Assembly (NCBI RefSeq): GCF_012516375.2
Contig: NZ_CP051204.2
Span: 7,983,501 to 8,047,500, forward strand
Direction: 5' to 3'
Source: Chitinophaga oryzae
Lineage (GTDB): Bacteria; Bacteroidota; Bacteroidia; Chitinophagales; Chitinophagaceae
Length of the DNA: 64,000 nucleotides
Below, piece by piece: positions 1 to 64,000 of this stretch; the stretch's first letter is position 1, and the number at the start of each line of letters is the position of its first letter. The position numbers and the translations under genes were made by a program. Under the pieces are notes generated by a model, which was given only the letters and a program-made list of their open reading frames with translations, did no database searches and was not told the origin of the DNA.

Positions 1-1704
1 ACTGGCCAGCGGGCCCATGTCGATGATATAATCGGCTTCCTCCATCATTTGCTCGTCGTGCTCCACGATCACCACGGTATTGCCAAGGTCGCGCAGTTCT
101 TTCAGCACGTTGATCAGGCGGTGGGTATCGCGGGCATGCAGACCGATGCTTGGTTCATCGAGGATGTACATGGAGTTGGTGAGGTTACTGCCCAGCGTGC
201 GGGTAAGCTGTATACGCTGGCTTTCGCCACCACTGAGGGTATTGGCCACCCTGTTGAGCGTCAGGTATCCTAACCCTACGTCCAGCAATGTTTTCAGCCG
301 GTGGTTGATTTCAAACAGGATACGTTTGGCCACCTGCTGATCATATTCGTTGAGTTGCAGGTTATCGAACCAGTTTTTCAGGTCTGATACCGGCATGTCT
401 ACCAGGCGGGCGATGTTGCTGTCGCCTACGCGGATGTAGAGCGCTTCTTTCCGCAAACGGCCGCCGCCGCACTCGTGGCATACGGTACGTCCGCGGTAGC
501 GTGCCTGCAGCACGCGGTATTGTACTTTGTAGAGGTTCTGCTCTACCATTTTGAAGAATTCGTTCAGGCCGTAGAAGTGTTCGTTGCCCGTCCACAGCAG
601 CTGCACCTGCTCATCTGTGAGGTCTGCGATGGGTTTGTGTACCGGGAATCCGAATTTACGGGCCACTTTGATGAGCGCTTCTTTGTATTCGCCCATTTTC
701 TCACCTCTCCAGGGAGCGATGGCGCCTTCAAAAACGCTGAGGCGTTTATCGGGGATGACGAGGTCGGCGTCGATACCGAGCACCTGTCCAAAACCTTCGC
801 AGGTGGGGCAGGCGCCGTAGGGGTTGTTGAAAGAGAAGAGATTGGGCACCGGTTCTTCAAACTGGATACCATCCAGCTCGAAGCGGTTGGCGAAGTGGGT
901 CACGTTTTTGCCGTCCACTTCCACGTAACAGTCGCCCTCGCTTTCGTAAAAGGCTGTCTGCACACTGTCGGCTATACGATGTTTGTCATCTTCCTCAAAA
1001 TCTTTAACCACCAGCCTGTCTATCAGCACCCAGGCGTCTGCGGGCACGGCCGGCTTCTTTTGTTCCAGCAGCTCTTCGATGCGCAGCAGGCCATTGCCGC
1101 CGGCTGACGGCGCGTACAAACGGGAGAAGCCTTTCTGCATCAGGATATTCAGCTCCTCTTTCACGTCTCTTTTCGCGTGGCGGCGGAAAGGTACCATCAG
1201 CAATACTTTACTGCCGTGCTCGAGGTTACTGATAAAGTCTGTTACGTCGCTGACTTCATGTTTTTTCACGAGCTGGCCGGAAACGGGGGAATAGGTTTTC
1301 CCGACGCGGCCGAACAACAACCGGAGGTAGTCGTAGATCTCCGTCATAGAGCCCACGGTGGAACGAGGCGTGCGGGTGATCACTTTTTGTTCGATTGCGA
1401 TGGCCGGGCAGATGCCTTTGATATAGTCCACGTCCGGTTTGTTCATCCTCATGAGGAACTGACGGGCGTAGGAACTGAGGCTTTCCGCGTAGCGGCGTTG
1501 TCCTTCTGCGTACAGGGTGTCCATGGTGAGGGAAGATTTTCCCGAACCGGACACGCCGGTCACCACCACCATTTTATTGCGGGGGATGGAGACGCTCACA
1601 TTCTTGAGATTGTGGACCCTGGCGCCTTTTATGAAGATATTGTCCTGCGGGTTAACCGGCTGAGGATCAATGATGGTTTCTTTTTTCTTAGTTTTCATTG
1701 CCAT
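1..1704 (-). CDS. uvrA: Excinuclease ABC subunit A, N-terminal part (cut by window edge)
   Basis: DNA-damage recognition ATPase of nucleotide excision repair, acting in the cytoplasm with UvrB and UvrC. Read from the ATG at 1704, the frame stays open for 568 codons to base 1, so about the last 40% of a usual ~940-residue UvrA is missing. Visible are the first Walker A ([10 protein letters not shown]), the first half of a zinc module (CPTC), its second pair (CHEC), and the ABC signature [11 protein letters not shown] followed by [10 protein letters not shown]. The gene diverges from the sigma-factor gene. Family identity is certain; completeness cannot be judged. Confidence 0.97.
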
Positions 1705-1842
1705 GACAGAACAAATTTACGGGAAAAGATGTTAGATGAATAGTAATTGGTCAGGCAATTCATTCACAGAAAATTAACCTGGATATAGTACCCCAAAATG
1801 GCTAAAAGCTACTCTCCAAGGGCAAAAAAGCTGGTTTTATTA

Positions 1843-1873
1843 TTTGTTTTATTGAAGTATTCTTTTATATTTG
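1843..1873 (+). promoter_or_regulatory. Bacteroidota-type promoter before the sigma-factor gene
   Basis: A TTTG (-33, 1843-1846) is followed after exactly 19 nt by TATATTTG (-7, 1866-1873), matching the Bacteroidota consensus TTTG-N19-TAnnTTTG. It points at the ECF sigma gene and would give a leader of about 140 nt. The remainder of the 315-nt gap (1705-2019) shows no gene. Confidence 0.6.
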
Positions 1874-2019
1874 CGTAGAACGTTTTCTATACCTTTGAAT
1901 CGTAACAAAATCTTTAACGCTTAAAACTGCTCATTATCGCCTAAACTTTACTCAATTAAACAACCAACAGGCTGTAAAATCTGTATTTATTTACTAACCC
2001 GTTCTAGTTGTAGAAGTTT

Positions 2020-2601
2020 ATGCAAATAATGTACAAATTGTGCGACGAGCAGTTGATCACCCTTTTCAAGAAAGGCCATACTTCAGCATTGGAGGAATTG
2101 GTTCACCGTCATAAAGACAAGGTGTACACTTCCATTTTGTTGCTTGTAAAGGATTCTTTCCTGGCGGAAGATATTTTCCAGGATACTTTCATCAAAATCA
2201 TCGACACGATCAGGGCTGAACGCTATACGGAGAAGGGGAAGTTTTTGCCCTGGGCGATGCGTATTGCACACAACCTGTGTGTGGACCACTTTAGAAAGAT
2301 CAAGCGCACCCCGATGATAAAAACCGGCGATGACAAAGATATCTTCGACGTACTGGGCTTCAGCGACAGCTGTGTGGAAGACAAGATCATTACCCGTCAG
2401 AGCCACGACCGCGTCCGCATCATGCTGGACATGCTCCCGGAGGAGCAGCGGGAAGTAATTATCCTACGACATTATGCGGAACTGAGTTTCAAAGAAATTG
2501 CCGATCTCACGCAAGTGAGCATCAATACTGCCTTGGGTCGTATGAGGTATGGCCTGATCAATCTCCGGAAGATGATGACGGAGAAGCAAATTTGTCTATG
2601 A
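2020..2601 (+). CDS. ECF-type RNA polymerase sigma factor (sigma-70 family)
   Basis: A 193-residue two-domain sigma factor that would direct RNA polymerase to a dedicated promoter set. Region 2 is seen at about residues 20-95, with the DxFQDTFIKI helix and an AHNLCVDHFRK stretch. Region 4 is at about 130-185 (LPEEQREVIILRHYAELSFKEIA), with a helix-turn-helix around ISxNTALGRM. No anti-sigma gene lies next to it: the neighbours are uvrA (divergent) and a convergent thiolase, so its regulon cannot be inferred. The ATG at 2029 is an equally possible start. A TTTG/TATATTTG promoter lies upstream. Confidence 0.92.
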   Translation: MQIMYKLCDEQLITLFKKGHTSALEELVHRHKDKVYTSILLLVKDSFLAEDIFQDTFIKIIDTIRAERYTEKGKFLPWAMRIAHNLCVDHFRKIKRTPMIKTGDDKDIFDVLGFSDSCVEDKIITRQSHDRVRIMLDMLPEEQREVIILRHYAELSFKEIADLTQVSINTALGRMRYGLINLRKMMTEKQICL

Positions 2602-2631
2602 ACGACCCTTTTTTTTGCTTGCCAGCAGCGG

Positions 2632-2666
2632 GCGGCCGGATGTAATGTCCGACCGCTCGTTATTTT
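2632..2666 (+). terminator. Possible terminator after the sigma-factor gene
   Basis: GCGG-C-CGGA pairs with TCCG-A-CCGC across a 7-nt loop, with one mismatch, and is followed by a short T-rich stretch (TCGTTATTTTT). It lies between convergent genes. The stem is short and the U-tract interrupted, so confidence is modest. Confidence 0.4.
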
Positions 2667-2700
2667 TAGGCAAGTCTCTTCCTGCCTGTAAAGCTTTTTC

Positions 2701-3897
2701 TCAGCACTTCTCAAAGATCATGGCGGCTCCCTGTCCTACGCCTACGCACATGGTGGCGAGGCCGTAACGCGCTTCCGGGCGGCGTTTCATTTCATGCAGG
2801 AGCGTGGTGGCAATGCGGGCGCCGCTGCATCCCAGCGGATGGCCGATGGCTATAGCGCCGCCGTTCACATTCACGATATCGGGGTTGACGCCCAGGTCAC
2901 GCATACAGGCCAGTACCTGTACGGCAAAGGCTTCGTTAAATTCGGCCAGCTGCAGCTGGCCTATGGTCAGGCCGGCGCGTTGCAGCGCCTTTTGGGTGGC
3001 AGGCACCGGTCCTATGCCCATAATGGAAGGGTCTACTCCAGCCACGGCCATAGCGCGCACCATGGCCAGCGGTTTCAGGTTGAACCGTTGCAGTGCTTTT
3101 TCGGAGACGATCATGACAGCGGCGGCGCCGTCGTTGATGCCGGATGAGTTGCCTGCGGTGACCGAACCATCTTTGGCGAATGCCGGGCGGAGGCCCGCCA
3201 GTTTTTCGAGGGTAGTTTCCCGGGGATGTTCATCTCGTGACACCAGTACCTGTTCCTTACCGGCAGCAGCGGTGATGGGAACTATTTCGTCGCCCCAGCG
3301 GCCGGCTTTCAGGGCTTCGGCGTACTGTTGCTGGCTGCGCAGGGCAAAGCGGTCCTGCTCCTCCCTCCCTATCTGCCATTGCCGGGCTACGTTTTCCGCT
3401 GTTTCGCCCATGGAATAGGGATGGTGCAGGGCTGCCAGCTGCGGATTGGTAAAGCGCCAGCCGATGGTGGTATCGAAAACTTCGGCTTTCCGGCTGAAGG
3501 GACCGTCGGCCTTACTCATGACAAAGGGGGCGCGGGTCATGCTTTCCACACCGCCAGCCAGGTATATCTCACCGTCCCCGCACATAATGGCGCGGGAGGC
3601 GTCCATGATGGCCTGCAGGCCGGAGGAACAAAGGCGGTTGACGGTGCAACCGCCCACCGTTACCGGTAAACCGGCCAGCAGTGCGGCCATACGGGCTACG
3701 TCGCGATTATCTTCGCCGGCCTGGTTGGCAGCGCCTGCAATCACATCTTCAATGGCTGCCGGGTCTATGGAAGGGTTCCTGTCTGTCAAAGCTTTCAGTA
3801 CGCGGGCCAGCATATCGTCCGGGCGGACGGTGCTTAATACGCCGCCGTAGCGGCCTATAGGCGTGCGCACTGCATCTACAATATAAGCGACTTGCAT
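2701..3897 (-). CDS. Acetyl-CoA acyltransferase (thiolase), 3-oxoadipyl-CoA thiolase-like
   Basis: Thiolase of 398 residues that would cleave a 3-oxoacyl-CoA to acetyl-CoA plus a shortened acyl-CoA. Catalytic residues are in place: nucleophile Cys90 in NRLCSSGLQ, His353 in GHPLGCSGAR and Cys384 in CVGVGQG, plus the NEAFA loop. The opening VDAVRTPIGRYGG and the next residues resemble PcaF/PaaJ (3-oxoadipyl-CoA) thiolases, but no aromatic-degradation genes are adjacent, so the substrate stays open. The start at 3897 is chosen because the thiolase fold begins there; an in-frame ATG at 3975 would add 26 residues of unconserved sequence. Confidence 0.93.
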   Translation of the reverse strand: MQVAYIVDAVRTPIGRYGGVLSTVRPDDMLARVLKALTDRNPSIDPAAIEDVIAGAANQAGEDNRDVARMAALLAGLPVTVGGCTVNRLCSSGLQAIMDASRAIMCGDGEIYLAGGVESMTRAPFVMSKADGPFSRKAEVFDTTIGWRFTNPQLAALHHPYSMGETAENVARQWQIGREEQDRFALRSQQQYAEALKAGRWGDEIVPITAAAGKEQVLVSRDEHPRETTLEKLAGLRPAFAKDGSVTAGNSSGINDGAAAVMIVSEKALQRFNLKPLAMVRAMAVAGVDPSIMGIGPVPATQKALQRAGLTIGQLQLAEFNEAFAVQVLACMRDLGVNPDIVNVNGGAIAIGHPLGCSGARIATTLLHEMKRRPEARYGLATMCVGVGQGAAMIFEKC

Positions 3898-4201
3898 GTT
3901 GATTTTGTTGGTTTTGGTGTTTACCTGCAATATAAAACTCTTTTCTGCCGCCGCCGCTTTTTCCGTGCTGATCATGGCTGAATGGCTCTCCCACCGGCTT
4001 CCGTAACAGAAAATTTTTTACCAATAACCAACTAAAATATTTAAACAGTTGACTATCAATAAATTAATTACTTTTTTATTCCTTTCAGCTTGATTATCAA
4101 GCTAAAAGATGATAAACGCGGGTCCTACTGCTATTTTACCTATCTTTGCAGATGCTTTCCGACTGCCGTAAGGCAGCCATTTGCTCATATAACGGTCAAT
4201 A
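3898..4201. other. Divergent intergenic region, thiolase / rlmN
   Basis: AT-rich 304-nt gap between divergent genes. A TATCTTTG (-7-like) sits at 4141-4148, pointing at rlmN, but no TTTG lies at the usual distance upstream. No ORF, repeat or hairpin was recognised otherwise. Confidence 0.4.
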
Positions 4202-5245
4202 ATGAAGTCTGACAAGAAAAATATCCGGCACTTAAGTCTGCCAGCCTTACAAGAATATTTTGGGTCTATTGATGAAAAGGCCTTTCGTGCGAAACAGGTG
4301 TATGAATGGTTATGGCTGCGCCATGCCACCAGCTTTGAAGCGATGACGAACCTGTCTAAAGACCTCCGTCACAAGCTGGAAGAAAACTTTGTGCTCCCAG
4401 CCGTAAAAGTGGATGCCACCCAGCATAGCAACGATGGTACCATCAAAAGCCGCTTCCGCTTGCACGATAATCATCTTGTGGAAGGCGTGCTGATCCCGAC
4501 CGATACCCGTCAAACCGCCTGCGTATCTTCCCAGGTAGGCTGCAGCCTCAGCTGTAAATTCTGCGCCACCGGTTATATGGACCGCAAGCGTAACCTTGAC
4601 TTTGACGAGATATATGACGAAGTGGCGCTGATCAATCAGCAGGCCCTGGAGCATAATGGAAAGAAACTGACCAATATCGTATTTATGGGCATGGGCGAGC
4701 CCCTGCTCAACTATAAAAATGTACTGCAGTCCATTGAACGGATCACCGCTCCTGACGGCCTGGGCATGTCTCCCAAACGGGTGACCGTGTCTACCGCGGG
4801 CGTAGCCAAAATGATCCGCCAGCTGGGAGACGACAAGGTGCGCTTTAACCTCGCCCTGTCCTTACACGCCGCCAACGACAAGAAACGCAGCGAAATCATG
4901 CCCATCAACGATTCCAACAACCTGAAGGAACTGATTGCGGCGCTGAATTATTTCTACAAAGAAACCGGTAACGAGATATCCTTCGAATACATTCTTTTCA
5001 GGGACTTCAACGATTCCAAACAGGATGCTGACGAGCTGATAAAAATCTACCGTCAGGTGCCTGCCGACCTGGTGAACATCATCGAATACAACCCGATTGA
5101 CAACGCCCGATTCCAGAAGCCCGACGCTGAAACTGCCGAAGACTTTATGGACTATCTCGCAAAAAACCGTGTGAATGCCAGATTGCGCCGGAGCCGTGGT
5201 AAAGATATCGACGCCGCCTGCGGACAACTGGCCAATAAAGGATAA
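4202..5245 (+). CDS. rlmN: Dual-specificity 23S rRNA A2503 / tRNA A37 C2-methyltransferase
   Basis: Radical-SAM methyltransferase (347 residues) that methylates C2 of A2503 in 23S rRNA and A37 in some tRNAs. The [4Fe-4S] cysteines form CxxxCxxC at C114, C118 and C121 (CSLSCKFC). The substrate-linked catalytic cysteine is C340 in the terminal DAACGQLA. The GMGEPLLN and SLHA motifs are typical of RlmN. Length is normal. The following gene, an RluB-like pseudouridine synthase, is on the same strand 59 nt away, suggesting an rRNA-modification unit. Confidence 0.97.
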   Translation: MKSDKKNIRHLSLPALQEYFGSIDEKAFRAKQVYEWLWLRHATSFEAMTNLSKDLRHKLEENFVLPAVKVDATQHSNDGTIKSRFRLHDNHLVEGVLIPTDTRQTACVSSQVGCSLSCKFCATGYMDRKRNLDFDEIYDEVALINQQALEHNGKKLTNIVFMGMGEPLLNYKNVLQSIERITAPDGLGMSPKRVTVSTAGVAKMIRQLGDDKVRFNLALSLHAANDKKRSEIMPINDSNNLKELIAALNYFYKETGNEISFEYILFRDFNDSKQDADELIKIYRQVPADLVNIIEYNPIDNARFQKPDAETAEDFMDYLAKNRVNARLRRSRGKDIDAACGQLANKG

Positions 5246-5265
5246 TCAGCACAATAAAAACATCT

Positions 5266-5288
5266 ATGGGCCATGCTTGCATGGCCAT
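5266..5288 (+). promoter_or_regulatory. Small hairpin between rlmN and the RluB-like gene
   Basis: An imperfect inverted repeat (CCATG-CTTG-CATGG core extended by ATGG/CCAT with a bulge) lies just before the RluB-like start. It lacks a U-tract, so it is not a classic terminator; it may affect read-through or translation. Confidence 0.3.
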
Positions 5289-5304
5289 CAATTAATAATA
5301 ATTT

Positions 5305-6735
5305 ATGAAGAAGAAACAACCTGCTAAGAAGGGCCCGGCTCCTTTTAAAGGAAGAAAAACGGACAACACAGACAAGCCGGCAGCAGGCAACCGCAACCGC
5401 TCCTCCTTTGACGGCGAAAGGCCCGGAAGAGCATCTGCAAAAGATAATGCAGGAGATGCTCCCGCTCAGCGTAAACGTACTTACAGCAAGGATGGCAACA
5501 CCACCTTCCGCAAACGTACGTTTGACAACGGAGAGCAGCCTTCCCGCAAAAGCAGCTTTGGTGATAAGGATTTCTCCAGAGATAATAAAACCACTCCCCG
5601 CAAACGCAGCTTCGGTGATAAAGACTTCTCCAGGGACGACAAAGCAGCCTCCGGAAAACGCAGCTTCGGCGACGGTAAACAGCCCGTACGCAAAGGCTTC
5701 TCCGGTGACAACCGCGATGACGAGAAACCCGCTTTCCGCAAACGCACCTACGGTGACAAAAAACCTTTCGGTAAAAAAAACGACAGCTATACCCGCAAAG
5801 ATGAAAGCTCCTTCCATGGAGACTTCAACGAAGCAAAAAGCGGCGCCAAAAAGGAAACACCCAGCGGCTTTAACCGTAAAAAATTCTTTGACCGCACCAA
5901 CGACCGCTTTACCGACAAACAGGAAAGGCGGATGGCCGCCAAAAGCGGAGGCAGCACCGGCAGTCAACAGGCCGCCGGCCATAAAAAAGAAGCCAAAGAA
6001 AGTTCTTTCGCTCCGGGCGAAATGCCGCTGAACAAATACATCGCCCACTGTGGCCTGTGCTCCCGCCGCAAAGCGGTAGACTTCATCAAAGAAGGCAAAG
6101 TGACCGTCAATGGCACCGTGATACTGGAGCCCGCTACCAAGGTGACCAGCGCCGACACCGTGACGCTGGCGGATAAAAAAATAAATCTGACCAAAAACCT
6201 GCTGTACATCCTGCTCAACAAGCCGAAAGGTTTTATCACCACCACCGATGATCCCGAAGGCCGCAAAACCGTAATGGACCTGATCCAGGATGCCACCGGC
6301 GAAGAAAGGGTGTACCCTGTGGGCCGCCTGGACCGCAATACCTCCGGGTTGCTGCTGCTCACCAATGACGGCGAACTGGCGCAGACGCTCGCCCATCCCA
6401 AGCACAACATCAAAAAGATATACCAGGTAGAGCTCGATAAGCCGCTTACCAAAACGGACTTCGATCAGATCGTTGCCGGTCTTACCCTTGAAGACGGCGT
6501 AGCCTACGTAGATGCGTTAGGGTATGTGGACCCCAAGGACAAAAAACAGATCGGTATCGAGATCCACAGCGGCAAGAACCGTATCGTCCGTCGTATTTTT
6601 GAGCACCTCTCCTACAATGTGGAAAAGCTGGACCGCGTGATGTATGCCGGCCTCACCAAAAAGACGCTCAATCGTGGCCAATGGCGTTATCTCAACGAAA
6701 AAGAAGTGATCCTGCTGAAACATTTTAAAAAATAA
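5305..6735 (+). CDS. RsuA/RluB-family pseudouridine synthase with long disordered N-terminus
   Basis: Enzyme of 476 residues expected to convert uridine to pseudouridine in rRNA, most like the RluB/RsuA family. The C-terminal half is ordinary: an S4 RNA-binding domain at about 240-290 (MPLNKYIAHCGLCSRRKA), then the catalytic domain with Asp343 in GRLDRNTSG. The first ~235 residues are low-complexity, rich in K, R, S, G and D, with repeats such as KRSFGDKDFSRD at about 85-125. They are probably disordered and nucleic-acid-binding. The ATG at 5305 begins this tail. The gene ends 3 nt before the next pseudouridine synthase. Confidence 0.92.
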   Translation: MKKKQPAKKGPAPFKGRKTDNTDKPAAGNRNRSSFDGERPGRASAKDNAGDAPAQRKRTYSKDGNTTFRKRTFDNGEQPSRKSSFGDKDFSRDNKTTPRKRSFGDKDFSRDDKAASGKRSFGDGKQPVRKGFSGDNRDDEKPAFRKRTYGDKKPFGKKNDSYTRKDESSFHGDFNEAKSGAKKETPSGFNRKKFFDRTNDRFTDKQERRMAAKSGGSTGSQQAAGHKKEAKESSFAPGEMPLNKYIAHCGLCSRRKAVDFIKEGKVTVNGTVILEPATKVTSADTVTLADKKINLTKNLLYILLNKPKGFITTTDDPEGRKTVMDLIQDATGEERVYPVGRLDRNTSGLLLLTNDGELAQTLAHPKHNIKKIYQVELDKPLTKTDFDQIVAGLTLEDGVAYVDALGYVDPKDKKQIGIEIHSGKNRIVRRIFEHLSYNVEKLDRVMYAGLTKKTLNRGQWRYLNEKEVILLKHFKK

Positions 6736-6738
6736 CCG

Positions 6739-7458
6739 GTGCGATTAGAAGAGCATATTTTACTGGAAACACCTGATTTTGTTGTTGTGAACAAGCCATC
6801 CGGCATGCTGACGCTGCCCGACCGGCACGACAATGAACTAACGTCCCTGATAGCCGTCATGAAAAAGGCTTACGGGGAAATATTCACCGTACACCGGCTG
6901 GACCGCGATACCAGTGGCATTATCCTGTTCGCCCGCAACGAAGCGGCCCACAAATACTTCTCCCAGCTGTTTGAAAGCCGCGATGTGGAGAAATACTACC
7001 TTGGCCTGGTACATGGCGTTCCCACGCCGGAAAAAGGTTCTGTCAACGAAGGTATTATGGAACATCCGGTACAGAAGGGGAAGATGGTGACCAACCGCAA
7101 GGGCAAGGCTTCTTTGACAGACTATGAAGTACTGGAGTCTTTTGGACTTTACAGCCTCATGAAATGGAGGATCCATACCGGCCGTACCCACCAGATCAGG
7201 GTGCACATGAAACATCTCGGTCACCCGATTGCGGTAGATGAACTGTACGGCAGCCCTCAGCCTGTTTTGTTATCGTCCATCAAGAAAAAATTCAAGCTGG
7301 GCAAACATACAGAAGAAGAACGCCCCCTGCTCTCCCGCCTGGCGCTGCATGCTGCCATGCTGGTGTTTAAAGACCCTTCCGGCAAGGCCTATACCGTAGA
7401 AGCCCCGCTGCCGAAAGATATCAATGCGGTAGTTACGCAATTACGGAAAAACCGGTAA
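6739..7458 (+). CDS. RluA-family pseudouridine synthase
   Basis: A 239-residue RluA-type pseudouridine synthase without an S4 domain. The catalytic Asp55 lies in HRLDRDTSG, and RTHQIRVHMKHLGHPI is the conserved C-terminal motif. The start is GTG, 3 nt after the stop of the RluB-like gene, so the two are almost certainly translated from one mRNA. The target uridine (rRNA or tRNA) cannot be told from sequence. A solo 8-bp-phase repeat arm follows at 7464, then a terminator at 7567-7597. Confidence 0.93.
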   Translation: MRLEEHILLETPDFVVVNKPSGMLTLPDRHDNELTSLIAVMKKAYGEIFTVHRLDRDTSGIILFARNEAAHKYFSQLFESRDVEKYYLGLVHGVPTPEKGSVNEGIMEHPVQKGKMVTNRKGKASLTDYEVLESFGLYSLMKWRIHTGRTHQIRVHMKHLGHPIAVDELYGSPQPVLLSSIKKKFKLGKHTEEERPLLSRLALHAAMLVFKDPSGKAYTVEAPLPKDINAVVTQLRKNR

Positions 7459-7463
7459 CCGAA

Positions 7464-7503
7464 GCATTTTGAAATTTTAAAATTTTGATATTGGGGTATT
7501 TGG
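7464..7503 (+). repeat. Solo 8-bp-phase repeat arm
   Basis: Five consecutive 8-mers in exact register (GCATTTTG, AAATTTTA, AAATTTTG, ATATTGGG, GTATTTGG) begin 5 nt after the RluA-like stop codon. No matching inverted arm is present, unlike the two-armed copies elsewhere in the window. Confidence 0.7.
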
Positions 7504-7566
7504 GAGCCTGTAGTAGCAGGCGCTATTACCGATGAATAAGACACAAGTCGTTTTGGTTTAATACTG

Positions 7567-7597
7567 GCCCGTTGGCATTATGCCGGCGGGCTTTTTT
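7567..7597 (+). terminator. Rho-independent terminator for the pseudouridine synthase unit
   Basis: GCCCGTTGGCA and TGCCGGCGGGC form an 11-bp stem (two G-U pairs) around TTA, followed by TTTTTT. The rest of the 377-nt gap 7459-7835 holds a second terminator on the other strand and about 120 nt (7600-7715) with no recognisable gene. Confidence 0.8.
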
Positions 7598-7717
7598 GAT
7601 GCATTCACCATATTTGCTTCCGCGGTCCGTCATCTGCCATTATCGCCACCAGCGGGTCGCACCGCTGCTTAGAGCGGCACCAACAGGTTAAAATATTAAA
7701 TAACCCGGCTATCAGGC

Positions 7718-7742
7718 AAAAAAAAACGGGGAAAAATCCCCG
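7718..7742 (-). terminator. Rho-independent terminator of the peroxiredoxin gene
   Basis: Read on the minus strand, CGGGGA-TTTT-TCCCCG is followed by a run of nine T. It lies about 95 nt past the peroxiredoxin stop codon. Confidence 0.85.
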
Positions 7743-7835
7743 CTTCGTAAAAATCAAAAACCAACCATTAAAAACTCTTATAGTGAAAGCCGGCACCTGG
7801 TTGTGTAAGTGGATCGGCTCCTTTTGTTTCGTTTT

Positions 7836-8471
7836 TTATTTGTTTGGCTGTGGTGTTGTTCTCAGATAAGGCTTGATAATTTTATGGCCTTTCGGAAAAC
7901 GTTCCGGTATTTCTGCCGTAGGCACTGCTGCCGTCACAATAACATCTTCCCCGTCTTTCCAGTCTGCCGGCGTAGCTACGCTGTATTTAGCCGTCAGCTG
8001 CAAGGAGTCGATAACGCGTAAAACTTCGTTGAAGTTCCTGCCGGTAGATGCCGGGTAGGTGATCGTCAGTTTTACTTTTTTATCGGGACCAATGATAAAC
8101 AGTGATCTTACGGTAAATGTTTCAGAAGCATTCGGGTGAATCATACCGTAGAGGTTGGCTACCGTTTTGTCTTCATCTGCAATAATAGGAAAAGTTACGT
8201 CACAATGTTGCGTTTCGTTAATATCTCCTATCCAACTCATATGTTTATCCAGCGGATCTACGCTGAGTGCCAGCACTTTAACGTTCCTTTTGGCAAATTC
8301 GCCGTTCAGGAGGGCTGTTTTGCCAAGTTCTGTTGTACAAACAGGGGTAAAATCAGCAGGATGGGAGAACAGGACGCCCCAGCTGTCGCCGAGATATTCG
8401 TAAAAATCTATTTCTCCTATTGTGGTCTTAGCTTTGAAATTGGGAGCAGTATCGCCCAGTCTTAAACTCAT
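7836..8471 (-). CDS. Peroxiredoxin, 1-Cys (Prx6) type
   Basis: Cytoplasmic thiol peroxidase of 211 residues that reduces H2O2 and organic peroxides. The N-terminal AhpC/TSA fold carries the peroxidatic Cys45 in PVCTTE, preceded by SHPADFTP. The C-terminal 1-Cys domain has YPASTGRNFNEVLRVIDSLQ, the signature of the Prx6 subgroup. A second cysteine (QHCDV) does not lie where a resolving cysteine normally does. It stands alone between two intergenic regions. Confidence 0.95.
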   Translation of the reverse strand: MSLRLGDTAPNFKAKTTIGEIDFYEYLGDSWGVLFSHPADFTPVCTTELGKTALLNGEFAKRNVKVLALSVDPLDKHMSWIGDINETQHCDVTFPIIADEDKTVANLYGMIHPNASETFTVRSLFIIGPDKKVKLTITYPASTGRNFNEVLRVIDSLQLTAKYSVATPADWKDGEDVIVTAAVPTAEIPERFPKGHKIIKPYLRTTPQPNK

Positions 8472-8747
8472 AGTTTCACAATTTACTTGACCAAAAATAG
8501 CATTTTCCTACAAGAATTATAGACTTTAAAATAACTTTTTCACTTTTTCATCGCTTTTTTTTGCGAACTGGATAAAGTGGGTCCGTTTACCTGGATTTTT
8601 TAATACGCTACTGATTTTCGTCGTTGTCGGCCAGGCACCTTTCCCACTAAAAAACGGGAAAACAAATCTCCCATGAATACCGCAGCGGCATCTTCCTACG
8701 CCACAAGTCAACTAGAAACAGGAAAGTAAATCTCCGACCGGGTACCC

Positions 8748-8766
8748 TCCTGGTTTAAAACCAGGA
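8748..8766. repeat. Short palindrome
   Basis: TCCTGGTTT and AAACCAGGA flank a single A, giving a 9-bp perfect palindrome in the gene-free region. No U-tract follows on either strand. Confidence 0.6.
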
Positions 8767-8800
8767 AGGCGAAAACAGGGAACCGGCAGGTAGTTTGGGT

Positions 8801-8838
8801 AGACAGGCTGCACCTATAGGGAAATGTGCAGCCTGTCT
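8801..8838. repeat. Strong 13-bp stem-loop
   Basis: AGACAGGCTGCAC and GTGCAGCCTGTCT are perfect inverted copies separated by 12 nt. A folded RNA or protein-binding site is likely; no U-tract marks it as a terminator. Confidence 0.75.
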
Positions 8839-9313
8839 CTTCAGGGTCACAATGGATTATTTCAGGGATAAACAACCATGAACCGTTTGGCACCGATTCG
8901 CCACGGGGGCTGCCACCAGCGAGGGTAATGGACCTCGGGGCAGGCAGGCTGCCACGGTTATCGAACTTTACGGGCTCAATGGATGACGGGGCCACAACAG
9001 ATGATCCGGGTTACCGCGGCCGCTACCGGCAGGCTTTTCCTGACAGTAACTGCCTGTTCCGACGGACGGGCTTACGCAGGCAAGTCAACGTAAAAACCCG
9101 GCGGCCGCGGACAATGGATGAATCAGGGTTAAACACAACTACAATGGCCAGGGCATAAATAGGGTTTTGAGGTTAACAAACGGGGGCAAACAAACTGGAT
9201 TCAATCAACGGGATTTGTAAAAAATGGAACTAACAAACAAGGATATTTCACGGGTTAAAGGGACAATGGACAAGGGTTTCACAAACATCCGGATGAAAAA
9301 ACGGGGTTTTCAA

Positions 9314-9916
9314 TCAAGATGGCTCAGAAAGATGTAGCTGCCAGGCATAATAAGCCGTACTGTAACTAAGATCATCGGTCAGGCCGGCTTTCACGCGGGC
9401 AGCTTCCTCTTCCAGGTCTATTTCAATAAATCCAAGGTATAGGTCATATTTGTTGCGCAGTGTCTGCAGGCACTCCTCCATTTTCTCCGCAAGCGCTGCG
9501 CGCATCGGCGGTACCGGAGGCGTCACCGGCATAGCCACCACTTTTTGAATAAAATAGCAGGCATCATCCGCACAGATCTCCCATTCATGGTGTTCCGGCC
9601 TGCTCATGTAAAAGAGCATGTTATCAAAAACCACTGCACTTCCCAGCTCTACCTCTATGTCAATCAGTTCCGGGATGTGGTGCATCGTTTCCAACTTCCT
9701 CACAATGGTCATTTGTACGGCATCATTTTTTTCATGGCTGTACCTTAACATTGTATTCATTACTTCATAAGTAGTTACAAGATCACAAGGATACCACACG
9801 CCATCCTGCTGCACATGACCCCATAATGTCAGATAGTTGGAATCGTCCATAATGATCTGGCCCACTGAAATGGCCTGCATTTGCATAGTTGCTGTTGATG
9901 TATGTGCTTTACTCAT
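9314..9916 (-). CDS. Hypothetical protein
   Basis: A 200-residue soluble protein that I do not recognise. No signal peptide or membrane segment is seen; a central part is rich in aromatic and acidic residues (YMSRPEHHEWEICADDAC) and a helical stretch follows at about 140-190. The start at 9916 is preferred over the longer frame from 10072: a CAAAGCTA (minus-strand -7 TAGCTTTG) lies at 9941-9948, and the longer frame would overlap the divergent WYL gene. The back-to-back arrangement suggests it may be controlled by that regulator. Confidence 0.75.
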   Translation of the reverse strand: MSKAHTSTATMQMQAISVGQIIMDDSNYLTLWGHVQQDGVWYPCDLVTTYEVMNTMLRYSHEKNDAVQMTIVRKLETMHHIPELIDIEVELGSAVVFDNMLFYMSRPEHHEWEICADDACYFIQKVVAMPVTPPVPPMRAALAEKMEECLQTLRNKYDLYLGFIEIDLEEEAARVKAGLTDDLSYSTAYYAWQLHLSEPS

Positions 9917-10058
9917 AACTATCAGCTTTTGATAACAATACAAAGCTACCGGCTCCTCACGCAAGGGATTTGCGTAGTGACAACAACGTGTGAAATTTTT
10001 TTTATCATCTCCCCCTGAAGCCCGGAAATGCGTATTTTTAAGCCAAAATTTTACGCTT

Positions 10059-11063
10059 GTGCCAAAGAACAAGGACGCAGTTTCGCGCTATCGCTGGATA
10101 GACGAGCGTTTGCGCAACAAAAGGCTGCCCAAACCCACCCTGGAAAACCTGATAGAATATGTATCGGACAAAATGGATGCGGTGATCTCTACCCGCACTA
10201 TTCAGAAAGATATTCAGGACATGCGCCAGGACCCGGAGCTCAACTATATGGCGCCTATCGTATATGACCGTAGCAGCCGCACGTACCGTTATGCGGATGA
10301 TTCCTTCTCCATCAGCAATATCCCTATTGAGGAAGCTGACCTGCAGGGGCTGGAAATCGCTATCGGCATACTCGAGCAGTTCCGCAGCCTGCCCGTTGTG
10401 CAACAGTTTGAAGACGCTATCCTCAAAATAGCCGCGAGCCTCAAAATGAACCGGGAAGCCCTGCAACACAAAGGGCTCATCAAATTCACCCGCACCACCC
10501 AATACAAGGGCGCCCAGTTTATCCCCGATATAGTAGACGCCATCAAAAACCTGGAAGTGATCCGCATCGCCTACCAGAGCTTTGACCGTAACGAACCGAA
10601 GGAACACTGGGTGGAACCTTACCACCTGCGGGAATACCAGCACCGCTTTTACCTTATCGGCAAAAGCCAGCAGACCAGGGGCGGGGCAGTCATCACCTTC
10701 GCACTGGACAGGGTGGTGAACCTGTGGCCCACCATGAAACATTTTGATGAAAAGAATTTTGACGACGCCAGCTACTTCCAGCATGCGATCGGTATCACCG
10801 TGCATGATGGCGAACCGGAAAAAGTGGTGCTGTCCTTCTCCCCCAGACAGGGAAAATATATCAAGTCGCAGCCGATCCATTCCTCCCAGCAGGTGCTGGC
10901 AGACAATAGTAAGGAATGCCGTATAGCCCTGCAGGTAGTAATCAATCCTGAACTGACCATGCTGCTGCTGAGTTATGGCGCCCAGGTAAAAGTACTGGAG
11001 CCACAGCACCTGGCGGATAAACTGGCTTCAGAAGCCAAAGAAATGATAAAACTGTATAAATAA
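10059..11063 (+). CDS. WYL-domain transcriptional regulator
   Basis: Transcription factor of about 334 residues in the WYL/YafY family. A winged-helix part with STRTIQKDIQDMR lies at about residues 40-65. The WYL domain spans about 160-240 (IAYQSFD...EPYHLREYQHRFYLIG), followed by the WCX extension at the end. WYL domains bind nucleic acids or small ligands and often control stress or defence genes. I prefer the GTG at 10059, because the protein then opens MPKNKDAVSRYRWID as in relatives; an ATG at 9990 would add 23 unconserved residues. The divergent neighbour is the unknown gene ending at 9314. Confidence 0.88.
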   Translation: MPKNKDAVSRYRWIDERLRNKRLPKPTLENLIEYVSDKMDAVISTRTIQKDIQDMRQDPELNYMAPIVYDRSSRTYRYADDSFSISNIPIEEADLQGLEIAIGILEQFRSLPVVQQFEDAILKIAASLKMNREALQHKGLIKFTRTTQYKGAQFIPDIVDAIKNLEVIRIAYQSFDRNEPKEHWVEPYHLREYQHRFYLIGKSQQTRGGAVITFALDRVVNLWPTMKHFDEKNFDDASYFQHAIGITVHDGEPEKVVLSFSPRQGKYIKSQPIHSSQQVLADNSKECRIALQVVINPELTMLLLSYGAQVKVLEPQHLADKLASEAKEMIKLYK

Positions 11064-11069
11064 CGCAGC

Positions 11070-11089
11070 GCCGGGGCATCCGCCCCGGC
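11070..11089. terminator. GC-rich hairpin between convergent genes
   Basis: GCCGGGGC-ATCC-GCCCCGGC, a perfect 8-bp stem right after the WYL stop. No good U-tract follows, so it may only partly terminate. Confidence 0.45.
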
Positions 11090-11101
11090 CTCCTGCTCTC
11101 C

Positions 11102-11839
11102 TTATTTAGCGGCAGGCTTCTCAAAAAGGGAATCTGCCATTGGCTGGTTTACCTCTACCCTGTTCACGCGGATCTTCACATTATTGTCAGCCGTCGTTTG
11201 CTCCACCTGTGCGGGATAAGCATAGCCATCCACCGTTTTCCGGTAATCAGACAAGCGCGTTATCAGCTCTGCTTTGTGCCCTTTGATATCGATCTCGTTC
11301 GTCGCCTTCACCAGGTAAAAAGTGTTGGCGTCCAGGTATGCAAAACCATTTAGTCCTTCGGCAGTGGTCACTTTCAGCTTATATACCTCTCCGCCGTCCA
11401 GCGTCTCTTTACCTGCCAGCTCCACCTTTTTACCTTTGCCTGCGATATCAAACAGCTCCCCGGTAACATCCAGCTGCGGCTGCATCAGCTTGCGAACGGC
11501 GGGATCTATCTCCTCCACGTTCTGGTTGGTGGTCACCGGCATATATTGCCAGCCGGCATCCTTGCGCACTACCTGTATATTTTTGGTATTTTGGATGTCA
11601 AACTCCATCCGCATCGCCTGGTCCTGTTTCACCCACTTTCTGACAGGGACTTTCAGGCCCTGCTGGGCGTTCAGCGTCATCTCCCCTTCCGTATATTGTG
11701 TTTTGATGGCTTTCAGCTTATCGGTCCCACCCAAAGCAGCAGTGTATTTGTCCAGTATCTCGTTCACTGTCTGGGCCTGCAGGCTGATGCTGCCTATCAC
11801 CATCCCTGCTGCCAGTGAAAACATCTTTGCATATCTCAT
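11102..11839 (-). CDS. Exported LolA/LppX-like lipoprotein-carrier-fold protein
   Basis: A 245-residue protein with an N-terminal signal peptide (MRYAKMFSLAAGMVIGSISLQAQ, cleavage near residue 22), so periplasmic or outer-membrane associated. The body is predicted beta-rich, opening with TVNEILDKYTAALGGTDKL, a pattern common in Bacteroidota proteins annotated as outer-membrane lipoprotein-sorting protein. Function is not established. The start at 11839 is set by the signal peptide. It converges with the WYL gene and diverges from adenine deaminase. Confidence 0.72.
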   Translation of the reverse strand: MRYAKMFSLAAGMVIGSISLQAQTVNEILDKYTAALGGTDKLKAIKTQYTEGEMTLNAQQGLKVPVRKWVKQDQAMRMEFDIQNTKNIQVVRKDAGWQYMPVTTNQNVEEIDPAVRKLMQPQLDVTGELFDIAGKGKKVELAGKETLDGGEVYKLKVTTAEGLNGFAYLDANTFYLVKATNEIDIKGHKAELITRLSDYRKTVDGYAYPAQVEQTTADNNVKIRVNRVEVNQPMADSLFEKPAAK

Positions 11840-11947
11840 AAACACGGTCTTTTTTTTGAATGGACAAGGGCACCAAAAAACGTACCTCCTTTTGCAGCTT
11901 CCGCAACGCAAACGCTGAAAATGCCGGCTATTCCTTAGCTTTACGGC

Positions 11948-13582
11948 ATGAACAGTTATCAGATCTCAGGCAATATTGTAGACATCCTGCAACAGGAAAT
12001 TTACCCGGCCACGCTGCATATTGCGGACGGCCGCATCCGGCAGATCGTCCGTAACACCAACGACTATCCGCATTTTATCCTCCCGGGCTTTACAGACGCC
12101 CACGTACATATAGAAAGCTCCATGCTGATCCCTTCGGAATTCGCCCGCCTCGCAGTCGTGCATGGCACCGTATCTACGGTTAGCGATCCTCACGAAATAG
12201 CCAACGTAATGGGTGTGAAAGGCGTGCAGTTCATGCTGGACAATGGCAGGAAAGTACCCTTTAAATTTAACTTCGGCGCGCCGTCCTGCGTGCCCGCCAC
12301 CGTCTTCGAAACAGCCGGGGCCACCGTAGACGTGGCCGATATCGATCAGCTGCTGCAACGCGACGATATCAAATACCTGGCTGAAATGATGAACTTCCCC
12401 GGCGTACTGCACCAGGACCCCGACGTGATGGCCAAAATAGCAGCCGCCAAAAAGTATAACAAACCGGTAGACGGCCACGCACCGGGGCTTCGCGGCGAAG
12501 CGGCGCAAGCCTATATCGCCGCAGGCATCAGCACTGACCACGAATGTTTTACCCTGGAAGAAGGCAAGGAAAAAATTGACTACGGCATGCATGTGCTGAT
12601 CCGCGAAGGCAGCGCCGCCAAAAACTTCGAAGCCCTGATCCCCCTGCTGCACGATCACCCGGAAAAAATCATGTTCTGCAGTGATGACAAGCATCCGGAC
12701 AACCTCGTGGAAGGACATATCAACCAGCTGGTAAAACGGGCGCTTGGCCACGGCATCGATCTGTTTAAGGTATTGCGTGCCGCCTGCATCAACCCGGTGC
12801 TGCACTACCGGCTGGACACAGGCCTGCTGCGGGAAAACGATCCGGCAGATTTTATCATTGCCGGCGATCTCAAAGCCTTTCCTATCCTCGCAACATATAT
12901 CAATGGTATTAAAGTAGCCGAAAACGGTAAAACGCTGATCCAGCCGGTAGATACTCCTGCAGTGAACAACTTCGTGTGCCGACCGTCAGCGCCGGCTGAT
13001 TTCAGGGTGGCTGCCGCCGGCCCTGCCGCGACTGTCAAAGTAATGGAAGCTATGGACGGACAGCTGATCACCAACGCCCTGCAGGCCACGCTGCCGGTAC
13101 AGGACGGGCATATCGCCTGCGATACGCAACAGGATGTCATTAAGCTGGTGGTTGTGAACCGTTACCGGCAGGCCCCGCCGGCGATTGCCTTTATCCGCGG
13201 CTTTGGCCTGCAGCGCGGCGCTATTGCCTCTTCTGTGGCACACGACAGCCATAATATTATCGCCGCCGGTGTCGACGACGCCAGCATCTGCGCTGCTATC
13301 AACGGTGTGATCGCTCATCAGGGCGGTATCAGCCTGGCAGAGCAACAGGACGCGCAGGTACTGCCACTGCCCGTCGCCGGGCTCATGAGCAACCTCGACG
13401 GCTATACGATCGCTGAACAGTACAGCCGCTTCGACCAGGCGGCCAAACTATTGGGTGCTACGCTCGCCTCACCCTACATGACCTTATCTTTCATGGCACT
13501 GTTGGTGATCCCGCATCTGAAGCTCAGTGACCTGGGCCTGTTTGACGGCGACAAATTTGCCTTTACACCGGTAGAAGCATAA
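11948..13582 (+). CDS. ade: Adenine deaminase
   Basis: Deaminates adenine to hypoxanthine for purine salvage; 544 residues, normal for the AdeC type. The amidohydrolase metal site shows DAHVHIESSM near residue 50, and later VDGHAPGL, DHECFT and CSDDKHPDNL supply further ligands. The C-terminal domain with SVAHDSHNI and a final metal-binding region is complete. A TAGCTTTA box lies just before the ATG. The gene converges with anmK, sharing a hairpin between them. Confidence 0.95.
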   Translation: MNSYQISGNIVDILQQEIYPATLHIADGRIRQIVRNTNDYPHFILPGFTDAHVHIESSMLIPSEFARLAVVHGTVSTVSDPHEIANVMGVKGVQFMLDNGRKVPFKFNFGAPSCVPATVFETAGATVDVADIDQLLQRDDIKYLAEMMNFPGVLHQDPDVMAKIAAAKKYNKPVDGHAPGLRGEAAQAYIAAGISTDHECFTLEEGKEKIDYGMHVLIREGSAAKNFEALIPLLHDHPEKIMFCSDDKHPDNLVEGHINQLVKRALGHGIDLFKVLRAACINPVLHYRLDTGLLRENDPADFIIAGDLKAFPILATYINGIKVAENGKTLIQPVDTPAVNNFVCRPSAPADFRVAAAGPAATVKVMEAMDGQLITNALQATLPVQDGHIACDTQQDVIKLVVVNRYRQAPPAIAFIRGFGLQRGAIASSVAHDSHNIIAAGVDDASICAAINGVIAHQGGISLAEQQDAQVLPLPVAGLMSNLDGYTIAEQYSRFDQAAKLLGATLASPYMTLSFMALLVIPHLKLSDLGLFDGDKFAFTPVEA

Positions 13583-13601
13583 CGCCAGTTCTATATCTCC
13601 C

Positions 13602-13638
13602 GAAAAAACGGCGGCAGATCCAAAGGTCTGCCGCCGTT
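13602..13638 (-). terminator. Terminator between ade and anmK
   Basis: AACGGCGGCAGA and TCTGCCGCCGTT form a 12-bp perfect stem. On the minus strand it is followed by TTTTTT, fitting termination of anmK; it may also stop ade transcription. Confidence 0.8.
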
Positions 13639-13659
13639 AATATTATATGGTCCGTCGTT

Positions 13660-14751
13660 TTATTGGCTGATCCAGAGTGCGCCATTGATAGAATCCTGCT
13701 TTGCTCCTGTTACAGAAGAAAGCACATTCACCTCCTGCCTCCATCTTAAAGCGCCTATCAGTGCCATGACCAGCGCTTCCTTAAACGCTACGGTCAGTTC
13801 GTCGGGCACTTCCACATCAATGCCGAGCGGGGTCAGTTGCTGGCGGATCGTCTCCACCAGGAAAGTATTGAAAGCACCGCCACCGGTCACCAGCAGTTTA
13901 GCAGGACCTTCCGGCATGGTAGCTTTCAGCTGGCCCGCCGCCTGCGCGATCTGTGCGGCGATGTGTTCTGTGTAAGTCCGCAGTTTGCCCTGAACGGATA
14001 TACGCAGTCCGTTGACCATGGGAAGCACGGTATCTGTACCAAAATCATTGGCCAGTGATTTAGGCCATGGTTGCCGGTAGTAAGGCAATGCGTTCAGTTG
14101 CGCCAGCAAACCGGTATCGGTCACGCCGCCGGCCGCCAGTGCGCCGCCTTCATCATAGGGTTTATTAAGCTGCAGGGCCAGCTCGTTGAGCACCCGGTTG
14201 GCCGGGCAGATGTCGAATGCCGCGAAACCATCCGGCAGTTGCGCGGAGATATTGGCAATACCGCCCAGGTTAAGCCAGAACTGATAACCGCCCAACAGGT
14301 ATTTCTCCCCGATAGGCACTATAGGCGCTCCCTGTCCGCCCAGCGCTACGTCTACTGCGCGCAGGTCGGTGATCACCGGCAGCCTGGTTACCGCCGCCAT
14401 GGCTGCGCCGTCTCCCAGCTGGGCCGTCATTTGCTGACCGGGCAGGTGGAAAGTCGTATGTCCGTGGGATGCTATAAAATGTACTTTATGGTCCAGTTCA
14501 TTTCTCTCGATGAAAGACAGGATACGCTGGCCGGCATAATGCCCGTAGGCTGTGTGCAGCAGCAGGTATTCCTTTGCAGGCAAAGTGGTGGCCGCGGCCA
14601 GTTTCTCCACCCATTCCGGTTCGTAAGGCAGGCTTTCCGAAGCCTTGATGACATAAGTCCATTGTCCCCTGATTTCCGTCAGCTCGGCAAAAACGATATC
14701 CAGTCCGTCCAACGAGCTGCCGGACATGGTACCTATTACATTGTATACCAT
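13660..14751 (-). CDS. anmK: Anhydro-N-acetylmuramic acid kinase
   Basis: Phosphorylates and hydrolyses 1,6-anhydro-MurNAc released from peptidoglycan, giving MurNAc-6-phosphate for recycling. The 363-residue protein opens with GTMSGSSLDGLD and has the conserved HGHTTFH, GDGAAMA and LLVTGGGAFN motifs of the family. A CAAAGGTA at 14768-14775 (minus-strand -7 TACCTTTG) gives a very short leader. It is single, between ade (convergent) and the VWA gene (divergent). Confidence 0.96.
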   Translation of the reverse strand: MVYNVIGTMSGSSLDGLDIVFAELTEIRGQWTYVIKASESLPYEPEWVEKLAAATTLPAKEYLLLHTAYGHYAGQRILSFIERNELDHKVHFIASHGHTTFHLPGQQMTAQLGDGAAMAAVTRLPVITDLRAVDVALGGQGAPIVPIGEKYLLGGYQFWLNLGGIANISAQLPDGFAAFDICPANRVLNELALQLNKPYDEGGALAAGGVTDTGLLAQLNALPYYRQPWPKSLANDFGTDTVLPMVNGLRISVQGKLRTYTEHIAAQIAQAAGQLKATMPEGPAKLLVTGGGAFNTFLVETIRQQLTPLGIDVEVPDELTVAFKEALVMALIGALRWRQEVNVLSSVTGAKQDSINGALWISQ

Positions 14752-14860
14752 TCAACTAAAATTTTGGCAAAGGTAGGGTTTCCCTTCCGGTAATTTTTTT
14801 TAACCGGTTTATGGAATCGATGATATCCCCTGCATCATGCCGGCAGAAAACACCCATATT

Positions 14861-16783
14861 ATGCAAAAATACCTCTCCCTGCTGTTGTTGAGTTGTCTGC
14901 TGGTGATGCAGGCGACCGCGCAGATGCGCACCATTACAGGTCGTGTCCAGGACAAAAAGACCCATGCCGCTATCAGCGGTGCTATCGTCAGCCTCAAAAA
15001 AGGTGGTAAAGCCATCACCCACAGCGATCAGAAAGGCCGGTTTACCCTGAACGTCCCCAACGGCCCGTTAACCCTTGAAGCCATAGCCACGGATTATGAA
15101 ACCACCACTGTACAAATTACTGCCGGCCTCTCATCCATTGTCATCAACATGCAATCCGTCCTACATCCTGTTAACGCCAAAGATGACAGGTTGCTGGAAG
15201 AAGTGATCACTACCGGTTATGTGCATAAGGCCCCGGAGCCGTTGTCAGAACCGTCTTCCACGCCGGTAGCGTCACCGATGACATACGCGCTGCAGGGTAA
15301 AGTAGCCGGCGTAGCTGTTAACTACGGCAATACAAAGCGCCGTGCGCCGGCAAACCATTTTAATACGGAAGACTACAGCGCCATCACGGAAAACATCTTT
15401 CATACCGCTACCGACCAGCCGTTGAGCACTTTCAGCATTGATGTGGACAGGGCTTCCTACAGCAATGTGCGCCGTTTCCTGAACCAGGGCGTTCAGCCTC
15501 CGCAGGACGCAGTACGTATAGAGGAGATGATCAATTATTTCGACTATAACTATAAATCACCCACCGGAAAAGATCCTGTAGCCATTTATACCGATATGGC
15601 CGTATGCCCGTGGAATACCAGTCACCAGCTGGTCCGCATTGCCATCAAAGGCAAAGACGTGGATGCCCGTGAGCTGCCGCCTTCCAACCTGGTGTTCCTG
15701 CTCGATGTGTCCGGCTCTATGGACGAAGAGAACAAACTGCCCCTGGTAAAACGCGCTTTCGCGGCGCTCGTACAGCAATTGCGCCCGGAAGACCGGGTAG
15801 CCGTGGTGGTGTATGCCGGTGCTGCCGGCGTGGTATTGCCTTCTACCAGCGGCAATGAGAAAAAGAAAATCCTGGAGGCCATGGAATCCCTGCAGGCAGG
15901 TGGTTCCACTGCCGGGGGCGAGGGCATACAGCTGGCCTACAAGATAGCGGCCGAGCACCGCAGCGCCAACAGCAACAACCGTATCATCCTGGCCACCGAC
16001 GGAGATTTTAATGTCGGCGCTTCCTCTGACGGGGAGCTGCAACGGCTCATCGAAAAAGAAAGGCAGCAGGGTATCTTCCTGTCGGTGCTGGGCTTCGGCA
16101 TGGGCAACTACAAAGACAACAAGCTGGAACTGCTGGCCGACAAAGGCAATGGCAACTACGCCTACATCGATAATTTCGAAGAGGCCCGCCGTACCTTTGT
16201 GACCGAATTCGGCGGTACGTTGTTCACCGTCGCTAAGGATGTGAAGCTGCAGGTGGAATTCAACCCCGCTTTCGTGCAGTCGTACCGGTTAGTCGGCTAT
16301 GAAAACCGGTTACTGAATAATGAAGATTTCAACAACGACAAAAAAGACGCCGGTGATATGGGCGTGGGGCATACCGTGACCGCCCTGTATGAAATCATTT
16401 CCGCCACTGACAAGGCCGGCAAGGGCGTTAACTGGGTAGATCCGCTGAAATACCAGCAGAACACCGTTGTGGGCCATCTTCCGGAAGTGCTGACCGTAAA
16501 GTTGCGCTATAAGCAACCTCAGGAAAACACGAGCAAGCTGATGGAACAGGTGTTGCCCTACAACCGGCAGCAGATCACCGAGGCCCCTGAAGACTTCCGG
16601 ATGGCCACCGCCGCGGCGGCTTTCGGGCAGCTGTTGCGTAATTCTGCCTTTAAAGGCACTATCACCTACAACGATGTGCTGCAACTGGCATCTTCCGCCA
16701 AAGGGCAGGATAAAGAAGGGTACCGGGCGGAGTTTATTCAGCTGGTGAAAAAAGCGCAGCTGGTCAGCAAGGATCAGGAATAG
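14861..16783 (+). CDS. VWA-domain protein with carboxypeptidase-like and SusC-plug-like N-terminus
   Basis: Secreted or outer-membrane protein of 640 residues, function unknown. A signal peptide ends near residue 21. A carboxypeptidase regulatory-like beta-sandwich covers about 24-100. Then comes LEEVITTGYV and ALQGKVAGVAV (about 112-153), which look like the TonB box/plug start of SusC proteins. A YfbK-type N-terminal region leads into a VWA domain at about 275-440 with an intact MIDAS motif D282-V-S-G-S286, and a DUF3520-like tail follows. The ATG at 14861 fits the signal peptide better than the one at 14837. A role in metal-dependent adhesion or envelope assembly is inference. Confidence 0.88.
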   Translation: MQKYLSLLLLSCLLVMQATAQMRTITGRVQDKKTHAAISGAIVSLKKGGKAITHSDQKGRFTLNVPNGPLTLEAIATDYETTTVQITAGLSSIVINMQSVLHPVNAKDDRLLEEVITTGYVHKAPEPLSEPSSTPVASPMTYALQGKVAGVAVNYGNTKRRAPANHFNTEDYSAITENIFHTATDQPLSTFSIDVDRASYSNVRRFLNQGVQPPQDAVRIEEMINYFDYNYKSPTGKDPVAIYTDMAVCPWNTSHQLVRIAIKGKDVDARELPPSNLVFLLDVSGSMDEENKLPLVKRAFAALVQQLRPEDRVAVVVYAGAAGVVLPSTSGNEKKKILEAMESLQAGGSTAGGEGIQLAYKIAAEHRSANSNNRIILATDGDFNVGASSDGELQRLIEKERQQGIFLSVLGFGMGNYKDNKLELLADKGNGNYAYIDNFEEARRTFVTEFGGTLFTVAKDVKLQVEFNPAFVQSYRLVGYENRLLNNEDFNNDKKDAGDMGVGHTVTALYEIISATDKAGKGVNWVDPLKYQQNTVVGHLPEVLTVKLRYKQPQENTSKLMEQVLPYNRQQITEAPEDFRMATAAAAFGQLLRNSAFKGTITYNDVLQLASSAKGQDKEGYRAEFIQLVKKAQLVSKDQE

Positions 16784-16830
16784 GTTACATATATTTTCGG
16801 TAATTTGCCGCTTCAAAGCGAAGCAGATAT

Positions 16831-17484
16831 ATGATAATCAATTTAAGTGAAACAAATTCGCTGGTAGGTGAATGGCTAAGCGAGATCCGGAATGTGGAAG
16901 TACAGCAGGACCGTATGCGCTTCCGGCGTAATATGGAAAGGCTGGGGGAAGTAGCCGCCTACGAAATCAGCAAAACACTGGATTATGTGGAGAAAGAAGT
17001 GACCACGCCTATGGGTATCGCCAATTGCCGGGTGCTGAAAACACAGCCGGTGCTGGCTACTATTCTGCGGGCAGGGCTGGCGCTCCATCAGGGTTTGCTG
17101 CATTATTTCGATAAGGCCGACCATGCATTTATTTCCGCTTATCGTAAACACAACCACGACGGCTCTTTCGATATCAGCCTGGAATATGTGAGCAGTCCTT
17201 CCATTGAAGGACAGGTGCTGATCCTTTCCGATCCGATGCTGGCTACGGGTTCTTCCCTGGTAAAAACCATCGAGCACCTGGAGGAAATCGGCAAACCCAG
17301 TCACATTCACCTGGTAGTGGCCATTGCCTGCACCGTGGGTATCGAATATGTGCTGCGCAATACCAAAGCCAATATTACCATCTGGGCTGGAGATATTGAT
17401 GATGAACTGACCGCCAAAGGCTATATTGTACCGGGTCTGGGCGATGCCGGAGATCTGGCTTTTGGAAATAAATTACAACAATAA
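16831..17484 (+). CDS. upp: Uracil phosphoribosyltransferase
   Basis: Pyrimidine salvage enzyme making UMP from uracil and PRPP. At 217 residues it is typical. The PRPP loop is LILSDPMLATGSS, and the uracil-binding end is GLGDAGDLAFG. LRAGLALHQG is also conserved. It follows the VWA gene by 47 nt on the same strand, but no functional link is evident. An 8-bp-phase palindrome lies 43 nt after its stop. Confidence 0.95.
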   Translation: MIINLSETNSLVGEWLSEIRNVEVQQDRMRFRRNMERLGEVAAYEISKTLDYVEKEVTTPMGIANCRVLKTQPVLATILRAGLALHQGLLHYFDKADHAFISAYRKHNHDGSFDISLEYVSSPSIEGQVLILSDPMLATGSSLVKTIEHLEEIGKPSHIHLVVAIACTVGIEYVLRNTKANITIWAGDIDDELTAKGYIVPGLGDAGDLAFGNKLQQ

Positions 17485-17527
17485 TCCCGGCGCGGCGTTT
17501 AATAAAAGGAATTTTCTGAATACAGCT

Positions 17528-17608
17528 TACGGATTTGGCGATTTAAATAATGGAAGTATATCACACGATTTTACACCATTATTTAAATTGTTAAATCCGT
17601 AAATTTAT
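17528..17608. repeat. 8-bp-phase inverted repeat after upp
   Basis: Left arm 8-mers TTACGGAT, TTGGCGAT, TTAAATAA (17528-17551) face right arm CATTATTT, AAATTGTT, AAATCCGT, AAATTTAT (17577-17608). The outer TTACGGATTT / AAATCCGTAA pair is perfect. Confidence 0.75.
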
Positions 17609-17728
17609 TATACGCGACAGGATTTTCATTCCGTATTAATATTTTTACACATGGATTTAATTTGAAATATAACATATTTGGTGTACCTTCACCCTTACTG
17701 CATAAACCCTATGCTTTAAGCTTATCAT

Positions 17729-18748
17729 ATGAAAAGAGCTTTATTACTATTCTTGACCATATTCTTCTATTTAAATCCACTGCGGGCACAAGACCCGCAC
17801 TTTTCGCAGTTTTTTGCGTCTCCGCTCACCCTTAACCCGGCTTTTACAGGTTTATTTTCAGGCGATTACCGTATTTCGGGCAACTACCGTTCGCAATGGC
17901 GCAGCATCTCTACGCCCTTTGTGACCGGCACCGCTGCCATTGATTTCGGTATCCTGAAAAACGTCATCTCCTACACGGACATCTGGGGAGTGGGCCTGAT
18001 GGCCATGTACGACAGAAGCGGTGGCGGCGCCCTTACTTCTACCTACCTGTCGGCCAGCACCGCCTATCATAAAGGGCTGGACCCGGAAGGCAACCATACC
18101 ATCGCCATTGGTTTACAGGGAACGCTGGTACAGAAGAGGATAGACAACACCAAACTGCAGTTCGAAAACCAGATGGACAACAACGGGTATAACCCGCTGA
18201 TTCCCAGCAACGAAACACTGGTCAACCCGAAAATATCCTACTTCGATCCCAATATCGGCATCCTGTACAACGGGCTGATCGGAGAATCGTCCAACATCTA
18301 CCTGGGCGCTTCCTATTATCATATTACCCAACCGGTAGAATCTTTCATGGACCAGACCCAGAACCGCCTCAGCTACCGCTGGACCGTTCACGGCGGCGGC
18401 TCTGTACCGGTCAACGGGAAAGACCGTTTTCACACCAGTATCCTGTACATGAAGCAAAGCACCGCCTCTGAATTTACCTTCGGCGGCGCCTATGGTTTTA
18501 CACTCAGCGAAATAGACGAGAACAACCCAACCGTACTGTTCCTCGGCAGCTGGTACCGCATGAAAGACGCTATCATACCTTATGTAGGCATGCAGATCAA
18601 AGGCTTCCAGGTAGGTATGACCTACGATACCAACGTATCCAGCCTGCGTCCTGCCTCCAATGCCCGCGGCGGCCTGGAGATCTCCCTGATCTACATCCAT
18701 ACCCGGAACGAGAACAACAAGTATAAAACCTTGTGTCCCCGTTTCTGA
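17729..18748 (+). CDS. PorP/SprF-family type IX secretion membrane protein
   Basis: Outer-membrane beta-barrel of 339 residues in the PorP/SprF family, which anchors or helps export particular T9SS cargo such as the SprB adhesin. A signal peptide (KRALLLFLTIFFYLNPLRAQ) precedes the family hallmark DPHFSQFFASPLTLNPAFTG. The barrel ends in a short tail ...YKTLCPRF. Usually such genes follow a large adhesin gene; none is present here, so this is an orphan copy whose partner lies elsewhere. It has a 240-nt upstream region and its own terminator. Confidence 0.93.
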   Translation: MKRALLLFLTIFFYLNPLRAQDPHFSQFFASPLTLNPAFTGLFSGDYRISGNYRSQWRSISTPFVTGTAAIDFGILKNVISYTDIWGVGLMAMYDRSGGGALTSTYLSASTAYHKGLDPEGNHTIAIGLQGTLVQKRIDNTKLQFENQMDNNGYNPLIPSNETLVNPKISYFDPNIGILYNGLIGESSNIYLGASYYHITQPVESFMDQTQNRLSYRWTVHGGGSVPVNGKDRFHTSILYMKQSTASEFTFGGAYGFTLSEIDENNPTVLFLGSWYRMKDAIIPYVGMQIKGFQVGMTYDTNVSSLRPASNARGGLEISLIYIHTRNENNKYKTLCPRF

Positions 18749-18776
18749 CACCGTGTCTGTCACCTGATCATATATC

Positions 18777-18810
18777 AAAACCGTGTTGCTTAGGCTGCAC
18801 GGTTTTTTTT
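18777..18810 (+). terminator. Rho-independent terminator of porP/sprF
   Basis: AAAACCGTG and CACGGTTTT form a 9-bp stem around 12 nt, followed by further T. The stem covers the GTG at 18783 that would otherwise be the longest start for the next gene, arguing against that start. Confidence 0.85.
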
Positions 18811-18923
18811 ATCATGAGCCACACAAAATCAGCGATTTCAGTAAATCCTGGCCGGATTTGAAATATTTTTGCCTTAGTTTCGTTCATCATCAAAATTTTC
18901 TGTCACCAAAAAAATCTCAGGCG

Positions 18924-19691
18924 TTGTTGTTTTCATTCAGAGAAGTACTGTCGGCCATTCAATCATATGGAAAAGCCCATCAGTTCATTATGCAACATAA
19001 GTTGTGGAAGTGGATCCTGATACCCGGCATCATTTACTGTTTACTGTTTTTCACCGGCTTTTATTTTGTCTGGGGCTATTCAGGTGATTTTGTGGAATAC
19101 CTGACCAGACTGCTGCATATCACCGAATGGGTACAGGACCTGGAGAGCAGCTGGCTGAGCTTCCTGTTTATCCTGGTGGCCTTCTCTGTCCGCATCGTTT
19201 TTGTGTTCTGGTACTTTTCCTATTTCAAATACCTTTTTCTCATTGTAGCCTCCCCCGTTTTCTCCTACCTGTCGGAGAAAACAGAAGCTATTCTCGAGTA
19301 CCGTGAGTTTCCCTTCAGCTGGGCACAGCTGGGGCAGGACATCTGGCGCGGCATCCGGATGTCTTTCCGCAACATCATATACCAGACGGGCGCCATCCTG
19401 ATATTACTGGTGGTATCCTTTATCCCCGTGGTAGGATGGATCACACCCATGATCGGCTTTTTTATCGAAGCTTATTTCTATGGCTTTTCCATGATGGACT
19501 ACAGCTGCGAACGCCACCGCCTTTCTATGGCACAGAGCATACAGTTTATCCGCCAGCACCGCGGAATGGCGCTGGGCAACGGCATGGTGTTTTACATCTT
19601 CATGCTGGTACCGGTAGTAGGCTGGATGCTGGCTCCCTCCTACGCCGTGATCGCCGCCACCATCGATTTACAACATAAAAAACTGATATAA
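18924..19691 (+). CDS. EI24/CysZ-like membrane protein
   Basis: Integral membrane protein with about four to six hydrophobic segments, in the EI24 (etoposide-induced 2.4) / CysZ group; substrate unknown. SYGKAHQFIMQHKLWKWILIP opens the conserved part. The start is uncertain: the first ATG (18990) would cut into sequence that looks conserved (REVLSAIQSYGKAHQFI), while the long GTG start at 18783 lies inside a terminator. A TTG at 18924 or 18927 is therefore preferred, giving ~255 residues. It is followed after 2 nt by the RsmI-like methylase, clearly one operon. Confidence 0.75.
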   Translation: MLFSFREVLSAIQSYGKAHQFIMQHKLWKWILIPGIIYCLLFFTGFYFVWGYSGDFVEYLTRLLHITEWVQDLESSWLSFLFILVAFSVRIVFVFWYFSYFKYLFLIVASPVFSYLSEKTEAILEYREFPFSWAQLGQDIWRGIRMSFRNIIYQTGAILILLVVSFIPVVGWITPMIGFFIEAYFYGFSMMDYSCERHRLSMAQSIQFIRQHRGMALGNGMVFYIFMLVPVVGWMLAPSYAVIAATIDLQHKKLI

Positions 19692-19693
19692 CC

Positions 19694-20398
19694 ATGAGTG
19701 CTACAGGCAAAGTGTACCTGATCCCCACTGTGTTGAGCGCTGACGCCCTGTTCAGCATTCCTGCCTATATAACTACGATCGCACAGCAGTTGCGCGTGTT
19801 CTATGTAGAAAATGAGCGGACTGCCCGTCGCTACCTGAAAGCGCTGGACAGAAACATCAATATCGATGAACTGCAGTTGCTGCCGATGCATGAAAACCAG
19901 CCACCAGACATAGCCCTGGCGAAGAAACATCTACTGGCAGGTACCGATATCGGCGTATTAAGCGAGGCGGGATGCCCTGCTATCGCAGACCCGGGCCACC
20001 TCGTTGTGCAGGCTGCCCACAGCATCGATGCCCGCGTGGTCCCCATGGTAGGCCCCAACTCTATGCTGCTGGCCCTGATGGCTTCCGGCATGAACGGCCA
20101 GAACTTCCAGTTTACCGGCTACCTGCCCATCAAAGCCCCGGAGAGAGGCAAAGCGCTGCGCCAGCTGGAAGACGAATCCGAACGAAAAAAACAAACACAG
20201 TTGTTCATAGAAACACCTTACCGTAACAATCAACTGCTGAAAGACATACTGGACCACTGTAAAGATCATACCCGGCTGTGCGTGGCCGTTGATATCACCG
20301 GACCGGAAGAATACATCAAAACAAAAACTATCAAAGAATGGCGCAAAGCATTGCCGGACCTGCATAAGCGGCCGGCGATATTTTTACTCCACGCCTAA
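19694..20398 (+). CDS. SAM-dependent methyltransferase, RsmI-like (tetrapyrrole methylase fold)
   Basis: Protein of 234 residues with the two-domain tetrapyrrole-methylase fold of RsmI, the 16S rRNA C1402 2'-O-methyltransferase. The motifs LSEAGCPAIADPG, VVPMVGPNSMLLALMASG and FIETPYRNN are RsmI-like. It is about 40-50 residues shorter than canonical RsmI, lacking the C-terminal helical part, and DIGVLSEAG replaces the usual DAGTP loop. It may therefore be a Bacteroidota paralogue with another substrate. It starts 2 nt after the EI24 gene. Confidence 0.82.
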   Translation: MSATGKVYLIPTVLSADALFSIPAYITTIAQQLRVFYVENERTARRYLKALDRNINIDELQLLPMHENQPPDIALAKKHLLAGTDIGVLSEAGCPAIADPGHLVVQAAHSIDARVVPMVGPNSMLLALMASGMNGQNFQFTGYLPIKAPERGKALRQLEDESERKKQTQLFIETPYRNNQLLKDILDHCKDHTRLCVAVDITGPEEYIKTKTIKEWRKALPDLHKRPAIFLLHA

Positions 20399-20401
20399 AG
20401 C

Positions 20402-20505
20402 AATTACGGAATTACGAATTACGAATTGAGGGCTTCCTTATGGAAAGGTTATTTAGTAACCGCTCCATAAGGAAGCCCTCAATTCGTAATTCGTAATTCG
20501 TAATT
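20402..20505. repeat. AATTACG-armed palindrome (7-bp phase)
   Basis: A 43-nt left arm (20402-20444) and 42-nt right arm (20464-20505) are inverted copies differing by one extra G. Outer thirds are tandem AATTACG units; inner thirds are unique (GAGGGCTTCCTTATGGA). It starts 4 nt after the RsmI-like stop and its other end runs into the stop codon of the convergent gene. Confidence 0.9.
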
Positions 20506-20894
20506 TATGGAAGATCTCTGCCGGAAGCGTCTCTGACACTGATAACACTATCCACGATAAACGGGCTGTAGCCGCGCCATGGCAATGCGCCGAGGTATTC
20601 TTTGTAGTGCAGCTCCACGGTTTTGCCGCTGGCAGTCATCAGTTGCTGCGCAACACGCTCGTCCGCTACGGAGAACTGGAATTCATTGGACTGAATGGTC
20701 CCCGCGGTACGGCCTTTGTAACCGGACTGGATGAGTTTCCCTTCATAGGTTTTGAAGACATAGCCCTTTTCCACGAAGTAGTTGAGTTCACCCGCCTTTA
20801 CGCCTCTGCCGAAGACGAAGTAAAACTTGTACAGGAAAATGCCGCCCAGTACCAGGACAATGATAGTAATGATAATAAAAATAAACCGGCCCAT
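20505..20894 (-). CDS. Small membrane-anchored hypothetical protein
   Basis: A 129-residue protein with one N-terminal membrane segment (FIFIIITIIVLVLGGIFLYKF) and a soluble domain of about 100 residues, probably outside the membrane (GRGVKAGELNYFVEKGYVFKTYEGKLIQSG). I do not recognise the domain. CAAAAGTA at 20921-20928 (minus-strand -7 TACTTTTG) fits a short leader. Its TAA stop overlaps the end of the AATTACG palindrome. It lies 25 nt after the stop of the M28 peptidase. Confidence 0.75.
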   Translation of the reverse strand: MGRFIFIIITIIVLVLGGIFLYKFYFVFGRGVKAGELNYFVEKGYVFKTYEGKLIQSGYKGRTAGTIQSNEFQFSVADERVAQQLMTASGKTVELHYKEYLGALPWRGYSPFIVDSVISVRDASGRDLP

Positions 20895-20919
20895 GTGAAT
20901 AGTTTAGTAAACGTTATGA

Positions 20920-22293
20920 TCAAAAGTAAAGATCCACGAGATAAATCAGACCGGCCATACCAAAGGCGCCCAGTTCCAGTTCGCGTTTATTCACTGCTTC
21001 AAACACATCGTTGGCCGCGTGATGAATATCAAAATAACGCTGGCTGTCAGGAGAAAGTTCAACCATGGGGGTTCCCAGTGCTGCGTGCAGCTGTCCAACG
21101 TCGGTGCCGCCGCCTTCTCCTTCCAGGTCATACAGTCCGTAGGGCTCCAGCAGGGGCTTCCAGCTGATCATTTTCGCTTTTTTCTCCGGCTCCATGGTGG
21201 AAGTGAAGCCTCTTGGCGTAAAGCCACCGGCGTCGCTTTCCAGTGCCAGTATGTGTTTTTCATTACGTTCCTTTGCCAGCTCCGCGTATTTTTTAGCGCC
21301 ACGGGTGCCGTTTTCCTCGTTGGCAAACAGCACTACGCGCAGGGTGCGGGCGGGTTTGATGCCCAGTGCCTTGAAAGTGCGCAGCACTTCGATGGACTGC
21401 ACACAGCCGGCGCCGTCGTCATGCGCGCCTTCGCAGACATCCCAGGAATCGAGATGGCCGCCTACCGTGATGTACTGGTCTGGGGTTTTACTGCCGCGGA
21501 CCTCGCCGATCACGTTATGACCAACAACATCTTCCAGCATCTCGCAGGTGGTGCGGAGGAATACTTTGGCGGAATTGTCTCTTTTCAGCCGGGCGCTCAG
21601 GCGGTCGGCATCCTGCAGGCCAATCGCTACGGCCGGTATTTTCGGATATTTCGGGTCATACGCCATTGCGCCGGTATGCGGGAAATTATTGGCCCCATGG
21701 GACATGGAGCGTACAATCACCGCTACAGCGCCGTATCTGGCTGCCTTGCTGGCGCCCTGACCTCTGAACTTCACGGCATCACCATAAGAATAAAAAGTCT
21801 TGATGAATTCCGGTTTGAAGTGGTAATTATAAAACACGATCTTGCCCTTTACCTGGTCTTTTTTCGCTTCCAGGTCTTCAAAAGAGGACACTTCCACGAC
21901 AGGGGCCGTAACACCGGCTTTGCCGGTGCCTACGGAATTGCCGAGGGCGAGGATATTTAATGGCGGCACGAAATCACGCAGCTTTGAGACGATGCGGGCT
22001 TCTTCTTTTTCACCCCGTACCCAGTGCGGCACCATACATTCCTGCAGGTAAACCGTATCTGCCCCGGCGGCTTTCAGGGCTTTTACGCCCCACTGTTCGG
22101 CCTTTACCATCTGAGGAGAGCCTGCCAGCCTGCCGCCGATGGTCTTTGTCAGTACGCGGAGGTTTTCATAAGCAGTGCTGTTTCTCAGGATTTCGTCGGC
22201 CATCTGTCTTAAAACGAGGGAGTCTGACTGCTGAGCCCTGGTTACTGCCGGTAACAGGCAGGTCAACAGCATTGGCAAAAGGCGTTTTCTCAT
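20920..22293 (-). CDS. Secreted M28-family zinc aminopeptidase with PA domain
   Basis: Exported metallopeptidase of 457 residues. A signal peptide (MRKRLLPMLLTCLLPAVTRA) is followed by a PA-type insert at about 110-270. The M28 catalytic domain has the two-zinc ligands in order: GGHLDSWD, HDDGAG, NEENGTRG, ESDAGG and IHHAAND. It probably releases N-terminal amino acids or dipeptides in the periplasm or outside. The ATG at 22293 is used because the signal peptide starts there. It diverges from bshA. Confidence 0.94.
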   Translation of the reverse strand: MRKRLLPMLLTCLLPAVTRAQQSDSLVLRQMADEILRNSTAYENLRVLTKTIGGRLAGSPQMVKAEQWGVKALKAAGADTVYLQECMVPHWVRGEKEEARIVSKLRDFVPPLNILALGNSVGTGKAGVTAPVVEVSSFEDLEAKKDQVKGKIVFYNYHFKPEFIKTFYSYGDAVKFRGQGASKAARYGAVAVIVRSMSHGANNFPHTGAMAYDPKYPKIPAVAIGLQDADRLSARLKRDNSAKVFLRTTCEMLEDVVGHNVIGEVRGSKTPDQYITVGGHLDSWDVCEGAHDDGAGCVQSIEVLRTFKALGIKPARTLRVVLFANEENGTRGAKKYAELAKERNEKHILALESDAGGFTPRGFTSTMEPEKKAKMISWKPLLEPYGLYDLEGEGGGTDVGQLHAALGTPMVELSPDSQRYFDIHHAANDVFEAVNKRELELGAFGMAGLIYLVDLYF

Positions 22294-22481
22294 ATAAGCG
22301 GCTAAATTTTGCAATAAAACTAATTAATTGGCAGGGTTCTTACAAATAACAAATAAATGGTTTAGCGGTTTCCGCTAATTCGAATTTCAGCGTTACCTTC
22401 GTTACGCAAAGTAATCTGGTCGCTGGCACACATTATCAGGGCTTTATTACTTGTCGCTTTCCGTTCGTTAAAATAAAGATC

Positions 22482-23621
22482 ATGCGCATAGGAATAGTAT
22501 GTTATCCGACATACGGAGGTAGTGGCGTGCTGGCCACCGAGCTGGGCAAGGCCCTGGCAGACAAAGGCCATATGGTACACTTCATTACCTACCAACAGCC
22601 CGTGAGGCTCAATGCTTTTCACGCCAACATATACTACCATGAGGTACAGGTACCGACCTATCCTCTTTTCGATTTTCCGCCTTATGAGTCTGCCCTCAGC
22701 AGCACCATGGTGGACGTTATCCTGAACCAGAAGCTGGACCTGCTCCACGTACACTATGCCATCCCTCACGCTTCTACTGCGTACATGGCTAAACAGATCG
22801 TTAGCAAGCAGGGCCGGGTAGTGCCCTTTATCACCACCCTGCACGGTACAGACATCACCCTCGTAGGCAAAGACAAGACTTACGCCCCGGTGGTAACTTT
22901 CTCCATCAATGAATCAGACGCTATTACAGCCGTATCTGAAAATCTGCGGGACGAAACCTATAAGTATTTCCAGATAGAGAAAGATATCTCCGTGATCTAC
23001 AACTTCGTAGATACCCAGCGGTTCAGCCGCCGCGAGATGCCTCATTTCCGCAATGCCATTGCGCCTAACGGCGAGAAAATATTGCTGCACGTATCCAACT
23101 TCCGTAAAGTGAAAAGGGTGCCCGATGTGGTAAAGGTATTTGCAAAAGTAAGACAGGAAGTGCCTTCCAAGCTGCTGCTGGTGGGCGACGGTCCTGACAG
23201 GCCTACTATCGAATGCCTGTGCCGCGAGCTGGGTATCTGTGAAGATGTGCGGTTTGTGGGTAAGCAGGAACAACTGGAAGACGTGATGTCTATCAGCGAT
23301 CTTTTCCTCCTTCCTTCCGACTATGAGAGCTTTGGCCTGGCTGCCCTGGAAGCCATGGCAGCGCAGGTCCCGGTCATTTCTTCGAATGCCGGCGGTTTAC
23401 CGGAGATCAATATTCCCGGTCAAACCGGCTATATGAGCGATGTGGGAGATGTGGACGGTATGGCCGCCCATGCCATTAAGCTACTGCAGGACGACGCCTT
23501 GCTGGCTAAACTGCGGAAAGGCGCACTGGCGCAGGCGCAACGTTTCCATATTGACAATATCATTCCGAAATACGAAGCATTGTACGAGCAGGTACTGCAA
23601 CAGCAGGCGCAGTTACTCTAA
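22482..23621 (+). CDS. bshA: N-acetyl-alpha-D-glucosaminyl L-malate synthase (bacillithiol synthesis)
   Basis: GT4-family glycosyltransferase that joins UDP-GlcNAc and L-malate, the first step of bacillithiol synthesis. The 379-residue protein opens CYPTYGGSGVLATELGKALA and has HVHYAIPHA, LHGTDITLVG and the GT4 end motif PSDYESFGLAALEAMA, matching BshA closely. No bshB or bshC is nearby. Its last 4 nt overlap, tail to tail, the end of the EnvC-like gene on the other strand. Confidence 0.95.
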   Translation: MRIGIVCYPTYGGSGVLATELGKALADKGHMVHFITYQQPVRLNAFHANIYYHEVQVPTYPLFDFPPYESALSSTMVDVILNQKLDLLHVHYAIPHASTAYMAKQIVSKQGRVVPFITTLHGTDITLVGKDKTYAPVVTFSINESDAITAVSENLRDETYKYFQIEKDISVIYNFVDTQRFSRREMPHFRNAIAPNGEKILLHVSNFRKVKRVPDVVKVFAKVRQEVPSKLLLVGDGPDRPTIECLCRELGICEDVRFVGKQEQLEDVMSISDLFLLPSDYESFGLAALEAMAAQVPVISSNAGGLPEINIPGQTGYMSDVGDVDGMAAHAIKLLQDDALLAKLRKGALAQAQRFHIDNIIPKYEALYEQVLQQQAQLL

Positions 23622-24997
23622 CGGCTGCGTATCCATCGTTCGGGGTTCTGCTGTACCATGTTGCGATAGATCTGTAATTCTATCTCTCCGTTACCCGCCA
23701 GTGCGCTGGCGGCGGCAGCGCCCAGCACATGGCCGCGTTTCACGGACATGCCTTTTCTGACATTTACATCTACCAGCCTGACATAGTTGGTAAAATATCT
23801 TCCATGGCGTAGGGTAACCATATACCCTGCGCCCGGAACACTGAATACCATTATCACTTCTCCATCGAAGATCGCTTTCACCGCAGCGCCTTTTGCCGTA
23901 GCGATCACGATGCCATTGTGTTCCACTTCTACTTTTCCGACGGTACTGGTACCAAAGCGGCCGGTGATCCTTCCGGCGTCAACGGGCCATGGGAGCCTTC
24001 CCCGGTTGGCTTCAAAGTCGCGGGACAACGATAACGCTTCCGGCGTGGCGGCCAGCACGTCTTCTTTCGCCGCCGGTGCAGCCTCTTCTTCTTCGCTGTC
24101 GGCCACCGGTTTGGGGGGCGGCGGCGGTTTACGGCCGGCCTTTTTAGCGGCGGCGATAGCACGTTTGCGTGCCGCTTCCTGCTCTGCCCTGCGTTTTGCT
24201 GCTTTGGCCGCAGCGGCGCGTTTACGGGCGGCAGCAGCAGCCAGCTCCCTTTTGCGGGCAGCTTCTATTTCCCGGCGAATAGCATCCTGGATGGCACGGT
24301 CTACCTGCCTGGCTTCTGCGCGGCTTTTCTGGATATTCTGCTGTAATTCTTTCTCCTGTTGCTGCAGTTGCACGATGGTCTGATCGGTTTCTTTTTTATC
24401 CGCGATCAGTGCTCCTCTTTGTTTTTGTTCGGAGTACAGGACGCCGGCTTTCCGGGTACGTTCCTGTTCGAGGTTTTCCAGCTTCTGCGCCAGCAGTACT
24501 TTGGTAGATAACAGGCTTTCTGCCTGCCGGCGGCGGTTCTCCCTATACTGCCGCAGGTACTGGTACCGGCGCAGGGCGTCGTTAAAGCTGGTGGCGGAAA
24601 AGAGGAAGTTGAGCACATCGTACTCCCGTTTGGTTTTATAGGCATATACTACCAGTTGGGCATAACGGGCGCGCAGCGAGTCCACTTCTTTTTCCAGCGT
24701 TTGTACGTTATCGTTAGTACTGCTGATGGCGCCGTCCAGCTGGTTGATTTCTATGTTGATGTTTTTGATCTGTGCGTTACGGCTGTCTATTTTCTGCTGC
24801 AGCTCCCGCTGCAGTCCGAGGTTTTGTTTGGTGGACCTGCGGGTATTTTGCAAGGCGCGGGTGGCCTCCTGTATTTCTTTCTGTAGTTCCTTTTTACGGC
24901 TTTCCAGCGCCGCACGCGATGTTTTGTTACCGCGCTGTGCATACAGCACGCCCGGTAACAGCCAGCAAGCTATTAAAATTGGGATTAGTTTTTTCAA
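23618..24997 (-). CDS. EnvC-like murein hydrolase activator, paralogue 1 (degenerate LytM)
   Basis: Exported protein of 459 residues: signal peptide ending near QRG, a long coiled coil (about 25-270, rich in K/R/A/E), a proline/acidic linker, and a C-terminal LytM/M23 domain (about 335-459). The metallopeptidase residues are not intact: the usual HxH is ELQ in GEIELQIYRN, and the YxH position reads YVR. As in E. coli EnvC, it is thus likely a non-catalytic activator of amidases at division or growth sites. It is a tandem paralogue of the gene ending at 25109. Confidence 0.9.
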   Translation of the reverse strand: MKKLIPILIACWLLPGVLYAQRGNKTSRAALESRKKELQKEIQEATRALQNTRRSTKQNLGLQRELQQKIDSRNAQIKNINIEINQLDGAISSTNDNVQTLEKEVDSLRARYAQLVVYAYKTKREYDVLNFLFSATSFNDALRRYQYLRQYRENRRRQAESLLSTKVLLAQKLENLEQERTRKAGVLYSEQKQRGALIADKKETDQTIVQLQQQEKELQQNIQKSRAEARQVDRAIQDAIRREIEAARKRELAAAAARKRAAAAKAAKRRAEQEAARKRAIAAAKKAGRKPPPPPKPVADSEEEEAAPAAKEDVLAATPEALSLSRDFEANRGRLPWPVDAGRITGRFGTSTVGKVEVEHNGIVIATAKGAAVKAIFDGEVIMVFSVPGAGYMVTLRHGRYFTNYVRLVDVNVRKGMSVKRGHVLGAAAASALAGNGEIELQIYRNMVQQNPERWIRSR

Positions 24998-25014
24998 AAA
25001 GGAACGGTTTTAGA

Positions 25015-25112
25015 CATTTAGCTATTTGACCATTTGGTTATTTAGCCATTGAAGGGCAGCCGGGGCATTCATCAATGAAACCAATAACCAAATGCACAAA
25101 TGATCAAATTAT
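25015..25112. repeat. 8-bp-phase inverted repeat between the EnvC paralogues
   Basis: Left 8-mers CATTTAGC, TATTTGAC, CATTTGGT, TATTTAGC (25015-25046) face CCAATAAC, CAAATGCA, CAAATGAT, CAAATTAT (25081-25112). The TAA stop of the upstream EnvC-like gene lies inside the last unit. Confidence 0.8.
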
Positions 25113-26569
25113 CTGCGTCTGATCCACTGTTCGGGATTCTGTTTGGTAACCCCTTTCCAGATCTGCAGTTCCACTTCACCGGTGTTTTCGATATCGTTCA
25201 CACTGGCGGTACCGATCACCTGGCCGGTTTTCACCATGTCTCCTTTCTTCACACGGGTAGTCTGCAAACGAACATAGGTTGTAAAGTATTGTCCGTGACG
25301 GATAATAATTACATAGCCGGAGCCGGGCATCACTACTACTGATTTCACTTCCCCGTCGAAGATGGATTTCACGGCGCCTCCTTTGGTGGTGGCGATCACG
25401 ATACCGTCGGAAGGTACGGTGATATGTTCCATCACGGCGTGTTGGTGTATCCCGAAGTGTTCAATGATATTGCCGGCATCCACGGGCCAGGGCAGTTTAC
25501 CACGGTTGGCCTCAAAGCTTTCGGACAGCGCCAGCGCTTCAGGGGTAGCTTCCAGCACGTTTTCACTACGGGCAGGAGCCGGTTTCGGAGGTTCCGGCGC
25601 AGGTTTGGGCGGTTCCGGTGTTGGCGCTGGCCTGGCCGGCGGGTTATTGGCGGCAGGATTGTTATTGGCGTTATTGGCAGCAGCAGCGGCGGCGGCATCG
25701 GCCTTCGCTTTCTCTGCGGCAGCCAGTGCGGCTTTGCGGGCTTCTTCTTCTCTTTTACGTTTTTCTTCGGCAGCTTTACGGCGGGCAGCTTCCTCTTCCA
25801 TGGCCTTACGGCGCGCTTCTTCGATCTCACGGCGGATTACCGCACGGATGGCAGCCTGTACTTTCTGGGCATCTTTATTACGCTGATTGATATCCGCTAC
25901 CAGCTCTTTCTCACGCCCTTTCAGCTTTGAGAGCACTTCGTCCTTCTCTTTCTTATCCTGTTCCAGGGTAGCGCGCTCGTCCTGCTCTGTCTTCAGCGCG
26001 TCGGCGCGTTTCAGGCGCTGGTTCTGGAGGCTCTGGATTTTCTGGTTCAGCTGGTCCTGGGTAGACAGGATATTATCGGCCTGACGGCGGCGGTATTCGC
26101 GGTATTGCTTGAGATATTGAAAACGTTTTACGGCATCGTTGAAGCTCTGGGCGGAAAACACAAAGTTCAGCATGTCGTAGGAAGAGCGGTTTTTGTAGGC
26201 ATATACGACCAGCTGGGCGTACTGCGCTTTCAGGGTGTCGAGGTCTTTCTGCAGGGTTTTTACATCGCGGTTGGCGGTATTGATGTCCCCGTTGATGAAA
26301 TTGATCTCGTCGTTGATATTATTGATCAGCCGGGTACGCAGGGTGATTTTGTCGCGCAGTGCGCGCAGCTGGCCCAGGCTTTCCTTGGTAGATTTTTTGG
26401 TATCCTTCAGCTGTTGATTGGCTTCTTCGATCTCTCTTTGCAGCTCTTTTTTCCTGCGCTCCAGTTCCTCCCGCGTCGGTTGCTGCTGGCTGGTATTCTG
26501 AGCCACCAGTATAGCCGGTAACAACCATATGATGCATACTAACGGGATAATCTTCTTCAAATACAACAT
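25109..26569 (-). CDS. EnvC-like murein hydrolase activator, paralogue 2 (degenerate LytM)
   Basis: Exported 486-residue relative of the next gene downstream, with the same order: signal peptide (LVCIIWLLPAILVAQ), coiled coil (about 25-280), a linker very rich in A, N and P with PEPPKPAPEPPKP repeats, then a LytM domain. The same catalytic losses are seen (GEVELQIWKG in place of HxH; TYVRL in place of YxHL). Two similar activators in tandem suggest separate amidase partners or cell-cycle roles; this is inference. The ATG at 26569 fits the signal peptide. It is the fourth gene of the dut-TPR-DUF4292 block. Confidence 0.9.
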   Translation of the reverse strand: MLYLKKIIPLVCIIWLLPAILVAQNTSQQQPTREELERRKKELQREIEEANQQLKDTKKSTKESLGQLRALRDKITLRTRLINNINDEINFINGDINTANRDVKTLQKDLDTLKAQYAQLVVYAYKNRSSYDMLNFVFSAQSFNDAVKRFQYLKQYREYRRRQADNILSTQDQLNQKIQSLQNQRLKRADALKTEQDERATLEQDKKEKDEVLSKLKGREKELVADINQRNKDAQKVQAAIRAVIRREIEEARRKAMEEEAARRKAAEEKRKREEEARKAALAAAEKAKADAAAAAAANNANNNPAANNPPARPAPTPEPPKPAPEPPKPAPARSENVLEATPEALALSESFEANRGKLPWPVDAGNIIEHFGIHQHAVMEHITVPSDGIVIATTKGGAVKSIFDGEVKSVVVMPGSGYVIIIRHGQYFTTYVRLQTTRVKKGDMVKTGQVIGTASVNDIENTGEVELQIWKGVTKQNPEQWIRRR

Positions 26570-26674
26570 GACTATTTTAAGTAACTGCAATTAAGTACCA
26601 AGGTTCAAGTATATAAACGATAAATATACAACGTTTATTAGTTTAATGAAGATGACATTTGCCGGGAAAATTAA

Positions 26675-27505
26675 TTACATGCGTTTATAGCTCGCCGGCG
26701 TGCTGAACGGGAAGGTCAGCGGCACGTCAAAGTCATAGCGGGTAAAGTCCAGCGCAACTTTCGTCACACTTTTTTCTTCCACGAAAATACGGCGCACGGT
26801 GGGAAACATCCGGTTGGCCACTTTGGCATAGTCACCATAGGTAAGTTCGCAGGAGCGTTTGTTGGCAGTGGTGCTGTCGGCATCCATTACTTTGCTCTGC
26901 TGGAGGCCGTAGTCATCCGAAAATACGTTGAACAGGCTTATAAACCGGGGATTCCGGCAGCTGAAGGAGATAACGGAAGGCGTTTTCACGAGGCCGTAGA
27001 CAGAGTCTGTCAGGTATACCGGGTTACCAATGAGCAGGTCTTGCAGGGTTTTAAAGTCAAACGGTATGTTCAGCAAATCTTCCGCATCAGCCATGCGTCG
27101 CAGGAAGAGCTGTTTCTCGAGCTTGTTGTAAAGCTTGAGGCTGTCGGGTGTGATAACGGCACGCATCACCTCATCGATGATGGGGGCGCTGACAGATATC
27201 CAGATGATACTGTCTTTTTTCATCCGGATGGTGGCTGTGAGGTTGTTGTGGCTTTTGCTTTCGTTTTCGAAAGCCAGCTTCATTCTGCCGGAGAAGGTGT
27301 TAAAGTCAATGTTATTACTGCGGATACCCTTCAGCATGTTGCTGATGAAGGCGTTCCGTTCTTCTGCGGAGGAGGTGTCCCGGTGGGCGGCCACCCTGCT
27401 GGTGTCTGTGGCCGGGAACGTGTTGCGTGACAGTTTTTTCGGGTGACGGCAGGCGGTGAAGGCCAGACCGGCTATTCCTATTAATAACAGTAGTGTTTTT
27501 TTCAT
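26675..27505 (-). CDS. DUF4292 family lipoprotein
   Basis: Predicted lipoprotein of 276 residues. A signal peptide ends in the lipobox LAFTAC, so the mature protein starts at the cysteine. The conserved core reads NTFSGRMKLAF, then IRMKKDSIIWISVS and VITPDSLKLYNK, typical of the Bacteroidota-specific DUF4292 family with a LolA-like beta fold. Its precise role is unknown, but it sits between a TPR lipoprotein and the EnvC pair, pointing to envelope assembly. The start at 27505 follows the signal peptide. Confidence 0.88.
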   Translation of the reverse strand: MKKTLLLLIGIAGLAFTACRHPKKLSRNTFPATDTSRVAAHRDTSSAEERNAFISNMLKGIRSNNIDFNTFSGRMKLAFENESKSHNNLTATIRMKKDSIIWISVSAPIIDEVMRAVITPDSLKLYNKLEKQLFLRRMADAEDLLNIPFDFKTLQDLLIGNPVYLTDSVYGLVKTPSVISFSCRNPRFISLFNVFSDDYGLQQSKVMDADSTTANKRSCELTYGDYAKVANRMFPTVRRIFVEEKSVTKVALDFTRYDFDVPLTFPFSTPASYKRM

Positions 27506-27573
27506 GCAGCTATAAGCTTTTAGCGGTATCAGCGCTACCAACGGTGGTGTTGTCGGGCATTCCCGGCCGAACG

Positions 27574-29307
27574 CTATTGAATGTATTTTTTCTCTGCGAT
27601 CTTACGGACAAGGCCTACAGAGGTAGCGCCTTTGTCTTTGGCTTTCTGCCAGTATTCCACCGCTTTTGTGACATCTTTCAGGTTAAACAGAATATCCCCG
27701 TAATGCTCGAGCACATTCGGATTCTGCTGTGCTTCGGGAAACTGCAGGGCTTTCTCTATCCAATGCCTGGCATCTTCGAACTTGTCCTGCCGGAACAGTA
27801 TCCAGGCGTAGGTGTCCATGTAGGTAGGACTATCCGGTTCCAGTTCCAGGGACCGTTTAGACATTTCCGCGGCATGGTCCAGGTTTTCGCCGCGCAGTGA
27901 CAGGTAATAACTGTAGTTGTTGAGTACCAGCGGATCGTCGGGCCGCAGCTGGAGCGCTTTTTCATAACTGCTGTCAGACTGCGGATGTTGTCCGGTAGCG
28001 TGATAAGCGTCTCCCAATAACGACTGTACGTCGGCCATAAATTTCTTTTCCCCGTTGCCTGTCTCCAGCGCTTTGGTCAGTGCGCCGATGGCAGCGGGAT
28101 ATTGTTGTAACAGGAAGCTGGCCACTCCTTTGAAGTAGTAGCCCATAAATTCCTGGGGGAATTTTTCTGTTACGGTGTTGCTGAGTGCCAGCAGCGCGTT
28201 GGGTTCTTCTTTACGGGAATAGATCCACATCAGCTGGTACCATACGGAGAAGCGGCTGGAGTCGAGGCTCAGCGCCCGGGTATAATTTTGCTGGGCGCTG
28301 TCCAGCATATCCGCCTGCGAGTACATGTCTCCTCTCAGGGCATATGCTTTGGCGTCTTTCGGATGCGCTTTTACGATCAGGGAAGTCAGCTCCAGGCCTT
28401 CTTCCACTTTCGTGGAATCCAGCTGCATCATCTGCAGATAAGGATACACGTAAGCCACTTTCTCATCGATGCTGTAGGAAGGATTGGCAAAGGCGCGGGT
28501 CAGGAAAGCCCAGTAGCCGGGCTTATCATTGTTCTTACGGGCGTAGGAAGCGAGGCCCAGCAACGCTCGGGCATTGTCAGGGTCTTTGCGCAGCACCTCC
28601 TGGTAGATGGCGGTGGCTTCCGTACCACGGTCATTGGCATCATACACTTCCGCCAGCAGGAAATAATAGCGCAGTTCCTGCGGATTGTTATCAATGAGTT
28701 TACGGATTTCGGCGGCTGCCGCATCCACCTGGCTCATTTTGAGTAACAGCCGTTGTTTTTGGTAAATGACTTCCTCCACCACCCCTGTTTTTTTCTCCAG
28801 CTGGCTGAATACAGCCAGGGCAGACGCCGGTTTGTTGGCTTTGGTGAGGAACATGGCTTTGTTGTACAGGTAGTCCTCATTTTCGGGGTAACGGACAGAC
28901 AGTTTATCAAAGACAGCGGCAGCGCTGTCAAATTGTTCATTCACCGCAAAGGCATCCGCGAGGGTGATCTGAAACCAGTGGTTGTCCGGGTCCATAGCCG
29001 CCGCCCTGCGGGCGAAGCCGAGGGAGTAGCCGGGATTCTGGACTTCCATAAACAAACGGGCCAGTTCATAATAGACGGTGGGGTTATTCTTGTTTAACCG
29101 CAGGTAGTCGGAGTACTGGGTGATCGCCGTACGGAAATCCCCCAGCATTTTGGAGCGCTGGGCAGCAAAGAAAAGGCTGTCAGCCCGCTGCTCCAGCACA
29201 GCAGGGTCTTTGATCACGGCCTGATGGCGCAGCGTCTTTTTAGGCCCGCTGCACGCGCCTGTGATTAATATGCCGGCAATACCTATAACGGTTAAGAATA
29301 CACGCAT
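27574..29307 (-). CDS. TPR-repeat lipoprotein
   Basis: A 577-residue lipoprotein (lipobox LITGAC) made almost wholly of tetratricopeptide repeats, for example NPTVYYELARLFMEVQNPGYS, NHWFQITLADAFAVNEQFDS and DPLVLNNYSYYLSLRGENLDHA. Such proteins scaffold other proteins, here probably at the inner face of the outer membrane. It begins 3 nt after the dut stop and is followed by the DUF4292 lipoprotein, so the three are co-transcribed. Confidence 0.9.
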   Translation of the reverse strand: MRVFLTVIGIAGILITGACSGPKKTLRHQAVIKDPAVLEQRADSLFFAAQRSKMLGDFRTAITQYSDYLRLNKNNPTVYYELARLFMEVQNPGYSLGFARRAAAMDPDNHWFQITLADAFAVNEQFDSAAAVFDKLSVRYPENEDYLYNKAMFLTKANKPASALAVFSQLEKKTGVVEEVIYQKQRLLLKMSQVDAAAAEIRKLIDNNPQELRYYFLLAEVYDANDRGTEATAIYQEVLRKDPDNARALLGLASYARKNNDKPGYWAFLTRAFANPSYSIDEKVAYVYPYLQMMQLDSTKVEEGLELTSLIVKAHPKDAKAYALRGDMYSQADMLDSAQQNYTRALSLDSSRFSVWYQLMWIYSRKEEPNALLALSNTVTEKFPQEFMGYYFKGVASFLLQQYPAAIGALTKALETGNGEKKFMADVQSLLGDAYHATGQHPQSDSSYEKALQLRPDDPLVLNNYSYYLSLRGENLDHAAEMSKRSLELEPDSPTYMDTYAWILFRQDKFEDARHWIEKALQFPEAQQNPNVLEHYGDILFNLKDVTKAVEYWQKAKDKGATSVGLVRKIAEKKYIQ

Positions 29308-29310
29308 CTA

Positions 29311-29754
29311 TCAGGATTTACCGGTATGACCGAAGCCTCCTTCACCGCGAACGGTTTCGTTCAGCACTTCCACGGGCTGCATTACGGCCTGTACGTAGGG
29401 AGCGATGATCATCTGGGCTATCCGGTCTCCGGGTTGTATCGTTTGTGGTTCGTTGGACAGGTTGATCATAATTACTTTGATCTCTCCCCTGTAATCAGCG
29501 TCGATGGTGCCAGGTGAATTGGGTATGGACAGGCCTTGTTTAAAAGCCAGGCCGCTGCGCGGACGGATCTGCGCCTCGTAACCGACAGGCAGTTCCATAA
29601 ACAGGCCGGTAGGTACCAATACCCTTTCCAATGGCTGGAGCGTTAACGCTGTCTCCAGGTGTGCGCGCAGGTCCATACCCGCCGCTTGGTCCGTTGCATA
29701 AGACGGCAGTTCATTATCCGACTTATTGATGATTTTCACAATTATATCAGCCAT
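29311..29754 (-). CDS. dut: dUTP diphosphatase
   Basis: Trimeric dUTPase of 147 residues that hydrolyses dUTP to dUMP and keeps uracil out of DNA. All five motifs are visible: [33 protein letters not shown] and the C-terminal GEGGFGHTG arm. A TATCTTTG lies on the minus strand only 4 nt before the ATG (29759-29766), so the mRNA may be nearly leaderless. It heads the block dut-TPR-DUF4292-EnvC-EnvC. The AATTACG palindrome separates it from ispF. Confidence 0.95.
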
Positions 29755-29773
29755 TGAGCAAAGATACTTTTAA

Positions 29774-29879
29774 AAATTACGAATTACGAATTACGAATTA
29801 CGAATCACAAACGGGGCTATTACTCAATAACTACTGCCTGAAAATGACGTCATCATTCGTAATTCGTAATTCGTAATTT
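29774..29879. repeat. AATTACG-armed palindrome between ispF and dut
   Basis: 25-nt perfect inverted arms of tandem AATTACG units (29774-29798 and 29855-29879), with one extra unit on the left and a 56-nt centre holding TGACGTCA. The right arm runs into the TAA stop of ispF. Confidence 0.88.
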
Positions 29880-30366
29880 ATTGAGCGATTTTCTCCAATA
29901 ATACGACGGCGTGTGCGGTAACGCCTTCCTCACGTCCGACGAAGCCCAGCTTTTCCGTTGTGGTGGCCTTTACAGATACGTCTTCCACTCCTACACGCAG
30001 TATTTCCGCAATGACAGCCTGCATCTGAGGTACATAAGACTTGATTTTAGGGGCCTGCAGGCACAGGGTGCTGTCCACATTCACCACACCATAACCTTTT
30101 TCGCCGATCAGCTGCGCACAGCGGGCCAGCAGTATCTTACTGTCGATATTCTTATAGGTATTGTCCGTATCCGGGAAATGCACGCCGATATCACCCAGCG
30201 ACAGAGCGCCCAGCATGGCATCGCAGATAGCGTGCAACAGCACGTCTGCATCACTGTGCCCCAAAGCGCCTTTGTGGTGCGGCACCTTCACACCGCCCAG
30301 CCAGAAATCCCGGCCTTCCACCAGCTGATGAAAATCTACTCCCAGACCAATACGTATACTACTCAT
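29878..30366 (-). CDS. ispF: 2-C-methyl-D-erythritol 2,4-cyclodiphosphate synthase
   Basis: Fifth committed enzyme of the MEP isoprenoid pathway, forming MEcPP with loss of CMP. The 162-residue protein has the zinc-site motif GVDFHQLVEGR, the GHSDADVLLHAICDA helix and the C-terminal KATTTEKLGFVGREEGVTA. Length is normal. It lies downstream of porV on the same strand, past a terminator. Its TAA stop is formed by the adjoining AATTACG repeat. Confidence 0.96.
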   Translation of the reverse strand: MSSIRIGLGVDFHQLVEGRDFWLGGVKVPHHKGALGHSDADVLLHAICDAMLGALSLGDIGVHFPDTDNTYKNIDSKILLARCAQLIGEKGYGVVNVDSTLCLQAPKIKSYVPQMQAVIAEILRVGVEDVSVKATTTEKLGFVGREEGVTAHAVVLLEKIAQ

Positions 30367-30414
30367 AGCTTATATTTTAGAATATTTATGCCAATGCGCA
30401 AGGTAAGGCTTTAA

Positions 30415-30447
30415 ATATAAAAATCCCCCCGTTAAAAAACGGAGGGA
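30415..30447 (-). terminator. Terminator of the porU-porV unit
   Basis: On the minus strand TCCCTCCGTT pairs with AACGGGGGGA (one mismatch) around TTTT, followed by TTTTTATAT. It lies about 50 nt after the porV stop. Confidence 0.8.
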
Positions 30448-30451
30448 CCGG

Positions 30452-30487
30452 TTAATATTTTGGAATTTTGTTATTTAGAAATTTGAT
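30452..30487 (+). repeat. Solo 8-bp-phase repeat arm after porV
   Basis: Consecutive 8-mers TTAATATT, TTGGAATT, TTGTTATT, TAGAAATT lie between the porV stop and its terminator. No inverted partner arm is seen. Confidence 0.65.
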
Positions 30488-30495
30488 GGTGATGA

Positions 30496-31671
30496 TCACC
30501 AGCCCGTTCTGCTTTCTTCATCGCGGCCACCCAGGTCAAACGTAAGGGTAAAGCGCAGCGTATTGGACAGCGGGTTACGTTGTATACCGGAGCCGGAGGG
30601 CACGAGGTAAGAAAAATTCAGACCGAAAATATCGTATTTGATGCCTATACCGGCCGTTACATACTTACGGTTGCCTTTGTATTTGTTTTCATTGAAATAT
30701 CCCGCCCTTACTGCAAACATATTGTTGTACCAGTATTCTGCGCCTACGGAGAACATCACCTCCCGTAACTCCTCCTTCAAGCCGCCCGGTGCATCCCCAA
30801 AAGAGCTGAACATGCCCTGCAGTACGCCTTTTTCTTTGTATTCGCCGGTAGAATCCGGGGTAGGCACCAGCAACTTATTGACATCGAGCGCAAAAGTCAG
30901 CTGATTGGCTTCATCCAGCGCGAACGTATAGGCAGCGCCGAGGCCCAGGTTAGTAGGCAGGAAGTCCTTGTTCTGTGCGGAACTGGTATAAGAGATTTTA
31001 GTACCGATATTGGAAATGGACCCACCGAGGCTTAAACGGTTGGTGAGCCCGTCGTCTTTTTCAAACTCTTTGGTATAGAAGGCCGAAAGATCTGCTGCGA
31101 AAGCTTTCGCAGGACGGATCATGGCGCTTCCGTTGGACTGCCCGCCGGCCAGGTTGGAGTAGATATAACGGGCGGTTAATCCCATAGAGAAGTTATCGGA
31201 CAATTTACGGGCATAACCGGCGTCGAGTGCGAACTCCCGCGGACGGAAATCCCCGAGGTCCTGGTTGGTGACATCCCTGAAATTGATGGTCCCTAATGAA
31301 AAATAACGCAGGGATGCTGAGATAGCCTGGTATTCGTCCAGCTTCGTGTATCCGCTGACTGTCGCCAGAAATACGTCGTTCACCAGTTCCTTCAGCCAGG
31401 GAGTGTAAGTAACAGCCACGCCTGCCTTTGCGTCAGCAAAAGGCAGCTTGGACAGGTTCCAGTAGATGGAAGAGGCGTCCGGCGCAATCGCCAGTCCCAC
31501 ATCACCCATAGCACCGCTTCTGGCGTCAGGCGTTATACGGAGAAAAGGCACCGCAGTATTGATTGTATTGGTACGGCCATCAATCTGGTCTGTGTTAATC
31601 TGTGCTGAGGTCTCAAAACTGCTGAAAGTACCGTATATGAACACAAGGCTCAAAGCTACCTTTCGGATCAT
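30496..31671 (-). CDS. porV: Type IX secretion outer-membrane protein PorV (LptO)
   Basis: Outer-membrane barrel of 391 residues that shuttles T9SS cargo from the SprA translocon to the PorU attachment complex. A signal peptide is followed by the PorV hallmark TAVPFLRITPDARSGAMGDVG, then ASSIYWNLSKLPFADAKAGVAVTYTPWLKELV. The strand-rich remainder ends in NTLRFTLTFDLGG. It is transcribed after porU with 108 nt between, as expected for partners in one complex. Confidence 0.96.
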   Translation of the reverse strand: MIRKVALSLVFIYGTFSSFETSAQINTDQIDGRTNTINTAVPFLRITPDARSGAMGDVGLAIAPDASSIYWNLSKLPFADAKAGVAVTYTPWLKELVNDVFLATVSGYTKLDEYQAISASLRYFSLGTINFRDVTNQDLGDFRPREFALDAGYARKLSDNFSMGLTARYIYSNLAGGQSNGSAMIRPAKAFAADLSAFYTKEFEKDDGLTNRLSLGGSISNIGTKISYTSSAQNKDFLPTNLGLGAAYTFALDEANQLTFALDVNKLLVPTPDSTGEYKEKGVLQGMFSSFGDAPGGLKEELREVMFSVGAEYWYNNMFAVRAGYFNENKYKGNRKYVTAGIGIKYDIFGLNFSYLVPSGSGIQRNPLSNTLRFTLTFDLGGRDEESRTGW

Positions 31672-31779
31672 GCAATGTTCGTATTTTGATAGGGTGTAAA
31701 AATAAACTTATTTATTAATATTAAAACGAAAAGGGGTTGATAAAGGGGATCATGTCAAATCTGCTCTCCCATACATAGG

Positions 31780-34700
31780 TTATAACAATACCATTTTTCC
31801 ACCCAAAGCCCTGTTTTGACCATTACTGCCTATAATCAGCCGGTAGATATAAATGCCGGCGGGTAACCTTGCTCCTGAATCACCTCTGCCGTCCCAGGGG
31901 ATTCCATCAAAACGGCTTGTTCCGGAAATTATTGTGCTACGCATTTTCTTTACCAATTTTCCATCCGTGGTAAATACCTGTAAATCCACCTGTAACTGTT
32001 GCCCCTGCTGGTTATGCAAAAAAGAGAACCTTGTTACGTCGTGAAAAGGATTGGGATAATTAACAACCTCCTCTACTGCTATTGATCCCGGTGCTGCAAC
32101 TTTAAAGGCAATCGTTTTTACAGTGCTGTTGTTATAGGTGTCCCAGGCTTTAATGGTTATACGATGCGCTCCTGTTGGCAATCCGGTCAACTGAAAACGC
32201 ACCTGTCCCTCCCGGTAATTATCCAAAGATGCTTCAAAATAATCATTTAAAATCAAATATTCTGAACTATCCAGTATCGCCACCAGGTGATGTGCCGGTT
32301 GACTGCCCGATATATTGATGCCGCTGCTGTCTGCCAGATCGATCATCAGCAACGGATCAGGGCCGGTCATATCCCCGCTGGTAAACGCTTTGCTGTCAAG
32401 CCATACTTTTACGCCGGGCCCTGTCACGTCGGCCGGCGCGCCGGGCAACATCCCTCCCGTAATAAATCCGTCAAAGTAACCACCTCCGTCTGCAGTGGCA
32501 TTACTGGTGTAATAACTGATCTTCCCTTTGCCTTTACCATCCGGCAGGTCTGCCGGGACGGTGAAAGCAACGGTGAACCCGCCATTTGTAACAGTTTGCG
32601 TGCCTTTAAAGAGGACATTCTCCTGTACCTGAAAATCTACTGCGCGGCTGCGCGGATCGTTGCCCCGTGTACGGCGGGTAGCCGGCTGGCCATACACCGT
32701 TGTCGTCAGCGTACCGTTATAATCCTGCAACTTATTTCCCTGTGCGTCTTCAATATGCCCTTTAATGATACAATGCTGCAGCCCATTCAGGGTATCCGTT
32801 TCTGTTGTTACCCCGCGACCGTTGATGCTGTCTGTCACCACCCGCCACTGCGGGAAAGCCAGTCTCAGGGAAGGATCTCCCAGCAGCTGGAATTTGCGGT
32901 TGTTGATCACATCGCCGGAGGTACTGTAGGTTTTGTTCTTACCGTCCTGTATGGCTGCGCCTAACGTGCGCATGGAGCCATCTGCCTGCGGTGTGAAAGC
33001 AGCTTCCAGGTAATTGGCGTTCATGATGCGGTTGGAATTGGAGAAAACAGCCCTTGTGGTGGTCATCAGCGCAATGGCGCCACTTTGTTGTTGCAACAGC
33101 AATTGCGCTCCCAGGGAATGAATAGCCGGATCATCAAATGGCGCGAAATCGCAGGTGGCTGTAATCAACAACGGTAAGCGCTGTTCATTTTTCCACTCCT
33201 GCACGCTGTTCACGTCCATGATGGTTTCTTCAGCCAGGCGGTTGTAACTGCCATGACCGTTATAGTTAAGCACCAGCGTTCCTTTATTGATACTGTTATT
33301 CACGGCTTTGGTCACCTCCGGGGACCGTGTTCCGGCAGCAGTGCTTTCCTGGGGATAGGCGTCCACATATATTTTACCGATACCAGGGAGATGATTATTT
33401 TTTGCGATGATGTTACTCATCGCTTCGGCATCCTGCAGATGCAGGTTATCATCTTCATCATCGGCCAGTAACGTTACGCTGTTGCGCCACGGCCCGAAGG
33501 ACCGGGGCTGCTGGTAACGGATGATTTTGTCCACCGCCGTCCGCGCTTCCGGGACAGTTCGCACAGGCAGCCGTCCGATACCGATGTCCAGCAGGTTGGA
33601 TATGTCCGTTCGTGTGATATCTTCTGCATCGTCGAGGAACCCGAAAAAGTCATCCGATACATGGGAACGAATGGCATCCAGCGAGGCGTCGCTTTGCCAG
33701 GAGGGCACCAGGTTGGTATTATTTTTCACCCGCTGGCGGTAATCATAGGAGGCGGCGCCGAACAGCAGCAGGTATTTTGGCCGGGTGCCACGGTCGTAAT
33801 GCATTTTCACATAATCCCTGATGGCGGTGGGATCCGGCGTGCCGGAGGCAAATTCATTGAATACCTGGGCGGTGGTGACCACGGCCACGCTCAGCCCGTC
33901 GTGGGAGCGGCGCCAGGCGGCGAGGCGTTCTGCTTCCGCCAGGAAGGCTTCGTGCGTTACGATCAGCAGCGTTGCTCCCGGCTGGCCGTGCAGGTCCTGG
34001 TTGGGCACTGCCCCACCGGCCACCGGGCGCAGGGCCGCTCCGGAGTTAAAGGCAATGTATTCCCGCAGCGGCCCGGCATCTCCCGTAAAAGTGAGGGTAT
34101 CGGCCTGCAGGCGGGCAGCCATGGCCAGCGGCCGCAGCGGATCTGTAACGTCCCATACCTGCGTTTGTGCCGTAGCATTGGCCAGGAAGTACTGCGTACG
34201 GCCGTTCACCGTGACGTTGCGGAAGTCCAGCTGCCCTCCGGCAGGCAACCGCAACGGACAGGCCGCCATCAGCTCCAGGTAGTCCAGCCACCCTTTGGCG
34301 TTCAGGTCTCCCGGCTGGAAAGTTACCGCCGCCGTCACCGCATCACCGGCGACGGTAGCGGCGCCGGTGGCATAGGCCGCAATGGCGTAGGATTCGAAGA
34401 CGCTGCTGCCGGCGGGCAACAGGTAGGCGCTGGCGGCGGCGGCGCCGTTAAGGCTTACGCCGAAGTTGCTGCCGGCCGCGCCACGGGCGGCCACCCTAAA
34501 CCCTACGGTGACGGGGCCAGCGGGCGGTCCGGGCAGGGAAAAACTGTAAGAACGGCTGGTTCCAGCCACTTTGCTGAATTCCTGTCCCCACCACTGTTTG
34601 CCACTACTGAGGAAGTTCAGGCTGTCGCGTTCATAAAAAGTATGGTAATCAAAGGAGTACGTCTTGCCTGCGGCGGGCTGTATGTTATTATCCTGTACAA

Positions 34701-35178
34701 TGCGGGCGCCGTTGCCGCCTACCGTCAGAAAATAGGTAGCTGCGTCGCTGTAAAGATTGTACTGGTGCACGAAGCCGGGCCGCAGCGGGTCCCACTGCCA
34801 GCGGTGAGGGCCGGGCGTATAAAAAAGCAGGTAGTCATCGCCGTCCAGCTGGCCGTCTCCCCCGTCCTGCACCCGGAGCGATACTTCCGGCAGGTCGTCG
34901 TAGCGGGGCCCGGCGTTCGGCTCGGGCAGCAGCTGACCACCGGTACCGAACAGGCGTATGCCGGCGGAGGCCAGTTGCCGGGTATCCACGCCCAGCTGAC
35001 GCAGCAGGGGCAGGTCAATTTTATAGACGCCGGGGGCCGTCACTGACAGTTTATACCAGTGGCCCGATGCCAGTACGCTGTGGTCTTTGTAGGTCCGGGG
35101 AACAGTCGGTTCAACAGCGCTGCTGTAGTGATACAGAAAAATTAACAGGAGCGCCGGAAAAATATTCGAAGGTTTCAT
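31780..35178 (-). CDS. porU: Type IX secretion system sortase PorU
   Basis: Large surface protease (1132 residues) of the gingipain C25 family that cuts the C-terminal signal from T9SS cargo and links cargo to lipopolysaccharide. A signal peptide covers about 1-22. The catalytic histidine is H642 in NYNGHGSYN and the cysteine C676 in ATCDF. A C-terminal part (about 1045-1132, YPNPF ... GIYIYRLI) resembles a T9SS type A sorting domain or FlgD-like fold. It is in line with porV and diverges from gldJ across 226 nt. Confidence 0.95.
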   Translation of the reverse strand: MKPSNIFPALLLIFLYHYSSAVEPTVPRTYKDHSVLASGHWYKLSVTAPGVYKIDLPLLRQLGVDTRQLASAGIRLFGTGGQLLPEPNAGPRYDDLPEVSLRVQDGGDGQLDGDDYLLFYTPGPHRWQWDPLRPGFVHQYNLYSDAATYFLTVGGNGARIVQDNNIQPAAGKTYSFDYHTFYERDSLNFLSSGKQWWGQEFSKVAGTSRSYSFSLPGPPAGPVTVGFRVAARGAAGSNFGVSLNGAAAASAYLLPAGSSVFESYAIAAYATGAATVAGDAVTAAVTFQPGDLNAKGWLDYLELMAACPLRLPAGGQLDFRNVTVNGRTQYFLANATAQTQVWDVTDPLRPLAMAARLQADTLTFTGDAGPLREYIAFNSGAALRPVAGGAVPNQDLHGQPGATLLIVTHEAFLAEAERLAAWRRSHDGLSVAVVTTAQVFNEFASGTPDPTAIRDYVKMHYDRGTRPKYLLLFGAASYDYRQRVKNNTNLVPSWQSDASLDAIRSHVSDDFFGFLDDAEDITRTDISNLLDIGIGRLPVRTVPEARTAVDKIIRYQQPRSFGPWRNSVTLLADDEDDNLHLQDAEAMSNIIAKNNHLPGIGKIYVDAYPQESTAAGTRSPEVTKAVNNSINKGTLVLNYNGHGSYNRLAEETIMDVNSVQEWKNEQRLPLLITATCDFAPFDDPAIHSLGAQLLLQQQSGAIALMTTTRAVFSNSNRIMNANYLEAAFTPQADGSMRTLGAAIQDGKNKTYSTSGDVINNRKFQLLGDPSLRLAFPQWRVVTDSINGRGVTTETDTLNGLQHCIIKGHIEDAQGNKLQDYNGTLTTTVYGQPATRRTRGNDPRSRAVDFQVQENVLFKGTQTVTNGGFTVAFTVPADLPDGKGKGKISYYTSNATADGGGYFDGFITGGMLPGAPADVTGPGVKVWLDSKAFTSGDMTGPDPLLMIDLADSSGINISGSQPAHHLVAILDSSEYLILNDYFEASLDNYREGQVRFQLTGLPTGAHRITIKAWDTYNNSTVKTIAFKVAAPGSIAVEEVVNYPNPFHDVTRFSFLHNQQGQQLQVDLQVFTTDGKLVKKMRSTIISGTSRFDGIPWDGRGDSGARLPAGIYIYRLIIGSNGQNRALGGKMVLL

Positions 35179-35404
35179 TATCTTGATAGCCCTTTTCCAT
35201 CCTTCCTGAAAGGCCGGTGTAATGTAGAGAAAATATAGGATAAAAATTTGAAATATATCTCTTAATTTTCGCTGCTGTCCTGTCCTTGGTTGATGCCGGG
35301 GATTGATCGGATGAAGGTAAATTACAAATTAATTTTTTTCGCCATAAAATAAAAAAGATTACATTTGCGTTTACTGTAAATATAATCGACTAAAGCTGTA
35401 TCGC

Positions 35405-36958
35405 ATGCGTAGATTAACCTCTTTATCATTGCTCGTAGGTACCGGCGTAATGCTATCCATGACTGCCTGTAACAAGAAGGACGGTGGAGGACTTTTCGGC
35501 AAAAAGAAAGAAGTTTCCTCTGCTACCGGCTGGAACTATAACGACCAGAAAATGGGCGGTTTCAGTGTAGCCAAGAATAAAAACCAGCAAACCGGACCGG
35601 GTCTTGTGTTTGTACAGGGCGGTACTTTTGCCATGGGTGCCACTGAGCAGGATGTAATGGGCGACTGGAACAACATTCCACGTCGTATTACAGTTTCCTC
35701 TTTTTACATCGATGAATCAGAAGTAGCCAACGTACACTATCGCGAATACCTGTTCTGGCTCGCCCGTGTTTATGGAGAGTCTTTCCCGGACGTATACCGC
35801 AACGCGCTGCCGGACACCCTGGTATGGCGTAGTGAACTGGCCTATAACGAGCCGCTGGTGGAGTATTACTTCCGCCACCCTGCCTATAACGACTATCCGG
35901 TGGTGGGCGTTACCTGGAAACAGGCGACCGACTACTGTAAATGGCGTTCCAACCGTGTCAACGAGAAGCTGCTGATGGACAAAGGCCTGCTTTCCAAAGC
36001 AGACATCACCAACCAGTCAGACGACAATACATTTGATACCAAAGCCTACAGCGCCGGCCTGTATGAAGGTACTCCGGGCAAAATGTCCAAAAGCACCAAA
36101 GACCAGTTCAAAAACCCGGACGGCACGCCGCGTACTGTCCAGTTTGAAGACGGTATCATGCTGCCGAACTACCGCCTGCCCACAGAAGCAGAATGGGAAT
36201 ACGCCGCACTGGGTTATATCGGCCAGAACCCCGGCCCTTCCAAAAAAGAAGGTAAACACGGGGAAGAGCTGATCATGAACAAACAGGTATATTCCTGGGG
36301 CACCAACACCAGTGGTCTGCGCGACATCCGCCGCGGTACCATGCAGGGTCAGTTCCTGGCCAACTTCAAGCGTGGTTCCGGTGATAACATGGGTGTGGCC
36401 GGTGGTCTGAACGACCGTGCGTCCATCCCTGGTCCTACCCGCTCCTTCTACCCCAACACTTTCGGCATCTATAATATGTCCGGTAACGTGTCCGAATGGG
36501 TACTGGACGTTTACAGGCCACTCAACCCGATCGATGGTGAAGACTTTAACTACTTCCGTGGTAACAAATTCCAGACGGTATACCAGAACGAAAACAAAGA
36601 GTTCGAAAAAGACAGCCTGGGCCACCTGAAAATGCGTGATGTGACCGACGAAGAAAGTGCTAACCGCCTCAACTATCAGAAAGGCGACGTGATCAACTAC
36701 CTCGATGGTGACTCCCTCTCCCAGGTGGAATACGGTTATGGTATCACTACCCTGATCAACGACAAATCACATGTGGTGAAAGGTGGTAGCTGGAACGACC
36801 GCGCTTACTGGCTCTCCCCCGGCACACGCCGTTACATGCAGGAAGACATGGCCACCAACACCGTAGGCTTCCGTTGCGCTATGGACCGTGTGGGCAGCCC
36901 TGAAGGCAATAAGTTCAAGACAGGTAACCTGTTCAAGAAACAAAGACAGAAGCGCTAG
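35405..36958 (+). CDS. gldJ: Gliding motility lipoprotein GldJ
   Basis: Lipoprotein of 517 residues (lipobox LSMTAC) with a formylglycine-generating-enzyme/SUMF1 fold: GLVFVQGGTFAMGA, NEPLVEYYFRHPAYNDYPVVGVTWKQA, RLPTEAEWEYAALG and VKGGSWNDRAYW. GldJ belongs to the gliding apparatus and is needed for T9SS function; the fold is used structurally. Assignment to GldJ rather than GldK rests on the TGWNYNDQKMGGF opening and on the porU/porV neighbours. TACATTTG (35360-35367) is a plausible -7 element. A large palindrome follows the stop. Confidence 0.93.
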   Translation: MRRLTSLSLLVGTGVMLSMTACNKKDGGGLFGKKKEVSSATGWNYNDQKMGGFSVAKNKNQQTGPGLVFVQGGTFAMGATEQDVMGDWNNIPRRITVSSFYIDESEVANVHYREYLFWLARVYGESFPDVYRNALPDTLVWRSELAYNEPLVEYYFRHPAYNDYPVVGVTWKQATDYCKWRSNRVNEKLLMDKGLLSKADITNQSDDNTFDTKAYSAGLYEGTPGKMSKSTKDQFKNPDGTPRTVQFEDGIMLPNYRLPTEAEWEYAALGYIGQNPGPSKKEGKHGEELIMNKQVYSWGTNTSGLRDIRRGTMQGQFLANFKRGSGDNMGVAGGLNDRASIPGPTRSFYPNTFGIYNMSGNVSEWVLDVYRPLNPIDGEDFNYFRGNKFQTVYQNENKEFEKDSLGHLKMRDVTDEESANRLNYQKGDVINYLDGDSLSQVEYGYGITTLINDKSHVVKGGSWNDRAYWLSPGTRRYMQEDMATNTVGFRCAMDRVGSPEGNKFKTGNLFKKQRQKR

Positions 36959-36959
36959 T

Positions 36960-37120
36960 TCACGCAAAGAACGCTAAGGAGCAAAGAACACAAAGATTTT
37001 TTAAGTTTTAAATAAGAAAATAAGAAGGGGCGAAGATCAAATTGATCTTCGCCCCTTCTTATTTTCTTATTTAACCTATTCGGTCTTTGCTTCTCTGCTT
37101 ACTTACGCTTCTTTGCGTGA
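36960..37120. repeat. Nested palindrome with CGCAAAGA-type outer arms
   Basis: An outer pair TCACGCAAAGAA (36960-36971) / TTCTTTGCGTGA (37109-37120) flanks the 33-bp inner palindrome. Near the left arm, degenerate ACGCAAAGA-like units occur in tandem (ACGCAAAGA, ACGCTAAGG, AGCAAAGA, ACACAAAGA). The right outer arm is inside the last codons of bcp. Confidence 0.8.
37008..37074. terminator. Perfect 33-bp palindrome, likely bidirectional terminator of gldJ and bcp
   Basis: Arms 37008-37040 and 37042-37074 are perfect inverted copies around one A. The GGGGCGAAGATCAA core is flanked by A/T-rich ends that supply U-rich tails in both directions. It lies between convergent genes. Confidence 0.75.
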
Positions 37121-37576
37121 CCAGAGTTCCAGTATCTCTTCCGTGTGATTCTTAGTGTCCGGTTTTTTGATGATATGATCAATCACCCCTTTCTCATTGA
37201 TCAGGAAAGTGGTCCGGTGAATGCCATCATACTTCCGGCCCATCATCTGCTTTTCGCCCCAAACACCGTACTGGTTCACGATCTTATGATCATCATCCGC
37301 CAGCAGGGTAAAAGGCAGTTCATATTTTTCGATGAACTTCAGATGGCTTTGTTCGCTGTCAGTGCTGACACCGATCACTTCATATCCTTTTTTCGTCAGT
37401 GCGCTGTAGTTGTCGCGCAGGTTGCAGGCCTGGGCGGTGCAACCGGGCGTCATATCTTTCGGATAAAAGTAAAGCACCACACGCTTTCCTTTCAGGTCCG
37501 TCAGTGATACGGTCTTTCCGTGCTGGTCTTTGCCTTTGAATACCGGCGCTTTGTCGCCTTCCTTTAAGTTTACCAT
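37103..37576 (-). CDS. bcp: Thioredoxin-dependent thiol peroxidase (bacterioferritin comigratory protein, PrxQ type)
   Basis: Peroxiredoxin of 157 residues that detoxifies hydroperoxides using thioredoxin. The peroxidatic Cys46 and resolving Cys51 are in DMTPGCTAQACNLRD, the classic Bcp motif with a five-residue spacing. The start at 37576 (MVNLKEGDKAP) is preferred to 37603, which would run into the upstream gene. Its terminal SRKEA codons overlap an outer palindrome arm shared with the gldJ 3' side, so the last residues may derive from the repeat. Confidence 0.95.
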   Translation of the reverse strand: MVNLKEGDKAPVFKGKDQHGKTVSLTDLKGKRVVLYFYPKDMTPGCTAQACNLRDNYSALTKKGYEVIGVSTDSEQSHLKFIEKYELPFTLLADDDHKIVNQYGVWGEKQMMGRKYDGIHRTTFLINEKGVIDHIIKKPDTKNHTEEILELWSRKEA

Positions 37577-37599
37577 ATCGTATTTTTTAACTTTAAAAA

Positions 37600-39294
37600 T
37601 CAACGTTTGAAAGACAGGCGATAGCTGCCTTCATTGCCTGCAACATCGGTCACTTTCATCACGAGGATGTGGTTGCCCGGCGGGCAATGTTCATCAAATG
37701 TGTAGGTGAGCACGTTGCCTTTGCGGGAAAACATCACCCACTGGCCATCCAGCTCTCCGCGGAAATCTTTGATACCGCTGGCATCGCTCATCACGAAAGA
37801 AAGTTTGGTGGCTTTGGACAGGTTGGCGCCGGGTTTTACCGCTACAGGCGTTACTTTGGGCGCTGCCGTATCTATTTCAAGGTGGAAGTTGCCAAAATCG
37901 CGGAAGGTCCCTTTGTACCAGCTGTCTTCTTTTACCGTGGCGGAGGTATTGCTGCTGCCCAGTCCTTCCCGTACCATCACCACTTTGGGCTGCAGGTATT
38001 CCGGGATTGTTTTCGTGGGCTTCAGCCGTACATCGAAGAAATCGTGTACCGGTACCTGCGGCGTATGCAGCCGGTAGATATTGGAATAGAATTTAGGGGA
38101 GGTGGCGGCCACTTCCTGGTAGTTGAAACAGATCTGGTCGTACAGCGCTCTTTCGTCTACATAAAATTCCACCTGGTTATTTTCAAAAATATTGCGGGAG
38201 TCGGGATACATGGGATTGGCGCAGGTTTTCTCCGGCGCTTCGTCTCCGCTCTGCTGCAGGTTGAGCTTCACGGTGGAGGTATTGCCGTAGGCATCTTTTA
38301 CCAGCAGTTTCACTTCATGTACCTCGCCGTCTGACAGGTTGATGATGCCTTCGCCCTTCAGATCGTGGTAGATGCCGAGTTCGTTGCCCGGCAGGGAGAA
38401 CAGCAGCTGGAGGTAAGGCCCGTTGGCCTTTTTCACTTTATAGTCGATATGTGCGTTCAGGTAACGGGTTTCGTCGTACCCGATGTCATCCAGCTGGAAG
38501 TCGATATCCGGCACGCCGTTGTTGTACATGAACACCTCGTAGATACCGTAGGTATTGGGCACATTGTTCATGCGGTCGATGGCGTTGATGCCCAGTCCCG
38601 CTTTGTGCGCCCTTACTTTCACTATTGGCTGGGCGGTGGTGTAGTGGTCTCCCACTTTTTTCACCGGGAGTATCATGGGTTGTTGTTCGTAGATGCTTTT
38701 GTCTCTATCGTAGATGGCTATACGATAAACATCCGGCGGGCGGGTATCTGCGATGTTAAAGCCGAACAGCAGTGGGTTCAGCGGTTTCTCGGTCTGTGTA
38801 TTCCTGATTTCGAAGTGCAGGTGCGGGCCGGCAGATCCGCCGGTATTGCCGCTCCAGGCTACAAAGTCGCCTTTTTTTACCGGGAACATATTTGCCGGGA
38901 TGGACAGGTCGCTGGACCAGCTTTCATTGGCGTATTGCTGCTTTTTCACATACGCCTGCAAAGCCGGGAAAAAGGCGTTCAGGTGCGCATATACCGTCGT
39001 ATAACCATTGGGGTGGGTGATGTACAACACGTTGCCAAAGCCGGTATGCGAAACGCCGATACGGCTTACGTAGCCATCTGCCGCGGCATGTACCGCCATG
39101 TTTTCACGCTGCTGGGTTTTGATATCCATGCCGGAGTGGAAGTGGTTGGGTCGGAGTTCACCGAAGTTACCTGCCAGTTCTATAGGGATTTCCAGGGGAT
39201 TTCTGAAATAGCCTTTTGGGTAATTCTTTTCGGGAACGGATTGTGCCTGTAATAAATGCGGTAGTAAGCAAAATAAGCCGATGACTCTCTTCAT
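37600..39294 (-). CDS. Secreted M23-family peptidoglycan endopeptidase
   Basis: Exported protein of 564 residues. After a signal peptide (MKRVIGLFCLLPHLLQAQ) the LytM/M23 domain fills about 40-200, with zinc and catalytic residues intact: H53 and D57 in HFHSGMDI, H104 in VYAHLN, and H158/H160 in GPHLHFEIR. A long beta-rich region (200-564) without a recognised domain follows and may bind envelope partners. Unlike the EnvC pair it should be an active metallo-endopeptidase. The ATG at 39294 is the signal-peptide start. It diverges from gldA. Confidence 0.92.
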   Translation of the reverse strand: MKRVIGLFCLLPHLLQAQSVPEKNYPKGYFRNPLEIPIELAGNFGELRPNHFHSGMDIKTQQRENMAVHAAADGYVSRIGVSHTGFGNVLYITHPNGYTTVYAHLNAFFPALQAYVKKQQYANESWSSDLSIPANMFPVKKGDFVAWSGNTGGSAGPHLHFEIRNTQTEKPLNPLLFGFNIADTRPPDVYRIAIYDRDKSIYEQQPMILPVKKVGDHYTTAQPIVKVRAHKAGLGINAIDRMNNVPNTYGIYEVFMYNNGVPDIDFQLDDIGYDETRYLNAHIDYKVKKANGPYLQLLFSLPGNELGIYHDLKGEGIINLSDGEVHEVKLLVKDAYGNTSTVKLNLQQSGDEAPEKTCANPMYPDSRNIFENNQVEFYVDERALYDQICFNYQEVAATSPKFYSNIYRLHTPQVPVHDFFDVRLKPTKTIPEYLQPKVVMVREGLGSSNTSATVKEDSWYKGTFRDFGNFHLEIDTAAPKVTPVAVKPGANLSKATKLSFVMSDASGIKDFRGELDGQWVMFSRKGNVLTYTFDEHCPPGNHILVMKVTDVAGNEGSYRLSFKR

Positions 39295-39378
39295 AATATG
39301 CAATGGTAGAAAAAAAATAGGAATTGACAGACGTAATTTCTTCCGTACATTAGATGCCGCAAAACAAGTATATCCTAC

Positions 39379-41642
<2,264 letters not shown>

Positions 41643-41650
41643 CACCTGAT

Positions 41651-41747
41651 ATTTAGGGATTTTTTGATTTACGATTTTGGAATTTAAAATGCTGCGACGA
41701 TCCGCTTCGGTTAAATTCCAAAATCGTAAATCAAAAAATCCCTAAAT
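41651..41747. repeat. 37-bp perfect 8-bp-phase palindrome between eno and the FtsB-like gene
   Basis: Arms 41651-41687 and 41711-41747 are perfect inverted copies around a 23-nt loop. From 41653 the left arm reads in 8-mers TTAGGGAT, TTTTTGAT, TTACGATT, TTGGAATT. It ends 6 nt before the FtsB-like start codon. Confidence 0.92.
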
Positions 41748-41753
41748 TGCATT

Positions 41754-42065
41754 ATGTCTTTTCTGAAATCCATAAAACTGCCTCGCTACGTAAAGAACAA
41801 GTTCTTTATCACGACCCTTGCGTTCGTTATATGGATCGCCTTCCTGGACAAGACCAACCTCATGTACCAATACCAGTTCCAGTCAGAAGTCAATAAGCTG
41901 GAAGACCAGAAAGAGTTCTTCATCAAAGAAATCAAACAAACCCGCGAAGAACAACAGGAGCTGCTGTCCAGCCCTGAGAAACTGGAGAAATTCGCCCGTG
42001 AGAAATACTATATGAAAAAAGATAATGAAGACCTGTTCATTATAAGCCCCGCTCCCCAGCAATAA
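41754..42065 (+). CDS. FtsB/DivIC-type septum formation initiator
   Basis: Small bitopic division protein of 103 residues: a short cytoplasmic end, one membrane segment (FFITTLAFVIWIAFL), then a coiled coil (YQFQSEVNKLEDQKEFFIKE) and the conserved SSPEKLEKFAREKYYMKK end. It would join the FtsL/FtsQ divisome subcomplex. The eno-ftsB order is also found in E. coli. The palindrome just before its start could let it be expressed separately from eno. Confidence 0.9.
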   Translation: MSFLKSIKLPRYVKNKFFITTLAFVIWIAFLDKTNLMYQYQFQSEVNKLEDQKEFFIKEIKQTREEQQELLSSPEKLEKFAREKYYMKKDNEDLFIISPAPQQ

Positions 42066-42175
42066 TTGGTCCCCATCCCCTTGCAGATCGCAAAAATTTA
42101 TCTTAAATTAACAATACATTGCACCTTTCTGTCGTTATAAAGTAGGATACAATTCTCTTATCAAATCTATATTGC

Positions 42176-42388
42176 ATGAGTAATTTTACACTATCTACCC
42201 TCTCCAACCTGTGTCTTGTTACTGATAGCGATCTCAGACGTTCACAACAGGAAGCTTCATTGACCCGGGAAGAGCAGGCTTGTTTCGAAGACACCAAAGC
42301 CGTCCTCGACACCGTTCGTTTTTCTCCCAGGGCCGCCACGCTCCGGCTGATCTTTGATTACGCTGCCAGCAAGCCGGAAAAGCCATAA
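42176..42388 (+). CDS. Small hypothetical protein (70 residues)
   Basis: Encoded alone between the FtsB-like gene and nth. The product MSNFTLSTLSNLCLVTDSDL... has no signal peptide or membrane segment and ends RAATLRLIFDYAASKPEKP. Codon use and base composition resemble neighbouring real genes and no overlapping gene competes. I do not recognise a family. It could also be a chance frame. Confidence 0.55.
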   Translation: MSNFTLSTLSNLCLVTDSDLRRSQQEASLTREEQACFEDTKAVLDTVRFSPRAATLRLIFDYAASKPEKP

Positions 42389-42478
42389 TCCGGCAACACT
42401 TGTACTGACTTTACTGCCTGTCGATCGTACTGCAAGCTCCACGTGCAGTTATCGGCTCATTTTTCCTATTTTTACGGC

Positions 42479-43126
42479 ATGACCAAAAAAGAGCGTTTTG
42501 CATTCGTTATCAGCTATTTCGAGCAACATGCACCTAATGCCGAAACAGAACTGATTTATGATAATCCTTACCAGCTGCTGGTAGCCGTGATCCTCTCCGC
42601 CCAATGTACCGACAAACGGGTGAACCTGACCACTCCCGCCATCTTTGAACGTTACCCGGATATGGAAGCGCTCAGCCACGCCACCTTTGACGAGCTGTTT
42701 CCCCTGATCCGCAGTATCAGTTATCCTAACAATAAAACCAAACACCTGATCGGAATGGCTCAGATGGTTATGGAGGACTTCAACGGTGAAATACCGGATA
42801 CCGTGGCCGAGCTGGTAAAACTGCCCGGCGTGGGGCGTAAAACCGCCAACGTGATCACCTCCGTAGTACACCAGCAACCCAATATGGCCGTGGACACGCA
42901 CGTATTCAGGGTAGCCGCCCGCATAGGCCTTACCACCAATGCCAAAACGCCCTTGCAGACAGAGCTGCAGCTGCTGAAACACATCCCGAAAGAAAAGGTG
43001 TATATCGCCCATCACTGGCTGATCCTGCATGGCCGCTATATCTGCGTGGCCCGGAATCCCAAATGCGGCGAATGTGGCCTGCGGCCGGCATGTAAATACT
43101 ATCAGCAAATCATAAAAGCACAATAA
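42479..43126 (+). CDS. nth: Endonuclease III (DNA glycosylase/AP lyase)
   Basis: Base-excision-repair enzyme of 215 residues that removes oxidised pyrimidines and cuts the abasic site. The helix-hairpin-helix LPGVGRKTAN holds catalytic K121, and D139 is in VDTHVFR. The [4Fe-4S] ligands are C189, C196, C199 and C205 (C-x6-C-x2-C-x5-C). The start at 42479 is preferred because the Nth fold begins there; a frame from 42443 would add 12 unrelated residues. Confidence 0.96.
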   Translation: MTKKERFAFVISYFEQHAPNAETELIYDNPYQLLVAVILSAQCTDKRVNLTTPAIFERYPDMEALSHATFDELFPLIRSISYPNNKTKHLIGMAQMVMEDFNGEIPDTVAELVKLPGVGRKTANVITSVVHQQPNMAVDTHVFRVAARIGLTTNAKTPLQTELQLLKHIPKEKVYIAHHWLILHGRYICVARNPKCGECGLRPACKYYQQIIKAQ

Positions 43127-43159
43127 CAATCATATATTCAGTATAGCTAAATCTTCCGT

Positions 43160-43879
43160 ATGCGCCCATTCCTGACTGCCAGCTGGCGGAATCTGCTGAT
43201 GCTCAATTTTGCTGCAGATGCCAACACGCTGCGGCCATACCTCCCGGCTCACACCGAACCGGACACCTTTAACAATATCCATTATATCAGCCTCGTCGGC
43301 TTCCTCTTCCAGGACACGAAAGTCAAAGGCATCGGCTTTCCCGGTCACCGCACGTTCGAGGAAGTGAACCTCCGTTTTTACGTCCGCTATAAAGACCAGG
43401 GCCAATGGAAGCGCGGCGTAGTGTTTATCCGGGAGCTGGTACCCAAACCGCTGATCACGCTGGTAGCCAATACGCTCTACAAGGAAAACTACGCCACCCA
43501 CCGGATGCGCCACCAATGGGCGCAGCCGGATGCCGACACCCTCCATGTACAGTACGAATGGGAAGTGGCCGGCCAGATGAATTTCCTGAAAGCCACCGCC
43601 GCAGCCACCCCCCGCCCACTTGAGGAAGGCAGCGAAGCTGCTTTTATCACCGAGCATTACTGGGGTTATACCCGGCTGGACCATCGTACTACCGGTGAAT
43701 ATGAAGTAAGCCACCCGAAGTGGGACCTTCATCCGGTGATCGACTACGACTACCGGTGCCATGCTTCCCGGTTGTATGGGCCGGCCTTTGGCCCGATACT
43801 CGAACAGGCCCCCTTGTCGGCCCTCCTGGCCAATGGCTCTCCCATCGCAGTGATGCATGGCCGCAAGCTGCGCTCCTGA
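43160..43879 (+). CDS. DUF2071 (YqjF-like) protein
   Basis: Soluble protein of 239 residues with the DUF2071 pattern: PFLTASWRNLLMLNFAADA, RPYLPAHTEPDTF, VGFLFQDTKVKG, EVNLRFYVRY and a C-terminal YGPAFGPIL. The fold is related to acetoacetate-decarboxylase-like barrels; the activity is unknown. It follows nth by 33 nt and may be co-transcribed. Confidence 0.86.
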   Translation: MRPFLTASWRNLLMLNFAADANTLRPYLPAHTEPDTFNNIHYISLVGFLFQDTKVKGIGFPGHRTFEEVNLRFYVRYKDQGQWKRGVVFIRELVPKPLITLVANTLYKENYATHRMRHQWAQPDADTLHVQYEWEVAGQMNFLKATAAATPRPLEEGSEAAFITEHYWGYTRLDHRTTGEYEVSHPKWDLHPVIDYDYRCHASRLYGPAFGPILEQAPLSALLANGSPIAVMHGRKLRS

Positions 43880-43992
43880 GCCATGGGAAACCCGTTCCGT
43901 TTTTTTCTTCCATCATAAATTTCTGCAACGATTTACAATAATTTGCTATCTTAAGCAGTTCATTCAGATGCATTTAAAAAGCTAAAAACGTT

Positions 43993-45195
43993 ATGAAATC
44001 AGCCGTAAGAGTACAATTGTCCTTCATGATGTTCCTCGAATTCTTTATCTGGGGAGCATGGTTTGTGACACTGGGTACGTTCGTATTAAAAAATCTGCAG
44101 GACACCAACGCCAACCAGGTGAGCGTTGCGTTCCTCACCCAATCGATCGGGGCTGTGATTGCACCTTTCATCGTGGGTATCATTGCGGACCGTTTTATTT
44201 CCGCCCAGGTGATCCTTGGCGCCATTCACCTGATCGGGGCAGCCCTGTTATGGACCTGTTCCGGTATGACCAGCTTCGACAGCTTTTATCCCGTACTGCT
44301 GGTGTACATGATCCTGTACATGCCAACACTGGCGCTGGTAAACTCCATCTCCTTCCGGCAGATGAGCGATCCCAGCAAGGAGTTCTCCACCATCCGCGTA
44401 TTCGGCACCTTCGGCTGGATCATTGCCGGGCTGCTGATCGGCTGGCTCAACTGGGAGAAATCCAACACCCTCGGCCTCACCTTTAAGATGGCTGCCGGCG
44501 CATCACTGCTGCTGGGCCTCTTCAGCTTTACGCTGCCCAAAACGCCACCGGCTAAAAAAGGTACCGAGATCTCTGTAAAAGAAATCCTCGGCCTGGACGC
44601 CATCCGGATGCTGAAAAACCGCTCTTACCTGCTGTTTTTCCTGGCTTCCATCGCTATCTGTATCCCGCTGGCGTTCTATTACAACTTCACCAATCCGTTC
44701 CTGAATGAAATTGGTATGACTGCCGCCGCCGGTAAACAATCCCTCGGCCAGATGTCCGAATTTTTCTTCATGCTGGTAATGCCGCTCTTCTTTGTCCGCC
44801 TGGGCGTGAAAAAGATGCTGGCGCTGGGTATGCTGGCGTGGGTGCTGCGTTATGTGCTGTTTGCCTACGGTAATGTGGATTCCAATTACTGGATGCTGAT
44901 CGTAGGTATCGTGCTGCATGGTATCTGCTACGACTTCTTCTTTGTTACCGGTCAGATTTACACCGATAAGCTGGCAGGGGAAGAATTCAAAAGCTCTGCG
45001 CAGGGTTTCGTTACCCTCGCTACGTACGGTGTAGGCATGCTGATCGGTTTCCTGATCTCCGGTCCTATCGTAGAGTCTTACAAAACCGCCTCCGGTCACA
45101 ACTGGCAAGGCGTCTGGCTGATCCCTGCCGGTATCGCCGCCGCTGTGCTGGTGCTGTTTATGCTGCTCTTCCAGGACAAAACAGAAAAGATTTGA
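43993..45195 (+). CDS. Nucleoside:H+ symporter family permease
   Basis: Membrane protein of 400 residues with about 12 hydrophobic segments, in the nucleoside:H+ symporter group of the major facilitator superfamily (NupG/XapB-like). The start RVQLSFMMFLEFFIWGAWFVTLG and the FGTFGWIIAGLLIGWL segment are characteristic. It likely imports nucleosides for the salvage enzymes encoded nearby (upp, ade). Its TGA stop is the first three bases of an 8-bp-phase repeat. Confidence 0.9.
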   Translation: MKSAVRVQLSFMMFLEFFIWGAWFVTLGTFVLKNLQDTNANQVSVAFLTQSIGAVIAPFIVGIIADRFISAQVILGAIHLIGAALLWTCSGMTSFDSFYPVLLVYMILYMPTLALVNSISFRQMSDPSKEFSTIRVFGTFGWIIAGLLIGWLNWEKSNTLGLTFKMAAGASLLLGLFSFTLPKTPPAKKGTEISVKEILGLDAIRMLKNRSYLLFFLASIAICIPLAFYYNFTNPFLNEIGMTAAAGKQSLGQMSEFFFMLVMPLFFVRLGVKKMLALGMLAWVLRYVLFAYGNVDSNYWMLIVGIVLHGICYDFFFVTGQIYTDKLAGEEFKSSAQGFVTLATYGVGMLIGFLISGPIVESYKTASGHNWQGVWLIPAGIAAAVLVLFMLLFQDKTEKI

Positions 45196-45406
45196 TTATT
45201 TGATTATTTGGCTATTGGGGTATTTGATTTACGGATTTTGGAATTTTTTGATTTACAGATTTTTGGGGTTAAATATGGGGAGATTGATATAATATCGAAT
45301 TTAAAATTTAAAAATTTGGGTATTTAATATTTGATATTAAAATTTTCTTCTCCCAAAATCCGTAAATCAAAAAATTCCAAAATCCGTAAATCAAATATCT
45401 AAATTG
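45193..45406. repeat. Long 8-bp-phase inverted repeat between convergent genes
   Basis: Left 8-mers run in exact register from 45193 (TGATTATT, TGATTATT, TGGCTATT, GGGGTATT, TGATTTAC, GGATTTTG, GAATTTTT, TGATTTAC). The right arm runs from 45353 (CCAAAATC, CGTAAATC, AAAAAATT, CCAAAATC, CGTAAATC, AAATATCT). The core arms 45221-45267 and 45352-45397 differ by one base change and one insertion. Both flanking stop codons lie inside repeat units. Confidence 0.92.
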
Positions 45407-45989
45407 TCTTAATAAAAAGTGCTTTCCCTAAAGTGTGGTTAACCTCTACCTCCGTTAATACGCCGTTGGTATACTTATAGATGTTTTTCTTGCCTTCCGG
45501 CAGTGCCAGTTCGTACTGGCCGCTTCCCAGTGCGCGGAGGGGCAGGAATCTGCCCAGCGCTTCCGAAAAGATACGCGACACCTGTTTAGGTTCCGAAAAA
45601 TAGAGATCGGCTACGCAATGCGCTATTTCCGTGTTGCCGATCACTGAACGGGCGCCGTTCAATATTATCGTATAGTCGTTTCCGTTACGGCGCGTTGTCG
45701 TTTCCTTATCTTCTCCTTTTTTCCCTGCCACGCGGGTAGACCTGGCCAGGGTGAGCACGTTGTTGTCGTACTCATTGAGGATATCGCTGTTGACTTTTGC
45801 CAGTAGTGTCTGAATACGTGTTTTAATCGTGATACTCTTGGCAGATCCGGTTACTTTACGTTGTGCTTCGATAGTGCCCACTGCATGATTGGCGATCCGT
45901 ACTTCAAAAGTGGTCGTTTGGGCATGTGCCGGGAGGTAGAATACAGCTACCGTTGCAACGCATAATAATACACGAAAAAGGCATTTCAT
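45399..45989 (-). CDS. Exported DUF6134-like hypothetical protein
   Basis: A 196-residue protein with a signal peptide (LFRVLLCVATVAVFYLPAHAQ) and a beta-rich body opening TFEVRIANHAVGTIEAQRK, resembling the Bacteroidota DUF6134 family. No enzymatic motif is seen. Its TAG stop falls inside the repeat unit CTAAATTG. It lies 183 nt downstream of korA with no terminator recognised between them. Confidence 0.72.
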   Translation of the reverse strand: MKCLFRVLLCVATVAVFYLPAHAQTTTFEVRIANHAVGTIEAQRKVTGSAKSITIKTRIQTLLAKVNSDILNEYDNNVLTLARSTRVAGKKGEDKETTTRRNGNDYTIILNGARSVIGNTEIAHCVADLYFSEPKQVSRIFSEALGRFLPLRALGSGQYELALPEGKKNIYKYTNGVLTEVEVNHTLGKALFIKTI

Positions 45990-46172
45990 AAATAGGAGGC
46001 TTAAACTAAAAAATTAAACATCAAAGGGGAGGTAGCTGTAATAGTCCCCTTATTGAAAATACAAAAAATCCCTGAAGTTTGGCGCCTGCCCGTCCTGTTG
46101 ATACAGCAGGGGCGCAGCAGAGATGGTCTCCGTTGCGCCCCTGGCCTGTCTAACGCATTAGCGTTTATTATC

Positions 46173-48020
46173 TTATAACATTTCCTTAATGCGGGTAATG
46201 AGTTCTCCCTTGGTGATGGGAACGCCCATGATTTTATGATATCCCTGCGCATCTATGAGGTATTGATCGCGGATAATTTTGATCAGCTGACCATTGTTGA
46301 TTTCCGGTATCAGTACTTTATCGTAGCTGTGGAGTATTTCACCCAGATTTTTCGGGAACGGGCGCATATGGCGGATATGAGCGTGGGCTACCTGGTGGCC
46401 TTCGGCGAGCAGGTCCAGCACGGCGCTTTTAATGGCGCCAAAGGTGGAGCCCCAGCCGAGCACCAGCACTTTACCTTTTTCCGGGCCGACTTCAATTTTC
46501 TGCGGCGGAATATGGTCAGCGATCTTATCTACTTTTTCCTGGCGGATTTTCACCATCAGCTGGTGGTTTTCAGGATCGTAGCTAACGTTGCCGGTGATAT
46601 TTTGTTTTTCGAGGCCGCCGATACGGTGTTCCAGGCCGGGGGTGCCGGGCACTGCCCAGGGGCGGACCAGGTTTTCGTCACGATGGTAAGGCAGGAAGTG
46701 TTCTTCTCCTTCTTCCAGTTGTTTTTTGAATTTCACTTCGATGGCCGGCAGGTCAGCGCTTTTCGGGAAGCGCCATGGTTCGGCGCCGTTGGCGATATAG
46801 CCGTCGCTGAGGAAGATCACCGGTGTCATGTGCTGCACGCTGATACGGAACGCTTCATAGATGGCAGAGAAGCAGTCGGCCGGCGTGGAAGCGGAGATGA
46901 TCGGCATGGGACATTCGCCGTTACGGCCATAATAAGCCTGCAACAGGTCAGATTGTTCCGTTTTCGTAGGCAAACCGGTAGAGGGGCCGCCACGCTGAAT
47001 GTCAACGATCAGCAGCGGAATTTCCAGCATCACGGCCAGGCCCATGGCTTCGCCTTTCAGGGCCATACCGGGGCCGGAGGTGGTGGTTATGCCCATATGG
47101 CCGCCGTAGGAGGCGCCGATGGCGGAGGTGATACCGGCAATTTCGTCTTCCGCCTGGAAGGTGCGGATGCCGAAATTTTTGAAGCGGCTCAGTTCATGCA
47201 GGATATCAGAAGCCGGTGTGATGGGATAGGTACCCAGGAATATCGGCAGATTGGCTTTTTGGGAGGCTGCCACCAGGCCGTAGGCCAGGGCGGTGTTACC
47301 GGTAATGCTGCGGTAGGTGCCCGGCTCCATGCGGGCTTTTTCCACGCGATAGCGGGTGGTAAAGGCCTCTACGGTATCTGCGAAGTTGTAACCGGCACGC
47401 AGTACTTTCAGGTTACTGTCCAGGATTTCCGGTTTTTTGCCGAATTTCTCCTGGAGGAAAGCTTCTGTACTTTCCATGCTACGGTCGTACAGCCAGTAGA
47501 GGAAACCCAGCACGAACATATTTTTGGCGCGATCTTTCTCTTTCATGCCCAGGGAAGTCTCTTTCAGTGCTTCACGGGTCATTTTGGTAACGTCCATCAC
47601 ATGGAGCTGGTAGTTGGCCAGGGAGCCGTCTTCCAGCGGATTAACGCCTTCGGGGTAGTTGGCCAGCCGGAGGTTTTTGGCATCGAAGCCGTCGGTATTG
47701 GCGATAATGATACCGCCTTTTTTAAGTCCTTTCAGGTTGGCTTTCAGGGCGGCGGCGTTCATGGCTACCAGTACGTCGCAGGCGTCGCCCGGGGTGAATA
47801 TTCTGTTGGAAGAAAAATGAAGCTGGAAACCGCTCACGCCCGCCAGGGTACCCTGCGGGGCCCGTATTTCGGCCGGAAAGTCCGGAAATGTGCTCAGGTC
47901 ATTGCCGATCAGCGCGGTATTATTGGAAAACTGGGTACCTGTCAACTGCATCCCGTCTCCACTATCGCCCGCAAATTTTATCACTACATCATCCAGTTGT
48001 TGAATCGAAGTATTAGACAT
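46173..48020 (-). CDS. korA: 2-oxoacid:ferredoxin oxidoreductase, fused gamma-alpha subunit
   Basis: Subunit of 615 residues of an enzyme that oxidises 2-oxoglutarate or a related 2-oxoacid to acyl-CoA with reduction of ferredoxin. The gamma-type domain (about 1-190) opens FAGDSGDGMQLTGTQF; the alpha pyrimidine-binding domain (about 230-615) has GTYPITPASDILHELS, then EDEIAGITSAIGASYGG and TSGPGMALKGEAMGLA. The thiamine-binding beta subunit, normally encoded directly downstream, is not here. Confidence 0.92.
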   Translation of the reverse strand: MSNTSIQQLDDVVIKFAGDSGDGMQLTGTQFSNNTALIGNDLSTFPDFPAEIRAPQGTLAGVSGFQLHFSSNRIFTPGDACDVLVAMNAAALKANLKGLKKGGIIIANTDGFDAKNLRLANYPEGVNPLEDGSLANYQLHVMDVTKMTREALKETSLGMKEKDRAKNMFVLGFLYWLYDRSMESTEAFLQEKFGKKPEILDSNLKVLRAGYNFADTVEAFTTRYRVEKARMEPGTYRSITGNTALAYGLVAASQKANLPIFLGTYPITPASDILHELSRFKNFGIRTFQAEDEIAGITSAIGASYGGHMGITTTSGPGMALKGEAMGLAVMLEIPLLIVDIQRGGPSTGLPTKTEQSDLLQAYYGRNGECPMPIISASTPADCFSAIYEAFRISVQHMTPVIFLSDGYIANGAEPWRFPKSADLPAIEVKFKKQLEEGEEHFLPYHRDENLVRPWAVPGTPGLEHRIGGLEKQNITGNVSYDPENHQLMVKIRQEKVDKIADHIPPQKIEVGPEKGKVLVLGWGSTFGAIKSAVLDLLAEGHQVAHAHIRHMRPFPKNLGEILHSYDKVLIPEINNGQLIKIIRDQYLIDAQGYHKIMGVPITKGELITRIKEML

Positions 48021-48321
48021 CTATTATTCTTTTAAGGTATCTTAGTATAAGGTATTCTGTATAAAACAGGTGTAAATTTAGGCAATCGGCGGATGTTATG
48101 GCCAAACCTGCGCAAAATCATGTCCATTTATCTACAAAAGTACACAAATCCAGTAGACTATTACTGCCAGAAAAGGGCTTTCACATTACTTCTTGTTATG
48201 GGTGATAACTAGAGGTTATTGACCAATAATTGCTAATTTTAATACAAATTCAGCGGTAACGGGAGCTGGATGTCAAATCAAATCGTACTTTTATCCCGTT
48301 AATAATTTTAAACTATATTTT
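48021..48321. other. Divergent intergenic region, korA / Bax-inhibitor gene
   Basis: A 301-nt AT-rich gap between divergent genes that must hold both promoters. No box pair of the TTTG/TAnnTTTG type at the right spacing was found. TACTTTTA at about 48286 is one mismatch from a -7 element for the plus-strand gene. No ORF or strong hairpin was seen. Confidence 0.35.
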
Positions 48322-49062
48322 ATGGCACTGTTTCAATCGAACAACCCTGTACTCAAAGAAAGTATTTTTGACAAGGCTGCTCATTCTGATGGCGCTACCA
48401 TGAGCATCCGTGGTACTGTTAACAAAATGTCTTTTCTGCTGATCATGCTGATGGCAGCAGCTGTTTTCTCCTATGGTCAATTTGTAAAAGGCAGCTCCAA
48501 CGTTTTTCCGCTGGTTATCGGCGGCGCCATTGGTGGCTTTATACTGGCACTGGTTATTATTTTCAAGAAAGAATGGTCCGGCTACCTGGCACCTGCTTAC
48601 GCACTGGCAGAGGGTCTTTTCCTCGGCGGCATCTCCGCGATGTTTAACGCACAGTGGCAGGGAATTGTACTGCAGGCGGTAGGCCTCACCTTCGGCACCT
48701 TCATCGCCATGCTGGTACTGTACCGCACCGGCGTTATCCGCGCTACCGAACGTTTTAAATCTATCGTGATGACCGCTACCCTTGGCATCGGTATCTTTTA
48801 CCTGATTGCGCTGGTACTGCGTTTATTCCATATTGAAATGCCGTTGATCCACAGCAGTGGTACTTTCGGCATCGTGTTCTCCGTGATCGTGGTAGCTATT
48901 GCCGCGCTGAACCTGATACTGGACTTCGACATGATTGAACAGGGTGCGGCCATGGGCGCTCCCAAGTATTTTGAATGGTATGCTTCTTTCGGCCTGCTGG
49001 TGACCCTGGTATGGTTGTACCTCGAAATCCTGCGCCTGCTGAGCAAATTAAACAGAAGATAA
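48322..49062 (+). CDS. Bax inhibitor-1/YccA family membrane protein
   Basis: Integral membrane protein of 246 residues with about seven hydrophobic segments, in the UPF0005/BI-1 superfamily (YccA-like, possible calcium leak or FtsH modulator). The C-terminal part LNLILDFDMIEQGAAMGAPKYFEWYASFGLLVT carries the family's conserved aspartates. A clear terminator follows. Role in this organism is unknown. Confidence 0.9.
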   Translation: MALFQSNNPVLKESIFDKAAHSDGATMSIRGTVNKMSFLLIMLMAAAVFSYGQFVKGSSNVFPLVIGGAIGGFILALVIIFKKEWSGYLAPAYALAEGLFLGGISAMFNAQWQGIVLQAVGLTFGTFIAMLVLYRTGVIRATERFKSIVMTATLGIGIFYLIALVLRLFHIEMPLIHSSGTFGIVFSVIVVAIAALNLILDFDMIEQGAAMGAPKYFEWYASFGLLVTLVWLYLEILRLLSKLNRR

Positions 49063-49085
49063 ACGATCGTTTTTCCCTGTATAGC

Positions 49086-49117
49086 AAAAGTCTCCCGGTA
49101 AACCGGGAGACTTTTTT
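49086..49117 (+). terminator. Rho-independent terminator of the Bax-inhibitor gene
   Basis: AAAAGTCTCCCGGT and ACCGGGAGACTTTT pair perfectly around AA and are followed by further T. Confidence 0.92.
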
Positions 49118-49289
49118 GTTTTGTTAATGTCTTCCAAAAGAATTGTTAAAGGGGATATACCTGCTGTTTTATGGCACCGTGTTTGCAAAACTACCATCAG
49201 TTCTTTACATCAAAAAAAGCGATAGCAATATGCTGACACCTTTACTTTAACCATAGAATCTTTATTGTTTAACTGTTAAATCGTGTGCT

Positions 49290-49607
49290 ATGAAAAAATT
49301 GAAAGTAACCATGTTGGCATTGGCAGCAGTAGCGTTTGGAACCTTTGCTTTCAAAGGAATTGAGGGTGGCTCTATCACAGGTAAAGTAACACCTGCAGAT
49401 GCCGCTACTGAGGCACTGGCTATCACTGGAACAGACACGTTAAAATCACCTGTCAACGACGGTGCTTTTAGCTTTCAGAATGCCAAATCAGGGACCTATA
49501 CAGTGATTATAGGCGCGAAGGCTCCTTTTAAACCTGCCACCATCGCAGATGTGAAAGTAGAAGATGGAAAGGCGACTGATTTGGGAGAAATTAAACTGAC
49601 AAATTAA
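49290..49607 (+). CDS. Small secreted carboxypeptidase-regulatory-like protein
   Basis: A 105-residue exported protein: signal peptide MKKLKVTMLALAAVAFGTFA, then one beta-sandwich of the carboxypeptidase regulatory type (SITGKVTPADAATEALAI ... GAFSFQNAKSGTYTVIIGAK). Such single domains usually cap larger outer-membrane proteins; a free-standing copy is probably a periplasmic or surface accessory. A terminator follows at 49645-49685. Confidence 0.78.
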   Translation: MKKLKVTMLALAAVAFGTFAFKGIEGGSITGKVTPADAATEALAITGTDTLKSPVNDGAFSFQNAKSGTYTVIIGAKAPFKPATIADVKVEDGKATDLGEIKLTN

Positions 49608-49644
49608 TCAAGAGCAATAGTTGGTTTTCATAGGGGTTAATCAA

Positions 49645-49685
49645 AAGCCGGTTCCGTACGTCTGTACGGCCGGCTTATTTTTTTT
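49645..49685 (+). terminator. Rho-independent terminator of the small secreted protein
   Basis: AAGCCGG and CCGGCTT enclose CCGTAC/GTACGG, with a TT bulge, and are followed by a T run. Confidence 0.78.
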
Positions 49686-49753
49686 AGGTACCTCCGTAGG
49701 GGTAATTGTTTCTTCAGCCGTCATTTTTGCATAGCCCCCTAAAATGACTTTTT

Positions 49754-50503
49754 ATGAAGAAACAAGCTATCATAACTTACACCAGTCTCAGTGTGAGCTG
49801 GTTATTACTGATGCTGGCGATCTTTACCCTTATCCTGAGCGGTTGCGCCCGGGACCAGATAGCCGGATCAGGCCATATTGTGGCGGAAACCCGCAACACC
49901 TCTCCTTTTTCAGAAGTGGAAATATCCGGTCCGTTTGAAGTGCACCTGGTGCAGGACAGTACCGCAGCCGTAGAGATCAGGGCGGAAGACAATGTTATTG
50001 GCGCTATCGAGACCAATACCAGCAGCAATACCCTGTTCATCCGTTTGCGGAACCGGGTGAGGCTGTGGCGTCATATGCCGATACAGGTGTTTGTGCACAG
50101 CCGCAGTTACCAGCGTATTAACTTCGCCGGCTCCGGCAGTCTGGATAATAAGGACACCTTACAAAGCAACACCTTTTCCTACCAGATTGACGGCAGCGCC
50201 AACGCAGCGCTGGCAGTCGCTGTACAGGAACTGCATACCCGGATCAACGGTTCGGGCAACCTCGATCTTAAAGGCAAGGCCATTTCCCTCAACAGCGCCA
50301 TTAACGGCAGCGGTCAGGTCGCAGCGCTTGACCTCGATACCCAGCAGGCCGATATTACCATCAGAGGATCCGGCGACCACACCATACGCGTACAGAACCA
50401 GCTGTCTGTAGGCATTTACGGCAGCGGTGACGTGACCTATGCCGGTAATCCGCAAAAAGTACAAACGAATATTAAAGGATCAGGCAAAGTAAAGAAGATC
50501 TGA
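49754..50503 (+). CDS. DUF2807 (head GIN domain) lipoprotein
   Basis: Lipoprotein of 249 residues; a hydrophobic leader ends in the lipobox LILSGC. The mature part is a right-handed beta-helix of the DUF2807 type, with repeated GSG-containing turns (FAGSGSLDNKD, INGSGNLDLKG, INGSGQVAALD, IRGSGDHTI, IYGSGDVTYAG, IKGSGKVKKI). It is likely periplasmic or at the outer membrane; related proteins are common but uncharacterised. A terminator follows at 50554. Confidence 0.88.
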   Translation: MKKQAIITYTSLSVSWLLLMLAIFTLILSGCARDQIAGSGHIVAETRNTSPFSEVEISGPFEVHLVQDSTAAVEIRAEDNVIGAIETNTSSNTLFIRLRNRVRLWRHMPIQVFVHSRSYQRINFAGSGSLDNKDTLQSNTFSYQIDGSANAALAVAVQELHTRINGSGNLDLKGKAISLNSAINGSGQVAALDLDTQQADITIRGSGDHTIRVQNQLSVGIYGSGDVTYAGNPQKVQTNIKGSGKVKKI

Positions 50504-50553
50504 TTCGTATAACCTGCACTGTTAGACTGTGATTATTCACAGTATATACAATG

Positions 50554-50587
50554 GAAGGGTCTCTGCAGCTGTAGCGGAGGCCCTTTT
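50554..50587 (+). terminator. Rho-independent terminator of the DUF2807 gene
   Basis: AGGGTCTCTGC pairs with GCGGAGGCCCT (two G-U pairs) and is followed by TTTT. Confidence 0.75.
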
Positions 50588-50599
50588 TCATTGAGGGAC

Positions 50600-50756
50600 T
50601 TAGATATTTTGGTATTTGGTTATTTTGATATTTTGATATTGGGTTTAGGAAGCACGTGGTTCTATAGTGATGGGGGCGCAGGCATTCCCGAAAAAAATAG
50701 CCATTGGGAAGAACCCAATGGCTAAATATCTAAATAACTAAATTTTCAAATAATCA
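50600..50756. repeat. 8-bp-phase inverted repeat between DUF2807 and 2H genes
   Basis: Left 8-mers TTAGATAT, TTTGGTAT, TTGGTTAT, TTTGATAT, TTTGATAT (50600-50639) face CCAATGGC, TAAATATC, TAAATAAC, TAAATTTT, CAAATAAT (50715-50754). Arms are in phase but only loosely complementary. The stop of the 2H gene lies at its right edge. Confidence 0.75.
50691..50724 (-). terminator. Terminator of the kynU-2H unit
   Basis: TAGCCATTGGG and CCCAATGGCTA form an 11-bp perfect stem around 5 nt; on the minus strand a run of seven T follows. It lies within the 8-bp-phase repeat. Confidence 0.87.
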
Positions 50757-51992
50757 GGCGCCGCCCAGTTTGCATTTCTGCAGTACTTCCCAGGATTTGC
50801 CGTTATGACGCAGGAAGTAGAGGTTGTTTACTTTGAAAGTAGCCTCGTATTCCTTGTTTTCGTATTCGGGCCAGGCCTTGTTGAACTGTTCGTCGTCCAG
50901 GTCTTTAAATGCAACGGTTACGTGCGGTGTAAAGCCGGTACGTGCCAGCATGGTGCTGAATCCGAATTCCTTACGCAGGAAGTTGATCAGCTGGCGATGC
51001 ATGGTGGCCATGGTCTCGCTTTTTTCCACGTTGATGAACAGGACGCGGTTCTGTTTGTTCGGGAAGGTACCGAAGCCTTTCAGGGACACTTCAAAAGGAG
51101 CCTGTGTTTTAGCGAATTCCGTCAGTTCATCGCAGAAGGCTTTTTCCAGTGCCGGGTCGGCTGTAAAAGGTACCTGCAGGGTGATGTGAGGCAGTACTTT
51201 CAATGCGTACATTGGTCCGTATTGTTCAGCAAACTCCTGTTTTATCTTGATGATTTCCTTACCTACTTCTGCAGTGGGCAGCAGTGCAATAAAGTAAATC
51301 TTATTATCTGGTTTGGGTTCGAAGCGTCTGTTCTGGCCACCGGGTCTTGGTCTGCCGCCGCCGCCGCGATTGTAGCCGCCACCACCGCCACCGCGGTTAT
51401 AGCCTCCGCCGCCGCGATCGTAACCACCACCGCCACCGCGATTGTAGCCTCCGCCACCGCCGCCACGGTCGTAACCACCACCGCCACCGCGGTTGTAGCC
51501 TCCGCCACCGCCGCCACGGTCGTAACCACCACCGCCACCGCGGTTGTAGCCACCACCACCGCCACCGCGGTCGTAACCACCACCGCCACCGCGGTCGTAA
51601 CCACCACCGCCACGATCGTAGCCGCCACCACCTTCGCGGTTATAGCCACCGCCGTCGCGGTTGTATCCACCACCACGATCATAGCCGCCACCACCGCGAT
51701 CATAACCACCACCGCCGCCGCGGTCATATCCGCCGCCGCCACGATCGTAGCCACCTTCACGATTGTAACCGCCATCGCGGTTGTACTCAGTACGGGGGCG
51801 ATACCCACCCTCGCGATTGTAATCAGTACGTGGACGACGTTCCCCGTCTCCACCGTTGTAGTCGGGTTTTCCACCCTCCCGCTCATTGTTTAAGTTGGGT
51901 CTGTAGTCACCTCTCTCCTTGTTGGGATCATTCTCTTTGTTGGTATCAGAAGAGTAGGGCCTGCGGGGGCGTTCGTTTCTCTCAAAATTCAT
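50754..51992 (-). CDS. 2H phosphoesterase (2'-5' RNA ligase family) with RGG/GGY-repeat N-terminus
   Basis: A 412-residue protein in two parts. Residues 1-228 are low-complexity: first polar, then about 20 units of the GGGYDRGG / GGGYNRGG type, giving an RGG- and tyrosine-rich tail like those of RNA-binding, condensate-forming proteins. Residues 231-412 are a 2H phosphoesterase domain with both catalytic motifs, H269-I-T271 and H357-V-T359. The family acts on 2'-5' or cyclic phosphodiester bonds in RNA. It starts 9 nt after kynU. RNA targeting by the tail is inference. Confidence 0.85.
   Translation of the reverse strand: MNFERNERPRRPYSSDTNKENDPNKERGDYRPNLNNEREGGKPDYNGGDGERRPRTDYNREGGYRPRTEYNRDGGYNREGGYDRGGGGYDRGGGGGYDRGGGGYDRGGGYNRDGGGYNREGGGGYDRGGGGYDRGGGGGYDRGGGGGGYNRGGGGGYDRGGGGGGYNRGGGGGYDRGGGGGGYNRGGGGGYDRGGGGYNRGGGGGGYNRGGGGRPRPGGQNRRFEPKPDNKIYFIALLPTAEVGKEIIKIKQEFAEQYGPMYALKVLPHITLQVPFTADPALEKAFCDELTEFAKTQAPFEVSLKGFGTFPNKQNRVLFINVEKSETMATMHRQLINFLRKEFGFSTMLARTGFTPHVTVAFKDLDDEQFNKAWPEYENKEYEATFKVNNLYFLRHNGKSWEVLQKCKLGGA
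51421..51522 (-). repeat. 51-bp tandem minisatellite within the 2H gene
   Basis: Two nearly identical 51-bp units (51421-51471, 51472-51522) and a third partial unit encode a 17-residue block of GGG-YDR/YNR repeats. The unit length is a multiple of three, so unit gain or loss would change tail length without a frameshift. Confidence 0.85.
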
Positions 51993-52001
51993 CTTACTTA
52001 A

Positions 52002-53270
52002 TTAAGCGTTTGAAGCAATATTAGCTATGATTTCATAAAAATGAAACACATCTTGATAAGAGTTATACATCGGCGCCGGCGAAACCCTGATGACTCCGGG
52101 TTCCCTCCAGTCAACGATTATACCGGCATCCGTCATTTGCTGATGTATCTCTTTTCCTTTTTCCAGGAACAGCAAAGATAGTTGTGCGCCACGTTCATTA
52201 CAATTTTTAGGTGTAATAATTTCAAAATTAATGCCTTTCAACTGCTGCAGCAAAAACTCCAGGTAATTGGTCAGTCCCTGGCTTTTTTCTCTCAAAGCGC
52301 CGATACCGGCTGCTTCAAATAGTTCGAGGGATGCTTTCAGGCTTACCATGTTAAAGACCTGAGCGGTACTTTGTTGCCATCCTTCGGCTTCTTTCTTAGG
52401 CACAAACCCTTTTTCCATTTTAAAACGTGCACTCTCTTCGTTGCCCCACCAGCCACCCAGGCGGAGAAATCCGCGGTCGCTGGCATATTTTTCATGCACA
52501 AAGGCGCCTCCTACTGCGCCGGGACCTCCGTTAAGGTACTTATATGAACACCAAACGGCAAAATCTACGTCCCAATTGTGCAAAGACACCGGAATATTTC
52601 CTGCTACGTGCGCCAGATCGAAACCGGCATAAGCACCTGCCTGATGGGCAGCAGCCGTAATAGCGGGTATATCAAAATATTGTCCGGTGTAATAATTAAT
52701 CCCTCCGAATAAAACTAATGCTAAGCTATCACTTTCCTTGTTAATAATATCTAAAATATCTTCTAATCTTATTAAATGTTCTCCGGCCCTGGGGGAAACC
52801 TCAATAATGGCTGTTTCCGGGTCAAAACCATGAAACCTGACCTGCGTTTCCACCGCGTATTGGTCGCTCGGAAAAGCTCCTGCCTCCATTAACACCTTAA
52901 ACCGCTGTTTGGTTGGCCGGTAAAAACTCAGCATCATCAGGTGTAAATTAACAGTGAGTGTATTCATCACCGTTAGCTCCTGCCGGCTCGCTCCCATCAT
53001 TCCGGTCAGCGGCTGGCTGCAATATTGCTGATAATAAAGCCAGGGATTCTTGGCCGCCCAGTATCCTTCTACTGCACACTGCTGCCAATCTGCCAATTCC
53101 TGTTCTATCGCTGATTTTACGTTTTTAGGCTGTAATCCGAGTGAATTGCCACATAAATAAATTGCGTCCTTTCCTTTTCTTTGGGGGAAATAAAACTGCT
53201 CCCTGAATTTATTTAATGGATCCTGCCGGTCCTGCTCTTTAGCAAATGCTAAGGTTGCTACGTACTTCAT
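52002..53270 (-). CDS. kynU: Kynureninase
   Basis: PLP enzyme (422 residues) that cleaves kynurenine or 3-hydroxykynurenine to anthranilate or 3-hydroxyanthranilate plus alanine, in tryptophan breakdown or NAD synthesis. The PLP lysine is K244 in CSYKYLNGGPG, and D218/H221 in FDLAH contact the cofactor. The opening LCGNSLGLQPK and GGWWGN are conserved. Other kynurenine genes are not in the window. The 2H gene follows 9 nt later on the same mRNA. Confidence 0.96.
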   Translation of the reverse strand: MKYVATLAFAKEQDRQDPLNKFREQFYFPQRKGKDAIYLCGNSLGLQPKNVKSAIEQELADWQQCAVEGYWAAKNPWLYYQQYCSQPLTGMMGASRQELTVMNTLTVNLHLMMLSFYRPTKQRFKVLMEAGAFPSDQYAVETQVRFHGFDPETAIIEVSPRAGEHLIRLEDILDIINKESDSLALVLFGGINYYTGQYFDIPAITAAAHQAGAYAGFDLAHVAGNIPVSLHNWDVDFAVWCSYKYLNGGPGAVGGAFVHEKYASDRGFLRLGGWWGNEESARFKMEKGFVPKKEAEGWQQSTAQVFNMVSLKASLELFEAAGIGALREKSQGLTNYLEFLLQQLKGINFEIITPKNCNERGAQLSLLFLEKGKEIHQQMTDAGIIVDWREPGVIRVSPAPMYNSYQDVFHFYEIIANIASNA

Positions 53271-53687
53271 GGTCTTCCAATCTTTAGCCAGTCTTTCCGA
53301 TTTTAATGGCTGAGGGTATCGCTCGCTGATACCACTATCTTTCCTTCGCTAAAATCTAATTCTGTACAATTTCTACATCTAATAAAACAGGCAACCCTGT
53401 ATAACTGTTTAAAACAGACCGTCTTCTGTCAAAAATTTAACTTCCGATAATCATATGGCATATAAGGCTAAGGCTGTATATAGCTAGTAACGTGAACGCT
53501 CTGAGGGTCAAATGTAACAATAGCTATCGAATTGCCCACCATCCTGATTGTTAAAATTTGTTAACAACAATAAAAATATGGTTTCATCCACAATATACAA
53601 AAAAAAATCCGTCCTGAAGAATCAGGACGGAGACTGTTAACCTACAACTGTTACACTGTATTACTAAAAGATGTAATTATCATGTCA
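53271..53687. other. Intergenic region between kynU and the efflux operon end
   Basis: This 417-nt AT-rich gap lies upstream of kynU and downstream of the RND gene. It contains the RND terminator (53598-53631), a small GGTATC/GATACC hairpin near 53314-53333, and probably the kynU promoter, which I could not place. No ORF is supported. Confidence 0.4.
53598..53631 (-). terminator. Rho-independent terminator of the efflux operon
   Basis: TCCGTCCTGA and TCAGGACGGA form a 10-bp perfect stem around 4 nt; on the minus strand a run of about nine T follows. It lies 57 nt after the RND stop. Confidence 0.92.
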
Positions 53688-56600
53688 TTAATTCACGGAA
53701 ACCCCCACCTTGGCGTTCTTCCGGTGAATCTCCTCCTGCTGCTCCTTTTCAGGGGCCGGGAAGAAATTATAAGGCTTCGGTGACATATACTTCGGATCAT
53801 GCAGCTTCTTCACCTCGTCTTTCTTCATAAATAATTTTAATATCAGCACCAGGAAAGGCACATACTTCAGTGTCCTGGACATTTTATAGCGGTCCAGCAC
53901 ATCGATGGAGCGCTTGTTCATGGCATACATCACCGGCACCAGGATCAGGGTCAGGAAGGTCGCAAAAATCAACCCAAACACCATCGTCCAGGCCAGCGGG
54001 CCCCAGAAGGCCACGTTGTCCCCGCCGAAGAAAATATGCGGCTTAAACTCGCTGAACAGGGTGGCAAAGTCAATGTTAAAGCCCACTGCCAGCGGAATCA
54101 GTCCCAGGATGGCCGCGATTGCGGTCAGCAGCACCGGCGTCATACGGGTTTTGCCCGCCTCCACCACAGCCTCATACACCGGCATATGCTGCATTACCAG
54201 CAGGTCGGTAAATTCTACCAGCACGATGCCATTCCGCACCACAATGCCTGCCAGCGCCATAATACCCACCCCGGTCATCACAATGGAAATATCCATTTTA
54301 AAGATGGAGAAGCCCAGGAACACCCCGATGATACTGAACAGGATCTCCATGAAGATCACCAGCGGCCGCCCGATGGAGTTGAACTGCGTCACCATGATCA
54401 TCAGGATCAGCCCGAACGCGCCCAGCATGGCCATCAGGAGGAAATTCATCGTCTCCTGCTGGTCTTCCTGCTCACCGGTCATCTTGATTGTCACGGAGTT
54501 AGGATGACTGAAATCATTCAGCGCTGTCTGGATATGCTGTACTACCTCGTTGGCGTTAAAGCCGGTCAACACGTTGGAATACAAGGTGATAACCCGTTTC
54601 TGGTCAATACGCTTGATACCGGCGTAAGTGTTGGAATAGTGAATATCCGCCACTGCCGACAGCGGCACCTGGCGCACTGCGCCGCCCATATTCATGTCCC
54701 TGTACACCAGGTTGAGGTTCATCAGGTTATTGATGTTGTTACGCTGATTCTCCTGCAATCTTACCATGATCTTGTATTCATCTTTGGCATCCCTGATTTT
54801 GGACGCTTCAAAGCCGAACAAGGCGGTACGCAGGGCCCCACCGATCTGGCGGGTGGAAATGCCCTCATTGTTGGCCCTCTCCCTGTCAATGTTCACCACG
54901 ATCTCGGGTTTGTTGGCCTCAAAGTCGCTTTTCAGCTCTTCCACGCCGTCAATACGCAGCGAATCGAGGTAACGTTTAAGCCTGAACGAAGAACTGGTCA
55001 GCTCGTCAAAATTGTCACCGGAGATTTCAATGTTGATCGGTTTACCGGTGGGAGGGCCGCCCTGTTCCTGTTCTACGGTAATATTCGTGCCCGGGATGCC
55101 TTTTACGGCCGTACGGATCTTATCGAGGTACTGGACGGTGGATTGTCCGTTACGGGCGCCGAATTCAACGAAAGCCACGGTCACCTTCCCTTTCTGCGGC
55201 TGGGTGCTCATGTCCATCTGCGACGGGTCGCCGGCGCCTTTGGCCACGTTGGAAATAATAGACTCCACGATAGGATTGCTGGCGCCCACTACTTTCGTGA
55301 TGCGGTCTTCCACGATATGGGTGATGGAGTCGGTGTATTTCTGGTCGGTACCGTTGGGCAATTCTATGTAGGTGTAGATAAAGTTCGGATCTGCCTGCGG
55401 GAAGAACACCACTTTCGGGTTGCGGATACCGGTAAGGATGATACTGAAGATCAGCAGCGCGAAAGTGGCTACCAGGATCCATACCGGACGCCAGCCCACG
55501 AGGCACCATTTCAGGATATGTTTGTAGCGTTCCTGTACTTTAGGCCAGAATTTGTGCTGGAAGTGGCGTGCCACGCCGCCCAGCCAGAAGCGTTCCAGCA
55601 CGATCATCAGGTAGGCGAAAATCACAAAGTTGCCCACGCCCACGCTGCCGTTGACATATCCGAGCAATGCGATCACGGCGAATACGGCGGTCAGTATCCG
55701 GAACTTACGGTCAAACTTCGGTTTGGGATGATCTTCTCCTTCGTGGCGGTCCATAAAGTCCACCGCAAACACCGGGTTAATGATGTAAGCCACTACCAGC
55801 GAGGCTCCCAGCGTAGTGATCAGGGTCACCGGCAGGTAGAACATGAATTTACCGATAACGCCGGGCCAGAATAACAGCGGTACGAAAGGCGCCAGCACGG
55901 TCAGGGTTCCTGACAATACGGGCAAGAACACCTCTCCCGCCGCTATCTTGGCGGCTCTTACTATACCCAGGTCTTTTCGTTCGTTAAAAATACGGTGTAC
56001 GTTTTCAATCACCACGATGGCGTCGTCTACCACGATACCCAATGCCAGCAGGAAGGAGAACAGCACCATCATATTGAGGGTGAACCCGTATACCGGCATC
56101 AGCAGGAAGGCGATGAACATGGAGATGGGCACCGACAGCGCCACGAAGATGGCGTTCACCGCGCCCATGAAGAACATGAGGATAACGGTTACCAGGATGA
56201 AGCCGATGATAATGGTATTGATCAGGTCATGCAGGGTAACGCGGGTGGATTTGGACTGATCGGCGGTGATGGTCACATGCAGCCCTTTCGGGAAGTAGTT
56301 GGCTTCCATGTCTGCCTTGATCGCCTGTATTTTATCAGACGCATCGATCAGGTTTTTACCGCTTTGTTTGATGACGTTGAGGGTAATTACGTTTTTACCG
56401 GCGAGGCGGGCGTAGCTTTCCTGTTCGAGGAAGCCGTCCACCACGTCTGCCACGTCTTTCAGGTAAACGGTGGCGCCGGACTGTCCGCGGACGATGATGT
56501 TACCGATCTTCGCAGGGTCCTTGTATTCGCCTTTTACGCTGAGGGTTCGTTTCTGGCCGTCCATCGTTACGAGGCCGCCGGAGATGGTGATGTTTTCCCC

Positions 56601-57245
56601 CTGGATAGCGCCGACGATGTCTTCGAAACCGATCCTGGCGGCATCCATTTTATATTTATCGACATTGATCTGTATCTCTCTTTCCAGTTCCCCTACCAGG
56701 TCTACCCGGGTGATTTCGTTGAGCGCCTCGATGCGGTCTTTCATATCATCTGCATACCGTTTCAGTGTCTGCAGGTCAAAATCGCCGGAGAGGTTTACGT
56801 TCATGATGGGGATCTGGGACACGTCAATTTTTACGATCTGCGGTTCCTGTGTCAGGTCTTTCGGCAGGTCTTTTTTCGCGTCGTCCACTTTCTCCCTTAC
56901 CTGCTGGCGGGCTGCTTCGATGTCTTCATTGGCGTTGAATTCGATGGTAATGGCGGAGAAGTCCTGCATGGAGGTGCTTTTGATCTTCTTTACGCCGGAG
57001 ATGCCGTTGAGTTGTTTCTCGATGGGCTTTGTCACCAGTGTTTCCATATCTTCCGGGGAAGTACCGGCATAGATGGTGTTGATATAAAACTGCGGGAACA
57101 CCACTTCCGGGAATTGCTCCTTGGGCAGGTTGATATAGGAAAATATACCCGCCAGCGCGATGATAATGGTGGCAACATAGATGCTCACCTTATTATCGAT
57201 CGACCAGCTGGTGGGTTTAAATTCTTTATGGAGATTGTCTTGCAT
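53688..57245 (-). CDS. RND efflux transporter (AcrB/HAE1 type), inner-membrane pump
   Basis: Proton-driven pump of 1185 residues, last gene of the tetR-tolC-adaptor-RND operon. It shows the usual duplicated layout: membrane segment 1, porter domain, a central bundle with LALGIVVDDAIVVIENVHRI (proton-relay aspartates) and a second half ending GIMALAGIVVRNGIVLVEF. It is about 140 residues longer than AcrB. An extra stretch at about 500-577 contains two added hydrophobic segments (AVFAVIALLGYV, VIFAYLMIVLERFWL) before membrane segment 7, and a charged tail follows the last segment. Substrate unknown. Confidence 0.94.
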   Translation of the reverse strand: MQDNLHKEFKPTSWSIDNKVSIYVATIIIALAGIFSYINLPKEQFPEVVFPQFYINTIYAGTSPEDMETLVTKPIEKQLNGISGVKKIKSTSMQDFSAITIEFNANEDIEAARQQVREKVDDAKKDLPKDLTQEPQIVKIDVSQIPIMNVNLSGDFDLQTLKRYADDMKDRIEALNEITRVDLVGELEREIQINVDKYKMDAARIGFEDIVGAIQGENITISGGLVTMDGQKRTLSVKGEYKDPAKIGNIIVRGQSGATVYLKDVADVVDGFLEQESYARLAGKNVITLNVIKQSGKNLIDASDKIQAIKADMEANYFPKGLHVTITADQSKSTRVTLHDLINTIIIGFILVTVILMFFMGAVNAIFVALSVPISMFIAFLLMPVYGFTLNMMVLFSFLLALGIVVDDAIVVIENVHRIFNERKDLGIVRAAKIAAGEVFLPVLSGTLTVLAPFVPLLFWPGVIGKFMFYLPVTLITTLGASLVVAYIINPVFAVDFMDRHEGEDHPKPKFDRKFRILTAVFAVIALLGYVNGSVGVGNFVIFAYLMIVLERFWLGGVARHFQHKFWPKVQERYKHILKWCLVGWRPVWILVATFALLIFSIILTGIRNPKVVFFPQADPNFIYTYIELPNGTDQKYTDSITHIVEDRITKVVGASNPIVESIISNVAKGAGDPSQMDMSTQPQKGKVTVAFVEFGARNGQSTVQYLDKIRTAVKGIPGTNITVEQEQGGPPTGKPINIEISGDNFDELTSSSFRLKRYLDSLRIDGVEELKSDFEANKPEIVVNIDRERANNEGISTRQIGGALRTALFGFEASKIRDAKDEYKIMVRLQENQRNNINNLMNLNLVYRDMNMGGAVRQVPLSAVADIHYSNTYAGIKRIDQKRVITLYSNVLTGFNANEVVQHIQTALNDFSHPNSVTIKMTGEQEDQQETMNFLLMAMLGAFGLILMIMVTQFNSIGRPLVIFMEILFSIIGVFLGFSIFKMDISIVMTGVGIMALAGIVVRNGIVLVEFTDLLVMQHMPVYEAVVEAGKTRMTPVLLTAIAAILGLIPLAVGFNIDFATLFSEFKPHIFFGGDNVAFWGPLAWTMVFGLIFATFLTLILVPVMYAMNKRSIDVLDRYKMSRTLKYVPFLVLILKLFMKKDEVKKLHDPKYMSPKPYNFFPAPEKEQQEEIHRKNAKVGVSVN

Positions 57246-57275
57246 AAACTTGGTTTTAGCTGTTAGTGGTCAGCA

Positions 57276-58385
57276 TTACAGTTTGATCAGGTCATTATCA
57301 TTGAGGCCCTGATAACCGGTGGTGATGATTTTATCACCGGTTTTTAAGCCGTCTTTGATTTCAGCCTTATCGTTATAGGTGCGTCCCACTTCGACGGTCC
57401 TGCGCAGGGAGGCCAGCTGTCCGTTTTTGGATTCAGCCACCATCACGAAGGGTTTACCGGAAGAGTACTGGATGAGGTTTACCGGAATTACGACAGCGTT
57501 GCTGGTAGTATAGTCCACAATTTTGATATGCGCGATCATGTTAGGACGTATGGCGTTATCGGGCTTCAGCGGCACTTCGATTTTGATGGTGCGGCTGAGC
57601 GGGTCGATGGTCCGGGAAGCGAAGGAGATGTTTGTTTTGATCTCGCGGTTGATATCCGGGAAAGACAGGATAACGCGGTCCCCTGTTTTCAGGAGGCCGG
57701 CATACGCTTCCGCCACGTTGGCGGTCACTTTCAGGTTGTTGGCGTTCACTACGCGGAAGGTAGGATTACCGGGAGTGGCGTTGTCTCCTACCTTGGCGAT
57801 CACCGCATCCACGGTGCCGCTGATGGGGGCGATGATGCGGGTTTGGGCCAGCTGGTCCTGCAGGGTGGCCATTTTCCTTTCCAGTGATTCCTTTTGGTTT
57901 TTAGCGTTGAGGTACTGTACTTCGGAGCCTATTTTTTGTGACCAGAGGTTTTTCTGTTTTTCGAAGAGGGTGTTGGCCAGGTCCATCTGGGTGCGCAGTT
58001 CGGCCATATTGGCTTTCAGCACCTGGTCGTCTACCTGTGCCAGTGTCTGTCCTTTGCTCACCTGCTGGCCTTCTTTCACGTAGATGGCAGTGATGACGCC
58101 CATGGTACGGGCAGACACGTTTACGTTTTCGCGGGCGTCCACGCTACCCTGCACATCGATATAATGTTCGAACACGGTGTCTCTTACTTCAGACACGGTA
58201 ACATCTTTCATCCTGGCTACTGTATCTTTTTTGCCAACTTCTTTCTCAAGGGCGGCGATTTTGGTATCGAGGGCCGCTCTCTCCTTTTTGAGTTTTTCCA
58301 GTTGTTCTGCTTTGTTGCCACCGCCGCCGCAGGCAGCTATTACGACAGCGAGCACCGGGACCATGAAAAGATATCTTTTATTCAT
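57276..58385 (-). CDS. Efflux RND periplasmic adaptor (membrane fusion) lipoprotein
   Basis: Adaptor of 369 residues bridging the RND pump and TolC channel. The lipobox VVIAAC anchors it. An N-terminal coiled stretch (EQLEKLKKERAALDTKIAALEKEV) is followed by the lipoyl/barrel-sandwich halves (NVSARTMGVITAIYVKEGQQVSKGQ and ISGTVDAVIAKVGDNATPGNP) flanking a helical hairpin (about 115-175), then beta-barrel and membrane-proximal domains. The start at 58385 is set by the lipoprotein signal. It lies 30 nt upstream of the pump. Confidence 0.95.
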   Translation of the reverse strand: MNKRYLFMVPVLAVVIAACGGGGNKAEQLEKLKKERAALDTKIAALEKEVGKKDTVARMKDVTVSEVRDTVFEHYIDVQGSVDARENVNVSARTMGVITAIYVKEGQQVSKGQTLAQVDDQVLKANMAELRTQMDLANTLFEKQKNLWSQKIGSEVQYLNAKNQKESLERKMATLQDQLAQTRIIAPISGTVDAVIAKVGDNATPGNPTFRVVNANNLKVTANVAEAYAGLLKTGDRVILSFPDINREIKTNISFASRTIDPLSRTIKIEVPLKPDNAIRPNMIAHIKIVDYTTSNAVVIPVNLIQYSSGKPFVMVAESKNGQLASLRRTVEVGRTYNDKAEIKDGLKTGDKIITTGYQGLNDNDLIKL

Positions 58386-58422
58386 ATAGCTAGTAGTGAT
58401 AGGTGATTGAAAAGGTTTTGCA

Positions 58423-59784
58423 CTATAGTTTGCCATAAGCTTTGAGCAGGTCTATCCTGGCAACGATGGCGTTGTACAGCGCGGTGAAATAATTGTTCTG
58501 GGCGGTGAGCAGGTCGTTTTCGGCTGTCGTCATTTCCAGGCTGGAGCCCACGCCTTCGCGGTATTTGATCTGGGTGGTATTATGTACATCTTCTGCGAGC
58601 AGCATATTTTTTTCCTGTGCCTGCAGCGTCAGCACGTTGTTGCGGAAGGTGGAAGCGGACTGTTCTATTTCGAGATCGATGCCCAGTTTGGCATTTTCGA
58701 TGGCCACTTCACTTTTCTTTACCGCCAGCAGGGCCTGGTCTACCTGCCTTCTGCGTTGCATACCGCTGAAGATGGGCACAGAGAGGTTAAGGCCGGTGTT
58801 GAGGTAGCCGTACCACATCTGGCTTTTGAGGTAGTCGAATTTGTCACTGCCGCGGAGCGCGCCGGTAGCGACGAAGAGCTGCAGGGAAGGCAGGCCTTTC
58901 AGCTTATATCTTTTCAGGTCGTATTCGTTGGCTTTCTTTTGTGTTTCGAGCAACTGGTATTCGACGCGCTGGGAGTAGTCGAATTTGTCCATATCGGAGA
59001 TGCTTTCGGCGATCCTTTCGGTGGACAGGGTATCGGTGAGCTCTACCGGTTGTTTCAGCGGCATGCCCATCTGGTATTTGAGTGCAGCCACACCTATTTC
59101 CACGAGGTTACGGAGTTTTGTCTGTTCAGTCTGGAGGTTGGTGTACTGTACGACGAGGCGGTCTACGTCCAGTTTTTCGACGAGGCCGTTTTTATTAATT
59201 TCTCTGGTATCGTTGAGTAGTTTTTCGAGCGTAGTGATGTTGTTGGTCAGGATAGCCAGTGCTTTCCGGGCTGACAGTACGTTATAATAGGCTTTGTAGA
59301 CGTTGGCTTTGACGTCTATCTGTGATTTGGCCACATTTTTTGAGACCAGGTCTTCCAGGGTTTTACGTGCCTGTAGGGCCACCAGTACGCTGGGGTCGAA
59401 GAGCGTCTGGGTGAGCCTTACTTCGCCCATGAGGTTTTGGGGCAGCTGGAAACTGATCGCGGCAAAGGAATCTTTGGGCGCCCCTGGCATGAAATTGCCG
59501 ACACTGAACATTTGTTTCTGGACGATCGGGTTGTACTGATACTGGCCGGTACCGTTGATGGTGGGCAGGGCGAGGCCGCTGACTTCTCTGTTTTTGGCCA
59601 GCTGGATCAGTTCATCGAGTCTGGCTGTTTTTACCGCCGACTGGTTAGCCAGGGCATAGTCCACTGCTTCCCTGGCCGACAGGCGGACAGGCTCCTGGGA
59701 GGTGGTCTGGGCGCCGGCGTTGACAGCCAGCGCGAGCAGCCCCACCATGGAAGCCATGCCGGTGAGCCTTCTGATACGTTGCAT
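58423..59784 (-). CDS. TolC family outer-membrane channel
   Basis: Outer-membrane efflux protein of 453 residues: signal peptide ending near NAGAQ, then the duplicated helical-barrel repeat of the OEP family (ALANQSAVKTARLDELIQLAKNREV early; the second half ends YREGVGSSLEMTTAENDLLTAQNNYFTALYNAIVARIDLLKAYGKL). It supplies the exit duct for the RND pump. It starts 2 nt after the tetR stop, so the two are translationally linked. Confidence 0.95.
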   Translation of the reverse strand: MQRIRRLTGMASMVGLLALAVNAGAQTTSQEPVRLSAREAVDYALANQSAVKTARLDELIQLAKNREVSGLALPTINGTGQYQYNPIVQKQMFSVGNFMPGAPKDSFAAISFQLPQNLMGEVRLTQTLFDPSVLVALQARKTLEDLVSKNVAKSQIDVKANVYKAYYNVLSARKALAILTNNITTLEKLLNDTREINKNGLVEKLDVDRLVVQYTNLQTEQTKLRNLVEIGVAALKYQMGMPLKQPVELTDTLSTERIAESISDMDKFDYSQRVEYQLLETQKKANEYDLKRYKLKGLPSLQLFVATGALRGSDKFDYLKSQMWYGYLNTGLNLSVPIFSGMQRRRQVDQALLAVKKSEVAIENAKLGIDLEIEQSASTFRNNVLTLQAQEKNMLLAEDVHNTTQIKYREGVGSSLEMTTAENDLLTAQNNYFTALYNAIVARIDLLKAYGKL

Positions 59785-59786
59785 AG

Positions 59787-60398
59787 TTATATGTTTTGCG
59801 ATAGTTGTTTGTACTTTTCGATAAGCTTGTACCCTTTAGCAGAGGCTACTCCGTACAGAAAATTTTCCAGCAGTACTTTTTGTACCCTGTTCATGTCGGC
59901 ATTGCCTGTAAACGCTTCGGGCTGGAAGCTGAGCATACATCCGTAAACGCGGTATTGAGTCAGAATTCTGATGTCGAGGTCCGGCCGGTAGAGTCCTTCA
60001 CTGATGCCACGTTCCAGGTTTTCGCGGATCGTGTTGGCCAGTGAGTTGTTCTGATAGTTCAAAAAAACCTGGTATGCTTTCGCGTGGAACTTTTGCAGGT
60101 CGAGCAGGATCACGGGGTTCATGTTTCGCATGCGGCGGTCCAGCATCTCCATAACGAGGAACAGTTCCTCGATGGCGTCTGCTGATTTGTCGCGGTCTGT
60201 CAGGCATTCCGCTTCGACGAGGCCGATAAAACGGGTAAGCGCCTGGGTGACCAGGTCGTCTTTATCCATAAAATGGGCATAGAGTGTCTTTTTGGAGATG
60301 CCCATTTTTTCAGCGATGTCATCCATGGTGATTGACCTGGTGCCATATTGTCGAAACAGGCCAAAAGCCGTGTCCATGATACGTTCCTGCGGTTCCAT
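59787..60398 (-). CDS. TetR/AcrR family repressor of the efflux operon
   Basis: Regulator of 203 residues, first gene of the operon. The helix-turn-helix is at about 5-50 (RIMDTAFGLFRQYGTRSITMDDIAEKMGISKKTLYAHFMDKDDLV); the rest is the variable ligand-binding domain. A perfect 10-bp inverted repeat lies within its own promoter at 60440-60469, which fits autorepression relieved by an efflux substrate. The ligand is unknown. Confidence 0.94.
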   Translation of the reverse strand: MEPQERIMDTAFGLFRQYGTRSITMDDIAEKMGISKKTLYAHFMDKDDLVTQALTRFIGLVEAECLTDRDKSADAIEELFLVMEMLDRRMRNMNPVILLDLQKFHAKAYQVFLNYQNNSLANTIRENLERGISEGLYRPDLDIRILTQYRVYGCMLSFQPEAFTGNADMNRVQKVLLENFLYGVASAKGYKLIEKYKQLSQNI

Positions 60399-60431
60399 AA
60401 GAGTGCTTTAACAGGCTTTGTGATGCGAAGA

Positions 60432-60462
60432 CAAAACTATGGAAACTTTTTAAACTTCCAAA
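60432..60462 (-). promoter_or_regulatory. Promoter of the tetR-efflux operon
   Basis: On the minus strand TTTG (60462-60459) and TAGTTTTG (60439-60432) are spaced by exactly 19 nt, matching the Bacteroidota -33/-7 consensus. A leader of about 25-30 nt to the tetR ATG would result. Confidence 0.75.
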
Positions 60463-60469
60463 GTTTCCA
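60440..60469. promoter_or_regulatory. Putative TetR operator
   Basis: TGGAAACTTT (60440-60449) and AAAGTTTCCA (60460-60469) are perfect inverted copies separated by 10 nt. The site fills the spacer and covers the -33 box of the operon promoter, an ideal place for a TetR dimer to block RNA polymerase. Confidence 0.78.
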
Positions 60470-60534
60470 GTATTTATTTTTTATATGTGGCAACACGGAA
60501 TGGGGATGGCCATGATCACCACTGATCCGCCTGG

Positions 60535-60598
60535 TTAGCGGCGGTGCAGATCCGATTTAGCGGAGGTGCAGACCCGATTAGCGGCGGTGCAGATGGGT
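60535..60598. repeat. Three tandem ~21-bp repeats
   Basis: Units based on TTAGCGGCGGTGCAGATCCG occur three times with small changes. Further on (60600-60690) looser copies of GCGCCGGACAGCA appear. The 384-nt gap 60399-60782 also holds the tetR promoter/operator and, at 60757-60764, TAATTTTG (a -7-like box before the DUF502 gene). No gene is supported in it. Confidence 0.7.
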
Positions 60599-60782
60599 GG
60601 CGCCGAAGCCGGGATGCGGCGCCGGGCAGCAGGGGCAGCAGGAAATAGCGCCGGACAGCATGGGATGAAAAAACCTGACAGCAATGGGATAGCGGGCCTC
60701 CGGCAATCTTTACAATCAGGCAATACGGAGAGCGGACAATCTTCCGCTTATTTGTCTAATTTTGTGCCTCATTCCTTTTGCC

Positions 60783-61391
60783 ATGTCGCCAAAACTCAGA
60801 TTAAAAGTGTTTGCGTCCCGTTTATTGCGGTATTTCTTCCAGGGCCTGCTGATACTGGCCCCTATCGGGATCACTGCACTGACATTATATTGGGCGTTTG
60901 TTACTATTGACAATCTTATTCCGAAGGAGATCATTCCGGACGACACCTCATTCAACTTTTTAAAATACAAGGGCGTAGGGTTTGCGCTGGTATTGGTATT
61001 AGTGGTAGTGGTAGGGTATCTGAGTTCTTCTTTTATTATCGGGCGGATCTTCGATCTGTTTGACCATCTGCTGGAGCGTACTCCATTTATCAAATACATT
61101 TACACTTCTATCAAGGATGTATTCGATGCTTTTGTGGGAGAGAAGAAAAAGTTCGACCATCCTGTGCTGGTACAGATTTACGGCGTGGATGTATGGGAGA
61201 TGGGATTTATTACCCAGACGGACGTGACCAGTCTGGGCATGGAAGGTTACATGGCCGTTTATGTGCCGCACGCCTACGCTATTACCGGTAAGGTGTTTAT
61301 TGTGCCGAAGGAGCGGGTGAAACCGCTGGAAAACGTTTCGGCCGGAGAGGCCATGAAATTTGCCGTCAGCGGCGGCGTCACCAATATTTAG
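60783..61391 (+). CDS. DUF502 family membrane protein
   Basis: Membrane protein of 202 residues. Two hydrophobic segments (YFFQGLLILAPIGITALTLYW and VGFALVLVLVVVVGYLSSSFI) flank IDNLIPKEIIP, followed by the conserved RTPFIKYIYTSIKDVFDAFVG and a soluble domain ending in KPLENVSAGEAMKFAVSGGV. DUF502 proteins are widespread but their role is unsettled. The start at 60783 is preferred to 60762, which overlaps the -7-like box. Confidence 0.9.
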   Translation: MSPKLRLKVFASRLLRYFFQGLLILAPIGITALTLYWAFVTIDNLIPKEIIPDDTSFNFLKYKGVGFALVLVLVVVVGYLSSSFIIGRIFDLFDHLLERTPFIKYIYTSIKDVFDAFVGEKKKFDHPVLVQIYGVDVWEMGFITQTDVTSLGMEGYMAVYVPHAYAITGKVFIVPKERVKPLENVSAGEAMKFAVSGGVTNI

Positions 61392-61397
61392 TCAATG

Positions 61398-61490
61398 GGT
61401 TATTTAGAAATTTGGTTATTTAATTCTTACGGATGCTTGGCCAATTTGGGATAAATAGCTAAATTTCTAAATAACCGGATTTCTAAATTG
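61398..61490. repeat. 8-bp-phase inverted repeat after the DUF502 gene
   Basis: Left 8-mers GGTTATTT, AGAAATTT, GGTTATTT (61398-61421) face ATAAATAG, CTAAATTT, CTAAATAA, CCGGATTT, CTAAATTG (61451-61490). Arms 61398-61422 and 61452-61476 differ at only a few positions. Confidence 0.82.
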
Positions 61491-61496
61491 TTTGTT

Positions 61497-62483
61497 ATGT
61501 TAACCCGTATCCTGAAGCAGCGTTTCGCTGTAAGTTTCACTTTTATATTAATGATGTATGCCGGCAAGGCTGGTGGCTGGGGCTTTTTCGCCCACGAGCG
61601 GATCAACCGGCTGGCGGTCTTTTGTCTGCCGCCGGAGATGCTGGTGTTGTACAAGCCGCAGCTGGAGTATATCCGTGTGCACGCTACCGATCCGGATAAA
61701 CGGCGGTATATGGTGGCTGCCGAGGCGCCGCGGCACTACCTGGACATAGACGTGCTGGACCGGCCGCCTTACCGGCAGATACCGCACAGCTGGCAGGAGG
61801 CGGTAGCGCGGTACGGGGCCGATTCGCTGCAGCGCAACGGTATATTGCCCTGGCACCTGGAAAAGATCATGTTTATGCTGACGAAGGCGTTCCGGGAGCG
61901 GGACCAGCAGCGGATATTGCAGTTATCGGCAGAAGCCGGGCATTACGTGGCGGACGCACATGTGCCGCTGCATGCCTGTTCCAATCACAACGGGCAGTTC
62001 ACCGGGCAGACGGGCATCCACGGGCTGTGGGAGTCGCGCATCCCGGAGTTGCTGGCGGACGCGGAGTTTGACTACTGGGCCGGCAAAGCGCGCTATATCA
62101 GCGACTGGCGGGCCTATGTATGGCAGATCGTCACCAGCAGCGGCCTGGCAGCGGATACCGTTTTACAAAAAGAAAAGCAGTTATGTGAACAGACGCCGCC
62201 GGCTCAGCGTTATGCATATGAAGTCAGGAACGGCGTGTTAACGAGAACTTACGCTGAAGGTTATACGAAAGCGTATCACCAGTTGTTGGGAGGCATGACA
62301 GCGCGGCGGATGAAACAGGCTATAGCCGCCGTGGCGGCCTGCTGGTATACTGCCTGGGTAAATGCAGGACAGCCCTCTCTGAGGGAGCTTCATCACACAA
62401 GCCTTACAGAGAGCGAGCTACAGGAGTTCGAACAGCTGCAACGGCGGTGGACAGAGGGACGCATGCTGGGCAGAACAGAATAA
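61497..62483 (+). CDS. Exported zinc-dependent phospholipase C / S1-P1 nuclease-like protein
   Basis: Protein of about 328 residues with a signal peptide ending near residue 24 (AGKAGG). The mature chain begins GGWGFFAHERIN, the N-terminal Trp (W28) and His (H33) zinc-ligand pattern of the bacterial phospholipase C / S1-P1 nuclease superfamily. Later ligands appear in APRHYLDID and in AGHYVADAHVPLH ... GIHGLWESRIPEL (HxxxD and HxxxE). Whether it cuts lipid or nucleic acid is undecided. The ATG at 61497 is used; an in-frame TTG at 61488 lies in the preceding repeat. Confidence 0.85.
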   Translation: MLTRILKQRFAVSFTFILMMYAGKAGGWGFFAHERINRLAVFCLPPEMLVLYKPQLEYIRVHATDPDKRRYMVAAEAPRHYLDIDVLDRPPYRQIPHSWQEAVARYGADSLQRNGILPWHLEKIMFMLTKAFRERDQQRILQLSAEAGHYVADAHVPLHACSNHNGQFTGQTGIHGLWESRIPELLADAEFDYWAGKARYISDWRAYVWQIVTSSGLAADTVLQKEKQLCEQTPPAQRYAYEVRNGVLTRTYAEGYTKAYHQLLGGMTARRMKQAIAAVAACWYTAWVNAGQPSLRELHHTSLTESELQEFEQLQRRWTEGRMLGRTE

Positions 62484-62675
62484 ACGGGCAAAATATTTCG
62501 GCTGATACTGAATAATTGGAAAAGAAATTTTATCTTTGTTCCTACCGTCTTTTAACCTATCCTACACCACGCGCCTTACAGGTTTTAAAACACCCGTGCC
62601 GTTTTTTTTCCGTTTCCTTAGAAAAACCAAAACAAAGTGGAAAGATCAAAAAATGAATTTAATCTAGATCGTAAC

Positions 62676-63746
62676 ATGAAGGTGCATAATTTTAACGCAG
62701 GTCCTTCTGTATTGCCCAACGAGGTATTATACAAAGCCAGTAAAGCGCTGATCGATTTTGAGGGATCAGGGATGTCTATACTGGAAATAGGCCACAGAAC
62801 GGAGCCGTTTGTAGCGGTGATGGAAGAGGCGCGTAACCTGGTTAGGGAACTGATGCAGCTTGATGATGACTTCGAGGTGCTGTATTTACATGGAGGCGCC
62901 ACCACGCAGTTTATGCAGGTGCCCATGAATCTGCTGGAAAGCAGTGAGACAGCGGCATATGTCGATACCGGCGTATGGTCCAACAAGGCTATCAAGGAAG
63001 CGAAATTGTTTGGCTTCGTCGATGTAGTAGCCAGCTCCAAAGACAGTAACTACAACCACATCCCCAAGCAGTTCAACATTCCCCCACAGGCCAGCTACCT
63101 GCATATTACCACTAACAATACCATCTACGGTACCCAGTGGCATATGACCCCGGTAACAGACGTTCCCCTGATTGCGGATATGAGCAGCGACATTATGAGC
63201 CGCTCCATGGATTTCAACAAATACTCGCTGATCTACGCCGGTGTTCAGAAGAACATGGGCGCTGCCGGCGCTACCATGGTGGCCATCCGTAAAAGCATGC
63301 TCGGTAAAGTATCCCGTAAAATCCCGGCTATACTGGATTACAAGAATCACATAGACAACGGGTCTATGCTGAACACCCCTCCCGTATTTGCGGTATATAT
63401 CTCCATGCTCACCCTTCGCTGGTTAAAAGAGCAGGGCGGTATACCGGCCATCGAAAAAATCAACGAGAAAAAGGCAGCCCTGCTGTACGATGAAATTGAC
63501 CACAACCCGCTGTTCCGTGGTACGGTGGCCAAAGAAGACCGCAGCCTGATGAACGCCTGCTTCATCATGGACAAGCCTGAAATGGAAGAGGAATTTTTGA
63601 AATTCTGTAAGAAAGAAGATATTGTTGGCATTAAGGGACACCGCCTCTCCGGTGGTTTCCGGGTATCCATGTACAATGCTTTGCCCTACGAAAGCGTAGA
63701 AGTAATGGTGGAAGCCATGAAATACTTCTCCCTGAAGAAAGCTTAA
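62676..63746 (+). CDS. serC: Phosphoserine aminotransferase
   Basis: PLP enzyme (356 residues) that makes O-phosphoserine from 3-phosphohydroxypyruvate in serine synthesis. The PLP lysine is K192 in YAGVQKNMGAAG, and the phosphate-binding HGGATTQF and final GHRLSGGFRVSMYNA are conserved. The start MKVHNFNAGPSVLP at 62676 is standard; an upstream in-frame GTG (62637) adds 13 unrelated residues. TATCTTTG at 62532-62539 suggests a promoter with an unusually long leader (~130 nt). Confidence 0.97.
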   Translation: MKVHNFNAGPSVLPNEVLYKASKALIDFEGSGMSILEIGHRTEPFVAVMEEARNLVRELMQLDDDFEVLYLHGGATTQFMQVPMNLLESSETAAYVDTGVWSNKAIKEAKLFGFVDVVASSKDSNYNHIPKQFNIPPQASYLHITTNNTIYGTQWHMTPVTDVPLIADMSSDIMSRSMDFNKYSLIYAGVQKNMGAAGATMVAIRKSMLGKVSRKIPAILDYKNHIDNGSMLNTPPVFAVYISMLTLRWLKEQGGIPAIEKINEKKAALLYDEIDHNPLFRGTVAKEDRSLMNACFIMDKPEMEEEFLKFCKKEDIVGIKGHRLSGGFRVSMYNALPYESVEVMVEAMKYFSLKKA

Positions 63747-63883
63747 ACAATTACGAATTACGAATTACGGATTACGAATTAAGGTTTCTGACTGAATCCA
63801 CAACTCAGTTAGAAAGCCTTAATTCGCAATCCGTTACTGTATTCGCACTTTTTCGTAATTCGTAATTCGTAATTCGTAATTGT
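63747..63883. repeat. AATTACG-armed palindrome after serC
   Basis: Outer arms of about 24 nt made of tandem AATTACG units (from 63747 and up to 63883) enclose an imperfect inner pair around GAATTAAGG / CCTTAATTC. The right half carries about 30 extra nt. It begins directly after the serC stop codon. Confidence 0.87.
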
Positions 63884-63917
63884 TTTTATTACTTTTACCC
63901 TCATCTACATTTTTATC

Positions 63918-64000
63918 ATGGCTATTATCAGACCTTTTAAAGGATTAAGGCCCAAAGAAGAACTGGCGGCACAAGTAGCTGCAAGGCCTTATGACGTACT
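63918..64000 (+). CDS. DUF1015 family protein, N-terminal fragment (cut by window edge)
   Basis: The frame from the ATG at 63918 stays open to the window end and reads MAIIRPFKGLRPKEELAAQ..., then ARPYDVL. This matches the start of DUF1015 proteins (IxPFKGLRP ... PYDV), which often lie next to serA and serC in Bacteroidota. Only 27 codons are visible. Function of the family is unknown. Confidence 0.75.
   Translation, partial: MAIIRPFKGLRPKEELAAQVAARPYDV

Follow-up and report, generated by a model that had tools for sequence, protein, structure and literature searches.

REP elements of Escherichia coli have been proposed to serve as 3'-exonuclease barriers, and cyanobacteria carry short repeated intergenic units in the form of the tandem heptamers and small dispersed repeats (SDR) of Nostoc. 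The SDR of Nostoc are also named in a passage of PMC3116915. Template switching homogenizes the arms of inverted repeats and inverts their spacers (part of PMC8604942), and it can create and maintain RNA stems (part of PMC8794818). As short phased intergenic units with a patchy spread across phyla, the elements analyzed here resemble the TAACTGA direct heptamer repeats of Beggiatoaceae, Cyanobacteria, and Bacteroidetes (PMC4679880); those repeats, in the sections of that paper compared, consist of one heptamer in direct orientation, located for the most part immediately 5' of start codons in the main species, whereas the units found here are varied, inverted, and located at 3' ends. The BrickBuilt MITE of Porphyromonas gingivalis (PMC4596501) is likewise an intergenic element of Bacteroidota with tandem units and inverted ends but differs, in the portion of that source compared, in its 23-nt unit, its 19 copies in one strain, and its promoter elements. 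Among the matches listed from the open-licence PMC literature, no title or abstract describes phased hairpins of the kind reported here.

Here, we report a family of phased intergenic palindromes from a 64,000-nt stretch of Chitinophaga oryzae (contig NZ_CP051204.2, positions 7,983,501 to 8,047,500; the window), from its genome, and from relatives. By computation, we show the phase and prevailing polarity of the arms and the position of the elements, which exclude canonical terminators and trade places with them; we also show that the sequences turn over fast, that loops are inverted and arms co-change, and that ATTT changes more slowly. The reading to which we give somewhat more credence than doubt is that the elements are dispersed 3'-end hairpins that replace terminators and are rewritten by template switching, with termination itself a prediction.

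Phased palindromes in the window

A composite 8-mer phased palindrome lies at 45190..45404 (no strand is assigned to this or the following elements), with outer ATTTGATT-type units and inner ATTTACGG/ATTTTTTG-type units. Its arm overlies the stop codon that ends the symporter gene upstream (43993-45195, +), and the element also overlaps the 3' end of 45399-45989 (-). The RNA fold of 45185-45410 reached -82.6 kcal/mol (z -10.4 versus shuffles), and the inner part folded alone gave z -2.2. At the same locus, sisters G045, G011, and G092 carry a GC hairpin (ATGCAGCG...CGCTGCAT) followed by a T-run terminator.

The first-pass annotation had described arms of consecutive 8-mers at six places, this one included. 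All six are inverted repeats, and 8-nt ATTT/AAAT chains are present at five (left-arm ATTT pairs at 25016, 41651, 45190, 50606, and 61402), the phase at 17528 being weak. Its statement that arm complementarity ranges from perfect to loose agrees with the palindromes at 41651..41747, whose 37-nt arms are perfect, and at 50605..50752, whose arms are loose. The former is directly 3' of the enolase gene (40353-41642, +) and folds at -57.1 kcal/mol (z -12.7, fold start 41645), and the latter lies between convergent genes 49754-50503 (+) and 50754-51992 (-), with z -4.8 for a 150-nt cut (50598-50747). Two further 8-mer palindromes are found at 25016..25111 (z -2.2, fold start 25010), at the stop codon of 25109-26590 (-, M23 peptidase) and with a loop that is inverted between species, and at 61386..61488 (z -6.7, fold start 61384), between 60762-61391 (+) and 61488-62483 (+). 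The inverted repeat at 17527..17602 is a border case of the family: 27 nt long and 89% complementary, with two ATTT words in its left arm and three AAAT words in its right, it lies 3' of 16831-17484 (+), folds with z -10.6 (fold start 17520), and is found in five relatives.

Palindromes with a 7-nt phase and AATTACG arms occur at 20402..20505 (with a GAGGGC...GCCCTC inner stem, between convergent open reading frames [ORFs] 19694-20398 [+] and 20505-20894 [-]), at 29775..29878 (reaching the 3' end of ORF 29878-30366 [-]), and at 63749..63881 (directly 3' of ORF 62637-63746 [+]). Lone 8-mer arms, probably decayed, were recognized by eye at 30452..30490 and at 7466..7503, the second just 3' of ORF 6739-7458 (+). 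A single palindrome of the window, at 37010-37074, has the reverse arm order; it has two units in each arm and resembles an ordinary bidirectional terminator. Ten proteins flanking the elements (enolase, nucleoside symporter, UPRTase, PorP/SprF, M23 peptidase, and others) had no common theme, and the whole window had no Rfam match at the gathering score.

Phase, polarity, and classes of units

The arm consensus is ATTTNNNN on the 5' side and NNNNAAAT on the 3' side. Across the genome (a single contig of 8,363,885 bases), (ATTTNNNN)x3+ATTT had 323+303 (626) overlapping matches, versus 7+3 (10) for the control pattern read backwards. Within 1.2 Mb, ATTT triples numbered 107 at lag 8 and 0 to 3 at lags 4 to 7 and 9 to 15. 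The lag-8 autocorrelation that the first-pass annotation had offered as its own test was borne out in the arms of 110 hairpins from the same 1.2 Mb (intergenic, score ≥40, arm ≥20 nt), with z 16.6 at lag 8 and values near zero at lags 9 and 10. Lag 7 was equally strong (z 15.5) because a second, 7-mer class is present; an 8-mer ATTT pair was found in 40/110 hairpins and an AATT 7-mer pair in 27/110. The 42 arms lacking an obvious chain still gave z 5.0 at lag 8, but z 3.7 at lag 9 too. The register is less strict than had been claimed ("no base slips"): of 161 successive ATTT steps in the 5' halves, 133 measure 8 nt and 9 measure 7 nt, and one 7-nt step is present even in the perfect palindrome at 41651.

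In the same 1.2 Mb, 38 of 43 candidate left-right pairs reach an inverted-repeat score of 40, versus 0/43 shuffles. These 38 elements were selected as ATTT-left, and polarity was hence tested elsewhere. The ATTT arm comes first in 36/36 two-sided chain clusters, one of which (L-R-L) has a further ATTT arm behind, and a dedicated search of the 1.2 Mb outside the 38 returned no reverse-order element. Among 102 arms with at least three units, the partner lies on the expected side in 69 and on the wrong side in none (above the 99th percentile of the null). The arms mirror each other in composition, the 5' arm being G-rich and C-poor (G232:C52) and the 3' arm the reverse (C265:G52), and the element tips inspected have A-left/T-right polarity. 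No GTAG/CGTC tag was noticed in the elements inspected.

Fourteen elements are of type A (units ATTTGGTT, ATTTGATT, and ATTTTGAT) and 24 of type B (units ATTTTTTG, ATTTACGG, and ATTTAGGG). The earlier view that copies share no single sequence therefore does not hold for the 24/38 of type B, which use recurrent words (ATTTTTTG 22, ATTTACGG 8, and ATTTACGA 7 times among 156 left units, 63 of which are distinct) and of which 6/24 share a tip hairpin around GARGACC. The separate 7-mer class comprises 27 elements in the 1.2 Mb; they have AATTACG arms, and many of them also the inner GAGGGC...GCCCTC stem. A 9-mer class (GATTNNNNN) has matches in 3 of 79 genus genomes, chiefly G059. By a lower bar, 22 lone arms were collected (9 sense, 8 antisense, 5 unassigned), and these mixed orientations make them look like remnants. 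A single-stranded AUUU array read on the sense mRNA was rejected on the same counts.

Gene ends and sequence turnover

By a home-made codon-usage gene caller, the 38 elements occupy 17 convergent, 17 tandem, and 4 divergent gaps, compared with 123, 584, and 147 of 854 intergenic regions. The convergent excess (17/38 versus 123/854) is significant (Fisher P = 3.5e-6), and the divergent depletion (4/38) is not (P = 0.38). In all 17 tandem cases the element edge is no more than 25 nt from the upstream stop codon, as it is within 25 nt in 15/16 tandem cases of the 7-mer class. A separate canonical terminator (hairpin plus T-run outside the element) was found at 1/46 element-bearing gene ends, a count lowered by itself through the little room that element-filled gaps leave for one; canonical terminators were found at 70/165 convergent and 101/303 tandem (gap 80+) ends without an element and in 0/210 operon-like gaps. 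The arms being ATTTNNNN repeats, a GC-rich stem with a U-run occurs only beside an element (1/46) or inside it: at 10/46 gene ends a terminator-like hairpin lies within the element, and the tip alone could do the terminating work there. The 3' arm is A/C-rich and no T-run terminator was found outside the tips, a polarity opposite to that of a canonical terminator.

Of 30 element sites, 29 had one or more orthologs, and the 74 orthologous comparisons gave the same class in 46, a canonical terminator in 13, another hairpin in 10, and none in 5. These labels are automatic and contain errors: 11 of the 13 canonical calls are clear by eye, G045 at 227885 was called canonical and looks like a decayed 8-mer, and G092 at 50600 is doubtful. 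Most of the 10 relatives with "other" hairpins look by eye like diverged phased hairpins and are weak evidence of exchange. Site 45193 is without G050 and G011 rows in this set, since an additional gene lengthens the gap too much. The clearest exchanges, with the 45193 locus, are the 7-mer sites 14393, 172602, and 263662, at which GC stems with a trailing T-run are found in both sisters. In more distant species, the enolase site (41651) is occupied by 8-mer, 7-mer, 9-mer-like, or ordinary terminator hairpins (by eye); hairpins at orthologous sites vary in this way, so this is one slot that different hairpins fill. Two G050 sites (84336 and 131625) are short and nearly empty; for the most part, relatives have another hairpin in place of the element. 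A derivation of the loops from local terminators was also considered and gave an ambiguous picture, because GCAGCG-type stems are dispersed.

The preferred account of these gene ends runs as follows. Dispersed AT-rich palindromes of phased ATT(T)-core units (8 nt, with a parallel 7-nt class) sit in the terminator slot directly 3' of stop codons and stand in for ordinary intrinsic terminators. The RNA is predicted to fold as a long hairpin from the stop codon, which in convergent pairs would serve both transcripts, and mRNA 3' ends would be formed or protected by it. The hairpin may act by stopping RNA polymerase or by blocking a 3' exonuclease after Rho-dependent termination. Copies would spread by replacing resident terminators.

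Turnover at these sites is fast. For gaps of 60 to 320 nt with well-aligned flanks, median intergenic identity to G045 is 0.84 at 8-mer sites (n = 10), 0.66 at 7-mer sites (n = 9), and 0.96 at others (n = 120), and identity to G050 is 0.60 (n = 9), 0.57 (n = 9), and 0.91 (n = 109), respectively. Type A and type B hairpins have been exchanged among sisters at 201656, 248016, and 339533 (by eye). At 25015 the left arm has five units in G000 and seven in G050 (by eye), the gain or loss between relatives that the first-pass annotation had proposed to look for. Its model of units gained and replaced in step on both arms is thereby partly upheld, but whole hairpins are also exchanged for other hairpin types or ordinary terminators, which unit-by-unit slippage does not explain.

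Loops are reverse-complemented between species at 25015, 104006, and 253472 in a centered-window test of 196 directed comparisons (12 flipped, at these three sites; 70 same; 114 ambiguous). At 25015 the G000 row was dropped from that test by its arm score, and the G000 flip relative to G045 was seen by eye. Stricter definitions gave fewer flips: 29 pairs of fold-defined loops were 16 same, 0 flipped, and 13 ambiguous, and loops cut by arm alignment were 22 same, 2 flipped (one a weak match), and 12 ambiguous, with 80 skipped. At 838 paired positions in alignable orthologs (rows with identity ≤0.70 left out, as in the first substitution test below), 30 double changes were counted, 21 of them Watson-Crick, versus 8.1 expected; one-sided breaks (75) outnumber double changes, and one-sided G-U changes number 30. 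Arm homogenization and spacer inversion in close relatives, the marks of a template-switched inverted repeat, are thus represented by 21 Watson-Crick double changes and three inverted-loop sites, and in these alignments loop inversion and arm co-change fit what template switching would produce. Of the earlier proposal of slippage plus template switching, this part is supported. Its whole-unit swaps fare less well: the NNNN spacers carry 0 changes in 57 cases, 1 in 41, 2 in 10, 3 in 5, and 4 in 1, and the changes mostly look like single substitutions. Under the preferred account, template switching during replication would invert loops and re-match arms, and slippage would alter unit number.

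The ATTT core changes more slowly than the spacer. With the register defined by a third species (outgroup), G000 and G045 differ at 2/166 core and 35/152 spacer positions (A/T positions, interior units); all pairs over whole arms gave 375/4791 and 485/2002 (counts that reuse positions), the core was slower at 10/14 sites, and G091 versus G092 had no contrast (48/327 core, 22/136 spacer). A first substitution test (3/283 core versus 82/466 spacer) suffered from ascertainment bias and was superseded by the third-species registers. A stem alone needs no ATTT every 8 nt, which leads to two readings, either that a factor reads the motif at this phase or that the copying process prefers it; ATT(T) at a fixed phase would accordingly be read by a trans factor or by copying itself. 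The first-pass suggestion of selection for an 8-nt phase gains from this position-specific constraint, with its exceptions, and loses in that 8 is not unique, given the 7-mer class here and the 9-mer class in three relatives.

Distribution, alternatives, and known systems

The strict two-arm 8-mer pattern matches 19 of 79 genus genomes; 11 have 26 to 485 matches (overlapping matches, not elements), 8 have 1 to 3, and 60 have none, and the control pattern is absent from all 79. A sample of the phylum gave a match in 1 of 394 further genomes, in AT-rich text and perhaps by chance. A scan of named genomes returned at least 119 stretches, mostly in Bacteroidota and many in Chitinophaga; some matches in its very AT-rich genomes are probably chance. 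Twenty-two genomes hand-picked from that scan had counts of 1 to 192, and two of them also matched the control (1 and 3 times). Where the control gave 0, counts were high in a Prevotellaceae metagenome-assembled genome (MAG; 192), Niastella vici (124), N. caeni (66), an Acidobacteria MAG (39), and a Thermoanaerobaculia MAG (18), and two Acidobacteria loci (L211 and L221) have 64% G+C. Among the 119 listed loci (Chitinophaga included; positions from a longest-ORF caller), 78/98 elements with a 3' neighbor lie within 40 nt of a stop codon and 2/127 lie inside an ORF. Spacer words vary between genomes and ATTT is shared, but the pattern searched for itself contained ATTT. It is a doubtful extension that these are phase-coded terminators of a class spanning phyla, dispersed palindromes that carry an ATT(T) core at intervals of 7, 8, or 9 nt, invade and replace intrinsic terminators, are re-matched by template switching, and have the spacing of the core read by a putative factor; the spread itself could reflect shared descent, transfer, or convergence, and some MAGs may be wrongly binned.

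The best-surviving alternative, tentative at most, is that the elements are 3'-exonuclease barriers, with termination Rho-dependent or leaky downstream and the hairpin only fixing the mature 3' end. Stems are stable in the RNA folds, Rho is present in 6/6 genus genomes looked at, and the C-rich, G-poor 3' arm has the composition of Rho loading sites, which are C-rich and G-poor. Yet that arm would be sequestered in the stem, the 8-nt ATTT phase is left without explanation, and the swaps with canonical terminators point to termination itself as the step concerned.

One unlikely account of the whole family treats it as selfish, REPIN/MITE-like miniature mobile palindromes that target terminator hairpins, where the host simply tolerates them and gains no function. 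The 7-mer class and type B share recognizable sequence, as an amplified family would, and a selfish component of the 7-mer class is likely. The load is patchy, as in the genus counts above, and a strong Y1_Tnp match (>80 bits) is present in 8/11 high-load genomes versus 6/68 others (five more of these others have weak matches), an association that ignores kinship. REP copies flank the cognate RAYT gene in REPIN/RAYT systems, and a RAYT is expected where elements are amplified; three of the 11 high-load genomes (G011, G073, and G088) have no Y1_Tnp match at all, although G088, a single contig, has 164 pattern matches. The window's genome has one Y1_Tnp gene, in whose 3345-base locus a GC-rich palindrome was found but no pair of 7- or 8-mer units. 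REPIN/RAYT as mobilizer was set aside because that gene is not flanked by units; a RAYT is not the obvious mobilizer. Simple insertion, moreover, should leave the old terminator alongside, and a separate one remains at a single gene end of 46.

We consider improbable that the palindromes are DNA-level sites (cruciforms, or nucleoid or gyrase binding sites) between convergent genes where transcription collides: convergent gaps are enriched and palindromes can extrude, but tandem elements hug the upstream stop (17/17), 8 bp is no helical repeat, and RNA-type terminators occupy some of the same sites in relatives. An origin under no selection, as a mere outcome of slippage and template switching when AT-rich DNA is replicated, is very improbable, since it accommodates the loop flips, arm co-change, and fast turnover but predicts neither the prevailing polarity (no element is reversed in 1.2 Mb, and the window has a single reversed palindrome, of two units), nor the placement at stop codons, nor an ATTT slower than A/T spacer bases, nor, a weaker point given the ATTT in the search pattern, the same core with other spacers in other genera.

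In Chitinophaga and some distant relatives, then, a long phased AT-rich hairpin closes many genes, and in sister species the corresponding position is often taken by an ordinary terminator. The family therefore looks like a putative gene-end signal that changes fast and spreads. If the elements end transcripts, a share of one bacterium's terminators has been swapped for a rapidly rewritten repeat, which would bear on 3'-end evolution and on the routes by which dispersed palindromes acquire a use. Through the loop flips and arm co-changes between sister species, template switching at hairpins would become visible in natural bacterial genomes. The phase of 7, 8, or 9 nt, with a slow core and faster spacer in Chitinophaga, raises the question of what reads it, and the 8-mer pattern occurs also in other Bacteroidota and an Acidobacteria MAG.

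Compared with canonical intrinsic terminators, the elements are alike in position after stop codons, in forming a hairpin, and in exchange at orthologous sites; they differ in their long AT-rich phased arms, with a U-rich 5' arm and an A-rich 3' arm, and in having no U-run terminator outside the element at 45/46 gene ends. With REP/REPIN and RAYT systems, as characterized in parts of PMC3116915 and PMC3733652, they share dispersal as extragenic palindromes, many copies, and lineage specificity, and they differ in their degenerate phased units and in having no unit pairs at the genome's only Y1_Tnp gene. The template-switched inverted repeats of PMC8604942 and PMC8794818 are yeast coding inverted repeats and RNA genes, with no phased units in the parts compared; their likeness to the Chitinophaga hairpins lies in arm homogenization and spacer inversion.

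Arm polarity and flanking genes of the 8-mer palindromes

The intergenic, AT-rich phased elements carry ATTT in the 8-nt units of their 5' arm and AAAT in those of the 3' arm. A long, bidirectional-terminator-like palindrome at 37010-37074 has an A-rich 5' arm and a T-rich 3' arm (AAATAAGAAAATAAG...CTTATTTTCTTATTT); it too follows an 8-nt step, with two units per arm, and its polarity is the reverse of that in the phased elements, making it a counterexample to strict arm polarity. Some phased arms overlap a stop codon (45193-45195 in the window, and several other elements), and the last protein codons can therefore be altered through element turnover.

At the site corresponding to 45193 in two other Chitinophaga genomes, G050 (contig C1, near 217,000) and G011 (contig C26, near 395,000), the symporter and DUF6134 genes are separated by an extra gene. 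A phased hairpin lies 3' of this gene in both, and a second precedes it in G050.

7-mer and other AATT repeats

Phased palindromes of the 7-mer class (AATTACG) were found at 20402-20505, 29775-29878 and 63749-63881. This class varies less in sequence than the 8-mer class and looks recently amplified within this genome. In G009, another genome of the genus, long tandem arrays of AATTATG/AATTGTG 7-mers (C10, 474121-474313 and the contig start) are direct repeats, not palindromes. The 7-mer pattern had 404 matches in a further congener, G061, against 211 for the reversed control, so G061 holds some other abundant AATT repeat.

Surroundings of the Y1_Tnp gene

Downstream of the sole Y1_Tnp (RAYT-like) gene of the genome (locus L051, 1900-2200), a GC-rich palindrome, CCCAGGGCTCACGCCCTGGG, occurs in inverted copies beside GATCAAAAAATGCG. 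Two palindromes resembling this one were found in the 1.2 Mb sampled.
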